NCBI RefSeq assembly: GCF_003171655.1
Contig: NZ_QFZL01000001.1
Coordinates: 558,001-622,000, forward strand
Source: Stakelama portus
GTDB taxonomy: Bacteria > Pseudomonadota > Alphaproteobacteria > Sphingomonadales > Sphingomonadaceae
DNA length: 64,000 nt
Reading direction: 5' to 3'
A program made the translations under genes and the position numbers. Under the pieces are notes generated by a model that searched no databases, was not told the DNA's origin, and was given only the letters and a program-made list of their open reading frames with translations. Every line of letters starts with the position of its first letter. Position 1 is the stretch's first letter. Shown one piece after another: positions 1 through 64,000 of the stretch.

Positions 1-1
1 G

Positions 2-241
2 GAGGCCGCGCAAACCGCGCAGCGCGAGCGCGAGGCTGCTGAGGCCGCCCAGCGCGAGCGCGACGCTGCTGAGGCCGCCCAGCGCGAACGTGCCGCTGCC
101 GAAGCCGCGCAACGCGAACGTGCCGCCGCCGAAACCGCGCAACGCGAACGCGAGGCCGCGCAAGCCGCCCAGCGCGAGCGCGAAGCCGCAGAAACTGCGC
201 AACGTGAGCGCGACGCTGCCGAAGCTGCGCAACGCGCGCGG
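2..241 (+). repeat. 30-bp tandem repeat, eight units
   Basis: Eight consecutive 30-bp units encode ten-residue blocks of the pattern (E/D/A)AA(E/Q)(A/T)AQRER inside the SPOR-domain gene. The array enters from the left edge of the window, so the true copy number may be higher. Units differ mainly at positions 1, 4 and 5 of the peptide block. Confidence 0.9.
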
Positions 242-835
242 GACGCTGCCGCCGCAACGCCGGCGCCGGTCCCGCAACCGCGCGAGCAAGCGGCATCGGT
301 CGACACGGTTGCGCAGCCGCCGGCCGATACGCCGCCTGCATCGGTGCCGATCGTCGCCAGCCAGCGGGTCGAAAGCCCCGCGCTCGACGCCATTGTCGGC
401 AGCATCACAATCCCTGCGTCCGAGCTCGGTGTCGCGCCGATGCCCGGCCAGACCCCGGCAAGCGCCACTGCCGAACCCGATCCCGCGCCTGCGCAAAATG
501 TGGCGCCCGCACCGGCGGCAACGAACCGAACCACGCCGCGCTCCGACCCGGCCGCCGCCGAACCGGCGCGCCATTGGGTGCAGGTCGCGGGCGGATCGGA
601 CGCGTCGGCGCTGCCCTTTACCTGGCGCCGCCTGGCGGAACAGGCACCCGATCTGTTCAAGGGCAAACAGGCGTGGACGACGCCGCTGCGCTTTACCAAC
701 CGGTTGCTCACCGGGCCGTTCGACAGCAGCAGCGCGGCGCAGGAATTCGTCAACGCGCTCGCTGCCGAGGGTATCGACGCCTTTGCCTGGACCAGCGAGG
801 CGGGGCAGCAAATCCGTCGGCTCGAGGTGCGATGA
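2..835 (+). CDS. SPOR-domain protein, N-terminus outside window
   Basis: The reading frame is open from the first base and ends at a TGA that overlaps the next start (ATGA). The visible 277 residues begin with an Ala/Glu/Arg-rich tract of 10-residue repeats (form [10 protein letters not shown]), which should form a long charged helix. A Pro/Ala-rich linker follows, then a C-terminal SPOR-like domain around residues 190-277 (HWVQVAGG near its start, [17 protein letters not shown] near its end). SPOR domains bind denuded peptidoglycan glycan strands, usually at the septum, so a periplasmic or envelope role is likely. The N-terminal part, including any signal or membrane anchor, lies upstream and cannot be judged. 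The overlap with dgt suggests co-transcription. Confidence 0.75.
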
Positions 836-1998
836 GCGTGCGTGCGCCCTGGGCGTGCGAACCCGATCACAGCCGCGGCCGCCTGTATGAAGAACAGAAG
901 GGGCCCGAGCGTGGTCCGCGCGATGCGTTTCAGCGCGATCGCGATCGCATCATCCATTCGATCAGCTTCCGGCGCCTGCGGCACAAGACGCAGGTGTTCC
1001 TGGCACCCGACGGCGATCATTTCCGCGTCCGCCTGACGCATAGTCTCGAAGTCGCGCAGATCGGGCGAACCGTGGCGCGTGTGCTGGGCCTGAACGAAGA
1101 TCTGACCGAGGCTTTGTGCCTGGCGCATGACATCGGCCATCCGCCGTTCGGCCATGCCGGCGAAAAGGCGCTCGACGAAGCCTTGGCGGGGCGGGGCGGG
1201 TTCGATCACAACGGCAATACGCTGCGCGCGCTGATGGTGATCGACAGCCCCTATCCGCGCTGGGACGGGCTCAACCTCACCTGGGAAACGCTTGAGGGGC
1301 TGGCCAAGCATAACGGGCCGGTCGGCGATCCGGGCTGGGCGCTGGCCGCCGCCGATACTGCGTTCCCGCTCGAGCTGCGGCAGTTTTCGTCGCTGGAGGC
1401 ACAGGTCGCGGCGATCGCCGACGATATCGCTTATGACAATCACGACATTGACGACGGGATCCGCGCCGGGCTGCTGACGCTCGAACAATTGCTCGATCAG
1501 CCGATGGTCGCCGATGGCTGGCGGCGCGTGGAAAGCAATTTCCCCGGCGTATCGCGCAAGCGGCTGATCGGCGAACTCACCCGGTCGCAGATCGGGGCGA
1601 TGGTCAATGATCTGATCGATCAGACGCGCAGGAACATCGCCGAGGCCGGAATAGAAACCGCGGCGGATGTCCGCGCGGCGGGGGTTCAGCTCGCGCAATT
1701 CTCGCCCGCGATGCAGGAATCCGAACGCCGCCTGAAACGCTTCATGTACGCCAATCTCTATCACCACCCGCATCAGCTGGAGGCGGCGGATCTGGCGCAT
1801 GGCGTGGTCGCGGGTCTGTTCGCGGCCTATGCCGCCGATCCCGCGCTGATGCCCGACAAATGGAGTGAGACGATCCCGGCGGACGAGCCCTGGCGCAGCC
1901 GCCATATCGCCGATTTCATTGCGGGGATGACCGATCGCTATGCGATTGCCCGTTATCGCGAATGCGTCGGCCCGATCGACCTGCCCGACGGGTTCTGA
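832..1998 (+). CDS. dgt: dGTP triphosphohydrolase-like protein
   Basis: A 388-residue HD-superfamily protein of the deoxyguanosinetriphosphate triphosphohydrolase-like group. These enzymes cleave dNTPs to deoxynucleoside plus triphosphate and so help control dNTP pools. The HD metal site is visible as H70 ([13 protein letters not shown]), the H99-D100 pair ([12 protein letters not shown]) and a later Asp in [15 protein letters not shown]. The N-terminal [11 protein letters not shown] segment is also typical of the family. The chosen ATG overlaps the upstream stop codon and gives normal family length. A hairpin just after the stop fits transcription termination here. Substrate preference within the dNTPase family cannot be read from sequence. 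Confidence 0.93.
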
Positions 1999-2008
1999 TC
2001 CGACGGGA

Positions 2009-2042
2009 CAGGGCGGAGCGCCGCTTCGGCCACTCCGCCCTG
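2009..2042. terminator. Hairpin between convergent genes
   Basis: A perfect 10-bp inverted repeat (CAGGGCGGAG and CTCCGCCCTG) encloses a 14-nt loop. It lies between the end of dgt and the end of the convergent small secreted protein gene. It has no following T-run, so it may be a bidirectional hairpin needing Rho or only an mRNA 3' end. Confidence 0.55.
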
Positions 2043-2049
2043 CAACGGG

Positions 2050-2352
2050 TCAGCGCGCGGCGACGACTGCCTCGCCCATTTCGACACCCAGTGCCTGCGA
2101 ATCGGCAACGGGAAAATTGACCTGGTGGCCGTTGAACTTGCCGCGCACGCGGCCATGGGCGACGACCAGACGGAAGCGCGAACCGCGCGACGTCGATCCG
2201 CGATACACCGTGCCGTGATCGGTTTCGTCGACCGAATAGGTGTAGCTGATGCCTTCATGGGAAAATTGCCGGACCTCGGGGTCCTTTGCGGCGGCCGGGG
2301 TAGCGGCCAGGCCCAGAGCGAAAGCGGCGGCGAAGAAGAGCTTGTTGGTCAC
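2050..2352 (-). CDS. Small secreted protein of unknown function
   Basis: A 100-residue protein starting at GTG 2352, chosen because AAGGAGAAAG lies just upstream. A longer TTG-started version would add eight residues without a ribosome-binding site. Residues 1-22 form a clear signal peptide (MTNKLFFAAAFALGLAATP, then AAAK at the cleavage site). The mature part of about 78 residues has the look of a small beta domain (ISYTYSVDETDHGTVYRG, then GSRFRLVVAHGRVRGKFNG) and no cysteines. I do not recognise a function; similar short exported proteins occur in sphingomonads as far as I recall. It converges on dgt. Confidence 0.7.
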   Translation of the reverse strand: MTNKLFFAAAFALGLAATPAAAKDPEVRQFSHEGISYTYSVDETDHGTVYRGSTSRGSRFRLVVAHGRVRGKFNGHQVNFPVADSQALGVEMGEAVVAAR

Positions 2353-2601
2353 GATCTTTCTCCTTGATCGATTCAAGAAAGCCAGATCGGCATCCCGTTA
2401 TGTTGTCGTCCCGGACGTTATGTTGCGGTGCAGCATGACGCAATTGCCCGGATTGCGATCCCATGTGCAAAGCGCGCAATCGCGACCGCAGTCGGCGAAC
2501 CGGCCAGTCCGGTGGTTTTTGACGACGGCCCGGGGGCATGACAAACTATTGCGACAAATTGGCGCCATTCCGATATCCCGGAACCGCCAGGGAGAAATGC
2601 G

Positions 2602-4038
2602 ATGGGAGCAGTATCTGTCGCACTGAATCGCTTCGGCTATGGCGCCAGGCCGGAAGAGGCCCTGCCGGAAGCGCCGCGGAAATGGCTGCGCGACCAGCTG
2701 GATCGATATGACCCATCCCCCCGGATCATCGCCGATCAACCCCCGACGCGCGATGCCGCCGCGCTGCTCGCCGACTATAACCGACAGACGCGGATGGCGC
2801 GGCAAGACGCCGCGGCGTCACCCATGCCGGCCGCCGATACGGCATCGGATGCCGATCCGGTTCGCGAAGCCCGACGCCGCGCCGGTCAGCAGATGCGGCA
2901 ATTCTATATCGGCGCAGTCGCCGCGCGTACCCAGGCCACATTGTCGACGCCCGCTCCGTTCGTCGAGCGGCTGGTGCATTTCTGGGCCAATCACTTCGCC
3001 ATTTCCGCCGACAAGCTGACGGTGACCGGATTTGCCGGCGCATTCGAATTCGAAGCGATCCGGCCGCATGTGCTCGGCAGCTTTGGCGACATGCTGCACG
3101 CGGTCGAACGCCATGCCGCGATGCTGCTTTATCTCGATCAGGCGCAATCGGTGGGTCCGGCCAGCCGCGCAGGCATTGCGGCGCGCAGAAACGGCCGGAA
3201 TATCGGCCTCAACGAAAACCTCGCGCGCGAAATTCTCGAACTTCATACGCTGGGCGTCCGCTCGGTCTATACGCAGCAGGATGTTGGCGAGCTGGCCCGG
3301 GCGATGACCGGCTGGACAGTGGCGGGGCTGGGGCGCGGCGCCGGCCGACGGGCTGGCGCAGGGCAGGCGGTGCCGGGAAGCTTCCTGTTCGCCGATCGCC
3401 TGCATGAGCCCGGCACGCGCACGCTGCTGGGGAAGAACTTCGCGCAGGCGGGCGAAGCCCAGACCGGCGCGATCCTCGACATGCTGGCGACGCATCCCGC
3501 GACGGCCCGGCATGTCGCGACCAAATTGGCGCGGCATTTCGCGGGCGATCATCCGCCCGAGCCGCTGGTCGCGCGGCTCGAGCATAATTTCCTCGAAACC
3601 GGCGGCAATCTGCCCGAACTCTATCGCGTGTTGATCGCGGCGCCCGAATGCTGGGGGGACGCGCCGGTCAAATTCCGCACGCCATGGGAATGGACGGTGG
3701 GCGCCTATCGCGCGCTCGGCATGCGCGACGTTGCGCAACCGCGTGCGCTGGTCAATCAATTCGTCCAGCTCGCCCAGCCGGTCTGGCGCCCCGGCGCTCC
3801 GGCCGGGTTCGACGATATCGCGGCAAGCTGGAACGGACCGGATTCGCTGTTGCGCCGCGTCGAACTCGCCGAACGCTTCGCCGCGCGCAGCCGCGATCGG
3901 ATCGACCCGCGGGCACGCGCGGCGAAGCTGTTCCCCGATGCGCTGAGCGCGGCCACGCAACAGGCGATTGCGCGCGCCGAAAGTCCGGGCCAGGGTGTCG
4001 CCCTGTTGCTCGTCGCTCCCGAATTTCTGCGGAGATAG
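2602..4038 (+). CDS. DUF1800 family protein
   Basis: A 478-residue protein with hallmarks of the DUF1800 family: the RLVHFWANHFAIS segment near residue 120 and the NENLAREILELHTLGV segment near residue 210, followed by MTGW. The ATG at 2602 has GGAGAA about six bases upstream. DUF1800 proteins are almost always encoded directly before a DUF1501 protein, as here with only 3 bp between the two genes. Their function is not established; an extracytoplasmic or surface-associated role has been suggested because of the Tat-exported partner. No signal peptide is obvious in this protein itself, which is odd if it is exported with its partner. Confidence 0.9.
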   Translation: MGAVSVALNRFGYGARPEEALPEAPRKWLRDQLDRYDPSPRIIADQPPTRDAAALLADYNRQTRMARQDAAASPMPAADTASDADPVREARRRAGQQMRQFYIGAVAARTQATLSTPAPFVERLVHFWANHFAISADKLTVTGFAGAFEFEAIRPHVLGSFGDMLHAVERHAAMLLYLDQAQSVGPASRAGIAARRNGRNIGLNENLAREILELHTLGVRSVYTQQDVGELARAMTGWTVAGLGRGAGRRAGAGQAVPGSFLFADRLHEPGTRTLLGKNFAQAGEAQTGAILDMLATHPATARHVATKLARHFAGDHPPEPLVARLEHNFLETGGNLPELYRVLIAAPECWGDAPVKFRTPWEWTVGAYRALGMRDVAQPRALVNQFVQLAQPVWRPGAPAGFDDIAASWNGPDSLLRRVELAERFAARSRDRIDPRARAAKLFPDALSAATQQAIARAESPGQGVALLLVAPEFLRR

Positions 4039-4041
4039 TCC

Positions 4042-5190
4042 ATGATCAGCCGCCGTAATTTCGTTTCCGCCGGAGCCGCCACGATGCTCGGCTCCACGCT
4101 CGGCGCACGCATGGCGTTCGCGGCGGCGCCGACCGACAAACGCTTCGTCTTCATCATTCAGCGCGGCGCAGCCGACGGGCTCGGCACAGTCGCGCCGGTC
4201 GGCGATCCGGCATTTGTGCGGCAGCGCGGCGTTCTGGCAGAGGATTTCGCCGACGCGCCCCGGCTCGACACGCTGTTCGCGCTGCATCCGCAGCTTGCGG
4301 CAGTGGGGTCGCTTTATGAAGCGGGGCAGGCGTTGTTCGTCCATGCCGCGGCGTCGGCCTATCGCGACCGGTCGCATTTCGACGGCCAGAACGTGCTCGA
4401 AACCGGCGGTTCGCGGGCCTATGCGCTCCATGATGGCTGGATGAACCGCATGTTGTCGCTGCTGCCCGCTAACGACGCACGCGGTATCGCAGTGGCGGCG
4501 AGCGTGCCGCTGGCAATGCGCGGTCCGGTATCGGTGGCTTCCTATGCACCCTCCAACCTGCCCGATGCGTCGGAGGATCTGATGACGCGCGTCGGCATGC
4601 TCTATGCCGGCGATGTCGAGCTCGATGCGGCGTGGCGACAGGCGACGGCCACGCGCGCGGTTGCGGGCGATGCAGGCGCCCGGCGCAATGCCCAGGCGAC
4701 CGGAGAACTCGCCGCGCGGCTGCTCGCCGATCCGGGCGGCAGCCGCGTCGCGATGATCGAAACCGGCGGTTGGGACACCCATGCCCAGCAACGCGGCAGG
4801 CTGGGCGCGCAGCTCGGCAATCTCGACCGGCTGATCGGCGCGCTGCGCGACGGCCTCGGGCCGCTATGGGACGATACGCTGGTGGTCGTCGCCACCGAAT
4901 TCGGGCGCACGGTGCGCGTCAACGGCACAGGCGGCACCGATCATGGGACGGCGTCGTGCGCGATGCTGCTCGGCGGCGGCGTCGCCGGGGGCCGCGTGCT
5001 TGCCGACTGGCCGGGGCTTTCCGACGGCGCGCTCCATGAAAATCGCGACCTGCGTCCGACGACCGACCTCGCGACGATTCTGACAGGCACGGTCAGCGCG
5101 CATTATCGCGTCGATCCCGCGCTGGCGATGCGCGCGATGTTCCCCGATGCCCGATCCGGGCCGGCGGTCGAAGGGCTGATGCGCGGCTGA
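4042..5190 (+). CDS. DUF1501 family protein, Tat-exported
   Basis: A 382-residue protein starting three bases after the DUF1800 stop. The N-terminus MISRRNFVSAGAATMLG is a twin-arginine (Tat) signal with an SRRNF motif. The body shows family segments such as ETGGWDTHAQQ around residues 238-248, VATEFGRT, and DHGTASCAMLLGGGVAGG around residues 300-317. These resemble the alkaline-phosphatase/sulfatase-like fold of the DUF1501 group, but a catalytic activity has not been assigned. Co-translation with the DUF1800 gene implies a two-protein unit working in the periplasm. Confidence 0.9.
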   Translation: MISRRNFVSAGAATMLGSTLGARMAFAAAPTDKRFVFIIQRGAADGLGTVAPVGDPAFVRQRGVLAEDFADAPRLDTLFALHPQLAAVGSLYEAGQALFVHAAASAYRDRSHFDGQNVLETGGSRAYALHDGWMNRMLSLLPANDARGIAVAASVPLAMRGPVSVASYAPSNLPDASEDLMTRVGMLYAGDVELDAAWRQATATRAVAGDAGARRNAQATGELAARLLADPGGSRVAMIETGGWDTHAQQRGRLGAQLGNLDRLIGALRDGLGPLWDDTLVVVATEFGRTVRVNGTGGTDHGTASCAMLLGGGVAGGRVLADWPGLSDGALHENRDLRPTTDLATILTGTVSAHYRVDPALAMRAMFPDARSGPAVEGLMRG

Positions 5191-5258
5191 AGCTCCGCTT
5201 CGCACCGAACAATCGCGGCTGCTTTGACGCCGCACCGGCGGCCCGCTACCGGGCGGCG

Positions 5259-6185
5259 ATGAACGCGCCGCAGCCCCTGTCGACCAAAGCCGCTGCCGCG
5301 CCGGATCGGGTGGGCCTCGCCCAGGGTGTCGGCGCCTATATCATCTGGGGTCTGCTGCCGCTGTTTTTCGCCGCGCTCAAAAGCGTCGGTGCGGCGGAGG
5401 TGGTGGCGCATCGCGTGCTGTGGTCACTGCTGTTGCTGGCGGTCGTGATCGTCGTGGGACGTCGCGGCGGCGCGTTGCTGGCGGCGACGCGCAATCCCCG
5501 CGCGCTCCTCATGCTGGCGGGCAGCGCGACGCTGATCTCGGTCAACTGGATCACCTATATCTGGGCAGTGACCAACCAGCATGTGCTGGCGGCGAGCCTG
5601 GGCTATTTCCTCAATCCGCTGGTCAATGTCCTGATCGGCGTCGTGCTGCTCGGCGAGCGGCTGACGCGGGTGCAGACGGCGGCGGTCGGGCTGGCGGGCG
5701 TCGGCGTGCTGGTGCTTGCGGTGGCGGCGGGCGCGGGGCTGTGGATCAGCCTGGTGCTGGCCTTCACTTTCGCCTTTTACGGGCTGATCCGCAAAGTCGT
5801 GCCGGTCGGATCGATCGAGGGGCTGACGGTGGAAACGGTGCTGCTCGCGCCCTTTGCCGCCGCGTTCCTGATCTGGCTGGGCCCGGCCAACAGCTTTGGC
5901 GAAACGCCCGGCCTTTCGCTGCTGATCGCATCGACCGGGATCATCACTGCGACGCCGTTGCTGCTGTTCGCCGCCGCCGCGCGCCGGCTGCGCTATGCGA
6001 CGCTGGGCCTGCTGCAATATATCGCGCCGACGCTGCAGTTCCTCTGTGCGGTATTGGTGTTCGGCGAACGGATGACGACGGCGCATATGGCATGTTTCGC
6101 CTTCATCTGGTCGGGACTCGCCCTCTATGCCGTGCATGGCGGCGTAACCGCAGGGGCAGCCCGACGACGCGCGGCCACAAACTGA
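5259..6185 (+). CDS. rarD: EamA/RarD family transporter
   Basis: A 308-residue integral membrane protein with about ten hydrophobic helices and the two-repeat EamA organisation. Motifs include [13 protein letters not shown] at the start, HRVLWS, and [20 protein letters not shown] in the first repeat, mirrored by [21 protein letters not shown] in the second. These match RarD proteins of the drug/metabolite transporter superfamily. Substrate is unknown. The gene stands alone on the plus strand, 68 bp after the DUF1501 gene and 85 bp before argS, with no strong ribosome-binding site at the ATG. Confidence 0.85.
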
Positions 6186-6270
6186 GAACGCCGTCGATTC
6201 GCGCTTGCCCGTTCCAAGCCGCGTCGAAATCCGTTACCGGGCAACGCTCCATCGATTAATCGGAACCGCA

Positions 6271-7998
6271 ATGACTCTCTACGCACGTTTTGCCGCGCAT
6301 CTTGACGATGTGCTCGACACCCTGATCGCCGACAATGTGCTGGTGCCGGGGATCGAGCGACGCGCCGTGACGGTCGAGCCGCCGCGCGATCCGAGCCATG
6401 GCGATCTCGCCACCAACGCCGCGATGGTGCTGTCGAAGGCGGCGGGGATGAAACCGCGCGACCTGGCCGAAAAAATCGCGGCCGAGCTGGAAAAGCGCGA
6501 CGAAGTCGCTTCGGTTTCGATCGCGGGGCCGGGCTTCATCAACATGACGCTGACCGACGCCACCTGGCGCGGCGAGCTTTCGGCGATCCTCGATCTGGCC
6601 GATGATTATGGCCGCGCGACGCTGGGGCAGGGGAGGCGGGTCAATATCGAATATGTCTCGGCCAACCCGACCGGCCCGATGCATATGGGCCATTGCCGCG
6701 GTGCCGTCGTCGGCGATGCGCTGGCGAGCCTGCTCGAATATGTCGGCTATGCCGTCACGCGCGAATATTATGTCAACGATGCCGGCGGGCAGGTCGATGT
6801 GCTCGCCCGCTCGGCGCATCTGCGCTATCGCGAGGCGCTGGGCGAAGACATCGGCGAGATCCCCGAGGGGCTGTATCCGGGCGATTATCTGAAGCCGACC
6901 GGACAGCGGCTGGCGCATGAATATGGCGACCGTTTCCTCGGCAAGCCCGAAAGCGAGTGGCTGAGGCTGTTCCGTACCGAGGCGGTTGCGGACATGCTGG
7001 TGATGATCAGGCGCGACCTCGCGCTGCTCGGCATCCACCACGACCTGTTTTCGTCCGAAGCCGAGCTTCAGGCGGCGGGCAAGCCCGAAGCCGCCGAGAA
7101 ATGGCTGCGCGAACGCGACCTTGTCTATGACGGCGTGCTCGAAGCGCCCAAGGGCGAAACGCCCGAAGATTGGGAGCCGGTCGAGCTGCCGCTGTTCCGC
7201 GCGACCCAATTCGGCGACGATCAGGATCGCCCGATCAAGAAATCGGACGGCAGCTGGACCTATTTCGGCGCCGACCTCGCCTATCATTTCCAGAAGGCGC
7301 AGTCCGCCGACGAACTGATCGACATCTGGGGCGCCGATCATGCCGGTACGGTGAAGCGCATTGTCGCGGCGGTGCAGGCGCTGACCGAAGGCAAGACCCG
7401 GTTCGACGTCAAGCTGGTGCAGATGGTGCGGCTGCTGCGCGGCGGCGAGCCGGTCAAGATGTCGAAGCGCGCCGGCAATTTCGTCACGCTCGCCGATGTC
7501 GTGCGCGAAGTCGGCAAGGATGTCGTCCGCTTCACCATGCTGACGCGCAAGGCCGATGCGCAGATGGATTTCGACTTTGCCAAGGTGGTCGAAGCGTCGA
7601 AGGACAATCCCGTCTTCTACGTCAACTATGCCCATGCCCGCGTCGCTTCGCTCCATCGCAAGGCGGCGGAGGCGGGCATTGTCTGCGACAGCGCCGATCT
7701 GTCCCTGCTTGATACAGAGGAACTGGCGCTGGTGAAGCGTGCGGCACAGTTTCCGCGCGTGGTAGAGGGCGCCGCCGCGGCCCGCGAACCGCATCGTATC
7801 GCCTTTTACCTCTATGATCTTGCAGGGGAATTTCACGCGCTCTGGAATATGGGCAATGACCGGCCCGAACGCCGCTTCCTGCTGCCCGATCAACCTGCGT
7901 TAACCTGTTCGCGGCTTTTCTTGGCCCGTGCGATCGGGCAGGTTATCCATAACGGTTTGGCCCTCATGGGTGTGGAGGCCGTTCAGGAGATGGCGTGA
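6271..7998 (+). CDS. argS: Arginyl-tRNA synthetase
   Basis: A 575-residue class I aminoacyl-tRNA synthetase that charges tRNA-Arg. The N-terminal Add1 domain (residues 1-100) is followed by the HIGH-type signature [15 protein letters not shown], the arginine-binding YYVNDAGGQ segment, and a KMSKR signature in [10 protein letters not shown] near residue 400. The C-terminal DALR anticodon-binding domain contains YHARVA-like and [15 protein letters not shown] segments. The start was set at [11 protein letters not shown], the normal family N-terminus; an in-frame upstream ATG at 6205 would add 22 unlikely residues. The stop overlaps the next gene's start. Confidence 0.97.
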
Positions 7999-8726
7999 TG
8001 GGTACGGGTGCCGGCGGGCCGGGATATGGCGACGACGATCGGCTTCCCTGGCTGGAATCGGTGGACGACGATTATTCGGAGGGTTCGTCCTGGGGACGGA
8101 TCCTCCTGCTCGTCCTGTTGCTGCTCGCCGTGGTCGGCGCGGGAGCGTTCGGCTGGTTCTGGTACCAACGGCATCAGGGTTTCACCGGCAATGGCGAACT
8201 GATCCGCGCCCAGGAAGGCGATTACAAGGTCAAGCCGCAGGAACCCGGCGGGATGGACCCGGAAGGCGTGGGCGACGCCGCCTATGCCGCCAGCGAAGGC
8301 GAAGTGACCAATGCGTCGGTCAACATGGCCGACCGCCCCGAAGATCCGGTGGCGACTCCGGTCGCTCCGGCCAAACCGTCGCCTTCCGCCACCGGATCGG
8401 CGACCGCAACCGTTCCCGTGCCCCGGAGCGGCGGCACGCTTCAGGCGCGCAATCCGGTGCCCCAGCCGACGATCCGCGCCGGCGGCGGCGGTGGCGGGCT
8501 GATTCAGCTCGGCGCCTATCCCGATGCCGATGGCGCGAACGGTGCCTGGCGGACGCTGTCGGGCAAATATGACTTTCTCTCCCCGCTCGGCCATTCGGTC
8601 GAGCAGGCACAGCGCAACGGCGGCACCGTCTATCGCCTGCGCGTCAATGCCGGCAGCTTCGACCGCGCAAAGGAACTGTGCGACCGGCTGAAGGCCGCTG
8701 GCGAAAGCTGCTACGTAGCGAATTGA
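7998..8726 (+). CDS. Membrane-anchored SPOR-domain protein
   Basis: A 242-residue protein whose ATG shares a base with the argS TGA, so the two are translationally coupled. It has a short acidic cytoplasmic N-terminus, one transmembrane helix at about residues 35-56 (ILLLVLLLLAVVGAGAFGW), a Pro/Ala-rich periplasmic linker and a C-terminal SPOR domain from about residue 170 (GGLIQLGAYPDADGANGAW ... VYRLRVNAGSF). It probably binds septal peptidoglycan. In sphingomonads I recall argS, SPOR protein and nagZ in this order, linking it to cell-wall turnover genes. A GTG three bases upstream is an alternative start. Confidence 0.85.
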   Translation: MGTGAGGPGYGDDDRLPWLESVDDDYSEGSSWGRILLLVLLLLAVVGAGAFGWFWYQRHQGFTGNGELIRAQEGDYKVKPQEPGGMDPEGVGDAAYAASEGEVTNASVNMADRPEDPVATPVAPAKPSPSATGSATATVPVPRSGGTLQARNPVPQPTIRAGGGGGGLIQLGAYPDADGANGAWRTLSGKYDFLSPLGHSVEQAQRNGGTVYRLRVNAGSFDRAKELCDRLKAAGESCYVAN

Positions 8727-8745
8727 GGTTGACGGGTCAGTCCAA

Positions 8746-8856
8746 ATGTTCGGGCTGAGCCGCTCGACTATGCTCGGGACATGGCTGTCGAAACCCGTTC
8801 CTGCTTCTGCGCTTGCAAAAGGAGAACAGCCCTTCGACAAGCTCAGGGCAAATGAT
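8746..8856. repeat. Remnant of dispersed palindromic repeat
   Basis: The gap between the SPOR gene and nagZ holds GTTCGGGCTGAGC on the left and CCCTTCGACAAGCTCAGGGC on the right, roughly inverted copies of each other. The left arm appears interrupted by about 24 bases before TGTCGAAACCCGTTC. The right arm is nearly identical to part of the element inside valS at 43431-43494. This is the short intergenic repeat seen frequently in sphingomonad genomes. Confidence 0.65.
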
Positions 8857-8882
8857 TGTAGATCCTCCGGCGGTTACCACCC

Positions 8883-9890
8883 ATGAAGCCCGTAATTTTC
8901 GGCCTGTCCGGCCACAGCCTTACCGCCGACGAGCGCGATTTCTTTCGCGACGCCGATCCGATCGGCTATATCCTGTTCAAGCGCAATTGCGGCGATCGCG
9001 CCCAGCTGCGCGCGCTGACCGACAGCCTGCGTGCGCTGTCGGGGCGCGACGATCTGCCGATCCTGATCGATCAGGAGGGTGGGCGCGTCGCACGGATGCA
9101 GCCGCCCGAATGGCCCGCATTTCCCGCGCCCAACGTCTTTGACAAACTCTATGACATCGCCCCGGTTTCCGCGATCGAGGCGGCGCGCGCCAACGCCCAT
9201 GCGCTCGCGCTGATGCTGGCGCAGGTCGGCGTCAATGTCGATGCGCTGCCGCTGCTCGATGTGGTCCGTCCGGAAACCAGCAATGTCATCGGCGACCGTT
9301 CCTATGGCGCCGAACCGATGCGCGTCGCGGCGCTCGGCCGCGCGACGATCGAGGGGCTGCGGCGCGGCGGCGTTGTCGGCATCGTCAAACATATGCCCGG
9401 CCATGGCCGTGGCGTCGTCGACAGCCACAAGGAATTGCCGGTGGTCAAGGCGAGCGAAGCGGAACTGGCGGTCGATATCGAACCGTTCGCAACGCTGCGC
9501 GACGCGCCGATGGCGATGACTGCGCATATCGTCTTCACCGCATGGGATGCGGATCGCCCCGGCACGCTGTCGCCAAAGGTGATCGGCGATATCATCCGCA
9601 CGCGGATCGGCTTTGACGGCCTGTTGATGAGCGACGATATCGACATGAAGGCACTGACCGGCACTGCGGGCGAGAAAGCGGCGGCTGCGGTTGCGGCGGG
9701 CTGCGACGTCGCGCTCGATTGCTGGGCGCGGATGGACGAGATGGTCGAGATTGCCGGGAAGCTGGGCGATGCGCCACAGAAGACGCTCGAAAGGCTCGAC
9801 CGCGCGATGGCAACCGTGAAAGGCACGCCGCACGCCGACGCCTTTGCCGATCTGATCGACAAGCGCGACAGCCTGCTCGCGCTCGTCTGA
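8883..9890 (+). CDS. nagZ: Beta-N-acetylglucosaminidase (GH3)
   Basis: A 335-residue cytoplasmic glycoside hydrolase family 3 enzyme that removes N-acetylglucosamine from 1,6-anhydro-muropeptides in peptidoglycan recycling. Diagnostic segments are GYILFKRNC, LIDQEGGRVARM near residues 62-73, and IVKHMPGHGRGVVDSHKELP near residue 170. This last holds the NagZ His-containing catalytic loop and the Lys/His substrate contacts. LLMSDDIDMKAL near the C-terminus carries the nucleophile Asp of the family (MSDD). No signal peptide is present, as expected. ScpA/ScpB genes, which I would expect next in related genomes, are absent and a hemerythrin gene follows. Confidence 0.95.
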   Translation: MKPVIFGLSGHSLTADERDFFRDADPIGYILFKRNCGDRAQLRALTDSLRALSGRDDLPILIDQEGGRVARMQPPEWPAFPAPNVFDKLYDIAPVSAIEAARANAHALALMLAQVGVNVDALPLLDVVRPETSNVIGDRSYGAEPMRVAALGRATIEGLRRGGVVGIVKHMPGHGRGVVDSHKELPVVKASEAELAVDIEPFATLRDAPMAMTAHIVFTAWDADRPGTLSPKVIGDIIRTRIGFDGLLMSDDIDMKALTGTAGEKAAAAVAAGCDVALDCWARMDEMVEIAGKLGDAPQKTLERLDRAMATVKGTPHADAFADLIDKRDSLLALV

Positions 9891-10029
9891 TCGCAAATAT
9901 CCGCGTCGAATCGGCGCTTTACTGCCGAAATCGGGGCGTTCGGTGTCGGCATCGCCGCCGCTGACCAGCCTGCGCGCCTATAATGAACCGGTCGGGCGGT
10001 GTGTCGCCGCCGTGTTGGAGTTATAATCA

Positions 10030-10443
10030 ATGCCGCTGATGAACTGGTCGCCCGAACTCGATGTCGGGGTCGAGGCGATGAACCACGAACATCGCCAGAT
10101 TCTCGATGCCATGAACGATGTGTTCGATTCCGATGCTGCCGGCGTAACCGGGGCCACAATGATGGCGAAGATCGCCAGGCTCGGCGAGGTTACCACGCGC
10201 CACTTTGCCGACGAAGAGCGATATATGGACAGCATCGCCTATCCCGGGCGCGACGGGCACAAGACGATCCACGCCAAGCTGCTCAGCGATTTCGCGAAGC
10301 ATAGCGGTGCGATCGAAGCCGCGGACGGCAAATGCACCCGCGAATTCTTTCAGTTCCTCAATCTGTGGCTGTCGGCGCACATCAAGCATATCGATCGCAA
10401 ATATGGCGATCACGCCAATCGCGGCGGCGTGAAGGCGGCATAG
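10030..10443 (+). CDS. Bacteriohemerythrin
   Basis: A 137-residue single-domain protein with the complete set of hemerythrin diiron ligands: H21 (NHEH), H58 and E62 (RHFADEE), H77 and H81 (GHKTIH), and H117 with D122 (HIKHID). Such proteins bind O2 reversibly at a non-haem diiron centre and serve in oxygen sensing, storage or delivery. It starts at an ATG with GGAG about 9 bases upstream. It is not fused to any signalling domain. It lies convergent to the catalase gene with about 20 bp between them. Confidence 0.93.
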   Translation: MPLMNWSPELDVGVEAMNHEHRQILDAMNDVFDSDAAGVTGATMMAKIARLGEVTTRHFADEERYMDSIAYPGRDGHKTIHAKLLSDFAKHSGAIEAADGKCTREFFQFLNLWLSAHIKHIDRKYGDHANRGGVKAA

Positions 10444-10462
10444 CCGCCTCCACGTACACGAC

Positions 10463-11989
10463 CTAGCTGGTGGGTTCGGCCTCGCGTGTCGATTGCGCCG
10501 ATGCCATGCCCGGCTGGTCGGATTTGCCGCCCAGCTTTTCGCGGACGCCTTCCTCTACCTTGCGGCCGGTTTCGGTGTCGATATTGCGCCAATATTCGAA
10601 CGCGCGCTGCAGCACCCTTTCGCTGACCCCGTCGCTCAGATGGCCGACGATGTTGCTGACCAGCCGGTCGCGCGCGGCATCGTCCATCACGTCGTTGATC
10701 AGCGCGCGCGGCTGGCTGAAATCATCGTCATCCGCGCGCAGCGTATAGGCATGGCGCACCATGTCGCCATCGCTGTGCCACAGCCCCGCTTCGCCGTCAT
10801 AGGGCTGTGCCGCCGGCCCGCCATAGCTGTTGGGCGCATAGACCGGATCGGTGGCATTCTCGGTCCGCATCGCGCCGTCCTTCGAATAGCTGTGGACCGG
10901 GCTGTGCGGCTTGTTCACCGGGATCTGCTTGTAATTGACGCCCATCCGCGCGCGGTGCGCATCGGCATAGGCAAAGCCGCGCGCCAGCAGCATCTTGTCG
11001 GGCGACAGGCCAATACCCGGCACCATATTGTTCGGTTCGAACGCGGCCTGTTCGATTTCGGTGTGAAAATCGGTGGGGTTGCGGTCGAGCGTCATCTTGC
11101 CGACTTCGATCAGCGGATAATCGTCATGCGGCCAGATCTTGGTCAGGTCGAACGGATTGATCCGATAGGTTTTGGCGTCCTCGAACGGCATGATCTGCCA
11201 ATACAGCGTCCAGCTCGGGTGATTGCCGTCGCGGATCGCGTTGAACAGGTCGCGGCGGTGATAATCGCCATCCGATCCCGCCAGCCTGTCGGCCTCATCC
11301 TGGCTCAGATAGGCGTTGCCGTCGCCCTGATCGGTCTTGAAGTGGAATTTCACCCAGAACATCTCGCCCGCCGCATTGACCAGCGAATAGGTGTGGCTGG
11401 AATAGCCGTTCATTTCGCGCCAGCTTTTCGGAATGCCGCGATCGCCCATCAGATAGGTCACCTGATGCGCGCTTTCGGGCGACAGCGTCCAGAAATCCCA
11501 TTGCATGTCATGGTCGCGCAGGTCGTTGTCGGCGCGGCGTTTCTGGCTGCGGATAAAGTTCTGAAACTTGATCGGGTCGCGGATGAAGAAGATCGGCGTA
11601 TTGTTGCCGACCATGTCGAAATTGCCCTCTTCGGTATAGAATTTGAGCGCAAAGCCACGCGGGTCGCGCCAGGTGTCGGGGCTGCCCCGTTCGCCCGCGA
11701 CAGTCGAAAACCGTGCGACCATGTCGGTCTTCGCACCGGGCTGAAACAGTTTCGCCTTGGTATAGCGCGACACATCGTTGGTCACTTCGAACCGGCCGAA
11801 CGCACCGCCGCCCTTGGCATGCGGCTGGCGCTCGGGAATCCGCTCGCGATTGAAATTCGCCATCTGCTCGATCAGGTAATGATCGTGGAGCAGGATCGGG
11901 CCGTTGGGGCCGACCGTCAGCGAATGTTCCTCGCTCTGAACGCGGATGCCGGCATCGGTGGTAATGGGGGGAAGGGATTTGTCGGCCAT
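10463..11989 (-). CDS. katA: Monofunctional haem catalase
   Basis: A 508-residue catalase converting hydrogen peroxide to water and oxygen in the cytoplasm. The active-site region reads [18 protein letters not shown] (distal His in PHAKG). The ligand Tyr lies in the [17 protein letters not shown] segment, the counterpart of the usual R-x-F-x-Y-x-D-x-x-R signature. Length fits the small-subunit clade. The start at 11989 has GGAGG six bases upstream; an upstream TTG-like extension of 19 residues is unsupported. The stop codon lies within the short recurring motif described separately. It is 123 bp downstream of the DUF2252 gene on the same strand. Confidence 0.95.
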
Positions 11990-12112
11990 GGCGGGCCTCC
12001 TGTTGGCTGTGCGGAGAAGTTGCAGGAGATACGAACGCCGCCGCACGCCAGTTCCCGCCGGGCCACACGATCAAGCGCGGAAATATCGATCACCGCCGCC
12101 CCGCCCGACGAT

Positions 12113-13453
12113 TTACCCGCCGGACGCCCGCATCGCGCAATATAGCTCCCAATCGGCAATCACCCGCTCGGCATAGCTGCGCGCCGCTTCGATCAGTGCC
12201 GCGCCATCCTGTCGCAGCGCCAGCCCCATCGCGGTTTCGAACCGCACCGATCGATTGTCGGCGCGCGAATGGGCGAGCGCCAGTGCCTCGCCGCATGCCT
12301 GCGCATAATGCGCCAGCCGGATCCCCGCATCGCCATCCGACAGACAGATTTCCTCCGGCTCGGCGCTGACGCGTGCATGGTGGCGCGATCGCACCAGCCA
12401 GCTTTCGCCGTCCCAATCGGCCTGATCGAGCAACAGGTCCGGCTCGCGCTGTACCCGCCGCTGGATCATCACCGTCAGATGCGCCGGCCCCAGCGTGTTG
12501 CGCGGATCGAGATCGGGAAATTCGTGGAGCGGCGCGGCGCGGCGCTGCTGCTTCACTTCGACCACCTGGCACATGGTCAGTTCGGCGCTGGTCGCCGCGC
12601 CCTCCGGCCCGACCAGCAGATAATAGCGCGGCAGGTCGAGCGACCCGGTCCCCTGGCCGATCCTCCGCACGACATCGAGGATCGCATCGTCGACATAGGG
12701 GCGGAATGCCGCGCGCACTGCCGCTTCGGCGGGTTCGTCGAGCCGCCGATAGCGCCGCCGGTCGCGAAAGCGCAGCCCCGCCGGATCGATCGCGACGGCC
12801 TTGCCAAGTGAGCTTTTGCGCTCGAACTTCGCGCCGCCGATCGCACGTTTGCGCGCTTTCTTCAGGAACCGGCGCAGCGGATGGCCGATCGCAAAATCAT
12901 CGAGCGTCCGCCGCCGCACCGCGGGGTCGATCGTCACTTCGTCGCAGATCGCGATATAGCGGTCGACAAAGGCCTGTGCCCCCGCCAGCGCTTCGTCCGG
13001 TTCGGGCGGCGCCAGCCCGGCGACATCGTCGAATTCGTCGGTGGTATAGCGCCCCTCGGCAATCCCGGCGGCCAGCTCGCAACTCAGGAACAGGCTGGTG
13101 ACGAACCGCGCCAGATCCCACGCCGCCGGGCCGATACAGGCATCGTCGAAATCATCGGGGCCAAAGATGATGTGCCGCCCATGCGACCCCTTTTCGGTGA
13201 CGAAGCCGAAATTGGACATGTGGCAATCGCCCACCACTGCGCTGTACAGGGCAGGGTGGGTCAGCCCCTGCGGCAGGTGCAGCGCCCCGCTGGCCAGATC
13301 GCCATAGATCAGCTGTGCCGACCCGCGCAGAAAGCAATAGGGGTTGCGCGCCATCTTGGCATGCTTGGCCGAATGCGACCCGGCGTCGGGCGCAATCCCG
13401 TCCACCCGCGCAATCTCCGCGGCAATCCACGCACTGCGCTCGCCATCGTCCAT
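12113..13453 (-). CDS. DUF2252 protein, kinase-like fold
   Basis: A 446-residue protein of the DUF2252 family. The family signature KMARNPYCFLRGSAQ lies near residue 35. A choline/aminoglycoside-kinase-like active-site pattern follows: GDCHMSNFGFV near residue 85 and FGPDDFDDACIGPAAWDLAR near residue 105, resembling HxDxxxxN and the DFD metal loop. Biochemical function is unknown. The ATG at 13453 is preferred because GAGGGG lies about eight bases upstream; a TTG five codons earlier is possible. It precedes the catalase gene on the same strand, which may make them a unit. Confidence 0.85.
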   Translation of the reverse strand: MDDGERSAWIAAEIARVDGIAPDAGSHSAKHAKMARNPYCFLRGSAQLIYGDLASGALHLPQGLTHPALYSAVVGDCHMSNFGFVTEKGSHGRHIIFGPDDFDDACIGPAAWDLARFVTSLFLSCELAAGIAEGRYTTDEFDDVAGLAPPEPDEALAGAQAFVDRYIAICDEVTIDPAVRRRTLDDFAIGHPLRRFLKKARKRAIGGAKFERKSSLGKAVAIDPAGLRFRDRRRYRRLDEPAEAAVRAAFRPYVDDAILDVVRRIGQGTGSLDLPRYYLLVGPEGAATSAELTMCQVVEVKQQRRAAPLHEFPDLDPRNTLGPAHLTVMIQRRVQREPDLLLDQADWDGESWLVRSRHHARVSAEPEEICLSDGDAGIRLAHYAQACGEALALAHSRADNRSVRFETAMGLALRQDGAALIEAARSYAERVIADWELYCAMRASGG

Positions 13454-13619
13454 ATGGTCGCCCCTCAATCGCGGCAGAGCATGCCGCGTCTAGGCAACTG
13501 GCGAACGGGGGATTTGATCCGGGGTGGGGCGCTATTTGCGGGGCAACGGCGCGCGCAACGTGATCGCCTCGTCCGCTTGTGGGCCGGTTGCCCGACGGCG
13601 CCCTTTATGGGCTCGCGAC

Positions 13620-14819
13620 CTAGCGCAGCGGCAACCACCCCCCGAACACGGCGCCGCCATGCGTCGTGTGGTGCAACACGAGATCGCCGCCATGCGCGCG
13701 GAATATCTGACGGGCGAGGGTTAGTCCGATCCCGCTGCCGCCGCTCTTTTGCGAAAAGAACAAGTCGAAGATCGCATCCCGATTTTCCGGCGCCACGCCC
13801 GGCCCATTGTCGGCTATCCGAATCCGCAGCGCAGCGGAATCGGCGGATAGCGTCAGTCGGACCTGTCCCGGTTCGGTGGCGACTTCGGCGGCGTTCTGCA
13901 GCAACGCCCATAGCGCGGCATGGAGCTGATTGGCATCGGCGACGATATGTTGGGGCACATGGTCTCGCTCCAGCGACAGCGCTACATGCTCTTTCCAATG
14001 TGTGGAAAATAGCCGCTCCAGATCGTCGAGCAGCGGGGCGAGCGCGAAGCGCCGCAGCTCGGGCGGCGGCAATCGCGCCATGTCGCGATAGGCAAGGATG
14101 AAGCGCTGTAGCCCCTCGGTGCGGGTGGCGACGGTGCCGATCGCGTCGCGGGCATGGTCGAGATCGGGCACGGGATCCGCGAGGATATCGACTGCGGTGC
14201 GGCTGAGCGAGGCGACCGGCGTGAGGCTGTTCATGATCTCGTGGCTCAGCACCTGCATCAGCTCGCGCAGCGTGGCGGCTTCGACGGCTTTCATTTCTGC
14301 CTCGACATCGACCAGCGCCGCGATCCGCGTGCCGCCCGCGCCCGAAGAGGCCAGATCGGCGACGGTGAGCGCGAAGATGCGTTCAGCGGTGTCGAGCGTC
14401 AGGCGCAACGTCGTCCCCTTGCCGGGAAGGGCGTCGCGAATCGCCGCCATCAACGCTGCGGGCGGCGCTTCGATTCGATCGTCGACGCCGAACAATCGCC
14501 GCGCCGCGCGGTTGATCGCCCACAGCCCGCCATCGGGTTCGTGCGCGAGCAGCGGTGCGGGCGAAAGGTCGAGCAGGCTGCGCAGCCGCCGCTGTTCGCG
14601 CGCATCGGCAATGGCTGTGGTCGCAGGTGCGCGGTCCGCTGCTTGCGCGACGGCGACGCGCTGCAGCAGCGTGTTGAGCCCTGCGGTCAACAGCACCAGC
14701 ACCAGTAGCGCGATTGCCGCATTGGCATAGAGCCCGTGCGTCAGCGCGATCGCGCCGCCGGCACCGGCCGCGACGAGCAGCGCCGCGCTGAGCAGCATGC
14801 GGGGCGTCTCAGAGCCCAT
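13620..14819 (-). CDS. NtrB-like sensor histidine kinase
   Basis: A 399-residue kinase. Two hydrophobic helices occupy residues 8-52, followed by a PAS-like region (LLDLSPAPLLAHEPDGGLW, residues 82-100) and a dimerisation domain with phospho-accepting H193 in LSHEIMNSLTPVASLSR. The HATPase domain has an N box (LQNAAEVATEPG), a G1 box (IADNGPGVA) and a G2 box (GSGIGLTLAR). The HEIMNSLTP type is characteristic of NtrB/AtoS-like partners of NtrC regulators. Its ATG overlaps the regulator's coding end by 11 bp, so the pair is translationally coupled. The periplasmic sensing region is almost absent, so a signal from within the membrane or from a transporter is plausible. Confidence 0.92.
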   Translation of the reverse strand: MGSETPRMLLSAALLVAAGAGGAIALTHGLYANAAIALLVLVLLTAGLNTLLQRVAVAQAADRAPATTAIADAREQRRLRSLLDLSPAPLLAHEPDGGLWAINRAARRLFGVDDRIEAPPAALMAAIRDALPGKGTTLRLTLDTAERIFALTVADLASSGAGGTRIAALVDVEAEMKAVEAATLRELMQVLSHEIMNSLTPVASLSRTAVDILADPVPDLDHARDAIGTVATRTEGLQRFILAYRDMARLPPPELRRFALAPLLDDLERLFSTHWKEHVALSLERDHVPQHIVADANQLHAALWALLQNAAEVATEPGQVRLTLSADSAALRIRIADNGPGVAPENRDAIFDLFFSQKSGGSGIGLTLARQIFRAHGGDLVLHHTTHGGAVFGGWLPLR

Positions 14820-16059
14820 ATTTGGCCATCCGGCGATAGAGGGCGGCGCGCGTAAGGCCGAGCTCTCCGGCAGCGCGGCTGACGTTGAAGCCGTTGCGCT
14901 TGAGCGCCGCCTCGACCAGCAACCGCTCGCTACGTTCGAGATTGAGGTCGGACGCGATGGCGCGCGGGGCGGGTGCCTGTGCATCGGTTTCGAGCTGGAA
15001 ATCGGCAAGATCGAGTGCGTCGCCTGTGCCGAGCAGCACCGCGCGCTCGACCACCTGGCGTAGCCCGCGAACATTGTCGGGCCAGCGATCGGCGGCGATC
15101 GCGGCAGCGGCGGTTTCGCTGATCGACCGTGCGGGCTTGCCGTAGCGCGCGGCGAAGCGATCGGCGAAATAGCGGGCGAGCAGAAGCACGTCGTCGCTGC
15201 GTTCGACGAGAGGCGGCAGGTCGATCTCGATCGTATTGATGCGATAGAGCAGGTCGGGAGCGAGCGTCTGGGCCAATGTGGCGCGATCATGCCGACTGGT
15301 CGCGATCGGGCGCGTTTGCGACAGGCGGCTTGCGAGCTGGAGCTGGAGTTCGGGCGCCAGCGCGTCGACTGCGTCCAGGATCAGCGTGCCGCCGGCCGCT
15401 TGCGCCAGCGCAGCATCGATCGCCGCCATGGTCTTCACCGCCGCGCAGGCGAGCAGCGCGGGCGGGCGCTCGGCATGCTGCGAGCCATTATGGAGTACGT
15501 CCGCGAACAGGCTCTTGCCGCTGCCCGCCGGTCCGCGGATCAGCACCGGCGCAGCGGTAGCCGCCACTTGCGCGATCCTGTCGCGCGCAGTCTGGATGGC
15601 CGGTGCCTCTCCGATGATCAGGCGGTCGGTGTCGCTGGCTGTGGGAATGACGCGGCGGCGTGCGCGGCTGAGCGCGACGGCGCGTTCGATCGTCGCGAGC
15701 AGCCGTTCGTTGCTCCATGGCTTGATGACGAAATCGGCGGCGCCGGCGCGCATCGCCTGCACTGCGATGTTGATGCCGCTATGGCCGGTGACGACCACCA
15801 CGGCGAGATCGCGGTCGGCGGCGGTCAGCCGGTCGAGCATCGCGAAGCCTTCCTCGCCGGTAGTGCGCCCGCGCGCGAAATTGAGATCGAGCAGGACCGC
15901 ATCATAACGATGCTCGGCCAGCAGCGGCCATGCCGCGTCAGGCGACGCGGCGCCGGTGAGCGCCATGCCGCGCCGTTCGAGCAGCAGCCGCGCCGCCTTC
16001 ACGATATCGGGGTCGTCATCGATGAAGAGAATCGCGGGCGGTGACGTGTCGTTTGACAT
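14809..16059 (-). CDS. NtrC-like response regulator lacking sigma-54 loop
   Basis: A 416-residue protein with a receiver domain (phospho-acceptor D58 in AVLLDLN, acidic DDD near residue 14, K113 in VIKPW), an AAA+ domain with intact Walker A (GPAGSGKS, residues 176-183), and a Fis-type HTH at the C-terminus (SRAAGELGLTRAALYRRMAK). The stretch between Walker A and Walker B is about 25-30 residues shorter than in NtrC, and no GAFTGA motif is present. Walker B reads LILDAVD instead of the usual DEIG. It is therefore unlikely to remodel sigma-54 polymerase and may act as a simple DNA-binding regulator. It is divergent from the ABC export operon it probably controls. Confidence 0.9.
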   Translation of the reverse strand: MSNDTSPPAILFIDDDPDIVKAARLLLERRGMALTGAASPDAAWPLLAEHRYDAVLLDLNFARGRTTGEEGFAMLDRLTAADRDLAVVVVTGHSGINIAVQAMRAGAADFVIKPWSNERLLATIERAVALSRARRRVIPTASDTDRLIIGEAPAIQTARDRIAQVAATAAPVLIRGPAGSGKSLFADVLHNGSQHAERPPALLACAAVKTMAAIDAALAQAAGGTLILDAVDALAPELQLQLASRLSQTRPIATSRHDRATLAQTLAPDLLYRINTIEIDLPPLVERSDDVLLLARYFADRFAARYGKPARSISETAAAAIAADRWPDNVRGLRQVVERAVLLGTGDALDLADFQLETDAQAPAPRAIASDLNLERSERLLVEAALKRNGFNVSRAAGELGLTRAALYRRMAKYGL

Positions 16060-16187
16060 GATCCAGACAGTGTCCGAAATCGGACAGTTCGTACAGTCCG
16101 AGCTTTTCGCGACTGTCCGCTATTCCATTTTAAATATGTATATCAGTGCCTTAGGAAGGTGTCCGCCTGTCCGGTACACTGTCCGGG
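16060..16187. promoter_or_regulatory. Divergent control region with TGTCCG repeats
   Basis: This 128-bp gap separates the divergent regulator and adaptor genes. TGTCCG occurs on the plus strand at 16071, 16114, 16160, 16168 and 16180, and inverted (CGGACA) at 16081. The first pair forms a perfect inverted repeat TGTCCGA-AA-TCGGACA at 16071-16086, and a near match CAGTCCG lies at 16094. An AT-rich block around 16124-16145 (TTTTAAATATGTATATC) is the likely promoter core. The arrangement suggests operators for the neighbouring regulator. Confidence 0.65.
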
Positions 16188-17486
16188 ATGAACCAGGACA
16201 CTTCCATAGCATCAAGCGCGCATTCGGGCGCGACGATGGACCAGCGGATCGAGCGGCCCGGCCTGCGCCGCCGCAAGCTGTTGGTGCGCGGGCTGATCGC
16301 GCTGGCCGCGCTGATCATTCTCATCGCCGCATATCTGTTGATGCCGGGTGCCAATGCAGTGACGGTCGATCGCGACAGCGTCCGCATCGGTACGGTCGAA
16401 AGCGAGCCGTTCCGCGATTATGTGCCGTTGCGCGGCGAAGTGACGCCGTTGCGCACCGTCTATGTCTCGGCGCTGGCGGGCGGCCAGGTCGACGCGCTGA
16501 TCGCAAGCGACGGCGCGATGGTCGCTGCGGGCGAACCGCTGGCCCGTCTGGTCAATCCCGATCTGCAGCGCGACGTCGCCACTCGCACCGCCGGGATCGC
16601 CGGCCAACTCAGCAATGTCAGCGGCGAGCGGCTATCGGTGCAGCGCAGCCGCCAGCAGGCCGAAAGCGAGCTGGCCGACGCGCGCAACCAACTGCGCCGC
16701 GCCGAGCATGACCTGTACGTCAAGCAGACGCTGTTCGAGAAGAACATCGTCAACGAAGCCGCGGTGCGCCCGCTGCGGGAGGACGTCGCTTATCTGCGCG
16801 AACGGGTAGGCGCGCTGGAAGCCGCGCGGCGCGACGAACTCGCGACGCTCGCCGATCAGGAGGCGCGGATCGACCAGAGCCAGCGCCAGTTGCGCGCCAG
16901 CCTGGAGATGGTCGAACAAAGCCTTGCCGCGCTCACCATCCGCGCGCCCGCCGGCGGGCGATTGACTGCCTTCACTGTCCAGCCGGGTCAGGCGATCCAG
17001 CCGGGCGACCGGATCGGCCAGATCGATTCCGAAGGCGCGTGGAAGCTCGTCGCCGATGTCGACCAGTTCTATCTCAACCGCGTCCGCACCGGCCAGCATG
17101 CCGCCGCCGAGATCGGCGGGCGCAAGGTGTCGCTGACCGTCGCCAAGGTGCTGCCACAGGTCGAGAATGGGCGCTTCCGTATCGAACTGGTGTTCGCCGA
17201 ACGCGCGCCGGACGGGCTAAATCGCGGCCAGATCGTCGATGCCAAGCTCGTGCTCGGTGCCGCACAGCGTGCCGTGGTGGCGCCTTCGGGCCCGTGGCTC
17301 GATGCGGGCGGCACCATCGCCTTCGTCGTCGACGCCAACGGCAATCGCGCCGTCCGCCGCGCGATCACGGTCGGCCGCCGCAATCCCGAACAGGTCGAAA
17401 TCACTTCGGGCCTTCAGCCCGGCGATCGCATCGTCCTCGGCACGATCGACGATTACCGCACCCGCGACCAGCTATTGATACGATAG
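16188..17486 (+). CDS. HlyD/MacA-type periplasmic adaptor
   Basis: A 432-residue membrane-fusion protein. A short basic cytoplasmic tail (RRRK) precedes one transmembrane helix at about residues 34-52. Then come a barrel-sandwich hybrid half (PLRGEVTPLRTVYVSALAGG), a long coiled-coil hairpin of about residues 135-245, the returning lipoyl half (LTIRAPAGGRLTAFTVQPGQ) and beta-barrel domains. It would link the inner-membrane ABC transporter to an outer-membrane channel. The start at 16188 abuts the TGTCCG sites. The internal ATG at 16236 (MDQRIERPGLRRRK) resembles many family N-termini and may be the true start. It is first gene of a three-gene operon. Confidence 0.9.
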   Translation: MNQDTSIASSAHSGATMDQRIERPGLRRRKLLVRGLIALAALIILIAAYLLMPGANAVTVDRDSVRIGTVESEPFRDYVPLRGEVTPLRTVYVSALAGGQVDALIASDGAMVAAGEPLARLVNPDLQRDVATRTAGIAGQLSNVSGERLSVQRSRQQAESELADARNQLRRAEHDLYVKQTLFEKNIVNEAAVRPLREDVAYLRERVGALEAARRDELATLADQEARIDQSQRQLRASLEMVEQSLAALTIRAPAGGRLTAFTVQPGQAIQPGDRIGQIDSEGAWKLVADVDQFYLNRVRTGQHAAAEIGGRKVSLTVAKVLPQVENGRFRIELVFAERAPDGLNRGQIVDAKLVLGAAQRAVVAPSGPWLDAGGTIAFVVDANGNRAVRRAITVGRRNPEQVEITSGLQPGDRIVLGTIDDYRTRDQLLIR

Positions 17487-17495
17487 GAGCCCAGG

Positions 17496-18176
17496 ATGAT
17501 ACGCCTCGAAAATGTGAGCCGTCGCTACCGGTCCGACGAAGTCGAGACGACGGCGCTCGCCGACATCAATCTCCGCGTCGGCGAAGGCGAATTCGTCGCG
17601 ATCATGGGTCCCTCGGGCTGCGGCAAATCGACCTTGCTCAACATTCTCGGCACGATCGATCGACCGAGCGAGGGGCATTACTGGTTCGAGGATCGCGATC
17701 TGGCGGCGACCAGCGAGGCCGAACTCGCCAAATTCCGCCGCGACCGGCTGGGCTTCGTCTTTCAGAGCTTCAACCTGATCGACGAACTGACCATCGTCGA
17801 AAATGTCGCGCTGGGCCTCGCCTATAGCAGCCTGCCGCGCGCCGAGAAACGCGCGCGCGTCGAGGCGGCGATGGATCGCGTCGGCATCGGCCATCGCCGC
17901 AGCCACCATCCGCACCAGCTTTCGGGCGGACAGCAGCAGCGCGCGGCGATCGCGCGCGCCATTGTCGGTCGGCCTTCGTTGATCCTCGCCGACGAGCCGA
18001 CCGGCAATTTGGACACCGAAAACGGGGCGCAGGTGATGGACATCCTCGCCGAACTCAATCGCGAAGGGACGACGATCGTGATGGTCACCCATTCGCCCGC
18101 GCACGCCGATTTCGCCAAGCGGACCGTCCATGTCCTCGATGGCAAGATCCTTGCCTCGACGCGTCTCGCCGCCTGA
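17496..18176 (+). CDS. MacB/LolD-type ABC transporter ATPase
   Basis: A 226-residue ATP-binding subunit of the LolD/MacB family. It shows Walker A (GPSGCGKST, about residues 39-47), a Q-loop (VFQSFNLIDELTIVEN), the LSGGQQQRAAIARA signature, Walker B (LILADEPTGNLD) and the H-loop (VMVTHSPAHA). It starts nine bases after the adaptor stop, with GGAGCC just upstream. It would power the FtsX-like permease encoded next. Such tripartite systems export peptides, lipids or toxic compounds rather than importing solutes. Confidence 0.94.
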   Translation: MIRLENVSRRYRSDEVETTALADINLRVGEGEFVAIMGPSGCGKSTLLNILGTIDRPSEGHYWFEDRDLAATSEAELAKFRRDRLGFVFQSFNLIDELTIVENVALGLAYSSLPRAEKRARVEAAMDRVGIGHRRSHHPHQLSGGQQQRAAIARAIVGRPSLILADEPTGNLDTENGAQVMDILAELNREGTTIVMVTHSPAHADFAKRTVHVLDGKILASTRLAA

Positions 18177-18193
18177 TCCCGGAGTTTTCCATC

Positions 18194-20608
18194 ATGTCCA
18201 GCGGCCTGCTGACCTTCTATCGCGCGCTCACCCGGCACAAACTCTATGCGCTGCTCAACATCGGTGGGCTGGCACTCGGCATCGCGGTGTTCCTGGTGCT
18301 GTTCCTCTTCGTCCGGTTCGAAAAGAGCTATGACAGTTTTCCGGGGTCGGAGTATATCTGGGTGCTCGAGGAGCAATATTTCTTCCCCGGCGCGGCCGAA
18401 GGACCCTCGCTGTGGACGATGCAGGGCGAACTGGATCAGCTCAAGGCGGACTTCCCCGATCTGGTCGGCACCCGCTTCAACGGACTGACCGCAGTGGTGC
18501 GCGACGGCGATCATGTGATTTCGGAGGATGTGACGGCGGTCGACGCCAATTTCTTCGAGCTGTTCCGCTATCCGGCAGTTTCCGGCGATCCGACCGCGAC
18601 GCTGGCCGATCCCGATGGGCTGGTGCTCACGGAAAGCGCCGCGCGCAAATATTTCGGTGCGGAATCGCCGATCGGGCGCACGCTGGCGCTCGACCTCGAC
18701 GGGACGCCGTATCGCTACAAGGTGGGAGCGGTGATTCGCGACCTGCCGGCGAACACCAGCTTTACCACGACGATGTTCGTGCCCTTCCTGCGCGAGCGTT
18801 TCGGCGGGCAATGGTATGACCATTGGGGGAGTTCCAGCCTCACCACTTTCCTGTCGTTCCGCGACGCCGAAGCAGCCCAGGCATTCGCGGCGCAGCTTCC
18901 CGATTTCATCGAACGCCATGCCGGCGCCACCGACAATTTCACCAAGCCGGTTTCGAACATGTTCCGCCAGTCGATCGTGCCGCTGCACGAAATTCACCTG
19001 TTCGATGCCGCCGATCGGGCGATGGTGACCACGCTGGCCCTGGTGGGGCTGCTGACGCTGCTCATCGCGATCGTCAATTACGTCAATCTCGCCACTGCCC
19101 GTTCGGGACTGCGCGCACGCGAAGTGGCGCTGCGCAAAGTGCTTGGTGCGAGCCGAGCCAGGCTGATCCGGCAATTCATGGGCGAAGCGATTGCAACCGT
19201 CGCGCTTGCCGCGCTGATCGGTCTCGCGCTCACCGAACTGGCGCTGCCGTTCGTCAATGCGACCGGGGGGAGCAGTCTTGCGATAACCTATCTCGGCAGC
19301 GGAGGCGTGCTGCTCCCGCTGGTTGCGTTGGTGCTCGTTGTCGGCGTGGTTGCCGGCGCCTATCCTGCGCTTGCGCTGTCGGGTTTCCGCCCGGCCGCTG
19401 TCCTTGCTGCGGCGCGTGCGCCGGGTGGAGGACGCGCGGGCATCAGGCTGCGTCAGGGACTGGTCGTGCTGCAATTCGGAGTCGCCATCCTCTTCGCGAT
19501 CGGCACTACGGTGATGATCGCGCAGACGGCGCATGTCCGCTCGGCCGATCTTGGCTTCCAGCGCGATGGGCTGTTCATCGTTGCGTCCTATGTCAACGCC
19601 AGCCAGCAGCAGCAGGACACGCTATTGCGTGAATTTGCCGAGGTTCCCGGCGTCACTTCGGTCACCCGTGCCAACAATTCTCCGGGCTGGCAATATGAAA
19701 GGAATTCGAGCAATTTTCATCGTCTCGATCGGCCCGATCTTTCGCCTTCGATCCTGTCGGTGCCGGTCGGCGAGAATTATTTCGCTACCTTTGGCGCGCG
19801 ATTGCGTGCCGGACGACTGTTCGACAGCGCCAATCGCGCCGGCGACGACACAGCGGAAGAGGCACAGGGGGCCACACGGAACGTCGTCCTCAACGAAACC
19901 GCAGTGCACGAACTCGGATTTCCGAACGCACAGGCGGCGGTGGGGGCGCTCATCACGGACGGTGGACGCGAAAATCGCGTTGTCGGCGTGGTCGAGGATA
20001 TGCGTTTCGACACCCCGCGTGAGCGCGTGCGACCGATGCTCTATATGCTGAACACGGTACATCCCTGGGGGCCGCTTGCGACGGTGCGCTATCGCGGCAT
20101 GGCGCCCGCGCAGATCGAGGGCGCGCTCGAATCGGTATGGAACCGCGTGGTTCCCGGCGTGCCGTTCGAGGGCGAAACCGTCGAAAGTTCGCTCTACGAA
20201 CGCTATTACAAACAGGACGCGCAGCGCGCGAACATCTTCACCATGGGCGCGGTACTGGCGGTGCTGATCGGGTGCATCGGCCTCTATGGCCTGGCCGCGT
20301 TCGATACGACGCGGCGGATCAAGGAAATCGGTATCCGCAAGACGCTCGGCGCATCGACATGGGACGTCATGCGACTATTGCTCGGGCGGTTCCTGCAACC
20401 GGTGTTGTTCGCCAATCTTATCGCCTGGCCGCTCGCATATTTCGCGCTGCGCGGCTGGCTGTCGGGCTTCGACGATCGCATTGCGCTCTCGCCGCTCTAT
20501 TTCCTGCTGGCTTCCGTCGTGGCGACGCTGATCGCGGTTCTGACGATCATTGGTCAGAGCTGGAAAGTCGCCCGAGCCGAACCTGCGCGCGCGTTGCGCT
20601 ACGAATGA
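18194..20608 (+). CDS. FtsX/MacB-type ABC permease, double domain
   Basis: An 804-residue permease with eight predicted transmembrane helices in two FtsX-like units. Each unit has one helix, a large periplasmic MacB-type core domain, and a three-helix bundle. The bundles contain matching motifs: LRAREVALRKVLGASRARLIRQFMGEA near residue 310 and IKEIGIRKTLGASTWDVMRLLLGRF near residue 715. An N-terminal ALTRHKLYALLNIGGLALGIAVF segment is typical. This duplicated architecture is common in systems paired with NtrC-like regulators in Proteobacteria and Bacteroidetes. It ends the operon; the 321-bp gap to dnaX follows. Confidence 0.92.
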   Translation: MSSGLLTFYRALTRHKLYALLNIGGLALGIAVFLVLFLFVRFEKSYDSFPGSEYIWVLEEQYFFPGAAEGPSLWTMQGELDQLKADFPDLVGTRFNGLTAVVRDGDHVISEDVTAVDANFFELFRYPAVSGDPTATLADPDGLVLTESAARKYFGAESPIGRTLALDLDGTPYRYKVGAVIRDLPANTSFTTTMFVPFLRERFGGQWYDHWGSSSLTTFLSFRDAEAAQAFAAQLPDFIERHAGATDNFTKPVSNMFRQSIVPLHEIHLFDAADRAMVTTLALVGLLTLLIAIVNYVNLATARSGLRAREVALRKVLGASRARLIRQFMGEAIATVALAALIGLALTELALPFVNATGGSSLAITYLGSGGVLLPLVALVLVVGVVAGAYPALALSGFRPAAVLAAARAPGGGRAGIRLRQGLVVLQFGVAILFAIGTTVMIAQTAHVRSADLGFQRDGLFIVASYVNASQQQQDTLLREFAEVPGVTSVTRANNSPGWQYERNSSNFHRLDRPDLSPSILSVPVGENYFATFGARLRAGRLFDSANRAGDDTAEEAQGATRNVVLNETAVHELGFPNAQAAVGALITDGGRENRVVGVVEDMRFDTPRERVRPMLYMLNTVHPWGPLATVRYRGMAPAQIEGALESVWNRVVPGVPFEGETVESSLYERYYKQDAQRANIFTMGAVLAVLIGCIGLYGLAAFDTTRRIKEIGIRKTLGASTWDVMRLLLGRFLQPVLFANLIAWPLAYFALRGWLSGFDDRIALSPLYFLLASVVATLIAVLTIIGQSWKVARAEPARALRYE

Positions 20609-20929
20609 CGGGACTGCGGCGCAGCCGGGAAAAAGGCCAGGCCCTGCAAATCGCCAGTCGAACTTGCGATGTCCGCCATGCATAGCGTGACAAAAACGTA
20701 CGAATGTCGGTAGTCAGGGCGCATTCCTGCCATTCCTCATCCCTCTGTCCTACATCCCCCAACCCGTGCTAGCGGCGCACCCATGCAGATCGGTTCGCGT
20801 ATAATCGCCGTTTCTCCCGCGCGTGCGCACATGCCCGCGCCCGCGCGTGTTCGTGCGACTCACTGCGAACTTTGCACGCAAAACCGTGGCTTCGACATTG
20901 CGCTCCGCACGCACTAGATTGGGGCCAGC
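20609..20929. other. Intergenic region before dnaX
   Basis: The 321-bp gap holds no convincing gene. A perfect TATAAT lies at about 20800-20805 within GTTCGCGTATAATCG, a likely -10 element for dnaX, although no good -35 is seen. It is followed by a GC-rich alternating purine/pyrimidine tract (20820-20850) and the 34-bp repeat at 20853-20886. A 44-codon frame starting at the ATG near 20783 spans the repeat, but nothing supports translation. I looked for SRP RNA, which sits near dnaX in some bacteria, and saw no GGAAGCA-type core. Confidence 0.5.
20853..20886 (+). repeat. 34-bp repeat, copy A (dnaX upstream)
   Basis: A 34-bp sequence beginning GTGCGACTCACTGCGAACTT and ending GCACGCAAAACCG matches copy B at 26707-26740 (opposite strand) at 30 of 34 positions without gaps. 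A GC-rich tract containing GCGCCCGCGCG precedes both copies. Its 3' end lies 43 bp before the dnaX ATG. Confidence 0.75.
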
Positions 20930-22603
20930 ATGACCGATTCCTCGCTTGGCCTTGATGAACCGCCCCAGCCGCAATCGGCTGAGGCATATCGCGTGCTCGC
21001 GCGCAAATATCGCCCGAAAACCTTTTCGGAACTGATCGGCCAGGATGCGATGGTCACCACGCTGGGCAACGCGATCAAGCGCGACCGGCTGGCGCATGCG
21101 TTCCTGCTCACCGGGGTGCGCGGGGTGGGAAAGACCTCGACTGCGCGGCTGATCGCCAAGGCGCTCAATTGCATCGGGCCGGACGGGCAGGGCGGACCGA
21201 CGATCGATCCGTGCGGCGTGTGCGAACCGTGCCGCGCCATTTCCGAAGGGCGGCATATCGACGTCATCGAAATGGACGCCGCCAGCCATACCGGCATCGA
21301 CGATGTGCGCGAGATTATCGAGGCGTCGCGCTATGCTGCGGTTTCGGCGCGCTACAAGATCTACATCATCGACGAAGTCCATATGCTGTCGAAAGCGGCG
21401 TTCAACGGGCTGCTCAAGACGCTCGAAGAACCGCCGAGCCATGTGAAATTCCTGTTCGCGACCACCGAAGTGCACAAGGTGCCGGTGACGGTGCTGTCGC
21501 GCTGCCAGCGGTTCGATCTGCGCCGCATCCCCGCCGAATTGCTCGCCACCCATTTCGCGCATGTCGTCGAGGCCGAGGGCGTGACTGCCGAGCCGGAGGC
21601 GCTGGCACTGATCGCCCGCGCGGCCGAAGGATCGGCCCGCGACGGCCTCTCGATCCTCGATCAGGCGATTGCCCATGCCGATATCGAAGGCGGCGGCGTG
21701 CGCGCCGATGTGGTGCGCGCGATGCTGGGCCTGTCCGATCGCGGCGCGATCCGCGACCTGTTCGGCCTGTTGCTCAAGGGTGAGGGGCAGGGCGCGCTGC
21801 GGGTGCTGCGCGCGCAATATGACCTTGGCGTCGATCCGCAGGCGGTGCTCAAGACATTGCTCGAAACCGTCCATGCCGTCACGCTGGCCAAGCTGGGCAC
21901 GCCGCCTCAGCCGGGCCAGTCGGGTGAGGAAGTGCGCGATCTGGAGGAGTGGGCGGCCGCCCTGTCTTTCCCGGCGTTGCACCGCCTGTGGCAATTGATG
22001 CTGCGCGGCCATGATGAAGTCGCACGCGCGGCCTTGCCGATCGAAAGCTGCGAAATGGCACTGTTGCGCGTCATTCACGCGTCGCAATTGCCCGATCCGG
22101 GCGATCTCGCGCGGCGGCTGGCTTCGGGCGAAATGCCCGCCGGCGCGCCGCCCGCCCCGCAATCGGCCTCCGCGCCGCCCACTGCGCCGGTTGCGCAGAA
22201 TCAACCTGCGCCGGAGCCTCAGCCGCCTGCGCTGCCCGCTGATCTGGCCGGGCTCGCGCAATTGCTGCAGGACCGCAATCGCTTCGCGCTGGCCGAGGAA
22301 GTGCGGTCCATCGTGCGCGTCGTTACCTATGAAGCGCCGCGCATCGATTTCGCGGCGGCGCGCAATCTTCCCTATGATTTCCTGCGCGAGCTCGGTGCCG
22401 CGCTGCGCGAAATCACGGGCGTCAATTGGCAAGTGAAAGTCGTGGAAGGCGAAGGCCAGCCCACGCTACGCGAACAGGGTGAAGCTGCGGAGGCGGCGGA
22501 AAAGGCCGCCGTGCTCGCTTCGCCGGTGGTCGCGGCGGCGATGGAGGCGTTTCCGGGCGCCGAGCTGGTCGGCTGGAAACGCAGCAGGAGCAACGGAATA
22601 TGA
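20930..22603 (+). CDS. dnaX: DNA polymerase III subunit gamma/tau
   Basis: A 557-residue clamp-loader ATPase. The N-terminal AAA+ module starts with [20 protein letters not shown] and shows Walker A ([10 protein letters not shown], about residues 64-73), a zinc-binding set of cysteines (CGVCEPC with an upstream Cys), [12 protein letters not shown] as Walker B/sensor region and the [10 protein letters not shown] motif. A Pro/Ala-rich linker (residues 400-435) leads to a tau-like C-terminal domain. It loads the beta clamp at the replication fork. The stop overlaps the ybaB start by four bases (ATGA). Confidence 0.96.
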
Positions 22604-22923
22604 AGAATCTCGAAGAAATCATGGCGATGGCGCAGAACGTCCAGGCCGAATTGCAAAAGGCGCAGGAAAGCCTCGACACGATCGAGGTCGAAGGCGTGTC
22701 GGGTGGCGGCCTGGTCAAGGTGCGCGCCTCTGCCAAGGGGCGGATTCTGGGCGTCGATATCGACGATTCACTGCTCCAGCCGTCCGAAAAGGGCATGCTT
22801 GAGGACTTGATCGCGGCTGCGCTCAACGATGCCCGCGCCCGCGCCGATGCCGCCTCGCAGGAACAAATGTCCAAGATGACCAGCGGCTTGCCGCTCCCGC
22901 CGGGATTCAAGCTGCCTTTCTAA
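22600..22923 (+). CDS. ybaB: YbaB/EbfC nucleoid-associated protein
   Basis: A 107-residue protein of the YbaB/EbfC family, small dimeric DNA-binding proteins. Typical segments are [18 protein letters not shown] at the N-terminus, [18 protein letters not shown] in the centre, and [15 protein letters not shown] toward the end. It starts within the dnaX stop codon, the usual coupled arrangement. In many genomes recR is the third gene of this operon; here it is missing and a short membrane protein follows about 100 bp later. Confidence 0.93.
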
Positions 22924-23026
22924 GGCGCTTTCCCACGGGCTTCCCGCTCCCCGGCCACACTGGCGGAACCAGCTGCGCGGTGACCGCGTTCTTGGGCCCA
23001 GTTCAGTAGCGTAAGGGAGTAGGAAT

Positions 23027-23263
23027 ATGGCCACCGAAACAACAACGACGGAATCGCCGCACACGACCGTCATCGAACGCCGCGGCAGCGGTGCCGGAAT
23101 CCTGATCGGCCTCGCGGTGCTGATCCTGGTGATCGTCGGCGCCTTTTATCTGGTCAACCGCACCAACAACGAAAACGCCCAGACCCAGGCGATCGAAGGC
23201 GCCGCGCAAAGCGTTGGCGATGCCGCCGATTCGGTTGGCGATGCGGTCAAGCCTGCCCAATAA
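23027..23263 (+). CDS. Small single-pass membrane protein
   Basis: A 78-residue protein with a polar Thr-rich N-terminus, one transmembrane helix at about residues 24-43 (GILIGLAVLILVIVGAFYLV) and a C-terminal tail with a short repeat (AAQSVGDAADSVGDAV). The ATG has GGAGTAGG close upstream, which supports translation. I do not recognise a function. It is convergent with mtgA, with only 11 bp between the stop codons. Confidence 0.65.
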   Translation: MATETTTTESPHTTVIERRGSGAGILIGLAVLILVIVGAFYLVNRTNNENAQTQAIEGAAQSVGDAADSVGDAVKPAQ

Positions 23264-23274
23264 GCAATGCACGG

Positions 23275-24279
23275 TCAGCGGATGCAGGCGTCCAGACCCT
23301 GCGTCCGCACCGTCGCGATCCGCGCGGCGATGCTGTTGGCATAACGCCGCGTAAATCCCGTCGGATTGACCCCCGCCCGCTGTTTGGGCAGCGGCAATAC
23401 GGCGGCAATCTGTGCGGCCTCGCGCGCGGTAAGCCGGTCCGCGCCATGTTTGAAGTAACGCCGCGCACCCGCTTCGACGCCATAGGTGCCGATGCCGGTC
23501 TCCGCGACGTTCAGATACACTTCCATGATCCGTCGCTTGCCCCACAGCTTTTCGATCAGGAAGGTGAACCACGCCTCCAGCCCTTTGCGGACATAGCCGC
23601 CGCCTTGCCACAGAAAGACGTTTTTTGCGGTCTGCTGGCTGATCGTCGAACCGCCGCGAATGCGGCCGCCCTGCTGGTTGCGTTTCCAGGCATTTTCCAT
23701 GGCTTGCCAGTCAAAGCCATTATGTTCGCAAAATTTGGAATCCTCCGCGCCGATCACTGCACGCGCCATGTTGGGGTCGATCCGCGACAAGGACCGCCAG
23801 CTATGGCGCGCGCCGTGGCCGCTGAAGACATCGCCGATCATCGTCAGCGTGATGGGAGGCGGCACGAAGCGATAGATGCCGACCATCGCGACCGAAAGGA
23901 GCAGGAATCCCGCCACCAGCAAAAACGCCCATTTCGCGACGCGGCGGACGATCGAGCGGCGGGGTCGCGGTGTTTTCGCGCGGGCGGGCGGGGACGGCGG
24001 AGGAACCGGGGGTAGGGGCGGTGGTGTTCGCCGTTCGCTACCGGCCGTCCCGGGCGTGCGGAGGGGTATGCCCGAAGCGCTTGCGCCGGGGAGGAAATCC
24101 TCCACCGGTCCCGTTTCCTCGGCATTCAGTGCGGACAGCGACGGCCAGCCATCGGGGTGCGTAATCTGGATATGCCGTTTTTCGGCATCGTCCGATCCGG
24201 CATCCGAAACGCCGGAACGCTTCGGCGGCGAGGAGGGGAGCGACCGCTCCTCGCCCGATTCGTCGTCATCGACGGCCAT
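23275..24279 (-). CDS. mtgA: Monofunctional peptidoglycan transglycosylase
   Basis: A 334-residue GT51 glycosyltransferase that polymerises lipid II into glycan strands. The catalytic region has AVIGAEDSKFCEHNGFDW (catalytic Glu, about residue 180), the RGGSTISQQTAKNVFLW motif and KRRIMEVYLNVAETG. A transmembrane helix lies at about residues 116-135. The cytoplasmic N-terminus of about 110 residues is much longer than in typical MtgA (about 240 residues in total). It is disordered, acidic and then proline-rich (PPPLPPVPPPSPP). No transpeptidase domain is present. Confidence 0.93.
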   Translation of the reverse strand: MAVDDDESGEERSLPSSPPKRSGVSDAGSDDAEKRHIQITHPDGWPSLSALNAEETGPVEDFLPGASASGIPLRTPGTAGSERRTPPPLPPVPPPSPPARAKTPRPRRSIVRRVAKWAFLLVAGFLLLSVAMVGIYRFVPPPITLTMIGDVFSGHGARHSWRSLSRIDPNMARAVIGAEDSKFCEHNGFDWQAMENAWKRNQQGGRIRGGSTISQQTAKNVFLWQGGGYVRKGLEAWFTFLIEKLWGKRRIMEVYLNVAETGIGTYGVEAGARRYFKHGADRLTAREAAQIAAVLPLPKQRAGVNPTGFTRRYANSIAARIATVRTQGLDACIR

Positions 24280-24312
24280 GGCGGCAGGCAGTTTCCTTGC
24301 AGGGCCGAAGGT

Positions 24313-25215
24313 TCAGGCGGTCAGCAACCGCTTTTCGCCGGCCAGACGCATCATCGCCTTTTGCAGCTTTTCGAACGCGCGAACCTCGATCTGGCGAACG
24401 CGCTCGCGGCTGACGCCATAGACCTGGCTCAGTTCCTCGAGCGTCTTGGGATCGTCGGTCAGCCGCCGTTCGGTGAGAATATGCTTCTCACGCTCGTTCA
24501 GGTCGTCCATCGCCTCGACCAGCATTTCGTGCCGGACATCGGCTTCCTGCGTTTCGGCGACGCGTTCGTCCTGCAGCGGTTCGTCGTCGGCGAGCCAATC
24601 CTGCCACTGGCTTTCGCCGTCTTCGCGCATGGGAACGTTGAGCGAGGTATCGCCGCCCATCGCCATGCGACGGTTCATCGAAATGACTTCGTCCTCGGTC
24701 ACGCCCAGATCGGTCGCGATCTTTGCCACGTCCTCGGGACGCAGATCGCCATCCTCGAACGCGTCGAGCTTGGCCTTCATCCGGCGCAGGTTGAAGAACA
24801 GCTTCTTCTGCGCGGCAGTGGTGCCCATCTTCACCAGCGACCAGCTGCGCAGGATGAATTCCTGGATCGACGCGCGGATCCACCACATCGCATAGGTGGC
24901 GAGGCGGAAGCCGCGATCGGGTTCGAATTTCTTCACGCCCTGCATCAGGCCGATATTGCCTTCGCTGATCAGCTCGCTGACCGGCAGGCCATAGCCGCGA
25001 TAGCCCATGGCGATCTTGGCCACGAGCCGCAGATGGCTGGTTACCAGCTGCGCCGCCGCATCGGTGTCGCCATGCTCCTGAAAGCGCTTGGCGAGCATAT
25101 ATTCCTGTTCCGGGGCCAAGATCGGAAATTTCTTGATCTCGGCCAGATAGCGGTTGAGGCTTGCCTCTCCGCCAAGAGCGGGGATCGTCGCAGGGACGTT
25201 GCTGCCGCTAGCCAT
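24313..25215 (-). CDS. rpoH: RNA polymerase sigma-32 factor
   Basis: A 300-residue heat-shock sigma factor. Region 2 includes LRLVAKIAMGYRGYGLPVSELISEGN and FATYAMWWIRA-like LATYAMWWIRASIQEF. The RpoH box is present (QKKLFFNLRRMKAKL, near residue 130). Region 4 ends with the HTH TLEELSQVYGVSRERVRQIE. The start at 25215 (MASGSN) is preferred because GGGAGAA lies nine bases upstream; an ATG two codons earlier and a 19-residue extension are alternatives. It follows rluD by 62 bp on the same strand, a neighbourhood common in alphaproteobacteria. Confidence 0.96.
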   Translation of the reverse strand: MASGSNVPATIPALGGEASLNRYLAEIKKFPILAPEQEYMLAKRFQEHGDTDAAAQLVTSHLRLVAKIAMGYRGYGLPVSELISEGNIGLMQGVKKFEPDRGFRLATYAMWWIRASIQEFILRSWSLVKMGTTAAQKKLFFNLRRMKAKLDAFEDGDLRPEDVAKIATDLGVTEDEVISMNRRMAMGGDTSLNVPMREDGESQWQDWLADDEPLQDERVAETQEADVRHEMLVEAMDDLNEREKHILTERRLTDDPKTLEELSQVYGVSRERVRQIEVRAFEKLQKAMMRLAGEKRLLTA

Positions 25216-25277
25216 GATCATTTCTCCCTTCGGATGCTCTGGGGCCGGTCGCTTCCTGTGCGATCGTACCACCTAGT

Positions 25278-26225
25278 CTATACGAGAAGCTTATCGAACA
25301 GTTCCTGCATGTCTGCAGGCATTTCGCTGTCAAACGCTAAAGCGTTACTTTTAATCGGGTGAATGAACCCGAGATGCGCCGCGTGCAAGGCCTGCCGCCC
25401 GAAACCGAGCTGTTCGAGCACAGGGCGGTGCGTCGCGCGAGTACGAGAATATACAGGATCTCCCAGCAACGCATGGCCGATCGATGCCATATGCACGCGA
25501 ACCTGATGCGTGCGCCCGGTTTCGAGCCGGCATTCGACCAGTGCGGATTCGCGCAGCGGCTTCACCATCTTGTAATGCGTCACTGCGCGCTTGCCGCCGT
25601 TGACGATCGCAATTTTCTTGCGGTTGCTGGGCGACCGCGCCAGTGGCGCGTCGACCGTGCCCTGAGTCGGGCTGGGCAGCCCGGCGACGATCGCGCGATA
25701 GCGCCGGTCGATGCTGTGCGCCTTGAACTGGCGGGCCAGTCCCTCATGCGCCCGGTCATGCTTGGCAGCGACCATCAGCCCCGACGTATCCTTGTCGATG
25801 CGATGGACGATGCCGGGCCGGGCAACGCCGCCGATGCCGGACAATTGCCCCGCGCAATGGTGCAGCAGCGCGTTGACCAGCGTGCCGTCCGGATTGCCCG
25901 CGGCGGGATGGACGACCAGCCCGGCGGGCTTGTTCACCACGATCAGATGTTCGTCCTCGAACACCACGTCGAGCGCGATGTCCTGCGCTTCGTTATGGGC
26001 GGGTTCGGGTTCGGGTACGCTGACCTGAAACCGCAGCCCCGAAGCGATCTTGCGCGAAGGATCGCGGACAAGACCATCGGGCCCGGCAACATTTCCGGTG
26101 GAGATCAGCGCCTTCACGCGCTCGCGCGAAAGCATGGGCAGGGCGTCGGCAAGCGCGCGATCCAGACGCCAGCCATTTGCTGCATCCGCGATCACGGCCT
26201 CGACTATCGCTACCCCCCGATCCAT
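25278..26225 (-). CDS. rluD: RluA-family 23S rRNA pseudouridine synthase
   Basis: A 315-residue enzyme with an N-terminal S4 RNA-binding domain (RLDRALADALPMLSRERVKALISTGNV, residues 20-46) and a pseudouridine synthase domain. The catalytic Asp lies in VHRIDKDTSGLMVAAK near residue 142. NKPAGLVVHPAAGN and GRTHQVRVHMASIGHALLGDPVY are other family motifs. RluD modifies helix 69 of 23S rRNA; assignment to RluD rather than RluC rests on the S4 domain and remembered similarity. It is divergent from the JAMM gene with 12 bp between starts, so their promoters must overlap. Confidence 0.9.
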   Translation of the reverse strand: MDRGVAIVEAVIADAANGWRLDRALADALPMLSRERVKALISTGNVAGPDGLVRDPSRKIASGLRFQVSVPEPEPAHNEAQDIALDVVFEDEHLIVVNKPAGLVVHPAAGNPDGTLVNALLHHCAGQLSGIGGVARPGIVHRIDKDTSGLMVAAKHDRAHEGLARQFKAHSIDRRYRAIVAGLPSPTQGTVDAPLARSPSNRKKIAIVNGGKRAVTHYKMVKPLRESALVECRLETGRTHQVRVHMASIGHALLGDPVYSRTRATHRPVLEQLGFGRQALHAAHLGFIHPIKSNALAFDSEMPADMQELFDKLLV

Positions 26226-26237
26226 TATGTGTCCTAG

Positions 26238-26651
26238 ATGGATATGACGGTTCGAATTTCAAGAAGTCTGATCGACGAAATCGACGCTGCCGCCGCCGCC
26301 GCTGCGCCGCACGAAGCATGCGGGCTGCTGTTTGGCCGGGGCGATGCGATCACGGCGTGGAAACCCGCCGAAAATGTTGCCGTGACGCCCGAAACCCATT
26401 TCGAAATCGATCCCGCCGCGCTGTTCGCTGCGATCCGGGCGGAGCGGGCTGGTGGCCCGCCGCTGATCGGATATTGGCACTCGCACCCCAATGGCGATGC
26501 CGCGCCATCGCCGACCGATGCGGCGATGGCGGCACCCGACGGCAAATTATGGGTGATCGTCGCCCGCGGCGCGGCGACATGCTGGCGCGCAGTAGCACAG
26601 GGCAGTCGCCATGGCCGTTTCGATCCGGTCGCGCTGACGCCCTTTGCCTGA
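26238..26651 (+). CDS. Stand-alone JAMM/MPN metallopeptidase
   Basis: A 137-residue Mov34/MPN/PAD-1 (JAMM) domain with all zinc-site residues: E26 (HEACGLLFG), H81 and H83 (YWHSHPNG) and D94 (SPTD), in the exact H-x-H-x10-D spacing. JAMM enzymes cleave isopeptide or peptide bonds after ubiquitin-like or sulfur-carrier proteins. Bacterial single-domain members sometimes process ThiS/MoaD-like carriers. No ThiS, MoaD or E1-like gene is present in this window, so the substrate is open. It is divergently transcribed from rluD. Confidence 0.9.
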   Translation: MDMTVRISRSLIDEIDAAAAAAAPHEACGLLFGRGDAITAWKPAENVAVTPETHFEIDPAALFAAIRAERAGGPPLIGYWHSHPNGDAAPSPTDAAMAAPDGKLWVIVARGAATCWRAVAQGSRHGRFDPVALTPFA

Positions 26652-26706
26652 TTGCGGGCGTGGGTCGCCTGATTTCCGGTGTGGCGGCGCCTTTGCGAGA
26701 AAAGCG

Positions 26707-26740
26707 CGGTTTTGCGTGCCAAGTTCGCACTGGTTCGCAC
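26707..26740 (-). repeat. 34-bp repeat, copy B
   Basis: On the minus strand this reads GTGCGAACCAGTGCGAACTT and continues to GCACGCAAAACCG. It aligns without gaps to copy A at 20853-20886 with four mismatches. The 23-bp core starting TGCGAACTT differs at only one base. Confidence 0.75.
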
Positions 26741-26809
26741 CGCAGCATGCGCGCGCGGGCGCACACATGCGCGCGCGCGAGGCATCGATATCGGGACAGG
26801 TGCAAACGT

Positions 26810-26824
26810 GAACATATAGGGAAC
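26810..26824. promoter_or_regulatory. Possible LexA (SOS) box
   Basis: The minus strand reads GTTCCCTATATGTTC, an exact GTTC-N7-GTTC as used by alphaproteobacterial LexA. Eight fixed bases are expected about twice by chance in 64 kb on both strands, and no known SOS gene is adjacent, so this is tentative. Confidence 0.25.
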
Positions 26825-26957
26825 AATTTAGCGTCGCGAAATGCTGTAGGATAGGAGGAATTCGCCATTCCAAAACGGTTGCGGAGGGGTGCGCGGTGCG
26901 TGGCGCTCTGTCTGGTCACGCCACGCCGCCCGAGCCATGGGCCGATGCGTCGTCGCT

Positions 26958-27686
26958 TTATCGGTTCGTGGTCTGGTCGAAGCTGACGGTGATGGTGAAG
27001 CGCAGCGCCGAGCCGGCCAGCGCCGCCGGGGGGGCGGGCATCGGCGCGGCGCGCGTGACGGTGCGCAGCGCCAGCCGGTCGAGCAGCGGGTTGCCGCTGC
27101 TTCGATCAAGCGACACATCATGCACCGCGCCGCCGCGATCGACGGTGAAAGCGATGACTGCCTCGCCCCGGATGCGCACGCCGCGCGGACGACGCGTGTT
27201 GATGTGCGACCAGAGCGCACTGGCATAGCTGTCGCGGACATTTGCCGGTTCGCGGGTGCGGACGGGGGCCGACGGCGCGATCGGTTGCGGCGACGCCTGT
27301 TCGGGAAGCGATGGGGCGGCGAGCTGCGGGGGCGCTGCGGAAGGGCTCGATGCGGCTTGCCGCGCCGGCGATTGTAACGGGGACGGCGCCGCAGGTGTCG
27401 ATGGCGCAGTCGATGTCCGTGGCGGAACCGGTTTGCGTGGCTGTGCGGCCGGCTGTGCGGCTTTCGGTTCCGGTTCCGGAACGGCTGATTCCTCAGGGGG
27501 CAGGTCGAAAAGGCGCAGCGCCTGCTGCTCCGCCTGCGGTGCGGTCACTGCAGGCGCGAGCATCACCAGCGAAGCGAGCAATGCCAGAATAGCGGTCGCA
27601 CTGCCCGCGCCGGCCCAGCGTTCGCGGCCCGAGGGGCGATAGCCCCCCGAGCCGCTCCGGTCAGAAGGATTTGCTGAGCGAGACAT
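26958..27686 (-). CDS. tonB: TonB energy transducer
   Basis: A 242-residue protein starting at ATG 27686, 26 bp inside the end of the receptor gene, so the two are translationally coupled. It has one N-terminal transmembrane helix (AILALLASLVMLAPAV, about residues 32-47), a long Pro/Ala-rich periplasm-spanning region, and a C-terminal TonB domain. In that domain RGEAVIAFTVDRGGAVHDVS is followed by RSSGNPLLDRLALRTVTRAAPMPAPP. It would transmit proton-motive energy to the receptor encoded just upstream. No exbB/exbD are nearby, so it must share those encoded elsewhere. Confidence 0.9.
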   Translation of the reverse strand: MSRSANPSDRSGSGGYRPSGRERWAGAGSATAILALLASLVMLAPAVTAPQAEQQALRLFDLPPEESAVPEPEPKAAQPAAQPRKPVPPRTSTAPSTPAAPSPLQSPARQAASSPSAAPPQLAAPSLPEQASPQPIAPSAPVRTREPANVRDSYASALWSHINTRRPRGVRIRGEAVIAFTVDRGGAVHDVSLDRSSGNPLLDRLALRTVTRAAPMPAPPAALAGSALRFTITVSFDQTTNR

Positions 27687-29811
27687 TGAAGCTGCGCCCA
27701 CGCCCCGGAACGGGACGAAGCACGCCGGTCGCCCTGCGGTCGCCAAGCGATACGCCGCCCAGCGGCAGCGCATATTCCTTGTCGAACAGATTGCTGACAT
27801 CGACGCCGATGCGGAAGCCGCTGATCGTATAGCCCGCGCCGATATTGGCGAGGACATAGCCGTCGGTTTGCGGTTCGTTGCGCGTGGCATCGACGCGCGT
27901 CTTGTCCGCCACGCCTTCGATTTCGACATGACCGTCGAAACCGGTGCCGCTCATATAATGCAGCCCCAGCGACGCGTTGAACGGCATCTGATGGTACAGT
28001 GGCGCGTCATCGGCGAGATTGTCGCCCTGCAGCCAGCTTGCCGCCGCTTCGACCCGCAAATGCCCGCCCGCATCGTTGCGCAGCAGCTCGACCGCGCCCG
28101 ACAGATCGACACCGTAAAAGCGCGCTTCGCCATTGGTGAATTGCAGCTGCACGAAACCGCTGGGCATGCCCATCATGTCGGTCAGGTCCGCGATCTTCAC
28201 CACGTCGATATAATCGTCGACATGCGTGTACCAGGGCGAAATGCGCAGCGACCACGGCGTCTCAACACCGCCGCTGAACGTCACTGCCGCGCTCACCGTA
28301 TCGGCGCTTTCGGACGTCAGGTTCAGATTGCCGACATAGCCGTTGCCGTCACCGAACCAGCCGATCATCTGGCTCGCCATCGCGCCGCGACCCCAGCTGT
28401 AGCGTTCATAGAGGTTGGGCGAACGCACCTTGTGCGCATAGCCGAGCTCGAACGCGACGCCCTGCGCCGCTTCCCAGTCGAGCATCGCCGATCCGCTCCA
28501 GTTGCTGTCGTGGCGATCGCGGTCGGCGGCGTTGAACGCAGCGGCGGCGGCGACATCGGCCATCTGCATCATGCCGGTGCCATAGGGCGCGACATCGCCG
28601 GTGTTCATCCAGACCTGATCGTTGCGGATGCCGATGGTGGTCTTCACCGTGTCGCTCCACTGTGCTTCCCATTCGGCATAGGTGCCCAGCCGGTCGCGGT
28701 TGGCGGCGTTGATGTTGATGAAGGTGTTCGGCCCCATCATCATGCTGCCCGCCACCGGCGGCCACCATTCGTTCAGCCATTGGTGGTGCAGCTCGCTGCC
28801 GAAACGCACCGTGTCGCGGCTCGAGACGGGGATCGAGACCGCCAGCCGGTATCCTGCCGTATGCCCTTCACCGAGCATCGGCATGCCGCCATCGGCGATG
28901 CCGCCCTTGTCCGCCAGAAAGTTCATTTCATGGTCGGTGTCGCGGTAATGCGCAGTGAAATCGACATCGCCCCAGCCGAAATAGCCCTGATAGCGGCCGT
29001 TCAGGAACCAGGACTGGTTGTCGGTCATGTCCATATGCTGGTTGGGAAACCCCTCATAGGGCGCGCGCTGGATGCCGCCGCGCAGGGTGAATAGCCCCGC
29101 GCCGGTGAGCGCGCCGAGCGTCAGGCTGTGGTCGGTCTTGGCATATTCGGTCGATCGGACGACACCGGCATCGCCGCCGCCATCATAATTGTCCGACTGG
29201 GTATAGCTGCCGTCATAGGTGAGGCTGAGGCTGTCGGTGGCGACGGTCACATTCGCTGCGCCGCCGAACGCATCGCCGTTCGAGCGGTAAAAGGCCGAAA
29301 CGCGACCGGTGACCAAAGTCGCTTCGGGGCCGGCGAATTTGGGATCGGCGGTGTTGACGCTGATCGCGCCGCCGATCGTGTCGCCGCCCATGCTGACGGG
29401 CGTCACGCCGGTCAGCACCGAAATGCTCTCCACCGTTTGCGGGTCGGTATAGGAAAGCGGCGGGTTCATGTTGTTGGGGCAGACCTCGTCGATCTTCACC
29501 CCGTCGACCAGGATCGAGACGCGACCATTGTCGAGCCCGCGAATGGTGGGAAGGCTGGAAACGCCGCCCGCGCCATAGGCGCTGACGCCGGGAATGCGGG
29601 TGATGGTTTCGGCGGTGTCGCTGCTGGTCGCGGAATCGCGCGCCAACGTGTCGCGATCGACGGTCTGGGCCGAAGCCGGGTCGGAACCGATTTCGACCGG
29701 GGGCAGGGCAGTGGCGTCCTGCGCCATGGCGGGGAGGGCGGGAAGCGTGGCGCCGCAAATCAGCGCAAGGCGAAGCGCCGCAACCGGGCGGCGCGCGTCG
29801 AACATCGTCAT
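27661..29811 (-). CDS. OprC-like TonB-dependent receptor, probably copper
   Basis: An outer-membrane receptor of 716 residues from ATG 29811. A signal peptide ends at PAMAQ. The plug domain contains IPGVSAYGAGGVSSLPTIRG and a VDGVKIDEVCPNNMNPPLSY segment. A 22-strand barrel ends in Phe (FNVSLSKSF). Methionines are frequent in extracellular stretches (MGMPS, MPMLGEGH, GSMMMG, GTGMMQM), and CPNNMNPP resembles the Cys/Met copper site of Pseudomonas OprC. Neighbours DUF2946 and TonB fit a copper-uptake operon. The copper assignment is inference. An ATG at 29895 would add 28 arginine-rich residues before the signal peptide. Confidence 0.82.
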   Translation of the reverse strand: MTMFDARRPVAALRLALICGATLPALPAMAQDATALPPVEIGSDPASAQTVDRDTLARDSATSSDTAETITRIPGVSAYGAGGVSSLPTIRGLDNGRVSILVDGVKIDEVCPNNMNPPLSYTDPQTVESISVLTGVTPVSMGGDTIGGAISVNTADPKFAGPEATLVTGRVSAFYRSNGDAFGGAANVTVATDSLSLTYDGSYTQSDNYDGGGDAGVVRSTEYAKTDHSLTLGALTGAGLFTLRGGIQRAPYEGFPNQHMDMTDNQSWFLNGRYQGYFGWGDVDFTAHYRDTDHEMNFLADKGGIADGGMPMLGEGHTAGYRLAVSIPVSSRDTVRFGSELHHQWLNEWWPPVAGSMMMGPNTFININAANRDRLGTYAEWEAQWSDTVKTTIGIRNDQVWMNTGDVAPYGTGMMQMADVAAAAAFNAADRDRHDSNWSGSAMLDWEAAQGVAFELGYAHKVRSPNLYERYSWGRGAMASQMIGWFGDGNGYVGNLNLTSESADTVSAAVTFSGGVETPWSLRISPWYTHVDDYIDVVKIADLTDMMGMPSGFVQLQFTNGEARFYGVDLSGAVELLRNDAGGHLRVEAAASWLQGDNLADDAPLYHQMPFNASLGLHYMSGTGFDGHVEIEGVADKTRVDATRNEPQTDGYVLANIGAGYTISGFRIGVDVSNLFDKEYALPLGGVSLGDRRATGVLRPVPGRGRSFNVSLSKSF

Positions 29812-29904
29812 GGAATAGTCTCGTCTGCTGATCCGCCGCGCAGCCGCGCGACGGCTATCCGAAAGCAGCGCACGACGGCTGTCCGTCGCGCGCATGGTTG
29901 CATT

Positions 29905-30324
29905 TTAGAGGATCAGCAGCGGTGGTGCGTGGCTGGGCGGCGGTGGCGCCGACAGGCCCGCGCCGGGGCGGACCATGACGATCCGGGGCGCGGGGGTTTC
30001 GGCGAGATAGCGGACGCGGGGCGCCGGCGGCGCGATCAATGCCGGCAGTTCGGCAGGCGATGCGTGCCCGGCAAAGCTGCAATGATCGCGCGGGTCCTTT
30101 GGCGCCTGCTTCTGATGATCGGGGGTGAGGCGCCGCGCATAATCGCCGGTCAGTGTCTTTTCGACCAGGCCGGTACCGGTACAGATGGTGACGACCACGC
30201 TGTGATCGGCGGCGCGGGCGGGCATATAGCCCGGGGGCACGATGACGGTGAGCGCAATGGCCGCAAAGGCCAGCACTCGCATCACGCGGCCGATCAGGCC
30301 GATTCTGATGGCGTCCATCCCCAT
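29905..30324 (-). CDS. DUF2946-like exported protein
   Basis: A 139-residue protein with an N-terminal hydrophobic segment (MRVLAFAAIALTVIVPPGYMP, residues about 15-35). A short soluble part contains ICTGTGLV and DHCSFAGHAS, and the tail is Pro-rich with a possible hydrophobic end (PPSHAPPLLIL). The Cys ... DHC ... H pattern fits the DUF2946 family, usually found next to copper-related TonB receptors and CopC/PCuAC genes. It is first in a minus-strand run with the receptor and tonB. The start is uncertain: 30324, 30318 and 30366 are all in frame and none has a strong ribosome-binding site. Confidence 0.65.
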   Translation of the reverse strand: MGMDAIRIGLIGRVMRVLAFAAIALTVIVPPGYMPARAADHSVVVTICTGTGLVEKTLTGDYARRLTPDHQKQAPKDPRDHCSFAGHASPAELPALIAPPAPRVRYLAETPAPRIVMVRPGAGLSAPPPPSHAPPLLIL

Positions 30325-30400
30325 TTGTGCCGCGCTGCTAGGCCGCAGGCTGTCGCGGCGCAACACGAAATCGCGCGCGCCACGGCTACCCCCGATCGGT

Positions 30401-31990
30401 TCAGGCCGCCACTTTCCGCCGCTCGGCCATTTCCTCGTTGAGCATTTCGGCGAGCAGGAAGGCGAGTTCGATGCTCTGTCCGGCGTTCAAACGCGGGTCG
30501 CAATGGGTGTGGTAGCGCGCTTCGAGATCGGCTTCGCCGATATCGATCATGCCGCCGGTGCATTCGGTCACGTCCTGCCCGGTCATCTCGCAATGGATGC
30601 CGCCGCCGAACGTCCCTTCGGCGCGGTGGACGGCGAAGAAGCCGCGCACTTCGGCCAGGATACGGTCGAACGGGCGCGTCTTATAGCCATTGGCCGCCTT
30701 GACGACGTTGCCGTGCATCGGATCGCAGCTCCACACCACCGGATGGCCCTCGCGCTTTACGGCGCGGACGAGCGGGGGCAGGCCGTCTTCGATCTTTTCA
30801 TGGCCATAGCGAGTGATCAGCGTCATCCGGCCGGGAATGCGGGCAGGGTTGAGCGTGTCGAGCAGGCGCAGCAATGCGTCGGGCTCCAGCGTCGGGCCGC
30901 ATTTCATGCCGATCGGGTTGCCGATGCCGCGCAGATATTCGACATGCGCCGATCCTTCGAACCGGGTGCGATCGCCGATCCACAGCATATGCGCGCTGGT
31001 GTCGTACCATTGGCCGGTCAGGCTGTCCTGACGCGTGAGCGCCTGTTCATAGGGGAGCAGCAGCGCCTCATGGCTGGTATAGAAATCGGTGCCCGATAGC
31101 TGCGGCACGCTTTCCGGGCCGAGCCCGCACGCACGCATGAAGGCCAATGTCTCGCCGATCCGGTCGGCGGTCTCCACGAATTTTTCGGCCCATGGGCTGC
31201 GGTCCATGAAATCGAGCATCCAGGCATGAACCTGGTCGAGGCTGGCATAGCCGCCATGCGCGAAGGCGCGCAGCAGGTTGAGCGTGGCGGCGGACTGGCT
31301 GTAGCCCTGTACCATGCGCTGCGGATCGGGGATGCGCGCTTCGGGCGTGAACGCCGATCCGTTGACATTGTCGCCGCGATAGCTGGGCAGCTCGACGCCG
31401 TCGATCGTCTCGGTCGGAGCCGATCGGGGCTTGGCGAACTGCCCGGCCATCCGGCCCACCTTCACTGTCGGGAGCTTTGACGCAAAGGTGAGCACAACCG
31501 CCATCTGAAGGATGACGCGGAACGTGTCGCGGATATTGTTGGGGTGAAACTCGGCGAAGCTTTCGGCGCAATCGCCGCCCTGAAGCAGGAACGCCTTGCC
31601 CTCGGAAACGCGCGCGAGTTCTTCGGTCAGCTGCCGCGCTTCGCCGGCGAAGACGAGCGGCGGGAAGCTGGCGATCTGGCCAGTGGCGGCGGCAAGCGCT
31701 TGCGGATCGGGATATTCGGGCAGCTGGCGCGCCTCGTGCGATTTCCAGCTGTCGGGGGACCATTTGTTCATGGCGTCCTCTCCGGGACGATAGGGGACGA
31801 ACCAATCGGCATGATGGGCAATGCCGTTGGCGGCGATTTGATTGACGACGGTGCGGCTGGCGCGTTTGCCATGTTCTTCCCAGCCCTGAACCGTCGAACC
31901 GGGCGAATCATACCAGGCGCCGAAAGCGGCGCGGGTGAGGGCGCGTTCCTCGCGGAACCGGCGGATCTTGAAACCAGCTAAAGTCGTCAT
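30401..31990 (-). CDS. Class II DAHP synthase with N-terminal HTH
   Basis: An open frame of 529 residues. Residues 74-529 (from [20 protein letters not shown]) are a complete plant-like (type II) 3-deoxy-D-arabino-heptulosonate 7-phosphate synthase, the first shikimate-pathway step. It shows [34 protein letters not shown] and [15 protein letters not shown]. Residues 1-73 look like an XRE-type helix-turn-helix ([20 protein letters not shown] ... [12 protein letters not shown]) and are unusual for this enzyme. ATG 31771 has GAGAGGA five bases upstream and would give the normal 456-residue enzyme. Two products, or a fusion, are therefore possible. Upstream DNA (32020-32060) is AT-rich and could hold the promoter. 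Confidence 0.9.
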
Positions 31991-32083
31991 GGGATGCGCG
32001 GCTTACTCCGACGGGGTAATGTGCGCAAACCCTTTTTGAATAAAAATGCAAATTGCCCGCCAAACGGCCCACGCGCCGCTGCG

Positions 32084-34393
32084 TTATTGCCCGCCCGACA
32101 TCGAATAAGGGCGCATATCGGGCCGCGTCGCCCAGCTGGTGTTGGGCGTTGCCTGCATGGTGAAGCGCAGTTCGCCGCCCGCGACGATCTCGCCATGGCG
32201 GATGAAGCTGCGGTTGAGGCGGCGGCCGTTGAGTTCGACCTTGCCGATATAGCGGTTCTGCGGCGTCAGATTGTCGGCGACGATCGTGAAATCCTTGCCG
32301 TTGGGCAAATGCAGCGTCGCGCGGTCAACGAACGGGCGGCCGATCACATATTCGAGGCTGCCCGGCGTCACCGGATAGAAGCCAAGCCCGGTGAAGAACA
32401 GCCAGGCCGACATCTGGCCCAGATCGTCATTGCCCGAAAGGCCGGCGGGCGTGTCGTTATACTGGCTGGCGACGATCTGCGTCAGCCGTTCCTGGGTCTT
32501 CCACGGGGCGCCGGCGAAGTCATAGAGATAGGCGACGTGATGGCTCGGTTCGTTGCCATGGATATATTGGCCGATCAGGCCGGCGATATCCTCGGCATGG
32601 CTGTAATCGATGCCCGAATTGTCATAATCGAACATGGCGTCGAGCTTGGCGATCGCCGCGCGGTCGCCGCCCATCGCCGCAAACAGCCCGGCCTGATCCT
32701 GGGGCACGAACCAGCTATATTGCCAGGCGTTGCCCTCGGTATAATCCGAGCCATAGTTGATCGCGGTCGGATCGAACGGCTCGCGATAGCTGCCGTCGGC
32801 AAGCCGCGCGCGCAGGAAGCCGGTGCCGGTGTCGAAGCTGTTGCGCCAGTTTCCGGCGCGGGCATGGAATTGCCGGGCGATATTATCCTTGCCCATCGCC
32901 TGTGCCATGCGCGCGATCGTCCAGTCGTCATAGGCATATTCGACGGTTTTCGAAGCGGCCTCGGGCTCCTTGTCGATCGGAACATAGCCAAGCCGCATAT
33001 ATTCGCGCAGGCCGCCATAGGGGGCATAGGTGGCGCTCGCGACCATCGCGGCGAGTGCTTCTTCCCCGTCAAATCCGCGAATGCCCTTCAGCCAGGCATC
33101 GGCAATGACCGGCACGGCGTGATAGCCGATCATCGTCCAGGTTTCGCGCCCCTGAAATTGCCAGACCGGCAGGATGCCATAGGGGCTGTCATGCCAGCTG
33201 GCGATCAGCGAGCGGACGATCGCGCTGTTGGTTTCCTCTGGCTGGACGAGCGTGAGCAAAGGATGTTCGGCGCGGAACGTATCCCATAGCGAGAAGGTCG
33301 ATCGGAACGCGAACCCGTCGGCGCGGTGAACTTCATTGTCGGTGCCGCGATAGCGCCCGTCGACATCGCCGGCGATCGCGGGCGCGATCAGGCTGTGATA
33401 GAGCGCAGTGGCCATCATCCGCCGCATCGGCTCCGGCGCATCGATCTCGACGGCGCCCAGCGCAGTTTCCCAACGCTCGCGCGTCGCGGCGGCGACCTGA
33501 TCGAAACTGCCGGCTTCGGAGTCGAGATTGGCGATGGCGCCGGCTTCATCGACCGAAGAGATCGCGACCTGCACCTCCAGCGGTGCATCCAGTTCGCCGA
33601 AGTCGAAGCGGGCGACGAGTGCGCGACCCAGCTTTTCGGCCACTGCATCCTCGCCGCGTCCCGGCCCCTGAAAGCCGCGATAGGGGATGTTTTCCTCGGT
33701 ATTCACGAAGGCATGCGTCTTGAGCGGCGTGGAAAAGCGGATCGCGAAATAAAGCTGGCGGTCGGGCGCCCAGCCGCGCGTCTGGCGCGATCCGGTGATC
33801 GTACCGTCGGGGCGGATGCGGATCGAGGACCAGAGCGTCTTGCCGGGGTAATTATAGAGCGAGCTGCGCAAGTCGAGGATCAGATGCGCGTCGCTGCCCG
33901 CTGCAAAGCTGTAGCGATGGACGCCGGTGCGCAGCCCCGCCGTCATTTCCGCGCGCACGCCGATATCGGAGAGGGTGACGGCATAATAGCCCGGCCGCGC
34001 GATTTCGGTGTCGTGGCTGAAGCGCGAGCGATAGCCCGATCCCGGCACGTCGGGGTCGCCGGGTTCCAGCTTCACGTCGCTGCCGACCGCGGGCATCATC
34101 AGGAAATCGCCCAGATCCGAATGGCCCGCGCCCGAAAAATGGGTGTGCGAAAAGCCCTGAATCGTCGGATCGTCGTAGCGATAGCCCGCGGCATGGCCAT
34201 AGCATTCGCGGATTTCGCACGTCGTATCGGTGTCGGGCGACAGCTGGACCATGCCGAACGGCGCGACCGCGCCGGGGAAGGTATGGCCTTCGCCCCCGGT
34301 GCCGATCATCGGATCGACATCGTCATAGCTCTGAAAGGCGAGCAGGGCGGGGGCAGCAAGGAGCAGCGCGAGGCGCGAGATCAGCTTTGACAT
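32084..34393 (-). CDS. GH92 alpha-mannosidase, secreted
   Basis: A 769-residue glycoside hydrolase of family 92, calcium-dependent exo-alpha-mannosidases. A signal peptide covers roughly residues 1-20 (LISRLALLLAAPALLAFQS). Family motifs include DPMIGTGGEGHTFPGA, GFSHTHFSGAG, FSLWDTFRAEHPLL near residue 355, YIHGNEPSHHVAYLYD near residue 645, and GNDDLGQMSAWLFFTGLGFYP near residue 690. The last holds the catalytic base region. Linkage preference cannot be read. It stands alone, without SusCD-type or other glycan genes next to it, 93 bp upstream of the DAHP synthase gene on the same strand. Confidence 0.94.
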   Translation of the reverse strand: MSKLISRLALLLAAPALLAFQSYDDVDPMIGTGGEGHTFPGAVAPFGMVQLSPDTDTTCEIRECYGHAAGYRYDDPTIQGFSHTHFSGAGHSDLGDFLMMPAVGSDVKLEPGDPDVPGSGYRSRFSHDTEIARPGYYAVTLSDIGVRAEMTAGLRTGVHRYSFAAGSDAHLILDLRSSLYNYPGKTLWSSIRIRPDGTITGSRQTRGWAPDRQLYFAIRFSTPLKTHAFVNTEENIPYRGFQGPGRGEDAVAEKLGRALVARFDFGELDAPLEVQVAISSVDEAGAIANLDSEAGSFDQVAAATRERWETALGAVEIDAPEPMRRMMATALYHSLIAPAIAGDVDGRYRGTDNEVHRADGFAFRSTFSLWDTFRAEHPLLTLVQPEETNSAIVRSLIASWHDSPYGILPVWQFQGRETWTMIGYHAVPVIADAWLKGIRGFDGEEALAAMVASATYAPYGGLREYMRLGYVPIDKEPEAASKTVEYAYDDWTIARMAQAMGKDNIARQFHARAGNWRNSFDTGTGFLRARLADGSYREPFDPTAINYGSDYTEGNAWQYSWFVPQDQAGLFAAMGGDRAAIAKLDAMFDYDNSGIDYSHAEDIAGLIGQYIHGNEPSHHVAYLYDFAGAPWKTQERLTQIVASQYNDTPAGLSGNDDLGQMSAWLFFTGLGFYPVTPGSLEYVIGRPFVDRATLHLPNGKDFTIVADNLTPQNRYIGKVELNGRRLNRSFIRHGEIVAGGELRFTMQATPNTSWATRPDMRPYSMSGGQ

Positions 34394-34489
34394 GGCGCGA
34401 CTATAGCGCGGGGGCAGTCGGGGGGAAGTACTGCGCCGCGTGGCACAACTTTGCGTCGGTCTGCTCAGCGCGAACGGTTGCGCAAAGGG

Positions 34490-35431
34490 TCAGTAGCCCG
34501 CGTCGAGATCGACGACATTTTCCATCGGCCTGCCCGCCAGAAACGCGTCGAGATTGCGCAGGAACAGTTCGACGGCGCGCAGGAACATCCTGGTCTGGCT
34601 GCGCCCCGACAAATGCATCGAATGGATCGTGTTGGGCGCGCCCCAGAGCGGATGTTCTGGGGGCAGCGGCTCGGGCGTCACCGTATCGAGGAACGCGCCG
34701 CCGATGCGCCGCGCCTTGAGCGCCGCGATCAGGGCGTCCTGGTCGATCATGTCGCCGCGCCCGACATTGACGATCCAGGCAGTCGATTTCATCGCGGCGA
34801 ATTCGGCCTCGCCGAACATCGCGGCGGTGTCGCCCGTCGCCGGTGCGGCAAGGATCACCCAGTCGAAATTTCCCAGCTGGTCGCGCCACGCATCGGGAGT
34901 CAACGTGCCGTCGCGGCCCGACCGCGTGACGCCGGTCACCGCAACATCGAACCCGGCCAGCCGCTTGCCGATCATCCGGCCGATCGTGCCATAGCCGATG
35001 ATCAGCGCCTGCGTGTCGTACAGTTCCATCTGGCCCGGCGCGGTGTTCGTCCATTCGTGCCGGTCGGCCATCCGCACCACTTCGTCGAACCGCTTGGCCG
35101 CGGCGAGCACGCCCAGCACGGCATATTCGGCCACGGCTTCGGCATTGATGCCGCCGCCATTGGTGAGGATAACGCCCTGATCCTTCAGCCGCGCGAGATC
35201 GAAATCATCCACGCCAGCGCGCAGAGTCGACGCCCATTTGAGCAGGCGACCGGTGACGAGGATATCGGGGCCTTCGCGTGCGTCCTGCAAATCGATCCAG
35301 GCGATTTCCGCATCAGCGATCATCTCTGCCGCGTCCCCGGCATTGGTGAACCATGAAGGTTCGACCGAAGCGGGCAGGCGCGGTTCGAGGAGCGGACGGG
35401 CGAGCGCGGGGAGAACGGCCTTCATGGCCAT
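34490..35431 (-). CDS. D-2-hydroxyacid dehydrogenase
   Basis: A 313-residue NAD(P)-dependent oxidoreductase of the D-isomer-specific 2-hydroxyacid dehydrogenase family, most like glyoxylate/hydroxypyruvate reductases. The Rossmann motif is ALIIGYGTIGRMIGKRL near residue 145. Catalytic positions are the Arg in NVGRGDMIDQ or the upstream TLRAGVDDFD, the Glu in TPEPLPPEHPLW, and His in SMHLSG. The ATG at 35431 has GGGAG about seven bases upstream. It lies 85 bp downstream of cysS on the same strand. The exact substrate is not evident. Confidence 0.85.
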   Translation of the reverse strand: MAMKAVLPALARPLLEPRLPASVEPSWFTNAGDAAEMIADAEIAWIDLQDAREGPDILVTGRLLKWASTLRAGVDDFDLARLKDQGVILTNGGGINAEAVAEYAVLGVLAAAKRFDEVVRMADRHEWTNTAPGQMELYDTQALIIGYGTIGRMIGKRLAGFDVAVTGVTRSGRDGTLTPDAWRDQLGNFDWVILAAPATGDTAAMFGEAEFAAMKSTAWIVNVGRGDMIDQDALIAALKARRIGGAFLDTVTPEPLPPEHPLWGAPNTIHSMHLSGRSQTRMFLRAVELFLRNLDAFLAGRPMENVVDLDAGY

Positions 35432-35516
35432 TGGCTACTCCCGGTCGCGCTGCGCCTCAATCCATTGCGTGGCTGCCCGCATCGGCGGCTTCATCCTCCA
35501 GAGAAGGGCAGTATCT

Positions 35517-36974
35517 TCAAAGTTCGGGGCGCCAGTCCCATCCCATCGGGTCGCCGTCCATGACTTCGACTCCTGCGGCGGTCAGTTCGTCGCGGATTGC
35601 GTCGGATTGCGCAAAATCCTTGTTCGCGCGCGCTTCGCGGCGTTCGGCAAGCCGGGTTTCGATCGCTTCGGCAGTCAGCGTCGCGCCGTCGGGGCGGACG
35701 CGCAGATCGGCGCGCGTGAGACGAAGCAAATCGAGCCCCAGCACCGCGTCGAATTCGGCAAGCGCCTCGATCCGCGCTTCGGCAGGCATGCGCTTTTGCG
35801 CCAGCAGATCGTCGAGGATCGGCAGCGCACGCGGCGTGTTGAGATCGTCCGACACGGCTTCATCAAGCGCGGCGATGAATCGCGCCGCCGGATGGCCTTC
35901 GGCACGCGCGGCACCGGTGGCGGTCGCTTCGACGGGATCCGGCAGATGCTTGCGCACCGCCATCACCAGCCGCTTCAGCCGCGTCAGCGCCGCCGCCAGA
36001 TTGTCGGTGCTGAACTCCAGCTCGCTGCGATACTGGGCCGAGAGGCACATCAGCCGATAGGCGAGCGGGTGCACGCCGCGCGCGATCAGTCCGTCGAGCG
36101 TGGCGATCCCGCCCTTCGACTTTGACATCTTGCCGCCGCGATCGACCAGAAAGTTGTTGTGCATCCAGAAGCGCGCACCGGTGTCCGCGCAGCTGCAATA
36201 GGCCTGATTCTGAGCGATTTCGTTGACGTGGTGAATCTCGCGATGGTCGATGCCGCCGGTATGGATATCGAACGGCATGCCCAGATACATCCGGCCCATC
36301 ACCGAACATTCAAGGTGCCAGCCCGGCGCGCCTTTGCCCCAGGGCGAATCCCATTCCATCTGGCGGGTTTCGCCCGGCGGCGTCTTGCGCCAGATCGCGA
36401 AATCCTGCGGATGGCGCTTGCCCGCGACCGGGTCGATACGGCCTTCGCCGGCATCGTCCTGCGCGCCGGCCAGCCGCCCGTAATCGGGCACGGTGGTGCT
36501 GTCGAAATAGAGGCCGCTGTCGATTTCATAGCAATGTTCGGGCGCGATCTTCTTCGCGAAATCGAGCATTTCCTCGATGCAGCTGGTGGCGGTCGGCATG
36601 TGATCGGGCGTGCGGATGTTGAGATCGTCCAGATTGCGCCGGAACACCGCCGTATAATGCGCGGCGATGTCCCACGCGCTCATCGCGCGCGCCTTTGCCG
36701 CTGCTTCCATCTTGTCGTCGCCCGCGTCGGCATCCGATGTCAGATGGCCGACATCGGTGATGTTGAGGACATGGGTGAGCGCATAGCCCTTCCACCGCAG
36801 CACGCGGCTCAGCGTGTCGGTGAAGACATAGGCGCGCAGATTGCCGAGATGCGGATCGCTGTAAACCGTCGGTCCGCACGAATAGACGCGCACGCCCTTT
36901 TCGGAATCGATCGGTTCGAAACGCTCGATCGAGCGGGAGATGGAATTATAGAATGTGAGCGGTGCCTGCTGCAT
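35517..36974 (-). CDS. cysS: Cysteinyl-tRNA synthetase
   Basis: A 485-residue class I aminoacyl-tRNA synthetase for cysteine. The zinc-binding Cys begins the VYSCGPTVYSDPHLGNLRAY segment, which also includes the HIGH-type HLGN. ECSVMGRMYLGMPFDIHTGG and HHVNEIAQNQAY supply further zinc ligands and the active site. KMSKS is intact (GGKMSKSKG, near residue 285). The C-terminal DALR-like and tail regions are normal. The ATG at 36974 gives standard family length, though its ribosome-binding site is weak. A tRNA-Cys gene lies about 1.2 kb away. Confidence 0.97.
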   Translation of the reverse strand: MQQAPLTFYNSISRSIERFEPIDSEKGVRVYSCGPTVYSDPHLGNLRAYVFTDTLSRVLRWKGYALTHVLNITDVGHLTSDADAGDDKMEAAAKARAMSAWDIAAHYTAVFRRNLDDLNIRTPDHMPTATSCIEEMLDFAKKIAPEHCYEIDSGLYFDSTTVPDYGRLAGAQDDAGEGRIDPVAGKRHPQDFAIWRKTPPGETRQMEWDSPWGKGAPGWHLECSVMGRMYLGMPFDIHTGGIDHREIHHVNEIAQNQAYCSCADTGARFWMHNNFLVDRGGKMSKSKGGIATLDGLIARGVHPLAYRLMCLSAQYRSELEFSTDNLAAALTRLKRLVMAVRKHLPDPVEATATGAARAEGHPAARFIAALDEAVSDDLNTPRALPILDDLLAQKRMPAEARIEALAEFDAVLGLDLLRLTRADLRVRPDGATLTAEAIETRLAERREARANKDFAQSDAIRDELTAAGVEVMDGDPMGWDWRPEL

Positions 36975-37087
36975 GGCGGTGGCCCATAACGGCTCACATT
37001 GATTTCGTCACATATTACTGCGCGATGGCGCATTGATGCGTCGCAGCATATACTCGCTGGTGATTCGAGGGGTGGGATAGAACGTCA

Positions 37088-37297
37088 GTGGAAAAATTGT
37101 CGATCATCGGAATTGCAGTCGCTTCGGTGCTGCTCGTCGCGGCCGTTCTACGCGTGATCGTCAAGCGCAAGCGCAAACATGCACGCCGCGCCCGCAGGCA
37201 GCGCAACATCGCGCATCGCTCGGCATGGGAATGGCTCTATGGCCGTTCGCGGACCCACAAAAGGCTGACCTATCGGCCTGAAGATCCGGCGGTATAG
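37088..37297 (+). CDS. Small basic membrane protein
   Basis: A possible 69-residue protein from GTG 37088, with one transmembrane helix (residues 6-26, IGIAVASVLLVAAVLRVIV) followed by a strongly basic tail (KRKRKHARRARRQR) and a Trp/Tyr-containing end. No good ribosome-binding site is visible, so the start is uncertain. The codon pattern and the hydrophobic-then-basic layout make a real protein plausible. I do not recognise it. It faces the next gene tail to tail with 12 bp between stops. Confidence 0.5.
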   Translation: MEKLSIIGIAVASVLLVAAVLRVIVKRKRKHARRARRQRNIAHRSAWEWLYGRSRTHKRLTYRPEDPAV

Positions 37298-37309
37298 GCG
37301 CCCTGCGCT

Positions 37310-37597
37310 TCAGACCTGCTGGTCGAGCGCCTTCGCCACCATCGCGCTCCAGATTTCCGCGACATCGCCGCCTGCCTTTTCGCCCGCCGCAACCATGTCG
37401 GCAGTCGGTTCGCGCAGCGTTTTCAGAACCGCTTTCGCGCGCGACACTTCCTGATCCCAGGTGGCATCGATATGCCCGCTGACGGCGGCGGCGATTGCCG
37501 CACCTCCGGCGGGCCTGTCGCCATTGGGGCTATGCGCTTCGGCACAGATGACGCGCGCGATTCGTTCGATCGGCGATGTCAGGGCGATATCGGTCAT
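37310..37597 (-). CDS. Hypothetical cytoplasmic protein
   Basis: A 95-residue soluble protein starting at MTDIALTSPIERIARVI with GGGAG about eight bases before the ATG. It is mostly helical, without cysteines apart from one near residue 19 (VICAEAHSPNG), and has a central Gly/Ala stretch (PAGGAAIAAAVSGH). No known motif was recognised. It lies downstream of the zinc-ribbon gene on the same strand, and the two may be co-transcribed. Confidence 0.6.
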   Translation of the reverse strand: MTDIALTSPIERIARVICAEAHSPNGDRPAGGAAIAAAVSGHIDATWDQEVSRAKAVLKTLREPTADMVAAGEKAGGDVAEIWSAMVAKALDQQV

Positions 37598-37715
37598 GGC
37601 ATGGCTCCCGTTCGCTTTCAGGGGCAGTGCCTGCCTATTCGGGCTGTTCCGCAACTGCGGAAAACGGGCCAGGGATCGGGCAGGCGCGCGATCCCCGGGC
37701 CTTGCCGGATGGTGA

Positions 37716-37949
37716 TCAGGCCGCCAGCGACCCTCCGACGGCGGATTTGCCGTGGCGCCGGAACAGGCCGGTTCCCTGCATGCCCCCGGCCATCATCGGC
37801 ACGGCGGTGCCGCAATAGGCGCATTCGGCGGTCATGCGACCGATGATCCAGTGCGACTTGCCGCAGCCGGGGCAGTGATTTGCCTCATCCGGGCGATACG
37901 CAACACGATACCCGGTATGGGCCTGACGGATGCCGAAATCGTACATCAT
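37716..37949 (-). CDS. Small zinc-ribbon protein
   Basis: A 77-residue protein with two Cys pairs arranged as a zinc ribbon (CPGCGKSHW near residue 26 and CAYCGTAVP near residue 43), flanked by a Met/Gly-rich C-terminal stretch. The ATG has GGGAGA upstream. The knuckles suggest nucleic-acid or protein binding, but no family name can be given. Confidence 0.65.
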   Translation of the reverse strand: MMYDFGIRQAHTGYRVAYRPDEANHCPGCGKSHWIIGRMTAECAYCGTAVPMMAGGMQGTGLFRRHGKSAVGGSLAA

Positions 37950-38211
37950 TTGTCTCCCTTAACCGGGGCATATAACGGGCCGGGAAATGGGTTTGTTCCG
38001 CATGTGTCGCGAGCCGCGTCAATGGCGTTCCGCCGCTCGGATGGCGCGACTCGCCGCGAAACCTGTCGAATATCCGGCCTGAGACGAAGCGAAATTCGTC
38101 ATCGTGCGGCCGCGCGACTCGGGCGGGGATATCCGGTCCGGGGCCCGGTCCGGGGCGCGTGGACGCCGGCGTTTCGATCGGAAAAGGCGCTGCCGCGCGT
38201 CGCGGCGATAA
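37950..38211. other. Non-coding stretch before tRNA-Cys
   Basis: No supported gene lies in these 262 bp between the zinc-ribbon gene start and the 3' end of tRNA-Cys. Frames that cross it are shadows. It carries the promoter of the minus-strand zinc-ribbon gene and the 3' flank of the tRNA. Confidence 0.4.
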
Positions 38212-38285
38212 TGGAGGCCCGAGCCGGAATCGAACCGGCGTATACGGATTTGCAGTCCGCTGCGTCACCACTCCGCCATCGGGCC
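38212..38285 (-). tRNA. tRNA-Cys (GCA)
   Basis: A 74-nt cloverleaf on the minus strand with a 7-bp acceptor stem (GGCCCGA pairing with TCGGGCC), anticodon loop CTGCAAA giving anticodon GCA, T-arm GGTTCGATTCC and an encoded CCA end at 38212-38214. The D-arm is short, as usual for tRNA-Cys. Confidence 0.95.
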
Positions 38286-38490
38286 TCGGCGCGGTGAAGG
38301 CGCGAAATGCGCGGCGGCGGCTCCGCTGTCAACAGCGACGATGATTCCCGCGCTTGACGTGGCCGCTCCGGCTCCCGAAATCAAAGTTTCTGGCGGGGTT
38401 GCTTGGCGGAGGGGAAATGCCGCGATACAAGCGCCGCAACGCAACAAGTGTATTGCGCGACTATAACAGTTGTGCGACAGGGCAGGAATG

Positions 38491-39171
38491 ATGACTCAGA
38501 CAGTGGAATCCCCTGTAGGCGGCGCGGATCGTTTCGAAACGATGCGGCATGCGATGGTGGCGAGCCAGCTTCGCACCAACGCCGTCAGCGACGCGCGCGT
38601 GGTCGAAGCGATGGCCCGGGTGCCGCGCGAGCGGTTTGTTCCCGAAACGGTACGCGCGATCGCCTATCGCGACACGCTGCTGCCGCTTACCGATGGCCGC
38701 AAACAGAATCTGCCGATGGCGACCGGGCGGCTGCTGACCGAGGCGCAGCTGCGGCCCGACGATCGCGTGCTGCTGATCGGCGCGACGGGGGGCTATACCG
38801 CCGCAGTGCTGGCGCGGCTGGCCGGTTCGGTGGTCGCGGTCGAAGAGGATGCGGCGCTGGTCGCGCTGGCAAAGGCGGCTCTGGCCGACGAAGCCAAGGT
38901 CGAACTGGCCGATGGTCCGCTGGCCCAGGGCTGGGCCGCGGGCGCGCCCTATGACCTGCTGATGATCGATGGTGCCGTCGAACAAATTCCCGAATCGCTT
39001 CTCGAACAGCTTAAGCCCGGTGCGCGCGTCGTCACCGGGATTGTCGATCGCGGCGTTACGCGGCTGGCAAAGGGGCGGCGCACCGCCGGCGGCTTCGGCC
39101 TTGTCGATTTTGCGGACTGCGAATGTGCGGTCCTTCCCGGTTTCGCCCGTCCGGCGAGCTTCCGGTTCTGA
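38491..39171 (+). CDS. pcm: Protein-L-isoaspartate O-methyltransferase
   Basis: A 226-residue SAM-dependent methyltransferase of the PCMT family, which repairs isoaspartyl residues. It shows MVASQLRTNAVSD, MARVPRERFVPE near residue 50, and a SAM-binding LLIGATGGYTAAVLARL motif near residue 100, where the usual GxGSGY is altered to GATGGY. The start is one of two adjacent ATGs (38488 or 38491) after GGCAGG. It is directly followed by a tolC-like gene, an order common in alphaproteobacteria where such proteins are often annotated only as PCMT-like. Confidence 0.88.
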   Translation: MTQTVESPVGGADRFETMRHAMVASQLRTNAVSDARVVEAMARVPRERFVPETVRAIAYRDTLLPLTDGRKQNLPMATGRLLTEAQLRPDDRVLLIGATGGYTAAVLARLAGSVVAVEEDAALVALAKAALADEAKVELADGPLAQGWAAGAPYDLLMIDGAVEQIPESLLEQLKPGARVVTGIVDRGVTRLAKGRRTAGGFGLVDFADCECAVLPGFARPASFRF

Positions 39172-39179
39172 ACACGGGA

Positions 39180-40730
39180 ATGAAACCCATGCGAATCTCT
39201 TCCTTGCTCCTGGGTGCGAGCCTGCTCGCGGTAGCGGCTCCGGCCGCCGCACAGACGGCCCCGACCCCCGCGACCGCCGACGCCGAGGCGCCGACGACGA
39301 CGCTGCGCGAGGCAATGGTGCAGGCGTACAACACCAATCCCGAACTGAGCGGCGAGCGCGCCAATCTGCGCGCCACCGATGAAGGCGTGCCGCTGGCGCG
39401 TGCATCGGGTCTGCCGACGGTCAGCACGAGCAGCTCCTATAGCGAAAGCCTGTACGACAGCGGCGCGACTGCGGTCAGCCCGCCGCGCACCGCTTCGGTC
39501 GGCATCGATGCCTCGCTGCCGATCTATTCGGGCGGGTCGGTGGCCAATTCGGTGCGTGCCGCCGAACGCCGGGTCGAGGCCGGGCGCGCCAATCTGCGCG
39601 GTGCCGAATCCGATCTCTTCGTGTCGGTCGTCACGGTCTATCTCGACGTCATGCGCTATGAAGCGATCGTTCGCCTCAACCGCCAGAATGTCGAAGCGCT
39701 GAAGGTCAATCTTCAGGCGACGCGCGACCGGTTCGAAGTCGGCGACCTGACGCGGACCGACGTTGCCCAGTCCGAAGCGCGGCTTGCGCTGGCCGAGAGC
39801 CAGCTGCGCGGCGCCGAGGCGCAGCTGATCGCTGCCCGCGAATCCTATATCCGCGTGGTCGGCACGCCGCCGGGCGCGCTGGCCGCGCCGCCGCCGCTGC
39901 CCGACCTGCCCGACAGCCCGGATGCGGCCGTGCGCATCGCGCTCGACGAAAATCCCAGCCTCGCCGCCGCGCGCAAGGCACGCGAAGCCAGCCGCTTCGA
40001 CACCGATGTCGCGCGCGCTTCGCGCCTGCCCAAGGTGAGCGTCAATCTCGGCACCGATTATTATAATCGCCTCGGGTCGCTTGGGAATCAGGCCTCGGCG
40101 CTCGGCTATACCAATGATGGCGTGGCCGCGTCGGCGGGGCTCAGCCTGTCGCTGCCGCTGTTCCAGGGCGGTCGTCCTGCGGCGCAGATCCGCCAGGCAC
40201 AGGCCCGCGAATCGCAGGCGATCGAGCAGGTCACCTATATCGAGCGCGCGGTCGTGTCTCAGGTCCGTTCGGCCTATGCCAATTACCAGTCGACGCTGCG
40301 CGTGATCGAAGCTTCGCGCGTCGCGGTGCAGGCCAACCAGCTGTCGCTCGAAGGCGTGCGTGCGGAAAACAGCGTCGGCACCCGCACGATCCTCGACATC
40401 CTCAACGCCGAGCAGGAATTGCTCAACGCGCAGGTCAATTATGTGACGGCCGAGCGCGACGCCTATGTCGCCGGTTTCACGCTGCTTGCGGCGATGGGCC
40501 GTGCAGAAGCGGAGGATCTGGGCCTGGGCGGCGGTGCGCTCTACGATCCGATGGCGAATTACAACAATGTCCGGGGCCGCTGGTCCGATTGGGGCACGGG
40601 AAACACGCCCGAACCGGTCGCGACATCGACCGCGCAGACGCCGGCGCAGACCCCGGATGTCAGCAACACGCTCGACCCGTTGCTGCAACACCCGGTTGAC
40701 ACGACCTACCCCGATAGCTCAGGGGATTAG
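39180..40730 (+). CDS. tolC: TolC-family outer-membrane efflux channel
   Basis: A 516-residue outer-membrane factor with a signal peptide ending at APAAAQ. Two TolC repeats are visible: the first includes LREAMVQAYNTNPELSGERA and TRDRFEVGDLTRTDVAQSEA, the second LSLSLPLFQGGRPAAQIRQA and NSVGTRTILDILNAEQELLN. It forms the trimeric exit duct for type I secretion and tripartite efflux pumps, and could serve the ABC exporter at 16-20 kb. It starts eight bases after pcm. An ATG three codons later is an alternative start. A Thr/Ala/Pro-rich C-terminal tail is poorly conserved. Confidence 0.94.
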   Translation: MKPMRISSLLLGASLLAVAAPAAAQTAPTPATADAEAPTTTLREAMVQAYNTNPELSGERANLRATDEGVPLARASGLPTVSTSSSYSESLYDSGATAVSPPRTASVGIDASLPIYSGGSVANSVRAAERRVEAGRANLRGAESDLFVSVVTVYLDVMRYEAIVRLNRQNVEALKVNLQATRDRFEVGDLTRTDVAQSEARLALAESQLRGAEAQLIAARESYIRVVGTPPGALAAPPPLPDLPDSPDAAVRIALDENPSLAAARKAREASRFDTDVARASRLPKVSVNLGTDYYNRLGSLGNQASALGYTNDGVAASAGLSLSLPLFQGGRPAAQIRQAQARESQAIEQVTYIERAVVSQVRSAYANYQSTLRVIEASRVAVQANQLSLEGVRAENSVGTRTILDILNAEQELLNAQVNYVTAERDAYVAGFTLLAAMGRAEAEDLGLGGGALYDPMANYNNVRGRWSDWGTGNTPEPVATSTAQTPAQTPDVSNTLDPLLQHPVDTTYPDSSGD

Positions 40731-40770
40731 GGTTAACCGCGCAGGAGCGCATAGATAAGGGGTGCTCGAT

Positions 40771-41286
40771 ATGGGGGATATCAGTACCGAGCCGTCGATG
40801 GAGGAGATTCTCTCGTCCATCAAACGGATCATTTCCGAAGAGGGCAGCACGGCGACCCAGCCGCGCTCCCGCCGTTCCGCGCGCGCCTTGCCGCAGCAGA
40901 GCGAATCGCGTGGCGGTGGCCGCGATGCCGAGGACGAAGTGCTCGAACTGAGCAACCCGGTCGATTCGCCGCGTCCCGATCCCGTCGCCGAATGCCGCCA
41001 ACCCGAATCGGCAAAGGACGAACCCTGTCAGCAGGAGCAGGTGGAAGCGTTGCGTAACGCCGAAACGATCATTTCCGATCGCGCCGCACAGGCGAGCCGG
41101 GGGCAGTTGGAGGCTTTGTCGCGTATGGTGATCAAGCCGCAGACGCCCGGTTCCGACACGCTGGAGGGCATGGTCCGCGAAATGTTGCGTCCGATGCTCA
41201 GCGACTGGCTCGATGAAAATCTGCCGCGCATCGTCGAGCAGATGGTTTCCAAGGAAATCTCCCGCATCACCGGCCGCAACGGCTGA
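40771..41286 (+). CDS. popZ: PopZ-like polar organising protein (DUF2497)
   Basis: A 171-residue acidic protein of the DUF2497/PopZ group. The N-terminus STEPSMEEILSSIKRIISEE is the conserved helix that contacts partners. The middle is disordered and charged, and the C-terminal helices (LEGMVREMLRPMLSDWLDENLPRIVEQMVSKEI) form the oligomerisation module. In Caulobacter PopZ builds a polar matrix anchoring the chromosome origin. The position between tolC and valS is characteristic. The ATG at 40771 follows AAGGGG; a GTG three codons upstream is possible. Confidence 0.9.
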   Translation: MGDISTEPSMEEILSSIKRIISEEGSTATQPRSRRSARALPQQSESRGGGRDAEDEVLELSNPVDSPRPDPVAECRQPESAKDEPCQQEQVEALRNAETIISDRAAQASRGQLEALSRMVIKPQTPGSDTLEGMVREMLRPMLSDWLDENLPRIVEQMVSKEISRITGRNG

Positions 41287-41381
41287 ATTGCGCTCCCGAA
41301 AGGGGGCGTCTTTCCGATTGATCGTGCGACATGCGCCGCGCAGGCTTGTCTTGCGCGGCGGCGCGGTTATGTGCCGGGCCT

Positions 41382-44204
41382 ATGAGTGAACTGCCCAAAA
41401 CCTTCGATCCGGCCGAGATCGAGAAGCGCTGGTATCAACATTGGGAAAGCGAAGGCCTGTTCCGGCCCGAACGCCCGAATGCCGAGCCATGGACGCTGGT
41501 AAACCCGCCGCCCAATGTGACGGGCAGCCTGCACATCGGCCATGCGCTCGACAATACGTTGCAGGACATCCTCGTCCGCCATGCGCGGCTGCAGGGCAAA
41601 GATGCGCGCTGGGTGGTCGGCACCGATCATGCCGGCATCGCGACGCAGATGGTGGTCGAACGCCAGCTCAACGAAAAACAGCAGAAACGCACCGATTTCA
41701 CGCGCGAGGAATTCGTCGCGAAGGTGTGGGAGTGGAAGGAAGAGAGCGGCGGTGCGATCACCGGCCAGCTCCGCCGCCTCGGCTGTTCGATGGACTGGGC
41801 GAACGAACGCTTCACCATGGACGAAGGCTTTACCAAAGCCGTGCTCAAGGTGTTCGTCGACCTGTATAATCAGGGCCTGCTGTATCGCGACAAGCGTCTG
41901 GTCAACTGGGACCCGGGCCTTGGCACTGCGATCAGCGACCTTGAGGTCGAAACGGTCGAAGTGAAGGGCAGTTTCTGGCGCTTCCGCTATCCGCTCGCCG
42001 ATGGCAGCGGCCATATCGAGGTTGCGACGACGCGCCCCGAAACCATGCTGGCCGACATGGCGGTTGCAGTGCATCCCGAGGATGACCGCTATACCGCGCT
42101 GGTCGGCAAGCAGATCAAGCTGCCGATCACTGGCCGGCTGATCCCGATCGTCGCCGACGAACATGCCGATCCCGAACTCGGCTCGGGCGCGGTGAAGATC
42201 ACACCGGGACATGATTTTAACGACTTCGAAGTCGGCAAGCGCGCGGGGTTCAAGCCCGGCGAGATGCTCAACATGCTCGACGCCAACGCTGCGGTGACTC
42301 AGACTGCAGACGGGCTGATTCCCGACGAATATCTCGGTCTCGACCGGTTCGATGCGCGCAAGCTGGTGGTGCAGCGGCTCAAGGAACTGGGCTGCCTGAT
42401 CCCGCATGTCGTCAAGGACAAGGAAGGCAACGAGACCGAACACGACGCCGAACCGCGCACGATCCAGACGCCGTTCGGCGACCGATCGAATGTGGTGATC
42501 GAACCCTGGCTGACCGACCAATGGTATGTCGACGCGGAAACGCTCGCCAAACCGGCGATCGAAGCGGTCCGCTCGGGCGCGATCAACATGGTGCCCAAGA
42601 GCTGGGAGAAGACCTTCTTCCACTGGATGGACAATATCCAGCCCTGGTGCGTGTCGCGTCAGCTTTGGTGGGGGCATCGGATTCCGGCCTGGTATGCCGA
42701 GGATGGCAGCGTCTATGTTGCGGAAAGCGAAGCCGAGGCACAGCAGCAGGCTGGCGAGGGTGTCGCGCTCCAGCGCGACGAAGACGTGCTCGACACCTGG
42801 TTCTCTTCCGCGCTGTGGCCGTTCGCGACGATGGGCTGGCCCGATCCGGGCGAATGGGAAAAACGCTATCCCAACAGCGTCCTGATCTCGGGCTTCGACA
42901 TCCTGTTCTTCTGGGACGCGCGGATGATGATGCAGGGTTTGCACTTCCTGAAAGAAGTGCCGTTCAAGACGCTGTATCTGCACGGTTTGGTCCGCGCCGC
43001 CGACGGATCGAAAATGTCCAAGTCCAAGGGCAATACGGTCGATCCGCTCGGCCTGATCGATCAATATGGCGCCGATGCGCTGCGTTTCTTCATGGCGGCG
43101 ATGGAAAGCCAGGGCCGCGACATCAAGATGGATGAGCGCCGTGTCGAGGGCTATCGCAATTTCGCGACCAAGCTGTGGAACGCAGCGCGCTTCTGTCAGT
43201 CGAACGGCATCGGCGCGAGCAGCAGCATCGAACCGCCGGTCGCCGATCTCGCGGTCAATCGCTGGATCATCGCCGAAACGGTGGCGTGCGTGCAGGCGAT
43301 GGACCTCGCCTTTGCCGATCTGCGCTTCGACGGCGCGGCGAACGCGATCTATCAGTTCGTGTGGAGCCGTTTCTGCGACTGGTATCTCGAACTGATCAAG
43401 CCGGTGCTGCAGGGGGGCGCTACCAACCCCGTTGGGGCTGAGCCTGTCGAAGCCCCGGCATCGGACGACGCCCTTCGACAAGCTCAGGGCGAACGGATCG
43501 ATCTGGGTAATGTCAGCGGCACATTCTCGGGCGATGAAATGCGCGAAGCCGCTGGCGCGCAGGGCGAGATTGCCGAAACTCGCGCCGTTGCCGGCTGGGT
43601 GCTCGATCAGATCCTCGTCATGCTCCATCCGTTCATGCCCTTCATCACCGAAGAGCTGTGGGCGAAGACGGGCACGCGCGACTATGATCTGATCGTCGCG
43701 AAATGGCCGATGGCCGATGCGCGTGCGCTCGATCCCGATGCCGCGCGCGAAATCGACTGGCTGATCGAACTGGTGAGCGAAATCCGCGCCGCGCGTACCG
43801 AAGTCAATGTTCCGCCGGGCGCGCGACTGCCGCTGCATGTCGCCGACGCTTCGGCGCTGACGCTGGCGCGGCTCGAACGGCAGGGCGCGGCGCTGGCGCG
43901 GCTTGCGCGAGTCGATGTGACCGGAGGCGATGCACCGACCGGCGGCGCGCTGCAGGTCGTGGTCGATGAAGCGACCTATGCGCTGCCGATCGGCGATGTC
44001 GTCGACCTCGAAGCCGAGCGCACGCGCCTGTCCAAGGCGATTGCTGCGGCGGAGAAGGAACGCGACAGCCTGTCCAAGCGGCTCGAAAACCCGGCATTCG
44101 TCGAAAAGGCCAAGCCCGAAGCCGTGGAAAAGGCGCGCGCCGATTTCGCCGACAAGGCGGCAGAGGCGGAACGGCTGACCGCGGCGCTCCAGCGGCTGGG
44201 CTGA
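41382..44204 (+). CDS. valS: Valyl-tRNA synthetase with internal insertion
   Basis: A 940-residue class I synthetase for valine. The HIGH motif lies in [19 protein letters not shown] near residue 47, the KMSKS motif in [13 protein letters not shown] near residue 545, and a C-terminal coiled-coil arm starts near residue 880. The start at [18 protein letters not shown] is the family N-terminus; upstream in-frame codons are ignored. Between [10 protein letters not shown] and [15 protein letters not shown] there are roughly 50 extra residues. Part of this is encoded by the dispersed repeat (see 43431-43494). The frame stays open, so the enzyme is presumably functional. Confidence 0.96.
43431..43494. 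repeat. Dispersed palindromic repeat inside valS
   Basis: Two inverted 25-bp arms, GTTGGGGCTGAGCCTGTCGA on the left and CCTTCGACAAGCTCAGGGCG on the right, are separated by about a dozen bases. The right arm shares GCCCTTCGACAAGCTCAGGG with the intergenic element near nagZ. Here the element is read in frame as [20 protein letters not shown] and onward within the valS product. Confidence 0.8.
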
Positions 44205-44222
44205 TCGCGAATATCGCATGAC

Positions 44223-44262
44223 CGAAACCGGCGTTCCTGTGGTGGCAGGGGCGCCGGTTTCG
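44223..44262 (+). terminator. Hairpin after valS
   Basis: A perfect 11-bp inverted repeat, CGAAACCGGCG and CGCCGGTTTCG, encloses an 18-nt loop, starting 19 bp after the valS stop. No T-run follows, so it may be a Rho-assisted terminator or an RNA-stabilising hairpin. Confidence 0.6.
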
Positions 44263-44417
44263 CGTGGCATCGGCAGCCTCACCGCGGTTTACCAACAAGG
44301 AAAATTAATTAACCCAATATCTTAACCATCATTCTTGTTACTAACTGTCGCCACAGCGCCTATCTTCCGCTGTGTCACCAAGGGGCGGTTTCAGCCGTTT
44401 CGGACAGGGAAAGAATA

Positions 44418-45479
44418 ATGGGTCGCTCGAAAATTCTGTTCGCCGCAGCGCTGGGCGCCGCGGCAATCGCCATACCGCATCAGGCACAGGCACAGGTCGT
44501 CACCGGGCTCGACGCCCTGCGCAACTGGAACCTGGTCGTGCTCGGCGATCTGACGTCGTCGTCCGAAGTCGAAGGGCGCACCTATGTCACCGGCAATCTG
44601 ACCGGTAACAGTTCCAATTATCAGATCAAGACGCCGTCGGATGCGACGGTGACCGGCCTGCCGGGCCTGACCGTGGTCGGCAATGTCACCGGCGGCGTAA
44701 AGAACCTCAACAATGGTTCGGGCGCGGTGATCGGCGGCAATGTCGATAGCGGCTTCAATCTGAACGGCGCGCCGCAAACGGTGAAGGTCGGCGGTACGAT
44801 CGCCAACACCAATATCAATTCGAACACCGTCAATTCGGGGCTGGCGACCAGCGACCCCAGCTTTGCCGCCGATCTGAAGCTACAGGCGAGCGTGCTCGAT
44901 ACCAGCATGCACGGGCTGTCGCAGGATCTGGCGAAACTCGACGCCAACAGCACCGCGACCTTCAGCGGCAATCGCGGGACGTTCGACGCAAAGCCCGGCG
45001 CCGACGGCGTCGCGGTGTTTCAGATCAGCGCGGCGGATCTCGACAAGATCGGCGAGATTCAGTTCAACCCCAATGGCGCCGACACGGTGGTCGTCAATGT
45101 CAGCGGCACCGACATCAAGCTGAACGACAATTTCCTGGGCGGCACCAACGGCCTTGGCGAAAAGGTCATCTGGAATTTCAGCGAAGCCGAAACGCTCGAC
45201 CTGTCGACTGCATGGGGCGGATCGATCCTTGCGCCCGATGCCGATGCGCATACCCGCAACTATGTTCAGGGCTCGGCGGTGTTCGGCAATCTGGTACAGG
45301 ATGGGGAATTCCATCTCGGCACCTATGGCGGCAGCTATAACCCGCCCAGCAATCCGGGCGGCGGCGATGGCGGCGATCCGACGCCGGTGCCCGAACCGGG
45401 GACGATGTTGTTGTTCCTGATCGGTGCGGGCGGAATTTTCTATGTCGCCCGCCGACGCAGGCAGGCCGCCACGGCCTGA
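44418..45479 (+). CDS. Choice-of-anchor A protein with PEP-CTERM
   Basis: A 353-residue exported protein. A signal peptide ends at QAQAQ. The body is a Gly/Asn/Thr-rich beta-helical 'choice-of-anchor A' domain (RNWNLVVLGDLTSSSEVEGR ... VYVTGNLTG). The C-terminus is a textbook PEP-CTERM sorting signal: VPEPGTM, then the hydrophobic helix LLFLIGAGGIFYVA and the basic cluster RRRRQ. Such proteins are cut by an exosortase and delivered to the surface or exopolysaccharide matrix. The ATG follows an AGGGAAAG site. The upstream 44296-44345 block is markedly AT-rich and likely holds the promoter. No exosortase gene is in this window. Confidence 0.9.
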   Translation: MGRSKILFAAALGAAAIAIPHQAQAQVVTGLDALRNWNLVVLGDLTSSSEVEGRTYVTGNLTGNSSNYQIKTPSDATVTGLPGLTVVGNVTGGVKNLNNGSGAVIGGNVDSGFNLNGAPQTVKVGGTIANTNINSNTVNSGLATSDPSFAADLKLQASVLDTSMHGLSQDLAKLDANSTATFSGNRGTFDAKPGADGVAVFQISAADLDKIGEIQFNPNGADTVVVNVSGTDIKLNDNFLGGTNGLGEKVIWNFSEAETLDLSTAWGGSILAPDADAHTRNYVQGSAVFGNLVQDGEFHLGTYGGSYNPPSNPGGGDGGDPTPVPEPGTMLLFLIGAGGIFYVARRRRQAATA

Positions 45480-45582
45480 CGCTTCCCCGCTTGCATGCGG
45501 CGCACCGCGCCGCCAATAGCGGAATGGGGGAGGACGACGGACGCCATTGGTCCGTCGCCAGCCTTCCTGCGCAGGGGGCGGC

Positions 45583-47031
45583 ATGGCATCGCGGGCGAAA
45601 CAGGATCTGACGACCGGCCCGATCGGGCCGACACTGTTGAAATTCGCAATCCCGACGCTTGCAACGTCGGTGCTGCAATCGCTCAACGGATCGATCAACG
45701 CGGTCTGGGTCGGGCGGTTTCTGGGCGAAGAAGCGCTTGCCGCGGCGTCCAACGCCAATCTGATCCTGTTCCTCACCATGTCGTTCGTCTTCGGCTTTGG
45801 CATGGCGGGCACGATCCTGGTCGGTCAGGCATGGGGGCGAAAGGATGTCGACGGCGTTCGCCGCGTGATCGGTTCGGTGATCGGCGGGTTTCTGGCGGTT
45901 GCGATATTGATGGCGGCGCTGGGATGGCTTTTCGCGCCGCAGATCCTCGACCTGATGGGAGTCGCCGCCGGCGCGCGTGAATTCGCGCTCACCTATCTGC
46001 GGATCATCTTCCTCGCCATTCCCTCGGGCATGGTGCTGATGGTGTTCATGATGGCGCTGCGCGGCACCGGCGATGCGATGACGCCGATGTGGGTGATGGG
46101 CATTTCGGCTGCGGTCGACTGCACGCTCAATCCGCTGCTTATTCTGGGCGTGGGGCCGTTCCCCGAAATGGGGATTGCCGGGGCGGCCACCGCGACGCTG
46201 GTCACCAACATTGCCGGGCTGATCGGCACGCTGATCTATGTCTATGCGCGCGATTTGCCGGTGCGGCTGCGCGGGGCGGAGCTTGCCTATCTGAAGCCCG
46301 ACCCCGCTTTGGTGAAGCGGATCATGGGCATGGGCCTGCCGATGGGCATGCAGATGATCGTGATGTCGCTGTCGTCGGTGACGATGCTCGGGCTGGTCAA
46401 CCGGCAGGGTGTCGAAACGACCGCCGCCTATGGCGTCGCGCTCCAGCTATGGACCTATGTCGCGATGCCGGCGATGGCGCTGAGCGGCGCAGTGAGCGCC
46501 ATGGCGGCGCAGAATATCGGCGCGGGCAAATGGGACCGGATTTCGGCGATCACGCGCCATGGCGTGCTGTTCAATCTGGTCGGCACCGGAACGCTGGTCG
46601 CGCTGCTCGCCATCGCCGACCGGCCCGCGCTGGCGCTGTTCCTCGGCGGCGACAGCCCGGCGCTGCCGATCGCGCAGCATATTCAGCTGATCGCGACCTG
46701 GAGCTATATCATCGCGGGCGTCACCATGGTGTTGTTCGGCACGGTGCGCGCCAATGGCGCGGTGTGGGTGCCGCTGATCATCCTGACGACGACGATGATC
46801 CCGATCCGGATCGGCTTTGCCGTGGCGGGGCAGGGGTGGCTCGGCGCCGATGCGATCTGGGCGGCATTCCCGGCCAGCTCGGCAGTCAGCATGATGCTCG
46901 CGCTTGCATATTATCGCTGGGGCAAGTGGCGCAAGCCCAGGCCCGGATTGGCGCGTCCGACGCCGGATCGCGCGATCGAGGAAGCCAATGCCGCGCTCGA
47001 TCCCGACGGCAAGATGACTCCGACCGGCTGA
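45583..47031 (+). CDS. MATE family efflux transporter
   Basis: A 482-residue inner-membrane protein with twelve predicted helices in two similar halves, typical of NorM/MATE cation-coupled exporters. Segments include TTGPIGPTLLKFAIPTLATS at the N-terminus, RIIFLAIPSGMVLMVFMMAL and MQMIVMSLSSVTMLGLVNR in the second half. Substrates usually are cationic drugs or dyes, but specificity cannot be told. The ATG at 45583 follows a GGGGGCGGC stretch. The next gene starts 40 bp after the stop and may be co-transcribed. Confidence 0.92.
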   Translation: MASRAKQDLTTGPIGPTLLKFAIPTLATSVLQSLNGSINAVWVGRFLGEEALAAASNANLILFLTMSFVFGFGMAGTILVGQAWGRKDVDGVRRVIGSVIGGFLAVAILMAALGWLFAPQILDLMGVAAGAREFALTYLRIIFLAIPSGMVLMVFMMALRGTGDAMTPMWVMGISAAVDCTLNPLLILGVGPFPEMGIAGAATATLVTNIAGLIGTLIYVYARDLPVRLRGAELAYLKPDPALVKRIMGMGLPMGMQMIVMSLSSVTMLGLVNRQGVETTAAYGVALQLWTYVAMPAMALSGAVSAMAAQNIGAGKWDRISAITRHGVLFNLVGTGTLVALLAIADRPALALFLGGDSPALPIAQHIQLIATWSYIIAGVTMVLFGTVRANGAVWVPLIILTTTMIPIRIGFAVAGQGWLGADAIWAAFPASSAVSMMLALAYYRWGKWRKPRPGLARPTPDRAIEEANAALDPDGKMTPTG

Positions 47032-47071
47032 GGCTTGCGCACCGCGCCCGCGCCGCGCAGAAGCGCTCGCC

Positions 47072-47797
47072 ATGGCACAGGAAAAGACCGTCAGGGAAAC
47101 GCGCGAAGTCACCGGCATCGTCGGGCGCGAGGGCGTCGCGATCGTCGAAGGAGAGCGTGGCTCCGAACTCGTCTTTCAGCTTTTCCCCTGGCGCGCCGAT
47201 CGCGGCAAGGTGGCGCTGTCGCGGCTGAGCGTGGTGGCGCCGGGGCAGGAGAATATGGACAGCTGGTTCGACCGGCTGCCCCCCGGCGCGCCGGTTTCGA
47301 TCCGCGGGTTCCTGACCGATTGGGATTCCGCCCATGGGCTGGTGATGACGGCGTGGCTCGGCCCGGCACGCGATCCGGCGCTCAATGCAGCGGTGCAGCG
47401 CTGGAACCGCGATCAGACGCTGAAGCATCCGGCGTTCAAGAGTTTTGCATATGATATCGAGCATGACCGTTTCAGCGTCGAGGCGCGATGGTCGGGAAAG
47501 CGCGTTCGGCTGGTGATCGAGCGGCCCGAGCGCGAAACGCCCAAGGCAATGGCCGATCTTGCCGCGCGCTTGTTCGACGATAGCGAAGTCTGGGACATGC
47601 GGATCGCGACGAAAGTCCAGCGCGACATGCCCGACAGCCGGGCCGCCGATCGCATGCGGCTCAAGCGTGTGACGCTGATCTCGCGCGACAGTGTCGAGTT
47701 GTTGTACGATGACGGCGATGCGCTGGGCGGGCGCAATCTGATCGCGGAGATCGATCTGTCGCGCGACATCGTGACGGGCGTCGACGTCATCGGTTGA
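47072..47797 (+). CDS. DUF2262-like protein
   Basis: A 241-residue soluble protein. Its C-terminal half (from about residue 128, FAYDIEHDRFSVEARWSGKR, to the end, GDALGGRNLIAEIDL ... VTGVDVIG) resembles the DUF2262 pattern of a beta-rich domain ending in a 'DGD..GGH.I.V' motif, here GDALGGRNLIAEI. The N-terminal half is unassigned and looks like a small OB-like or beta domain. No enzymatic residues stand out and no signal peptide is present. The family name comes from memory of the pattern. Confidence 0.6.
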   Translation: MAQEKTVRETREVTGIVGREGVAIVEGERGSELVFQLFPWRADRGKVALSRLSVVAPGQENMDSWFDRLPPGAPVSIRGFLTDWDSAHGLVMTAWLGPARDPALNAAVQRWNRDQTLKHPAFKSFAYDIEHDRFSVEARWSGKRVRLVIERPERETPKAMADLAARLFDDSEVWDMRIATKVQRDMPDSRAADRMRLKRVTLISRDSVELLYDDGDALGGRNLIAEIDLSRDIVTGVDVIG

Positions 47798-47837
47798 TGC
47801 CTTGCATGCCGCTTCGCGCTGGCGCAAAAGCCGGGCC

Positions 47838-48821
47838 ATGAGCCACTATCCCGCGCTTCGCATGCGCCGTCCCCGTGCCGCCGGCTGGAGCCGCCGGCTC
47901 CATGCCGAAACGGTCCTGACTCCCGCCGATCTGATCTGGCCGCTGTTCGTGACCGAAGGCGATGGCGAGGAGCCGATCGCCACGTTGCCGGGCGTTTCGC
48001 GCTGGGGGCTGAACGGCATCGCCGATCGCGCCCGCGAAGCGCAGGACCTGGGCATTCCCTGCATCGCGCTCTTCCCCAATACTCCGCGCGAGTTGCGCAG
48101 CGACCGGGGCGAGGAAGCGCTCAACCCCGACAATCTGATGTGCCGCGCGATCAAGGCGATCAAGGATGCCGCCCCCGACATCGGCGTGCTGACCGATGTC
48201 GCGCTCGATCCCTATACCAGCCATGGGCATGACGGGCTGATCGACGATTGCGGCTATGTGCTCAATGACGAGACTGCCGAGCTGCTGGTCGCGCAGGCGC
48301 TGGTTCAGGCAGGGGCAGGGGCCGATATCGTCGCGCCCAGCGACATGATGGACGGCCGCGTCGGCCGCATTCGCGAAGCGCTGGAGGCCGAGGGCCATTG
48401 CAACGTCCAGATCATGGCCTATTCGGCCAAATATGCGAGCGCCTTTTACGGCCCCTTCCGCGATGCGGTGGGCAGCCGCGGGCTGCTGCAGGGGGACAAG
48501 AAAACCTATCAGATGGACCCGGCCAATGCCGAAGAGGCGCTGCGCGAAGTCGCACTCGATCTCGAGGAAGGCGCCGACAGCGTGATGGTCAAGCCGGGGT
48601 TGCCCTATCTCGACATCATCCGGCGGGTGAAGGACGCGTTTGAAGTGCCGGTATTCGCCTATCAGGTGTCGGGCGAATATGCGATGATCGAGGCTGCGGT
48701 CGCAGCCGGTGCGGGGGACCGCGACGCGCTGGTGATGGAAACGCTGATGGCGTTCAAACGCGCCGGTTGTGCGGGTGTCCTGACCTATCACGCAGCGCAC
48801 GCAGCGCGGTTGATGGCATGA
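47838..48821 (+). CDS. hemB: Delta-aminolevulinic acid dehydratase
   Basis: A 327-residue porphobilinogen synthase that condenses two aminolevulinate molecules in haem biosynthesis. The Schiff-base lysines lie in MAYSAKYASAFYGPFRDA and MVKPGLPYLDIIRR. The metal-site loop reads DVALDPYTSHGHDG, with Asp/Ala in place of the cysteines of zinc enzymes, so this is a magnesium/potassium-type enzyme. The ATG at 47838 gives the normal N-terminus (MRRPRA close to the start). Its stop overlaps the GNAT gene start. Confidence 0.97.
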   Translation: MSHYPALRMRRPRAAGWSRRLHAETVLTPADLIWPLFVTEGDGEEPIATLPGVSRWGLNGIADRAREAQDLGIPCIALFPNTPRELRSDRGEEALNPDNLMCRAIKAIKDAAPDIGVLTDVALDPYTSHGHDGLIDDCGYVLNDETAELLVAQALVQAGAGADIVAPSDMMDGRVGRIREALEAEGHCNVQIMAYSAKYASAFYGPFRDAVGSRGLLQGDKKTYQMDPANAEEALREVALDLEEGADSVMVKPGLPYLDIIRRVKDAFEVPVFAYQVSGEYAMIEAAVAAGAGDRDALVMETLMAFKRAGCAGVLTYHAAHAARLMA

Positions 48822-49354
48822 TCACCACCGAGCGGCTGATCCTGCGGCCGCCGACCGATGCCGATGCGCCCGCGCTGGTCGCGATGCTGAGCGATGCCGA
48901 AGTGATGGAGCGATTGGTGCGCGACCCGAGCGTGGAAAGCGCCGAGCGCAGTCTCGTGCGGCATCGCGGCTATCGCCAGCAACATGGGCTGGGGTTCTGG
49001 GCAGTCGAATTCGACGGCAAGGTCGTCGGCCTGTGCGGACTGAAGCCCGGTGCGGAAAATACTCCGATCGCGGGCGAGCTGGAAATCGGCTGGCTGTTTT
49101 CCAAGCCGGTATGGGGCAAGGGCGTTGCGCGCGAAGCGGCCGAGGCCAGCCTCAACTGGGCATGGGAAAACCATCCGGCAATGCGCGTGGTCGCGATCAC
49201 CGGCGCCGATCATATCGCCAGTCAGAAGCTGATGGAAAAGCTGGGCATGTCGCGGCTTGCCGATGGCGATTTCGTCCACCCGCTATACGAGCCGGACGAT
49301 CCTATGGCGCGCAGCGTCACCTTTGCAATCGAGCGGCCTAAGCCCGCTGGTTAA
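48818..49354 (+). CDS. GNAT N-acetyltransferase (RimJ-like)
   Basis: A 178-residue acetyltransferase of the RimJ/RimL-type GNAT group. It begins MITTERLILRPPTDADAPAL, the usual opening. Later segments are FWAVEFDGKVVGLCGLKPGA, ELEIGWLFSKPVWGKGVAREA (acetyl-CoA loop) and SQKLMEKLGM. The target, whether a protein N-terminus or a small molecule, is unknown. It overlaps the hemB stop by four bases (ATGA), which implies co-translation, though a functional link to haem synthesis is not known. Confidence 0.9.
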   Translation: MITTERLILRPPTDADAPALVAMLSDAEVMERLVRDPSVESAERSLVRHRGYRQQHGLGFWAVEFDGKVVGLCGLKPGAENTPIAGELEIGWLFSKPVWGKGVAREAAEASLNWAWENHPAMRVVAITGADHIASQKLMEKLGMSRLADGDFVHPLYEPDDPMARSVTFAIERPKPAG

Positions 49355-49405
49355 TCGAGGCGAAAGCATCGACGGCTATGGCTGAACGGTTGTGAAGGGG
49401 GAAAT

Positions 49406-51649
49406 ATGGCATCGTTGAGCGACGAAGCGGCGCCGCCGCAGCAGCGCCATGCCGGCTGGCTGTTCGTCGTCGCGATCCTTACCGGCTCCTTCCTGCTGTT
49501 CCTGGTTCAGCCGATGGTCGCGCGGATGGCATTGCCGCGTCTGGGCGGCGCACCCGCCGTGTGGAACAGCGCGATGCTGGTCTATCAGCTGCTGCTGCTC
49601 GCCGGCTATGCCTATGCCCATTGGCTCGGCCGGTTTCAGCCGCGGCTTCAGGCGGGCATCCATCTTGCGGTGCTGACGCTGTCGGCATTCTGGCTGCCGA
49701 TCGGACTGATGGCGATTCAGCTACCGGCCGATGCCGAACCGGCCTTATGGGTGCCCTGGCTGTTCGGCGCTTCGATCGGGCCGCTCTTCTTTGCCGTTTC
49801 GGCGCAGGCGCCGTTGATGCAGCGCTGGTTCAGCGTCGCCACCGGGGGACGCGATCCCTATGCGCTCTATGCCGCATCGAACATCGGCAGCTTCGGCGGG
49901 CTGGTCGCCTATCCGCTGCTCGTCGAGCCGGAACTGGCGCTCCATGGCCAGAGCATGTTGTGGAGCATCGGTTATCTGTGCGTCGTGCTGATGGTTGCGG
50001 CCTGTGCCTGGCTGCTGCCCCGCGGCGCGTCGCCGGCCGCGCGGGTTGCGCCGGAAAGTCCCGCGCCGGGCATGCGACGCGTGCTCCACTGGATTGCGCT
50101 TGCCTTTGTCCCTTCCGGGCTGATGCTCGCGACGACGACGTTCCTGACCACCGATATCGTCGCGGTGCCTTTGCTCTGGGTGCTGCCGCTCGGCCTGTAT
50201 CTGCTCAGTTTCGTCGTCGCGTTCGCCACGCGCCGCAGGGCGGCAAATCTCGCCACTTTCTTCGCGCCGGTGATGCTGTTGCTGTTCGGTGCGACGCTGA
50301 TTTCGGGGCATGAGGAATATGCCTATCTCAATGCCGGAATCGGGCTGACGTTGCTGTTCTTCGTATCGGTCGCGATCCATGCGCGGATGTACGAACTGCG
50401 CCCCGAACCCGACCGGTTGACCGGCTTTTATCTGGCGATGGCGCTGGGCGGCATGCTGGGCGGGGTATTTGCCGGGCTGGTCGCGCCGGTCCTGTTCGAC
50501 TGGACCTATGAATATCCGCTGCTGATCCTCGCTGCGGCACTATTGTTGCCGCAGGCGATCCTGTTCGGTTTTCTGCGCCGATTCTGGTCGGGTTCACGCC
50601 GCTCTGTCGCGATCAGGAGCACCGGGATCGGTGTGGCCGTGCTGGTGCTGGTCTGGATCGGCATCACCGATCCCGGCGGCATATTGGGCGAAAAGCATGA
50701 AAGCATCGCCTTTATCGCGATCGCGGTGCTGGGTGTGGCATCGGTGGGGATGCGCGTGCCCTTCTTCATCGCGCTGACCGGCGCGTTGTTTCTGTTCGGC
50801 GGCTATCGGTCGATCGAGCTGTCGCTCGCCGGGGATCGCACGCGCAGCTATTTCGGAGTCTATACCGTCAGCGATCTGCCGCAGGAGCGGCGCCTTGCCC
50901 ATGGCACGACGTTGCATGGCGTGCAGTTGAAGGGCGAGAAAGCAACGCTCCCCACCACTTATTATGTGCCCGGATCGGGCGTGGGACAGGCGATGCGGAT
51001 CGCGCCGTTCCTCTATGGCAGCCATGCGCGGATCGGCGTGGTGGGGCTGGGGACCGGAACGCTGGCCTGTTACGCGCGTAAGGGCGAGCGCTGGCGCTTC
51101 TTCGAAATCGATCCCGTCGTGGTTTCGCTGGCGCGCGATTCGGGCAGGTTCAGCTTTCTCTCACGCTGTCTGCCCGATGCCGATATCGCGATCGGCGATG
51201 CGCGGGTGCGGCTCGGTGAAATGGCCGATGACAGCCTCGACCTGCTCGCGCTCGACGCCTTTTCCTCCGACGCCGTGCCGATGCACCTGATGACAGTGGA
51301 GGCGTTCGAAACCTATGGGCGCGTGCTCGACCGGCGGGGGTTGCTGCTCGTCCATATCTCCAATCGTTTCCTCGCCTTGTCGCCGGTCGTGGCGGCAGCG
51401 GCCGAACGCAGCGGCTGGCATGCCGCGCGCATGGTCTATTTCCCCACAGACGCGGAAGCGGGGGACGAAGCGACGGTGTCTGACTGGATCGCATTGTCGC
51501 GCGACAAGGATGTGCTCGACGTGCTTACCGTTGCGGGCAATGGCTGGCGTCCGTTGACCGGACGGCCCGGCATCGCCGCATGGACCGACGATCACGCATC
51601 GATCGTGCCGCTGCTGCGCGCATTTCATCCCGATCTGGCGAACGAATAG
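49406..51649 (+). CDS. Fused MFS-like/spermidine-synthase-like protein
   Basis: A 747-residue membrane protein. Residues about 18-460 contain around twelve hydrophobic helices (SFLLFLVQPMVARMALPRLG at the start, YPLLVEPELAL near residue 170). Residues about 490-747 form a spermidine-synthase-like Rossmann methyltransferase domain, with a SAM/dcSAM-type glycine motif (GVVGLGTGTLACYA), an acidic FFEIDPVVV loop, and LLALDAFSSDAVPMHLMT. Such fused proteins are common but of unknown function. Polyamine synthesis is not demonstrated for the group. The gene is monocistronic; a lipoprotein gene converges on it. Confidence 0.88.
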   Translation: MASLSDEAAPPQQRHAGWLFVVAILTGSFLLFLVQPMVARMALPRLGGAPAVWNSAMLVYQLLLLAGYAYAHWLGRFQPRLQAGIHLAVLTLSAFWLPIGLMAIQLPADAEPALWVPWLFGASIGPLFFAVSAQAPLMQRWFSVATGGRDPYALYAASNIGSFGGLVAYPLLVEPELALHGQSMLWSIGYLCVVLMVAACAWLLPRGASPAARVAPESPAPGMRRVLHWIALAFVPSGLMLATTTFLTTDIVAVPLLWVLPLGLYLLSFVVAFATRRRAANLATFFAPVMLLLFGATLISGHEEYAYLNAGIGLTLLFFVSVAIHARMYELRPEPDRLTGFYLAMALGGMLGGVFAGLVAPVLFDWTYEYPLLILAAALLLPQAILFGFLRRFWSGSRRSVAIRSTGIGVAVLVLVWIGITDPGGILGEKHESIAFIAIAVLGVASVGMRVPFFIALTGALFLFGGYRSIELSLAGDRTRSYFGVYTVSDLPQERRLAHGTTLHGVQLKGEKATLPTTYYVPGSGVGQAMRIAPFLYGSHARIGVVGLGTGTLACYARKGERWRFFEIDPVVVSLARDSGRFSFLSRCLPDADIAIGDARVRLGEMADDSLDLLALDAFSSDAVPMHLMTVEAFETYGRVLDRRGLLLVHISNRFLALSPVVAAAAERSGWHAARMVYFPTDAEAGDEATVSDWIALSRDKDVLDVLTVAGNGWRPLTGRPGIAAWTDDHASIVPLLRAFHPDLANE

Positions 51650-51690
51650 GCGCCGGGCGTCGGCGCCCGCGTCGTTTATGGGTTCACGAC

Positions 51691-52194
51691 CTAGTTGCCG
51701 GTAAAGCCGCGCTCCAGCGAATCGATTCGCGCCTGTTGGCGATCGCTTTCGGCGCCTGCCTGCGCCACGGCTTCGTCGAGGGACGGATAGGGCGGCTTGC
51801 CGTCGACGCCCCGCTGAATGGCAAGCGAATCGAGCCGTACCGCGATATCCAGAGTCGCGCCGTGCAGCGAATCGATCTTGCCCAGCGCCTCTTGCGCGCT
51901 CAGCCATGCCGCGCTGCCGGGCGCAGTGCCCACTGCGACGGCGATCTTCGCTTCGGCGTCGGCCGCAGCAGTGGCGAATGCTGCCGCGGTTTCGGAAATC
52001 CGGGCCTTTTCCGCCGTGATCTGGGCGTCGAGCGCCGGATCGGGGGTGGCCATGGGCGCTGGAACGTCCGGCTCGGCCAGGCTCTGATTCTCGATCTCCC
52101 TTGGCAGGAGCGAGGGATAGCGATCCGTGCTGTCGGTGCAGCCGGTCAGCGCCGCACAGGCGGCGAGCGAAAGAGAGAACAGGGTGTGTTTCAC
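51691..52194 (-). CDS. Predicted lipoprotein
   Basis: A 167-residue protein with a lipoprotein signal peptide; the lipobox LTGC puts the acylated cysteine at about residue 19. The mature part is Ala-rich and mostly helical, with a coiled-coil look (EKARISETAAAFATAAADAE) and a second helix near the end (AQAGAESDRQQARIDSLERG). No known family was recognised. The TAG stop is the start of the recurring GTCGTGAACCCATAAA motif discussed in the findings. Confidence 0.7.
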   Translation of the reverse strand: MKHTLFSLSLAACAALTGCTDSTDRYPSLLPREIENQSLAEPDVPAPMATPDPALDAQITAEKARISETAAAFATAAADAEAKIAVAVGTAPGSAAWLSAQEALGKIDSLHGATLDIAVRLDSLAIQRGVDGKPPYPSLDEAVAQAGAESDRQQARIDSLERGFTGN

Positions 52195-52277
52195 ATTTCC
52201 GCTCTATGCGGCGCGAAAAGGTCGCGCAACGGGCTTGCACTATTGCGGAGACGCTTCTATGTCCCGCCCTCCAATGC

Positions 52278-52354
52278 GCGCCCGTAGCTCAGCTGGATAG
52301 AGCATCAGACTACGAATCTGAGGGTCGGACGTTCGAATCGTTCCGGGCGCGCCA
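52278..52354 (+). tRNA. tRNA-Arg (ACG)
   Basis: A 77-nt cloverleaf with acceptor stem GCGCCCG/CGGGCGC, D-arm AGCTCAGCTGGATAGAGC, anticodon loop CTACGAA giving anticodon ACG, T-arm GTTCGAATCG and encoded CCA. The ACG anticodon is presumably modified to ICG. A T-run follows the 3' end. Confidence 0.97.
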
Positions 52355-52493
52355 TTTTTCCGCTGGGGGTATCGCCCCCGACAAAAGCGCGAAAGGTGAA
52401 GGGGTTGGCGGCGTTCCAGACCCGCTTTTCCGCAAATAGCGCAGCGGTTCGGTAAGACCCGGTTTCAGCAGCAAAATTTGTGCTTCATTTCTC

Positions 52494-52522
52494 CGCAAAC
52501 CCGGAATGTATAAGGGTTTGCG
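52494..52522. promoter_or_regulatory. Inverted repeat upstream of padR
   Basis: A perfect 9-bp inverted repeat CGCAAACCC and GGGTTTGCG with an 11-nt spacer that contains TGTATAA. It lies about 100 bp before the PadR ATG. The arrangement looks like an operator straddling a -10 element. Confidence 0.5.
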
Positions 52523-52619
52523 AGGAATCGCGGCGCCGCCCCGTCGCTGCGGCGCCCGATGACGCGCTGCTCCGGCGCCTGCGCTTGCCCAGGCGCCGCT
52601 TGCCTTGATAAGGAACGGC

Positions 52620-53201
52620 ATGACGGAAAAGTCGGGGGCACGGGCGGCGGAACGGGATTTGTCGCTCAGCGATAGCGAAGGCACGTTTCTGGGGCTGGTG
52701 CTGCGCGCCCAGCCGATCACGGCCTATCAGGTGGCAAAAGTGTATGACCGGTCGCCGGTCAGCAACTTCAACACCAGCAAGGGCAAGATCTATCCGCTGA
52801 TGAAGCGGCTCGTCGAACGCGGGATGCTGATCAAGGAACAGGTCGCGGGCGATGCGCGCGGCACCGAGCAACTGCGGTGTTCCGATCTTGGTCGCGAAGC
52901 GGTGCGCCAATGGGTGCTCGATATGCGCGAGAGCCATGTGATGCTCGAGGACCCGCTGCGCACCAAGGTTCAGTCCTTCGACCTTCTCGAACCCGGTGAG
53001 CGGATCGAGTGGATCCTGTCGGCAAAGGAGAGCCTGACCGAGCAGCTGGATCGGCTCGATGCCTATCAGGCGGGTGTCGACGTGCCGTTCAAGGCGTTCG
53101 TGCACGATAATGCGGTACGTTCCGTGCAGGCCCGGATCGGCTGGCTCGACAGGATGCTCGCGACTTTGTTGCGGGAAACGGCGGCCGAAAACGGCAGTTG
53201 A
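52620..53201 (+). CDS. PadR-family transcriptional regulator
   Basis: A 193-residue PadR-like repressor. The winged helix covers residues 15-90: LSLSDSEGTFLGLVLRAQPI, TAYQVAKVYDRSPVSNFNTS, then GKIYPLMKRLVERGMLIKEQ, the PadR recognition helix and wing. A C-terminal helical dimerisation part (Vir_C-like) covers residues 110-185. The ATG at 52620 has AAGGAA about nine bases upstream. The inverted repeat at 52494-52522 may be its own operator. It is followed 75 bp later by the TetR/winged-helix fusion, possibly in one transcript. Confidence 0.85.
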   Translation: MTEKSGARAAERDLSLSDSEGTFLGLVLRAQPITAYQVAKVYDRSPVSNFNTSKGKIYPLMKRLVERGMLIKEQVAGDARGTEQLRCSDLGREAVRQWVLDMRESHVMLEDPLRTKVQSFDLLEPGERIEWILSAKESLTEQLDRLDAYQAGVDVPFKAFVHDNAVRSVQARIGWLDRMLATLLRETAAENGS

Positions 53202-53276
53202 TCGCGCCGCGCGCGCAGTTGGCCTGTTCTCGACCGCCAGCCGGCATTCGTTGCGTAGCCGGAGCGATCCACGGAT

Positions 53277-54332
53277 TTGCGAGTCACGTGCCGACCGATC
53301 GCGGATATCCTGCGTGGCGTGCAGCAGGAAGCGATCTCGTTTGCGGCAGTTCGGGCCGCATCGGCGACACGCCGCCCCGGCGATGCGGTGCGCAGCCGCA
53401 TTCTGGTCGCGGCGCGCGGATTGCTGCAGCGGCGCGATGACGGCAATCTCGACCTGCGCGACGTGGCCACGCTTTCCGGCGTTCCGGTGGCGGCGATCCG
53501 GGCGCATTATGCAGATTGCGAAGCGGTATTCCGCGCGTCGCGGCTCGCACTGCTTGAGGAAGTTGTCGCGGCGCTGCCGGCGACCCCCAGCGCCAATGGC
53601 GGTTTTGACGCGATGGTGAGCCAGTATCTGCGCGCAGCCCGGGAGGTCGTCGACGCAGTGGCGCATCGTGAGCTGGCGCTTTCGGTCCGCCGCGACGGTG
53701 CGCGTCATCCCTGGTTGCCGGCCGCCTATGCCGAATCGATCGAACGGCCACTGGCGATCGGAATCGAGCATCTCCTGTTGATCGGCGTCTTTCGCGGGCT
53801 GGTGAATATCGGCGATCCGGCGCGGCGTGCGCGCGACTTGCTCGCCCTGCTTTTGTCGCCATCGGACGATGCGGCCGGGGGCGATGCGCCGGGCGCGCTG
53901 ATCGACGAATTCTACAAGCCATCGGGTGCGTCCTGCGCCCGGCCGGAGCGCGGATCCCCCAAGACGCCTCCGGCTTCGAACGGGCGCCGGGCGATGATTC
54001 GTCGCGGTGCCCTGACGCTGTTCCTGGATCCGACCGAGATTCGCTGGAACGACTGTGAAATTGCCCTGTCGCCGATCGAGGCACGCATCGTTGCCGCGCT
54101 GATCGCGCGCGGGCGGGCGACGTCGAGCGAGATCGAGGCGCTGATAGCGGAAGACGGCGCCAGGACGCGGACGCGCGACGTTTTCCTCCACCGCATTCGC
54201 CGCAAATTTGCGCAAGCCGGCGCCCCCGATCCGATCGAAACGGTGAAGGGATGGGGGCTCAAGCTGCGCGATCCGGGCGAGAAGCGGCGACTGGTGATCG
54301 GCGAAAGCGCGGGGCCCCCGGCACTCGCTTAG
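53277..54332 (+). CDS. TetR-type/OmpR-type DNA-binding fusion
   Basis: A 351-residue open frame with two separate DNA-binding modules. Residues 38-95 look like a TetR N-terminal HTH (DAVRSRILVAARGLLQ, DLRDVATLSGVPVAAIRAHY). Helical TetR-ligand-domain-like sequence runs to about residue 210. Residues 240-335 resemble an OmpR/PhoB winged helix (DCEIALSPIEARIVAALIAR, RTRTRDVFLHRIRRKFAQAG, IETVKGWGLKL). No receiver domain is present. The start is uncertain (TTG 53277, or GTG 53319), as no good ribosome-binding site is seen. Its stop overlaps the stop of the convergent sulfotransferase gene by four bases. Confidence 0.75.
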   Translation: MRVTCRPIADILRGVQQEAISFAAVRAASATRRPGDAVRSRILVAARGLLQRRDDGNLDLRDVATLSGVPVAAIRAHYADCEAVFRASRLALLEEVVAALPATPSANGGFDAMVSQYLRAAREVVDAVAHRELALSVRRDGARHPWLPAAYAESIERPLAIGIEHLLLIGVFRGLVNIGDPARRARDLLALLLSPSDDAAGGDAPGALIDEFYKPSGASCARPERGSPKTPPASNGRRAMIRRGALTLFLDPTEIRWNDCEIALSPIEARIVAALIARGRATSSEIEALIAEDGARTRTRDVFLHRIRRKFAQAGAPDPIETVKGWGLKLRDPGEKRRLVIGESAGPPALA

Positions 54333-55948
54333 GCAAACGGGCCAAGCGTTTCGCGCAGCGGTTTCAGCCAGGGCGCATAGGCGCGCCAGTGATCCACGCC
54401 GACATCGGTCAGCGGCGCCCGCACCTGCTGGGCGCTGGCAGTGCGAACCGGACGGCGATTTTCGTGAAACCGCAGACATGCTGAATCAAAGGGCAGGCCC
54501 AGATAGTCGAGCATAGCCCGGACCTGTGCTTCCGGATCGGCAAGCAATGCCTCATGATCGACGCGATGGATCATGCCCGGCGCGACGCCATCGAAATGCG
54601 CGGTCAGCCGGACATAGTCGCGATAATAGCGGCCGATATCGACCAGGTCATAGGCAAAGGCCTGCCCCCGCGCGAAATGCTGTTTGAAGTTCGAAAATCC
54701 GCAGGCCATTGCGCCGCGCCGGGTGTCGATGAAACGCGCATTCGGCAGGATCAGGCGAATTAGCCCGATATTGAGCCAGTTATTGGGCAGCTTGTCGAGG
54801 AACAAGGGCCGGTCCTGATGCCGGTGCCATTGCGCGGCGGCCAGATAGCGTTCGCCCAGATCGCGACGATCCGCCTCGGTAAGTTCTGCCAGATGCGCCG
54901 GATAGCGCAGATCGCGGCGCTGCCAGTGCTGCGCGATTACCGATTGGGCGAGCGCGGGGATATAGGGAAGCTCGGCAGTCCCTTCGACCATCGGATGGCT
55001 GGCGAGGATCTGTTCGACCAGCGTCGAGCCCGATCGCGGCAGTCCGATAATGAATATCGGCGCCGGATCGGGTGCTCCCGCGCCTGCGCGCGCAGCGAGA
55101 AACGCCTGGGTGAACAGCGCGATCTGATCGTCCACTTCGCGCGAAATACGGTCGGGGTCATAGGGCAATGCGCTGCGGTGCAGCCGATTGGCCTCGGCAT
55201 ATTCGGCGAAGGCCGCGCCATGTTCGCGCGTGTCCTCCAGCGCCTTGCCGAGCGCGAAATGGAGATGCACCCGGTCGCCGGGGCTCAGGTCGTGGCGGGC
55301 AAGCAAGGTGCGCATTGCCGCGATATCGCGCGCATCGAACGGCGCGGTCTTGAGGTTGGCAAGGCTCCACCAGGCTTCGCCGACCTGTCGGTTCTGCCGC
55401 GTCACGGCTCGGAAATGCGCAATCGCTTGCTCGGTTCGTCCGGTGGTCTTGGCAAGATTGCCGCGTGCGAGGTGCAGTTCGGAATCCTCAGGCGTGGCCG
55501 CTGCAAGACCGCAGTGCAGCCGATCGGCGCTTTCATGATCGCCGATCCGCGCCAATAGCGAGGCCTTGGCAAGACCGGCCTCGCGATGATCGGGGTCGGC
55601 GGCGAGCACCGCGTCGAGATGCGTCTGCGCGTCGCCAATGCGCCCCTGATCGGCCAGGATTTCGGCAAGCCGCAATCGCGCATCGGCAAGCGCGGGCACC
55701 AGCGCGATAACGCGCGTCAGCGTCGCTTCTGCCTCATGCGCGATACCCAGCCGTGCGGCGAGTTCGGCGAGCAGCATCAGCGCGGCGGGATTGTTCGGAT
55801 CGGCCCGGAGCAGGTCGCGGATACCGCGCTCGGCGCGGCCCAGCTCGCCTGCTTCCAGCGCGTGCCATGCCTGCACGAATCCCGGTTGGCGGGCGGCCGC
55901 CGTCACGGCGGCGAGATCGGAGGAGGGCGCGGTCATCGTGGCGGTCAT
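54329..55948 (-). CDS. TPR-sulfotransferase
   Basis: A 539-residue protein. Residues 20-250 form about six tetratricopeptide-like repeats (AERGIRDLLRADPNNPAALM and so on). Residues 285-539 form a sulfotransferase domain with the 5'-phosphosulfate-binding motif IFIIGLPRSGSTLVEQILAS and ARFIDTRRGAMACGFS as the 3'-phosphate region. It would transfer sulfate from PAPS to a protein or glycan acceptor. In Caulobacterales and Sphingomonadales such genes often stand next to large TonB-dependent receptors, as here 67 bp upstream. Substrate is unknown and no signal peptide is visible. Confidence 0.88.
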   Translation of the reverse strand: MTATMTAPSSDLAAVTAAARQPGFVQAWHALEAGELGRAERGIRDLLRADPNNPAALMLLAELAARLGIAHEAEATLTRVIALVPALADARLRLAEILADQGRIGDAQTHLDAVLAADPDHREAGLAKASLLARIGDHESADRLHCGLAAATPEDSELHLARGNLAKTTGRTEQAIAHFRAVTRQNRQVGEAWWSLANLKTAPFDARDIAAMRTLLARHDLSPGDRVHLHFALGKALEDTREHGAAFAEYAEANRLHRSALPYDPDRISREVDDQIALFTQAFLAARAGAGAPDPAPIFIIGLPRSGSTLVEQILASHPMVEGTAELPYIPALAQSVIAQHWQRRDLRYPAHLAELTEADRRDLGERYLAAAQWHRHQDRPLFLDKLPNNWLNIGLIRLILPNARFIDTRRGAMACGFSNFKQHFARGQAFAYDLVDIGRYYRDYVRLTAHFDGVAPGMIHRVDHEALLADPEAQVRAMLDYLGLPFDSACLRFHENRRPVRTASAQQVRAPLTDVGVDHWRAYAPWLKPLRETLGPFA

Positions 55949-56015
55949 GCGATGTTCCGTGAAACAGAAAAATGGCGGGCGCTCCCGGGGGGAAGCGCCC
56001 GCCGCACAGGGGCTC

Positions 56016-59000
56016 TTAGAACTTGGCCACGAACCCTGCGTAGAAGAAACGGCCGCGGTTGTTGTAGATGCCGCTGCCGCCGCCGATGCCGGTCAGACCG
56101 AGCGGCGGGGCGGTGTCGAGCAGGTTGTCGACGCCCAGATAGAAGTTGAACTTGTCCGTCGCGTCGATGGCGATCCGGGCGTCGTGATAGAAGACCTCCG
56201 GATACCAGGTCCGGTCGGCATAGTCGGCGTTTTCGGGATCACGTCCCTGGACGCTGAACCAGTCCTCCCAGTTGTGGATCACCATCTTGCCGATATAGCG
56301 CAGGCTGTACCCGAAGGTGACGCCGCCGGTTTGCAGGCTCATGTCGACATTGAACGCGTCCATCGGATCGCCCAGTTCGCCCAGGATGCGGTCGGCATAA
56401 TCGGGCCGGGTGGGGTCGAGAAACTGATCGTTCGTGATCGCATGGGTGTAGATGGCACGCCCGGAGAACTGGCCGAAGCCAAGATCGGCGCGATAGCCGA
56501 GTTCGAAGTCGATCCCGCGAACCTTCAGCTTGGCATAGTTGAGCGGAACGACCGCCAGGCTGTTGTTGAGGATCTGGCCCTCGACTTCGCCCTGCGGCCC
56601 GCCGCTCGGCCCCGCGCGGTTGAACAGCGCGCAGAACTGGTTGCTGAGGTCTGCCGCATCATAGCAGGCATCGAGGATGTTCTGCGTCGTCGGCGTGCTG
56701 ATCACGTCGTTCACGGTGATGTCGTAATAGTCCACCGTCAGCGAGAAGCCGGGCAGGAAGCGCGGTTCGAACACGCCGCCGATCGTGTAGCTGTCGGACT
56801 TTTCCGCGCGCAGATTGGGATTGCCGCCCGAAAGATAGGGCAACGACTGCTGATAGACGTGATCATAGTTGGTCGGAACGCCGTCGGCGCGACAATTGGC
56901 TTCGCGTGTCGCCGAACCCGCGCCGATGTTGCGCAACGCGCACGGATCGTTGGAACCGATCGACGCGTAGTTCTGACCGAGCGGCGAATAAAGCTCGACC
57001 AGGTTCGGTGCACGAACCGCGCGCGAATAATTGGCGCGCAGCCGCAGATCGCGAACCGGCGCCCATTCGACGCCCGCATTATACGACCAGACCGTGCCGG
57101 TGCCGCCCTTGTAATCGGCGATGCGGCCCGCACCCGTGAACGTCAGTTCCTCGAAGAACGGCATGTGCGAAAGCAGCGGAATGCGCAGTTCGGCATAGGC
57201 CTCCTTCACTTCGAACGACGGGAAGGTGTAGGCCGGGATCGAATTGTAGAAGGTCACCCCGGCAACCGTCGCATCGTCCTGCACGAAATAGTTGGTTTCG
57301 CGCCGATATTCCGCACCGAAGGCGAAGCCGACCGGGCCGCCCGGCAGTTCGAACCAGTTCCCGGAGTCGCCGGCGATATAGGCACTGGCGACGAACTGCG
57401 TGATCTTCGCGCGCTGCCAGCTGTTCTGCAGCAGATAATTGCGCGCGGGATCGGTGATGTTGCCTGCGCCGAACAGGTTGATCGGTTTGCACGCGGCAAC
57501 GTCATTTGCCAGTTGCGCGGCCGCATAGGCCGCATTCGAGGCTCCTTCATAGGCAATGGCGGCGCTGGGATCGACTTGCGCGCGGCAGACGATATTGCCG
57601 TTCGCGGTGCCGTTCGTGACCACGCCTTCGTCGACGGCGTCGATCGCCAGCAGAAAGCGCTGAAGATTGACGTTGCCCAGGATCGTCGTGTCCTCCTGGA
57701 ACTCGCCATAGTTGAGCGAGACTTCATAGTTCCAGTTGCTGCCGAACGAACCACGCGTACCGCCGACGATGCGATAGGTATCGCGCTTGGTGGCCTCTTC
57801 GCGATTGGTCAGTTCGACGACGTTCCGGATGAACGCGAAGGGGACGACGTCGGTGGTCGAAACGCCGTAATAGTCGCTGATGACTTCGCGCGCCTGGGGG
57901 TTGAGATAGGGGTTGTCGGTATAGAAGACCTCACGCGGCGAACCGGTGGTGCCCCCGGAGAAGAAGAAGGGGCCGCTGGCGTTGCTCAGCGAATCGGTGT
58001 GCACCCATTTGGCTTCGACGAACGGCACGAATGCCGGGCTCACTTCGAAATGTGCGATGACGTTGGTGCTATAGCGATCGAGCTTCGGCGAAAGGCCATA
58101 TTGCGTGCCTTCGCGGAAGTTGCTGCCGTTGCCGCCGACGAACGACCCGAAGGGCGGCAGACCGATCCGCGTTCCGGTCTGCGGCGTCAGCGTGCCGTCG
58201 GCCTGGAACAGATAGGGCGTCAGGAAATCGCCCCCCAGATAGGAGAGAAAGGTGCCGCCGTTCGAATAGATCGAATTGCGGATATCCTTGTAGAACAGGC
58301 GATCCGGGTTCCCGTCGCTGCCGTTCACGGACGAGGACGGGTCGCTGTCCACCTGAATGAAACCGTCGGTGTGGCGCAGATTGGGGCGCTGTGAGGCGTA
58401 GAAATCCACCTGGTGCGCATATTCGAAATTGGCGGCGACATTGCCGCGCCCGCCCGCGAAATTGGTGCCGGCGAGTCCGCTCAGATAATAGGAACCGGCA
58501 TCGCTATAGGTGCTGACGCCGCTCTGGCCGCGCAGCTGAATGCCTTCATAATCCTGCTTGAGGACGAAGTTGACGACGCCCGCGATCGCGTCCGAGCCGT
58601 AAATGGCCGAGTTGCCCCCGGTCACGACGTCGACGCGCTCGATCAGGTCGGTCGGGATCGTGTTGACGTCGACCGAAGTGCCGTAATTCAGAATATCGCC
58701 ACCGACATGCCGCCGGCCATTCTGAAGCACCAGCGTGCGCTGGGTGCCCAGTCCGCGCAAGTCGAGCAGATTGAGGCCGCCCGTGCCGAGGAAGCGAGTC
58801 GAGTTGGCCTGGCTGAACGTGGTGTGCAGCGCGGGCAATTCGTTCAGGGCGTCACCGACCGACAGGTTGCCGGTTTCGTAAAAGGTATCGCCGGTCAACG
58901 ACGTCACCGGAACCGGTGAGTCGAGATTGGGGCGCGGAATGCGCGATCCGGTGACGGTGATTTCGTCGCCGGTGCTGGCCGATTGCAACGCGTCGGCGGT

Positions 59001-59123
59001 TTCGTCCTGGCTGGTATCGTCCTGCGTGGCAGTCTGGGCCTGCGCCGGCACTGCGGCAAAAGCGGCAATCCCGAGCAGCATCGCCGGAAGCGCGCTGCCG
59101 GAAAGCAATGAAGAACGTCTCAT
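56016..59123 (-). CDS. Large TonB-dependent receptor
   Basis: A 1035-residue outer-membrane receptor starting at the last of three consecutive ATGs (59123), chosen because AGAGGA is seven bases upstream of it. The signal peptide ends at VPAQAQ. The plug domain shows EITVTGSRIPRPNLDSPVPV, NELPALHTTFSQANSTRFLG, GLNLLDLRGLGTQRTLVLQN, GRRHVGG and VNTIPTDLIERVDVVTGGNS. A barrel ends in AGFVAKF. This big subclass in sphingomonads typically imports glycans, oligopeptides or other complex nutrients. The ligand is unknown. The adjacent sulfotransferase and the LytS/LytTR pair upstream form its context. Confidence 0.93.
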   Translation of the reverse strand: MRRSSLLSGSALPAMLLGIAAFAAVPAQAQTATQDDTSQDETADALQSASTGDEITVTGSRIPRPNLDSPVPVTSLTGDTFYETGNLSVGDALNELPALHTTFSQANSTRFLGTGGLNLLDLRGLGTQRTLVLQNGRRHVGGDILNYGTSVDVNTIPTDLIERVDVVTGGNSAIYGSDAIAGVVNFVLKQDYEGIQLRGQSGVSTYSDAGSYYLSGLAGTNFAGGRGNVAANFEYAHQVDFYASQRPNLRHTDGFIQVDSDPSSSVNGSDGNPDRLFYKDIRNSIYSNGGTFLSYLGGDFLTPYLFQADGTLTPQTGTRIGLPPFGSFVGGNGSNFREGTQYGLSPKLDRYSTNVIAHFEVSPAFVPFVEAKWVHTDSLSNASGPFFFSGGTTGSPREVFYTDNPYLNPQAREVISDYYGVSTTDVVPFAFIRNVVELTNREEATKRDTYRIVGGTRGSFGSNWNYEVSLNYGEFQEDTTILGNVNLQRFLLAIDAVDEGVVTNGTANGNIVCRAQVDPSAAIAYEGASNAAYAAAQLANDVAACKPINLFGAGNITDPARNYLLQNSWQRAKITQFVASAYIAGDSGNWFELPGGPVGFAFGAEYRRETNYFVQDDATVAGVTFYNSIPAYTFPSFEVKEAYAELRIPLLSHMPFFEELTFTGAGRIADYKGGTGTVWSYNAGVEWAPVRDLRLRANYSRAVRAPNLVELYSPLGQNYASIGSNDPCALRNIGAGSATREANCRADGVPTNYDHVYQQSLPYLSGGNPNLRAEKSDSYTIGGVFEPRFLPGFSLTVDYYDITVNDVISTPTTQNILDACYDAADLSNQFCALFNRAGPSGGPQGEVEGQILNNSLAVVPLNYAKLKVRGIDFELGYRADLGFGQFSGRAIYTHAITNDQFLDPTRPDYADRILGELGDPMDAFNVDMSLQTGGVTFGYSLRYIGKMVIHNWEDWFSVQGRDPENADYADRTWYPEVFYHDARIAIDATDKFNFYLGVDNLLDTAPPLGLTGIGGGSGIYNNRGRFFYAGFVAKF

Positions 59124-59443
59124 CATCATTCCTCTGTTCGTCGTGGAAACCACTCGCGCTGCTGCGTGAGGGGTGCGGGCTGCGTCAGCGAAGACCCGCA
59201 TCCGACGCGCCCTTGCGTTCGGGCGCGCTGGTCATGACCAAGGGCTAGACCCGAGCCGAGCGACGGCACAAGAAAAAGGTACGTTTAGAACTATCTTTTG
59301 TGACGAGGATGTTGCGCCGCCGCAACAGAAGATACGTTGCGGCTAAGGATTTTGCCGGTTTTCAGTGGAAAACAGAGAGGGCGACGCAATGGGGACCCGT
59401 GCCCGTCGATGCGGACCGCATGATTTTAGGTACGTATCGTACC
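59124..59443. promoter_or_regulatory. Upstream region of TonB receptor with TACG repeats
   Basis: The 320-bp gap between the regulator stop and receptor start has no supported gene. It contains AGGTACG-TAT-CGTACCT, a perfect 7-bp inverted repeat at 59428-59444 that ends at the regulator's stop codon. It also has AGGTACGTT at 59277 and TACGTT at 59333. LytTR regulators usually bind pairs of short TACnnTT-like elements, so these are candidate sites. GTTGCG-CCGC-CGCAAC near 59310 forms another small hairpin. AT-rich DNA near 59275-59300 may be promoter. Confidence 0.5.
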
Positions 59444-60256
59444 TTATTCGCTTTTTGGAAGGCTCTGTTCGTCCAGGATTTCCCGGACAACGCCATGATA
59501 GGTCCGCCCCACGGGTAGCGTCTCGCCGCGATCGGTGACGATGCGGAATCCGCCGGCCGGACGCCGCACGATCGACGCAATGCAACTGGTGCAGATGATA
59601 TGCGAGCGGTGCACCCGCTTGTACCGGGCCGGATCGAGATTGGGCAGCAAGGCGGTCAGCGACCCGCGGTGAAGAAACGTCTGCTGGCCCTGATAGAGGC
59701 GGACATATTCCCCCTCTGCGCTGATGCGCTCGAGCGTGTCGAGCTGCACGCTCACCATCTCGCCGCGGCGGCTGACCATGAGCCGCCTGCTCGGCTCGCT
59801 CGTCGGGTCGCGCATCGCGCGAAGCTGCGCCAGCTCGCGCGCGAGCTCGTCGAGCCGCTGTCGCGCACTGCGATCGGCGATTGCCTGCCCGACACGCTCC
59901 AGCGCCCGTTCGAGCCGTGCCTGCCGCACGGGCTTGGTCAGGAAATCGATCGCGCCGCTGTCGAAAGCCTCCGGAGCGAACTGCGGATAGGCGGTGATGA
60001 AAACGATCAGCGGCGTCGTGTCCGCTTCGGAACCCGCCCTGCGCGCCAGTTCCTCGACCACGTCGAAGCCGTCGAGCGTCGGCATTTCGATATCGAGCAG
60101 TATCGCGTCCGGTCGCAGTTCCGCGACTCGCGCCAGCGCTTCGGTGCCGTTGCGCGCGGTGCCGATGATCGCGACGTCTTCGCGTTGCGCCAGCAATCGC
60201 GACAGCCGCTCGGTGGCAAGCGGTTCGTCGTCGCAGATCAGCAGCTTTATCGTCAT
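59444..60256 (-). CDS. LytTR-family response regulator
   Basis: A 270-residue regulator. The receiver domain has acidic D9-D10, phospho-acceptor D55 (AILLDIEMPTLDGFDV), ITAYPQF and the conserved Lys in FLTKPV. The C-terminal LytTR DNA-binding domain spans about residues 165-262 (RLMVSRRGEMVSVQLDTLER ... LPNLDPARYKRVHRSHIICT). The ATG overlaps the kinase stop codon by four bases, so the pair is co-translated. Its likely target is its own region or the TonB receptor gene immediately downstream. Confidence 0.93.
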   Translation of the reverse strand: MTIKLLICDDEPLATERLSRLLAQREDVAIIGTARNGTEALARVAELRPDAILLDIEMPTLDGFDVVEELARRAGSEADTTPLIVFITAYPQFAPEAFDSGAIDFLTKPVRQARLERALERVGQAIADRSARQRLDELARELAQLRAMRDPTSEPSRRLMVSRRGEMVSVQLDTLERISAEGEYVRLYQGQQTFLHRGSLTALLPNLDPARYKRVHRSHIICTSCIASIVRRPAGGFRIVTDRGETLPVGRTYHGVVREILDEQSLPKSE

Positions 60257-61338
60257 TGCGTCACATCCGGGATCACGAAGCTGACCGAGTAATGGCGGTC
60301 CGGCGTCTCTCCGGCGCGAAACGCGCAATCGCTGCCATAGCGGACCGAGAGGCGCCGCGCGACATTGGCGAGACCGATATGCTCTCCCCGCATATTGTCG
60401 GTCGCGGTCGATTGCAGCGTATTGCGCACTTCGATGCGCACGCCGCGCGCCTCGCGCCTGGCGACGATCTCGAGGCGCGTGACGCCGTCCGATCGTGCGA
60501 CGGCATGCTTGATCGCATTTTCGATCAGCGGCTGCAGGATCAGGCTGGGAACCTTGATATTCTCCAGCTCGGCCGGGATCTGAATGTCGACGACGAGCCG
60601 GTCGGAAAACCGCACCGCTTCGATGGCGAGATAGAGCGATTGCAGCGCCAGCTCACGCTTCAATGCAATATCTTCGCTGGGATCGGTGGAAAGCGCGGCG
60701 CGCAGGAAGTCGGAGAGATTTTCCACCATCTGTTCGGCCCGCTCGGGTTCGCGCGACGCAATCAGCGACGCGATCGAATTGAGCGTGTTGAACATGAAAT
60801 GCGGATTGAGCTGATATCGCAGCGCCTGCATCTGCGCAGAATGGGCAAGCGCGCGCGCTTCGGCCAGCCGCCTTTCCCGGTCGCGCAATTCCTCGCTATA
60901 AACGGCCGCGAGAAGAAGCGCGGAAACGGCACCATAGGCCCAGAACCACTGGATGAACGCGTAGGAATAGGAGACCCAGGTGAAGCTGATCCTGTTCATC
61001 TCCGGCATGAAGAGATGGAAGACGCCATAATTGAGCAGGCTGTGGATCAGCGCGCCGCCGATCGCGAGCAACAGGACGAAGGCGATGCGCTTCGATCCGG
61101 GCATATTGCTCTGGGCGCGGATCAAGCGGTGGATCAGCATCGACAGAATGATGGCGCCGAGCGTCACGATCAGTCGCGGGACCAGAATCTCGGTCTCGCC
61201 GGTATCTTCTTCCATCATCAGGCGCTGGGCAGTGAGCAGCGAAAACTGCGCTACCCAGAAGCTGATGATGATAACGGCGGGAATGGAGATGCCGAACCGC
61301 GAAAGCAGCGGATCATTCTCATCAGGCGGTGACGTCAT
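60253..61338 (-). CDS. LytS/YehU-type sensor histidine kinase
   Basis: A 361-residue inner-membrane kinase. The N-terminal half has about four to five hydrophobic helices (residues 18-38, 52-72, 85-108, 120-147) with little soluble sensing domain. The His_kinase domain has phospho-accepting H180 in ALRYQLNPHFMFNTLNSIAS. The HATPase domain shows LIENAIKHAVARSDGV and GEHIGLANVARRL. It would phosphorylate the LytTR regulator encoded next. The signal is unknown. Confidence 0.92.
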   Translation of the reverse strand: MTSPPDENDPLLSRFGISIPAVIIISFWVAQFSLLTAQRLMMEEDTGETEILVPRLIVTLGAIILSMLIHRLIRAQSNMPGSKRIAFVLLLAIGGALIHSLLNYGVFHLFMPEMNRISFTWVSYSYAFIQWFWAYGAVSALLLAAVYSEELRDRERRLAEARALAHSAQMQALRYQLNPHFMFNTLNSIASLIASREPERAEQMVENLSDFLRAALSTDPSEDIALKRELALQSLYLAIEAVRFSDRLVVDIQIPAELENIKVPSLILQPLIENAIKHAVARSDGVTRLEIVARREARGVRIEVRNTLQSTATDNMRGEHIGLANVARRLSVRYGSDCAFRAGETPDRHYSVSFVIPDVTQ

Positions 61339-61780
61339 CGCCAGACGCTAGGGCGCGAACTGCCGGATTGTAAATCCGCTGCGCATGCAGTTCGCGGCGC
61401 CACACCGGCACTTCGTTGGACAGGTGAGTGCCGTATCCTTTCCGGCACACCGCATTCGCTGCATCCGGCGCGGCGTTCGCGGCAATCCGATCCCGCGCTT
61501 CGCAACGTTGCCATAGGATGGGACGGAACGGAGACAATCATGTCGTATCATCGCCCCCCATCCGAGCGCCAGCCAGCCAAGGCCGGGTCCGACGCAGAGC
61601 AGCGCGACCGCCCCCGTGGTTCGCGGCAGCGGCCCGAGGATGGCCAGCGGCTCGCCCCTCCGGGCCGGGTGGCGTCGGCGCAACTGCCGCCCGGCCTTTA
61701 CTGACCGGAACTGGCGCGTAAACGCATCGCCCGGCCTGAGGCTGCCGGGGTGCCGGATCGGCTGAGTCCCGCCGGTGCGA
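61339..61780. other. Intergenic region, 442 bp
   Basis: This gap separates the LytS-type kinase from the kinase-like gene at 61781, both on the minus strand. No gene is well supported. The only candidate with a decent ribosome-binding site is the plus-strand 54-codon frame at 61540-61704. A minus-strand frame over the same DNA (61348-61683) would encode a hydrophobic segment but lacks an ATG. Promoters for the LytS operon should lie near 61340-61450. Confidence 0.4.
61540..61704 (+). CDS. Possible 54-residue Pro/Arg-rich protein
   Basis: A short frame starting ATG 61540, with GGAACGGAGAC about eight bases upstream, encodes MSYHRPPSERQPAKAGSDAE and continues Arg/Pro-rich to a Tyr end. No homology is recognised, and an overlapping frame exists on the other strand. 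Supported only by the ribosome-binding site. Confidence 0.2.
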   Translation: MSYHRPPSERQPAKAGSDAEQRDRPRGSRQRPEDGQRLAPPGRVASAQLPPGLY

Positions 61781-63100
61781 TCAGGCAGTCGGCGGATTGC
61801 TCGGCAGGATCACCACGACGCGCAGCCCGCCGATCGGCGAACGGCCCGCTTCGATCCGGCCATGATGCGCATCGACGATCGCGCGCGCGGTTGCCAGCCC
61901 CAGGCCCGAAACGCCGCGTTTGCTGTCGGCACGTTCGGAGGAGCGGTAAAAGGGTTCGAACAGCCGCTGCGCCAGTTCGACGTCCACGCCCGGCGCGCTG
62001 TCGTCGATGATCAGTCGCCATGCGTCGCGCGAGCTTTCCAGACCCAGCACGATTTGCCCGCCAGGCGGCGTGTAGCGCAGGCTGTTTTCGATCAGCGCGC
62101 CGAACAGCTGTTCGACGCGCGCGCCGTCCCATTTTACCAATATCGTATATTCGGGAAGCGTGCTGGTCTCCAGCCGGACGCCGCCCGCCTCAGCGCGCTT
62201 GCCATTGCTCCAGATCGCGTTGTGGATCAGCGCGCGCGGATCGACCTGCGCGAATTCGACCGGCAGGCGGCCAAGATCGGACAGCGCCACCGCGCCCAGA
62301 TCCTTGGCCATGCGGTTGAGGATGTGATGATCCTCCGCCAGGCCCATCAGCAGCGCCTGGTCGACGGGCGGCTCGGCCTCGGCGAGCCTTTCGAGCCGCT
62401 GTTCCAGATCGTGCACCGGTTGCTGAAGCTCGTCCGCGATCGTCACCAGCCAGGTGCGCCGCGCCGTTTCCAGACGGCTGAACTGCTGTGCCACGCGATG
62501 CAGGTTGCGCATGGTCGCGGCGGTTTCGGCATAGCCCTGTTCTTCGAAATAGACGTCATGGTCGCCCTGCACGATGTCATGACTCATGCGATAGAGCGCC
62601 ACCTGCGGGCGCGACCAGCGCCGCGCGAACAAATAGGCCGCGAGCAGCAATATCGCCAGCATGCCGAACAGGATCGCGCCGATACCGATATATTGCATGC
62701 CCAGAAATTCGCGGTCGGCATCGTTCAGCTGTGCCGGGCGCGTGACGCGCAGAATGCCGATCGTCCGACCATTGATTTCGACCGCCTCCTGGGCGATCGG
62801 TTCGCCTGCCATGCCGGGCCCGGTGACGGCTTGTCCTTCGGGCGAGGCGAGCTGGACACGGCCCGCCAGACGATTGTCGCCGGTCATGTTGAAATCGGCG
62901 ATGAAACGGTCGAGCGGGCGCCCGGTGATCGCCACTTCGGTGGCGCGCTGGGCAAAGGCGCTCAGCCGTTCGCGATCCTGCGCGGCGAGCTGGGCCGAAT
63001 AGCCGCTGTGCATGTTCCAGACGAGCAGGCCGCCGGCAACGACGGTGACGAGCAGCGCCTGAGCGGCAAGCGCCGAGAAAATAGCGGAGAAAAGCCGCAC
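61781..63100 (-). CDS. HisKA-like kinase lacking the phospho-accepting His
   Basis: A 439-residue (GTG 63100) or 452-residue (TTG 63139) inner-membrane protein. It has two transmembrane helices (near residues 8-30 and 135-155), a periplasmic domain of about 100 residues between them, a HAMP-like link and a HisKA/HATPase core. The H box reads TIADELQQPV where BaeS-like kinases have ADIAHELRTPL; the His codon position is GAC (Asp) at 62432-62434. The ATP site is retained: LIENSLRYTPPGG, DDSAPGVD, EPFYRSSERADSKRG, SGLGLATA. It may be a pseudokinase or a phosphatase-only sensor. No response regulator adjoins it in the window. Confidence 0.88.
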   Translation of the reverse strand: MRLFSAIFSALAAQALLVTVVAGGLLVWNMHSGYSAQLAAQDRERLSAFAQRATEVAITGRPLDRFIADFNMTGDNRLAGRVQLASPEGQAVTGPGMAGEPIAQEAVEINGRTIGILRVTRPAQLNDADREFLGMQYIGIGAILFGMLAILLLAAYLFARRWSRPQVALYRMSHDIVQGDHDVYFEEQGYAETAATMRNLHRVAQQFSRLETARRTWLVTIADELQQPVHDLEQRLERLAEAEPPVDQALLMGLAEDHHILNRMAKDLGAVALSDLGRLPVEFAQVDPRALIHNAIWSNGKRAEAGGVRLETSTLPEYTILVKWDGARVEQLFGALIENSLRYTPPGGQIVLGLESSRDAWRLIIDDSAPGVDVELAQRLFEPFYRSSERADSKRGVSGLGLATARAIVDAHHGRIEAGRSPIGGLRVVVILPSNPPTA

Positions 63101-63173
63101 GACCCCTAAAATCCCCCGAAAAACGCAGGCCTTGCCCAAGCGTTAGCCTTCGCCAGCGCTCGACACAAATGCT

Positions 63174-63389
63174 TTACCATGGACGGTTGTCGATCGAATC
63201 AAGGATTCGTGCGCCCGCCATGAAAACCGCGATCGGGCAGACCGCGAACAACAGCCAGCCGCCCACGCCGGGAAACCGATCAAGATAATGGAGCCCGCGC
63301 TCCACTGCGCCGGTGCCGAGGCCATAGATGACGAGAAACGCCTCGAACTTGGTCTTGATGACGAAAAGCCTAGCGAATCGATGCCACAT
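63174..63389 (-). CDS. Small two-helix membrane protein
   Basis: A 71-residue protein starting MWHRFARLFVIKTKFEAFLV. It has two hydrophobic stretches (FEAFLVIYGLGTGAVERG, residues about 15-32, and GWLLFAVCPIAVFMAGARIL, residues about 44-63). As far as I recall, short proteins opening with ...KFEAFLVIYGLGTGA... are widespread in sphingomonads and unnamed. Four codons upstream an alternative start exists. Function unknown. Confidence 0.65.
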   Translation of the reverse strand: MWHRFARLFVIKTKFEAFLVIYGLGTGAVERGLHYLDRFPGVGGWLLFAVCPIAVFMAGARILDSIDNRPW

Positions 63390-63453
63390 GCACCGCACCA
63401 CGCAAGCCGCGGGCCAATCCCGGAAACGCGTCAGTTCATCTTAAGAGACAGGG

Positions 63454-64000
63454 TTAACTGTAAGTTAACTCGACAATTTCCAGCATTTCGAGCAGCGCGC
63501 GGCGCGCCGTTTCGACACGCGCGATCAATGCGGGATCGGCGATTTCGTCCTGGGCAATCGCGTCGGGCCAATGCGCCTCAACGACTTGCGCAATCGCGTC
63601 GAGGCGGGCGTTGTCGACCAGAAAGCGCGAGTCGATGGTCGCAGGGTCGGCGACCACGCGCAGCCTGAGGCAGGCGGGGCCGCCGCCATTGGCCATCGAC
63701 TGGCGGACATCGACGACCTCAAGGTGACGGATCGGGCCGTTGCCGGCGACCATTTCCTGAAGCCATTGCCAGACCGAAGGCGTTTCGCGCGCTTCGCCGG
63801 GCAGGATCAGCGCCATGCCGCCATCGGGCAAGGTCACCAGCTGGGCATTGAAGAGATAGGATGCGATCGCGTCTTCCAGACTGACCCTGTCCGCCGGGAC
63901 TTCGACGATCTCGACTTCGGGAAGCGTGCCGCGCAGCGCGTCGTAAAATGCCTGGCTGTCGGCAAAGGCCTGTTCGTGCGCGAACAATACGCGCTCATTG
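63454..64000 (-). CDS. astB: N-succinylarginine dihydrolase, C-terminal part
   Basis: The C-terminal 181 residues of an AstB-type enzyme; the frame stays open to the window edge (NERVLFAHEQAFADS as the first visible residues). AstB hydrolyses N2-succinylarginine to succinylornithine, CO2 and ammonia in the arginine succinyltransferase pathway. It shows the signature SMANGGGPACLRLRV, whose Cys is the catalytic nucleophile of this amidinohydrolase fold, and RFLVDNARL downstream. The catalytic His and Glu should lie upstream of the window. Other ast genes are presumably further right. Confidence 0.9.
   Translation of the reverse strand, partial: NERVLFAHEQAFADSQAFYDALRGTLPEVEIVEVPADRVSLEDAIASYLFNAQLVTLPDGGMALILPGEARETPSVWQWLQEMVAGNGPIRHLEVVDVRQSMANGGGPACLRLRVVADPATIDSRFLVDNARLDAIAQVVEAHWPDAIAQDEIADPALIARVETARRALLEMLEIVELTYS

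Follow-up and report, generated by a model that had tools for sequence, protein, structure and literature searches.

In the window, the whole stretch of 64,000 nucleotides of Stakelama portus DNA that was analysed, one open reading frame (30401-31990, minus strand) encodes 529 amino acids from an ATG start with no internal stop. The frame remains open for 4 codons further upstream of this ATG, giving 533 codons in total. The N-terminal segment is a predicted XRE-type helix-turn-helix (HTH) domain and the remainder is a class II DAHP synthase. Residues 77–519 score 691.5 bits against the TIGR01358 equivalog model for class II DAHP synthases, above the membership cut-off of 614.7, and PF01474 is matched over its full length (1–438 of 438). 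Residues 70–519 and P. aeruginosa PA2843 (PDB 5uxm) align over their entire length, at 650 bits; by this alignment the DAHP synthase part appears intact and is a candidate enzyme. The fusion, aroG, is the sole DAHP synthase family member found in the genome of the window. The reading frame and the two profile matches confirm the original prediction that an HTH and a complete type II DAHP synthase share one stop-free frame. The internal ATG that it placed at 31771, with a ribosome-binding site of its own, is also present (ATG 31771-31769, GGAGAGG 31783-31777). The features of the locus are:

30401..31990, minus strand: HTH-DAHP synthase fusion gene (aroG with an N-terminal HTH), 529 aa (open reading frame, profile matches and genus comparison)
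31799..31990, minus strand: predicted XRE-type HTH domain, residues 1-64, with the recognition helix at about residues 31-39 (GSTVQGWEE) (profile, conservation and model)
31763..31798, minus strand: variable linker (residues 65-76) that joins HTH and enzyme, with a pN/pS of 0.79 and the internal start inside it (pN/pS)
31777..31783, minus strand: internal Shine-Dalgarno sequence GGAGAGG (sequence and comparison)
31769..31771, minus strand: internal ATG, likely a second start giving DAHP synthase without the HTH (comparison)
30404..31771, minus strand: class II DAHP synthase, complete (TIGR01358, PF01474 and 5uxm alignment)
32003..32019, minus strand: putative operator O1, TTACCC-CGTCG-GAGTAA, 12 nt 5' of the HTH ATG (motif comparison)
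32023..32028, minus strand: putative -35 element TTGCGC (inferred promoter assignment)
about 32000-32005, minus strand: putative -10 element, overlapped by O1, which fills the spacer (inferred promoter assignment)
32027..32043, minus strand: degenerate O2-like site TTATTC-AAAAA-GGGTTT with 4/12 mismatches (motif comparison)

A gene for a family 92 glycoside hydrolase (GH92) lies upstream on the same strand (32084-34393) and ends 93 nt before the HTH start codon. Directly downstream of aroG, also on the same strand, are a DUF2946-like protein (29905-30366; a weak match, below cut-off) and then a TonB receptor (27661-29895), perhaps a copper-related pair.

The leader is only faintly recognizable by sequence. 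The HTH_31 profile (PF13560) is matched with an E-value of 0.001 and 19.8 bits for the leader alone and 16.7 bits within the whole protein, below the Pfam cut-off of 27. A search of solved structures with the HTH profile returned nothing at E ≤ 0.1. The AlphaFold2 model of the leader, built from a 27-sequence alignment, has a pLDDT of 93 and shows a five-helix XRE-type fold (helices 4–15, 20–25, 31–39, 46–54 and 60–64) in which helix 3 is the recognition helix; a model of the full-length fusion came out poorly (pLDDT 48). The P22 c2 repressor (2r1j) superposes on the leader model with Z 7.9, a middling value, and rmsd 2.8 over 63 aligned residues. Other XRE domains are also among the nearest folds, with Z values up to 8.2 and Foldseek E-values above 0.001, and the fold matches include C.AhdI, C.Esp1396I, HppE and MPnS. 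From the model we assign the leader to the XRE-type (lambda repressor-like) HTH fold.

To see how widespread the arrangement is, we compared 151 genomes drawn from the genus, of which 146 have a DAHP synthase match. In 61 of the 151 the HTH and the enzyme are fused in frame with no stop between them; 58 of these are full-length and three (G480, G537 and G405) are partial, with matches that begin within the leader. The enzyme stands alone in 84, and G433 has only C-terminal pieces of DAHP synthase. An HTH separated from the enzyme by a stop codon, the arrangement that the original prediction had set against a fusion, was seen in none of the N-termini compared. The leader carriers with names (55 loci) are mostly Sphingomonas and Stakelama records, S. 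echinoides ATCC 14820 and S. glacialis among them. In total, 219 loci reduce to 154 places when identical start regions are counted once: 86 aroG fusions, 62 nadE fusions and six untyped places (two nadE by their HTH, three stand-alone HTHs and one cut copy of the window). The window itself is outside the 86; it is represented by a near-identical relative, a Sphingomonas sp. metagenome bin (L153) whose leader is 100% identical. A search of 385 genomes of the class gave, outside the family, only three proteins, which lie in frames of 246–482 aa and have a generic XRE part.

Sequence comparison indicates that the HTH is under purifying selection. Averaged over 60 fused genes, pN/pS comes to 0.25 in the HTH and 0.21 in the enzyme, against 0.79 in the linker. 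These values are rough because synonymous sites are near saturation. The HTH also contains invariant residues. The linker is 10–14 residues long. It has no in-frame stop in any of the 60 genes, versus 17 and 38 of the 60 with stops in the other two frames, a difference that is no independent proof because the genes were picked as full-length fusions. A tree built from 60 fused enzymes and 14 of the 84 unfused ones requires three changes of state, at least two of them forced, and gain and loss are indistinguishable on it. Searching 80 of the 84 enzyme-only genomes whole with the HTH profile gave no match in 79 and one in G526, a stand-alone HTH away from aroG; the other four (G395, G399, G422 and G538) are among 14 genomes that were scanned around aroG. 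We also asked whether unfused genomes retain remnants of the HTH. Of the 84 enzyme-only matches, about two dozen begin upstream of query residue 70 (the lowest at 37, in G422), and four of these early-starting matches run over stops (G401, G474, G497 and G409). The surroundings of aroG in the 14 genomes scanned, G422 and the four with stops included, gave nothing above the inclusion threshold with the HTH profile, and we took the early starts as chance extensions.

All 86 aroG fusions have the palindrome TTACCC-N5-GGGTAA within 40 nt before the HTH ATG (67 exact, 15 with one and 4 with two of 12 mismatches). A symmetry scan places this site, O1, 8–12 nt before the ATG in 85 of 85 genes; in L083, where it has two mismatches, it lies at 9 nt. 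The O1 of the window has one asymmetric base pair. In the 400 nt upstream of 14 unfused aroG genes, the best site has 3–6 mismatches and none is within two. When the 85 genes are aligned, the palindrome positions carry 1.1–1.8 bits, and in their surroundings 0.7 is reached only at the TTG of the likely -35 element, at the start codon and in a few further columns. This TTG starts 8–10 nt before the palindrome in 82 of 85 genes, suggesting that the palindrome fills the promoter spacer and overlaps the -10 element. A second copy, O2, with at most two of 12 mismatches, is found in 60 of the 85 genes and in none of 85 shuffled controls, mostly 32–36 bp upstream; it is clear in most relatives and degenerate in the window. 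We propose that O1 is, as a sequence element, a putative operator at the gene's own promoter. The original prediction had pointed to the AT-rich region at 32020-32060 as the target of the HTH. The likely operator (32003-32019) lies just outside the interval that it named.

The same HTH family is found on a second enzyme. The leader is matched at E 0.001 in 66 of 397 genomes of the family, eight of them within the genus. Outside the genus the matches are mostly in frames of 762–863 aa, with four exceptions (77 aa in G036, 91 aa at the second place in G305, 564 aa in G176 and 1050 aa in G396). The places that we read are glutamine-dependent NAD synthetases (PF00795 and PF02540), except G036, a stand-alone HTH. 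In a survey of NadE, the HTH is fused in 24 of the 78 genomes with a match; the nadE of the window's own genome is unfused. About 13 NadE-type leaders are 38–48% identical to that of the window. Their upstream sites differ from the aroG site. Genes whose recognition region is SRTVYGWE or a near variant have GTATCC-N5-GGATAC directly before the start codon, exact in 48 of 54 and with one mismatch in the remaining six. With KTQTVFGWE, 10 of 10 sites are nearer to a TTATCT-N5-GGATAA type. Among 20 of the 54 unfused nadE genes, searched over up to 400 nt, none has a site within two mismatches of either nadE motif or of the aroG motif. Three nadE genes lack both the HTH and the palindrome in genera whose other members are fused (L250 in G103, L251 in G066 and L252 in G126), and these form natural pairs for the study of gain and loss.

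Small relatives of the HTH also occur alone. Two of them, L047 (5480-5698) and L213, encode 73–78 aa and are accompanied by 6-5-6 palindromes (TTATTC-ATTAA-GGATAA and TGTCCC-TGTGA-GGGATA); L274 has an imperfect one (TATCCC-AGATT-GGGAAT) and L214 no convincing palindrome. As judged from translations, all four stand close before Toprim-type-primase-like genes, with phage-like XRE genes nearby. A search of PHROGs with three HTH sequences gave nothing at E 0.01, a phage search with the stand-alone HTH of L047 gave no match, and a plasmid search gave none for the HTH of the window (E 0.01) or for that of L047 (E 0.001). It is possible that such stand-alone relatives are the source of the fused domain.

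The location of O1 between the putative -35 and -10 elements argues for repression. We consider it highly likely from these comparisons that aroG encodes a self-repressing "trigger" enzyme, whose fused HTH would bind the palindrome at its own promoter and repress its own transcription. Two of the elements of such an enzyme are found here: the enzyme and the predicted DNA-binding domain are on one polypeptide, as a conserved reading frame, and a putative operator is present at its own promoter, as a sequence element. With two sites in the promoter region, activation at low occupancy would also be conceivable. The C proteins of restriction systems act as activators from one site and as repressors from the other, and by analogy the fusion might activate its own gene, or activate from O2 and repress from O1. 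Such a scheme would fit the O2 site upstream of O1 in most genes, the presence of C.AhdI and C.Esp1396I among the fold matches and the lack of a Shine-Dalgarno sequence at the HTH start. We nevertheless think it unlikely, since O1 overlaps the putative spacer and -10 element, and 52 nadE fusions of the GTATCC type have no second conserved site in their 60-nt upstream consensus.

Whether the fused HTH itself reads the palindrome can be judged from how the two are distributed. Of 16 fused genomes searched whole, 15 contain the exact motif, always at aroG (twice in G494, as O1 and O2); the exception is G443, whose own copy deviates. None of a first set of eight unfused genomes has it. In a set of 80 unfused genomes, which includes seven of those eight, the exact motif occurs in four, each time on a contig other than that of aroG, and the reversed control pattern in seven. 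Two of these genomes have the motif twice, far from aroG: at 2027 and 2656 in L270 (G522; 629 bp apart) and at 2044 and 2740 in L271 (G497; 696 bp apart). The copies in L270 flank a frame of 229 codons, part of which looks XRE-like but scores very little with the HTH profile. At aroG the motif thus goes with the HTH, yet within the genus it also occurs in genomes that lack the fusion, where its copies are either in other use or there by chance. A wider regulon in the window's own genome was considered and rejected: allowing at most one mismatch in 11 bases gave four places, aroG included, and the reversed control gave more (19 and 17 rows versus 2 and 3).

The fused HTH could instead be structural or catalytic and bind no DNA, with another protein bound to the palindrome. 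HppE and MPnS, enzymes that are among the fold matches, have an N-terminal HTH-like domain that serves in structure or catalysis and is not known to bind DNA, and one of the exact palindromes in unfused genomes is beside another XRE-type gene. We consider this explanation improbable. In the aroG and nadE genes compared, the palindrome accompanies the HTH and is missing where the HTH is missing, and half-site and recognition helix vary together across at least three classes of sequence. This covariation is the strongest evidence that the fused HTH reads the palindrome.

The conservation of the junction between the two domains bears on which products are made. Within nine codons before the WxPxSW motif, 70 of the 86 distinct aroG fusions have an ATG, 69 of them with a Shine-Dalgarno-like motif. 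In 66 of the 70, GGAG is placed exactly 6 nt before this ATG; the window, like L153, is an exception in spacing, with the GGAG of its GGAGAGG 8 nt before the ATG. Each base of the GGAG is 96–99% conserved, wobble position included, in an otherwise drifting linker, which suggests that two products are likely made and looks like a selected second start. The junction ATG is absent from the other 16 fusions, having been lost at no fewer than four separate places in the tree. In 14 of these 16, the stretch that begins 16 codons ahead of the junction motif and ends 25 codons beyond it has no ATG, GTG or TTG with a Shine-Dalgarno sequence; the remaining two have a GTG (L188) or TTG (L074) preceded by one. 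L004 and L005 have an ATG without a Shine-Dalgarno sequence just inside the enzyme. Where no junction ATG exists, the fused protein should be the enzyme. We checked 12 genomes for other DAHP synthases and found one class II match in each and no class I match in 10. The other two, G489 (L248) and G432 (L249), have a single class I family match (PF00793) in a 276-aa frame, which by its length we presume could be KDO8P synthase. Six genomes (G245, G280, G449, G511, G467 and G533) lack a junction ATG and have a single class II match without any of class I. No DAHP synthase candidate other than the fused gene was found in these six, and the long form is therefore very probably real. A short, HTH-free form is likely made in most species, this one included. 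The two products would have estimated masses of about 57 kDa (long) and 49 kDa (short).

The 62 nadE fusions are more varied at the junction: 45 have an ATG (22 with a Shine-Dalgarno sequence), 15 lack any start codon in the 12 codons that precede the junction motif, in one more the sole start codon is a TTG, and one could not be placed. At the 5' end of the aroG fusions, the HTH ATG has no Shine-Dalgarno sequence in 63 of 86 and an AAGG in 23. As the promoter is so close to this ATG, the mRNA is likely leaderless and would start at the HTH AUG. It is very improbable that only the short product from 31771 matters, with the upstream frame being either a separate leader or an accident without function: the strongly conserved internal start and the weak signals at the HTH ATG would suit this, but the HTH is constrained and has invariant residues, 16 fusions lack the junction ATG, including six whose genomes yielded no other DAHP synthase, and the parts are joined without a stop in 61 genomes. 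The original prediction had offered two alternatives, a fusion with possible autoregulation or two products from alternative starts. The comparison supports both, the former through the 61 fused genomes, the selection on the HTH, the fusions without a junction ATG and the palindrome, and the latter through the conserved ATG and GGAG.

A self-repressing aroG fusion could work as follows. Paired HTHs of the fused enzyme would bind O1, and O2 where present, and block the promoter, so that self-repression would hold the enzyme supply at a set level. A bare HTH of 65 residues needs to dimerise on a palindrome, and the oligomeric enzyme may supply this, as class II DAHP synthases are oligomers. Characterised type II enzymes are mostly tetramers, and PA1901 is described as mainly dimeric in solution (PMC6435475); either could bring two HTHs together. 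The internal Shine-Dalgarno sequence and ATG would give HTH-free enzyme from the same mRNA. The free enzyme would dilute the HTHs per oligomer and make the ratio of regulator to enzyme tunable, and in lineages without the internal start all enzyme should carry the HTH. An attractive possibility, given that PA2843 is inhibited by Trp (PMC6435475), is that Trp feeds back on DNA binding through the enzyme's allosteric site. The simplest reading of the same HTH on two unrelated enzymes is control of enzyme amount.

These observations also raise a broader proposal, for which we see the chances as evenly divided. A promoter, a 17-bp operator and an HTH segment may form a portable self-control cassette that has been joined in frame to unrelated essential enzyme genes, aroG in Sphingomonas and nadE in sister genera. 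Half-site and helix would have co-diverged to give private operators, and an upstream start without a Shine-Dalgarno sequence, together with a Shine-Dalgarno-driven internal start, would give repressor-enzyme and free enzyme from one mRNA. The three natural specificity classes (TTACCC, GTATCC and TTATCT) differ in few residues and offer natural material for testing how such HTHs recognise DNA. Some lineages have the internal start and others lack it, which makes the value of two products from one frame testable.

C proteins and the P22 c2 and 434 repressors have palindromic operators in their own promoters. They share the small XRE fold of the aroG leader but are stand-alone DNA-binding proteins (repressor domains for 434 and P22). 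The leader is not a C protein: it is fused to DAHP synthase, and the adjoining genes are GH92 and the weak DUF2946 match. In the textbook picture, the gateway enzyme of aromatic synthesis is under feedback control through separate regulators; with the aroG fusion, regulation of the gene seems to lie with the enzyme itself. TrpR and TyrR, which control DAHP synthase genes transcriptionally, are separate proteins, unlike the enzyme-borne HTH, and are described as being conserved across many gammaproteobacteria but missing from other classes (PMC5343134). The fusions suggest a mode of control for aroG and nadE in sphingomonads, where on that description TrpR and TyrR are not expected. PA2843, whose enzyme part aligns with that of the fusion, is a chain of 453 residues with no HTH; its described regulation is allosteric, by Trp only (PMC6435475). 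For NAD synthesis, NadQ is described as a separate alphaproteobacterial regulator of NAD genes, nadE included in Rhodobacterales and Caulobacterales, with the motif ttATRCTCannntGAGYATaa (PMC5343134), versus GTATCC-N5-GGATAC for HTH-NadE. NadQ, NrtR and NadR control NAD synthesis genes as separate proteins, whereas HTH-NadE carries its own domain.

In the literature searched, which excluded most subscription papers, we found no description of a DAHP synthase or NAD synthetase fused to an HTH. Enzymes that double as repressors are an established kind. PutA and NadR are enzymes that also act as repressors, and BirA, the group II biotin ligase, is described as a metabolic enzyme with a DNA-binding domain. 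The aroG fusion is like all three in having both functions on one chain. They differ from it in their enzymes and in their DNA-binding families, and the aroG fusion is set apart by the site found at its own gene, by a conserved second internal start and by the presence of the same HTH on two unrelated enzymes.
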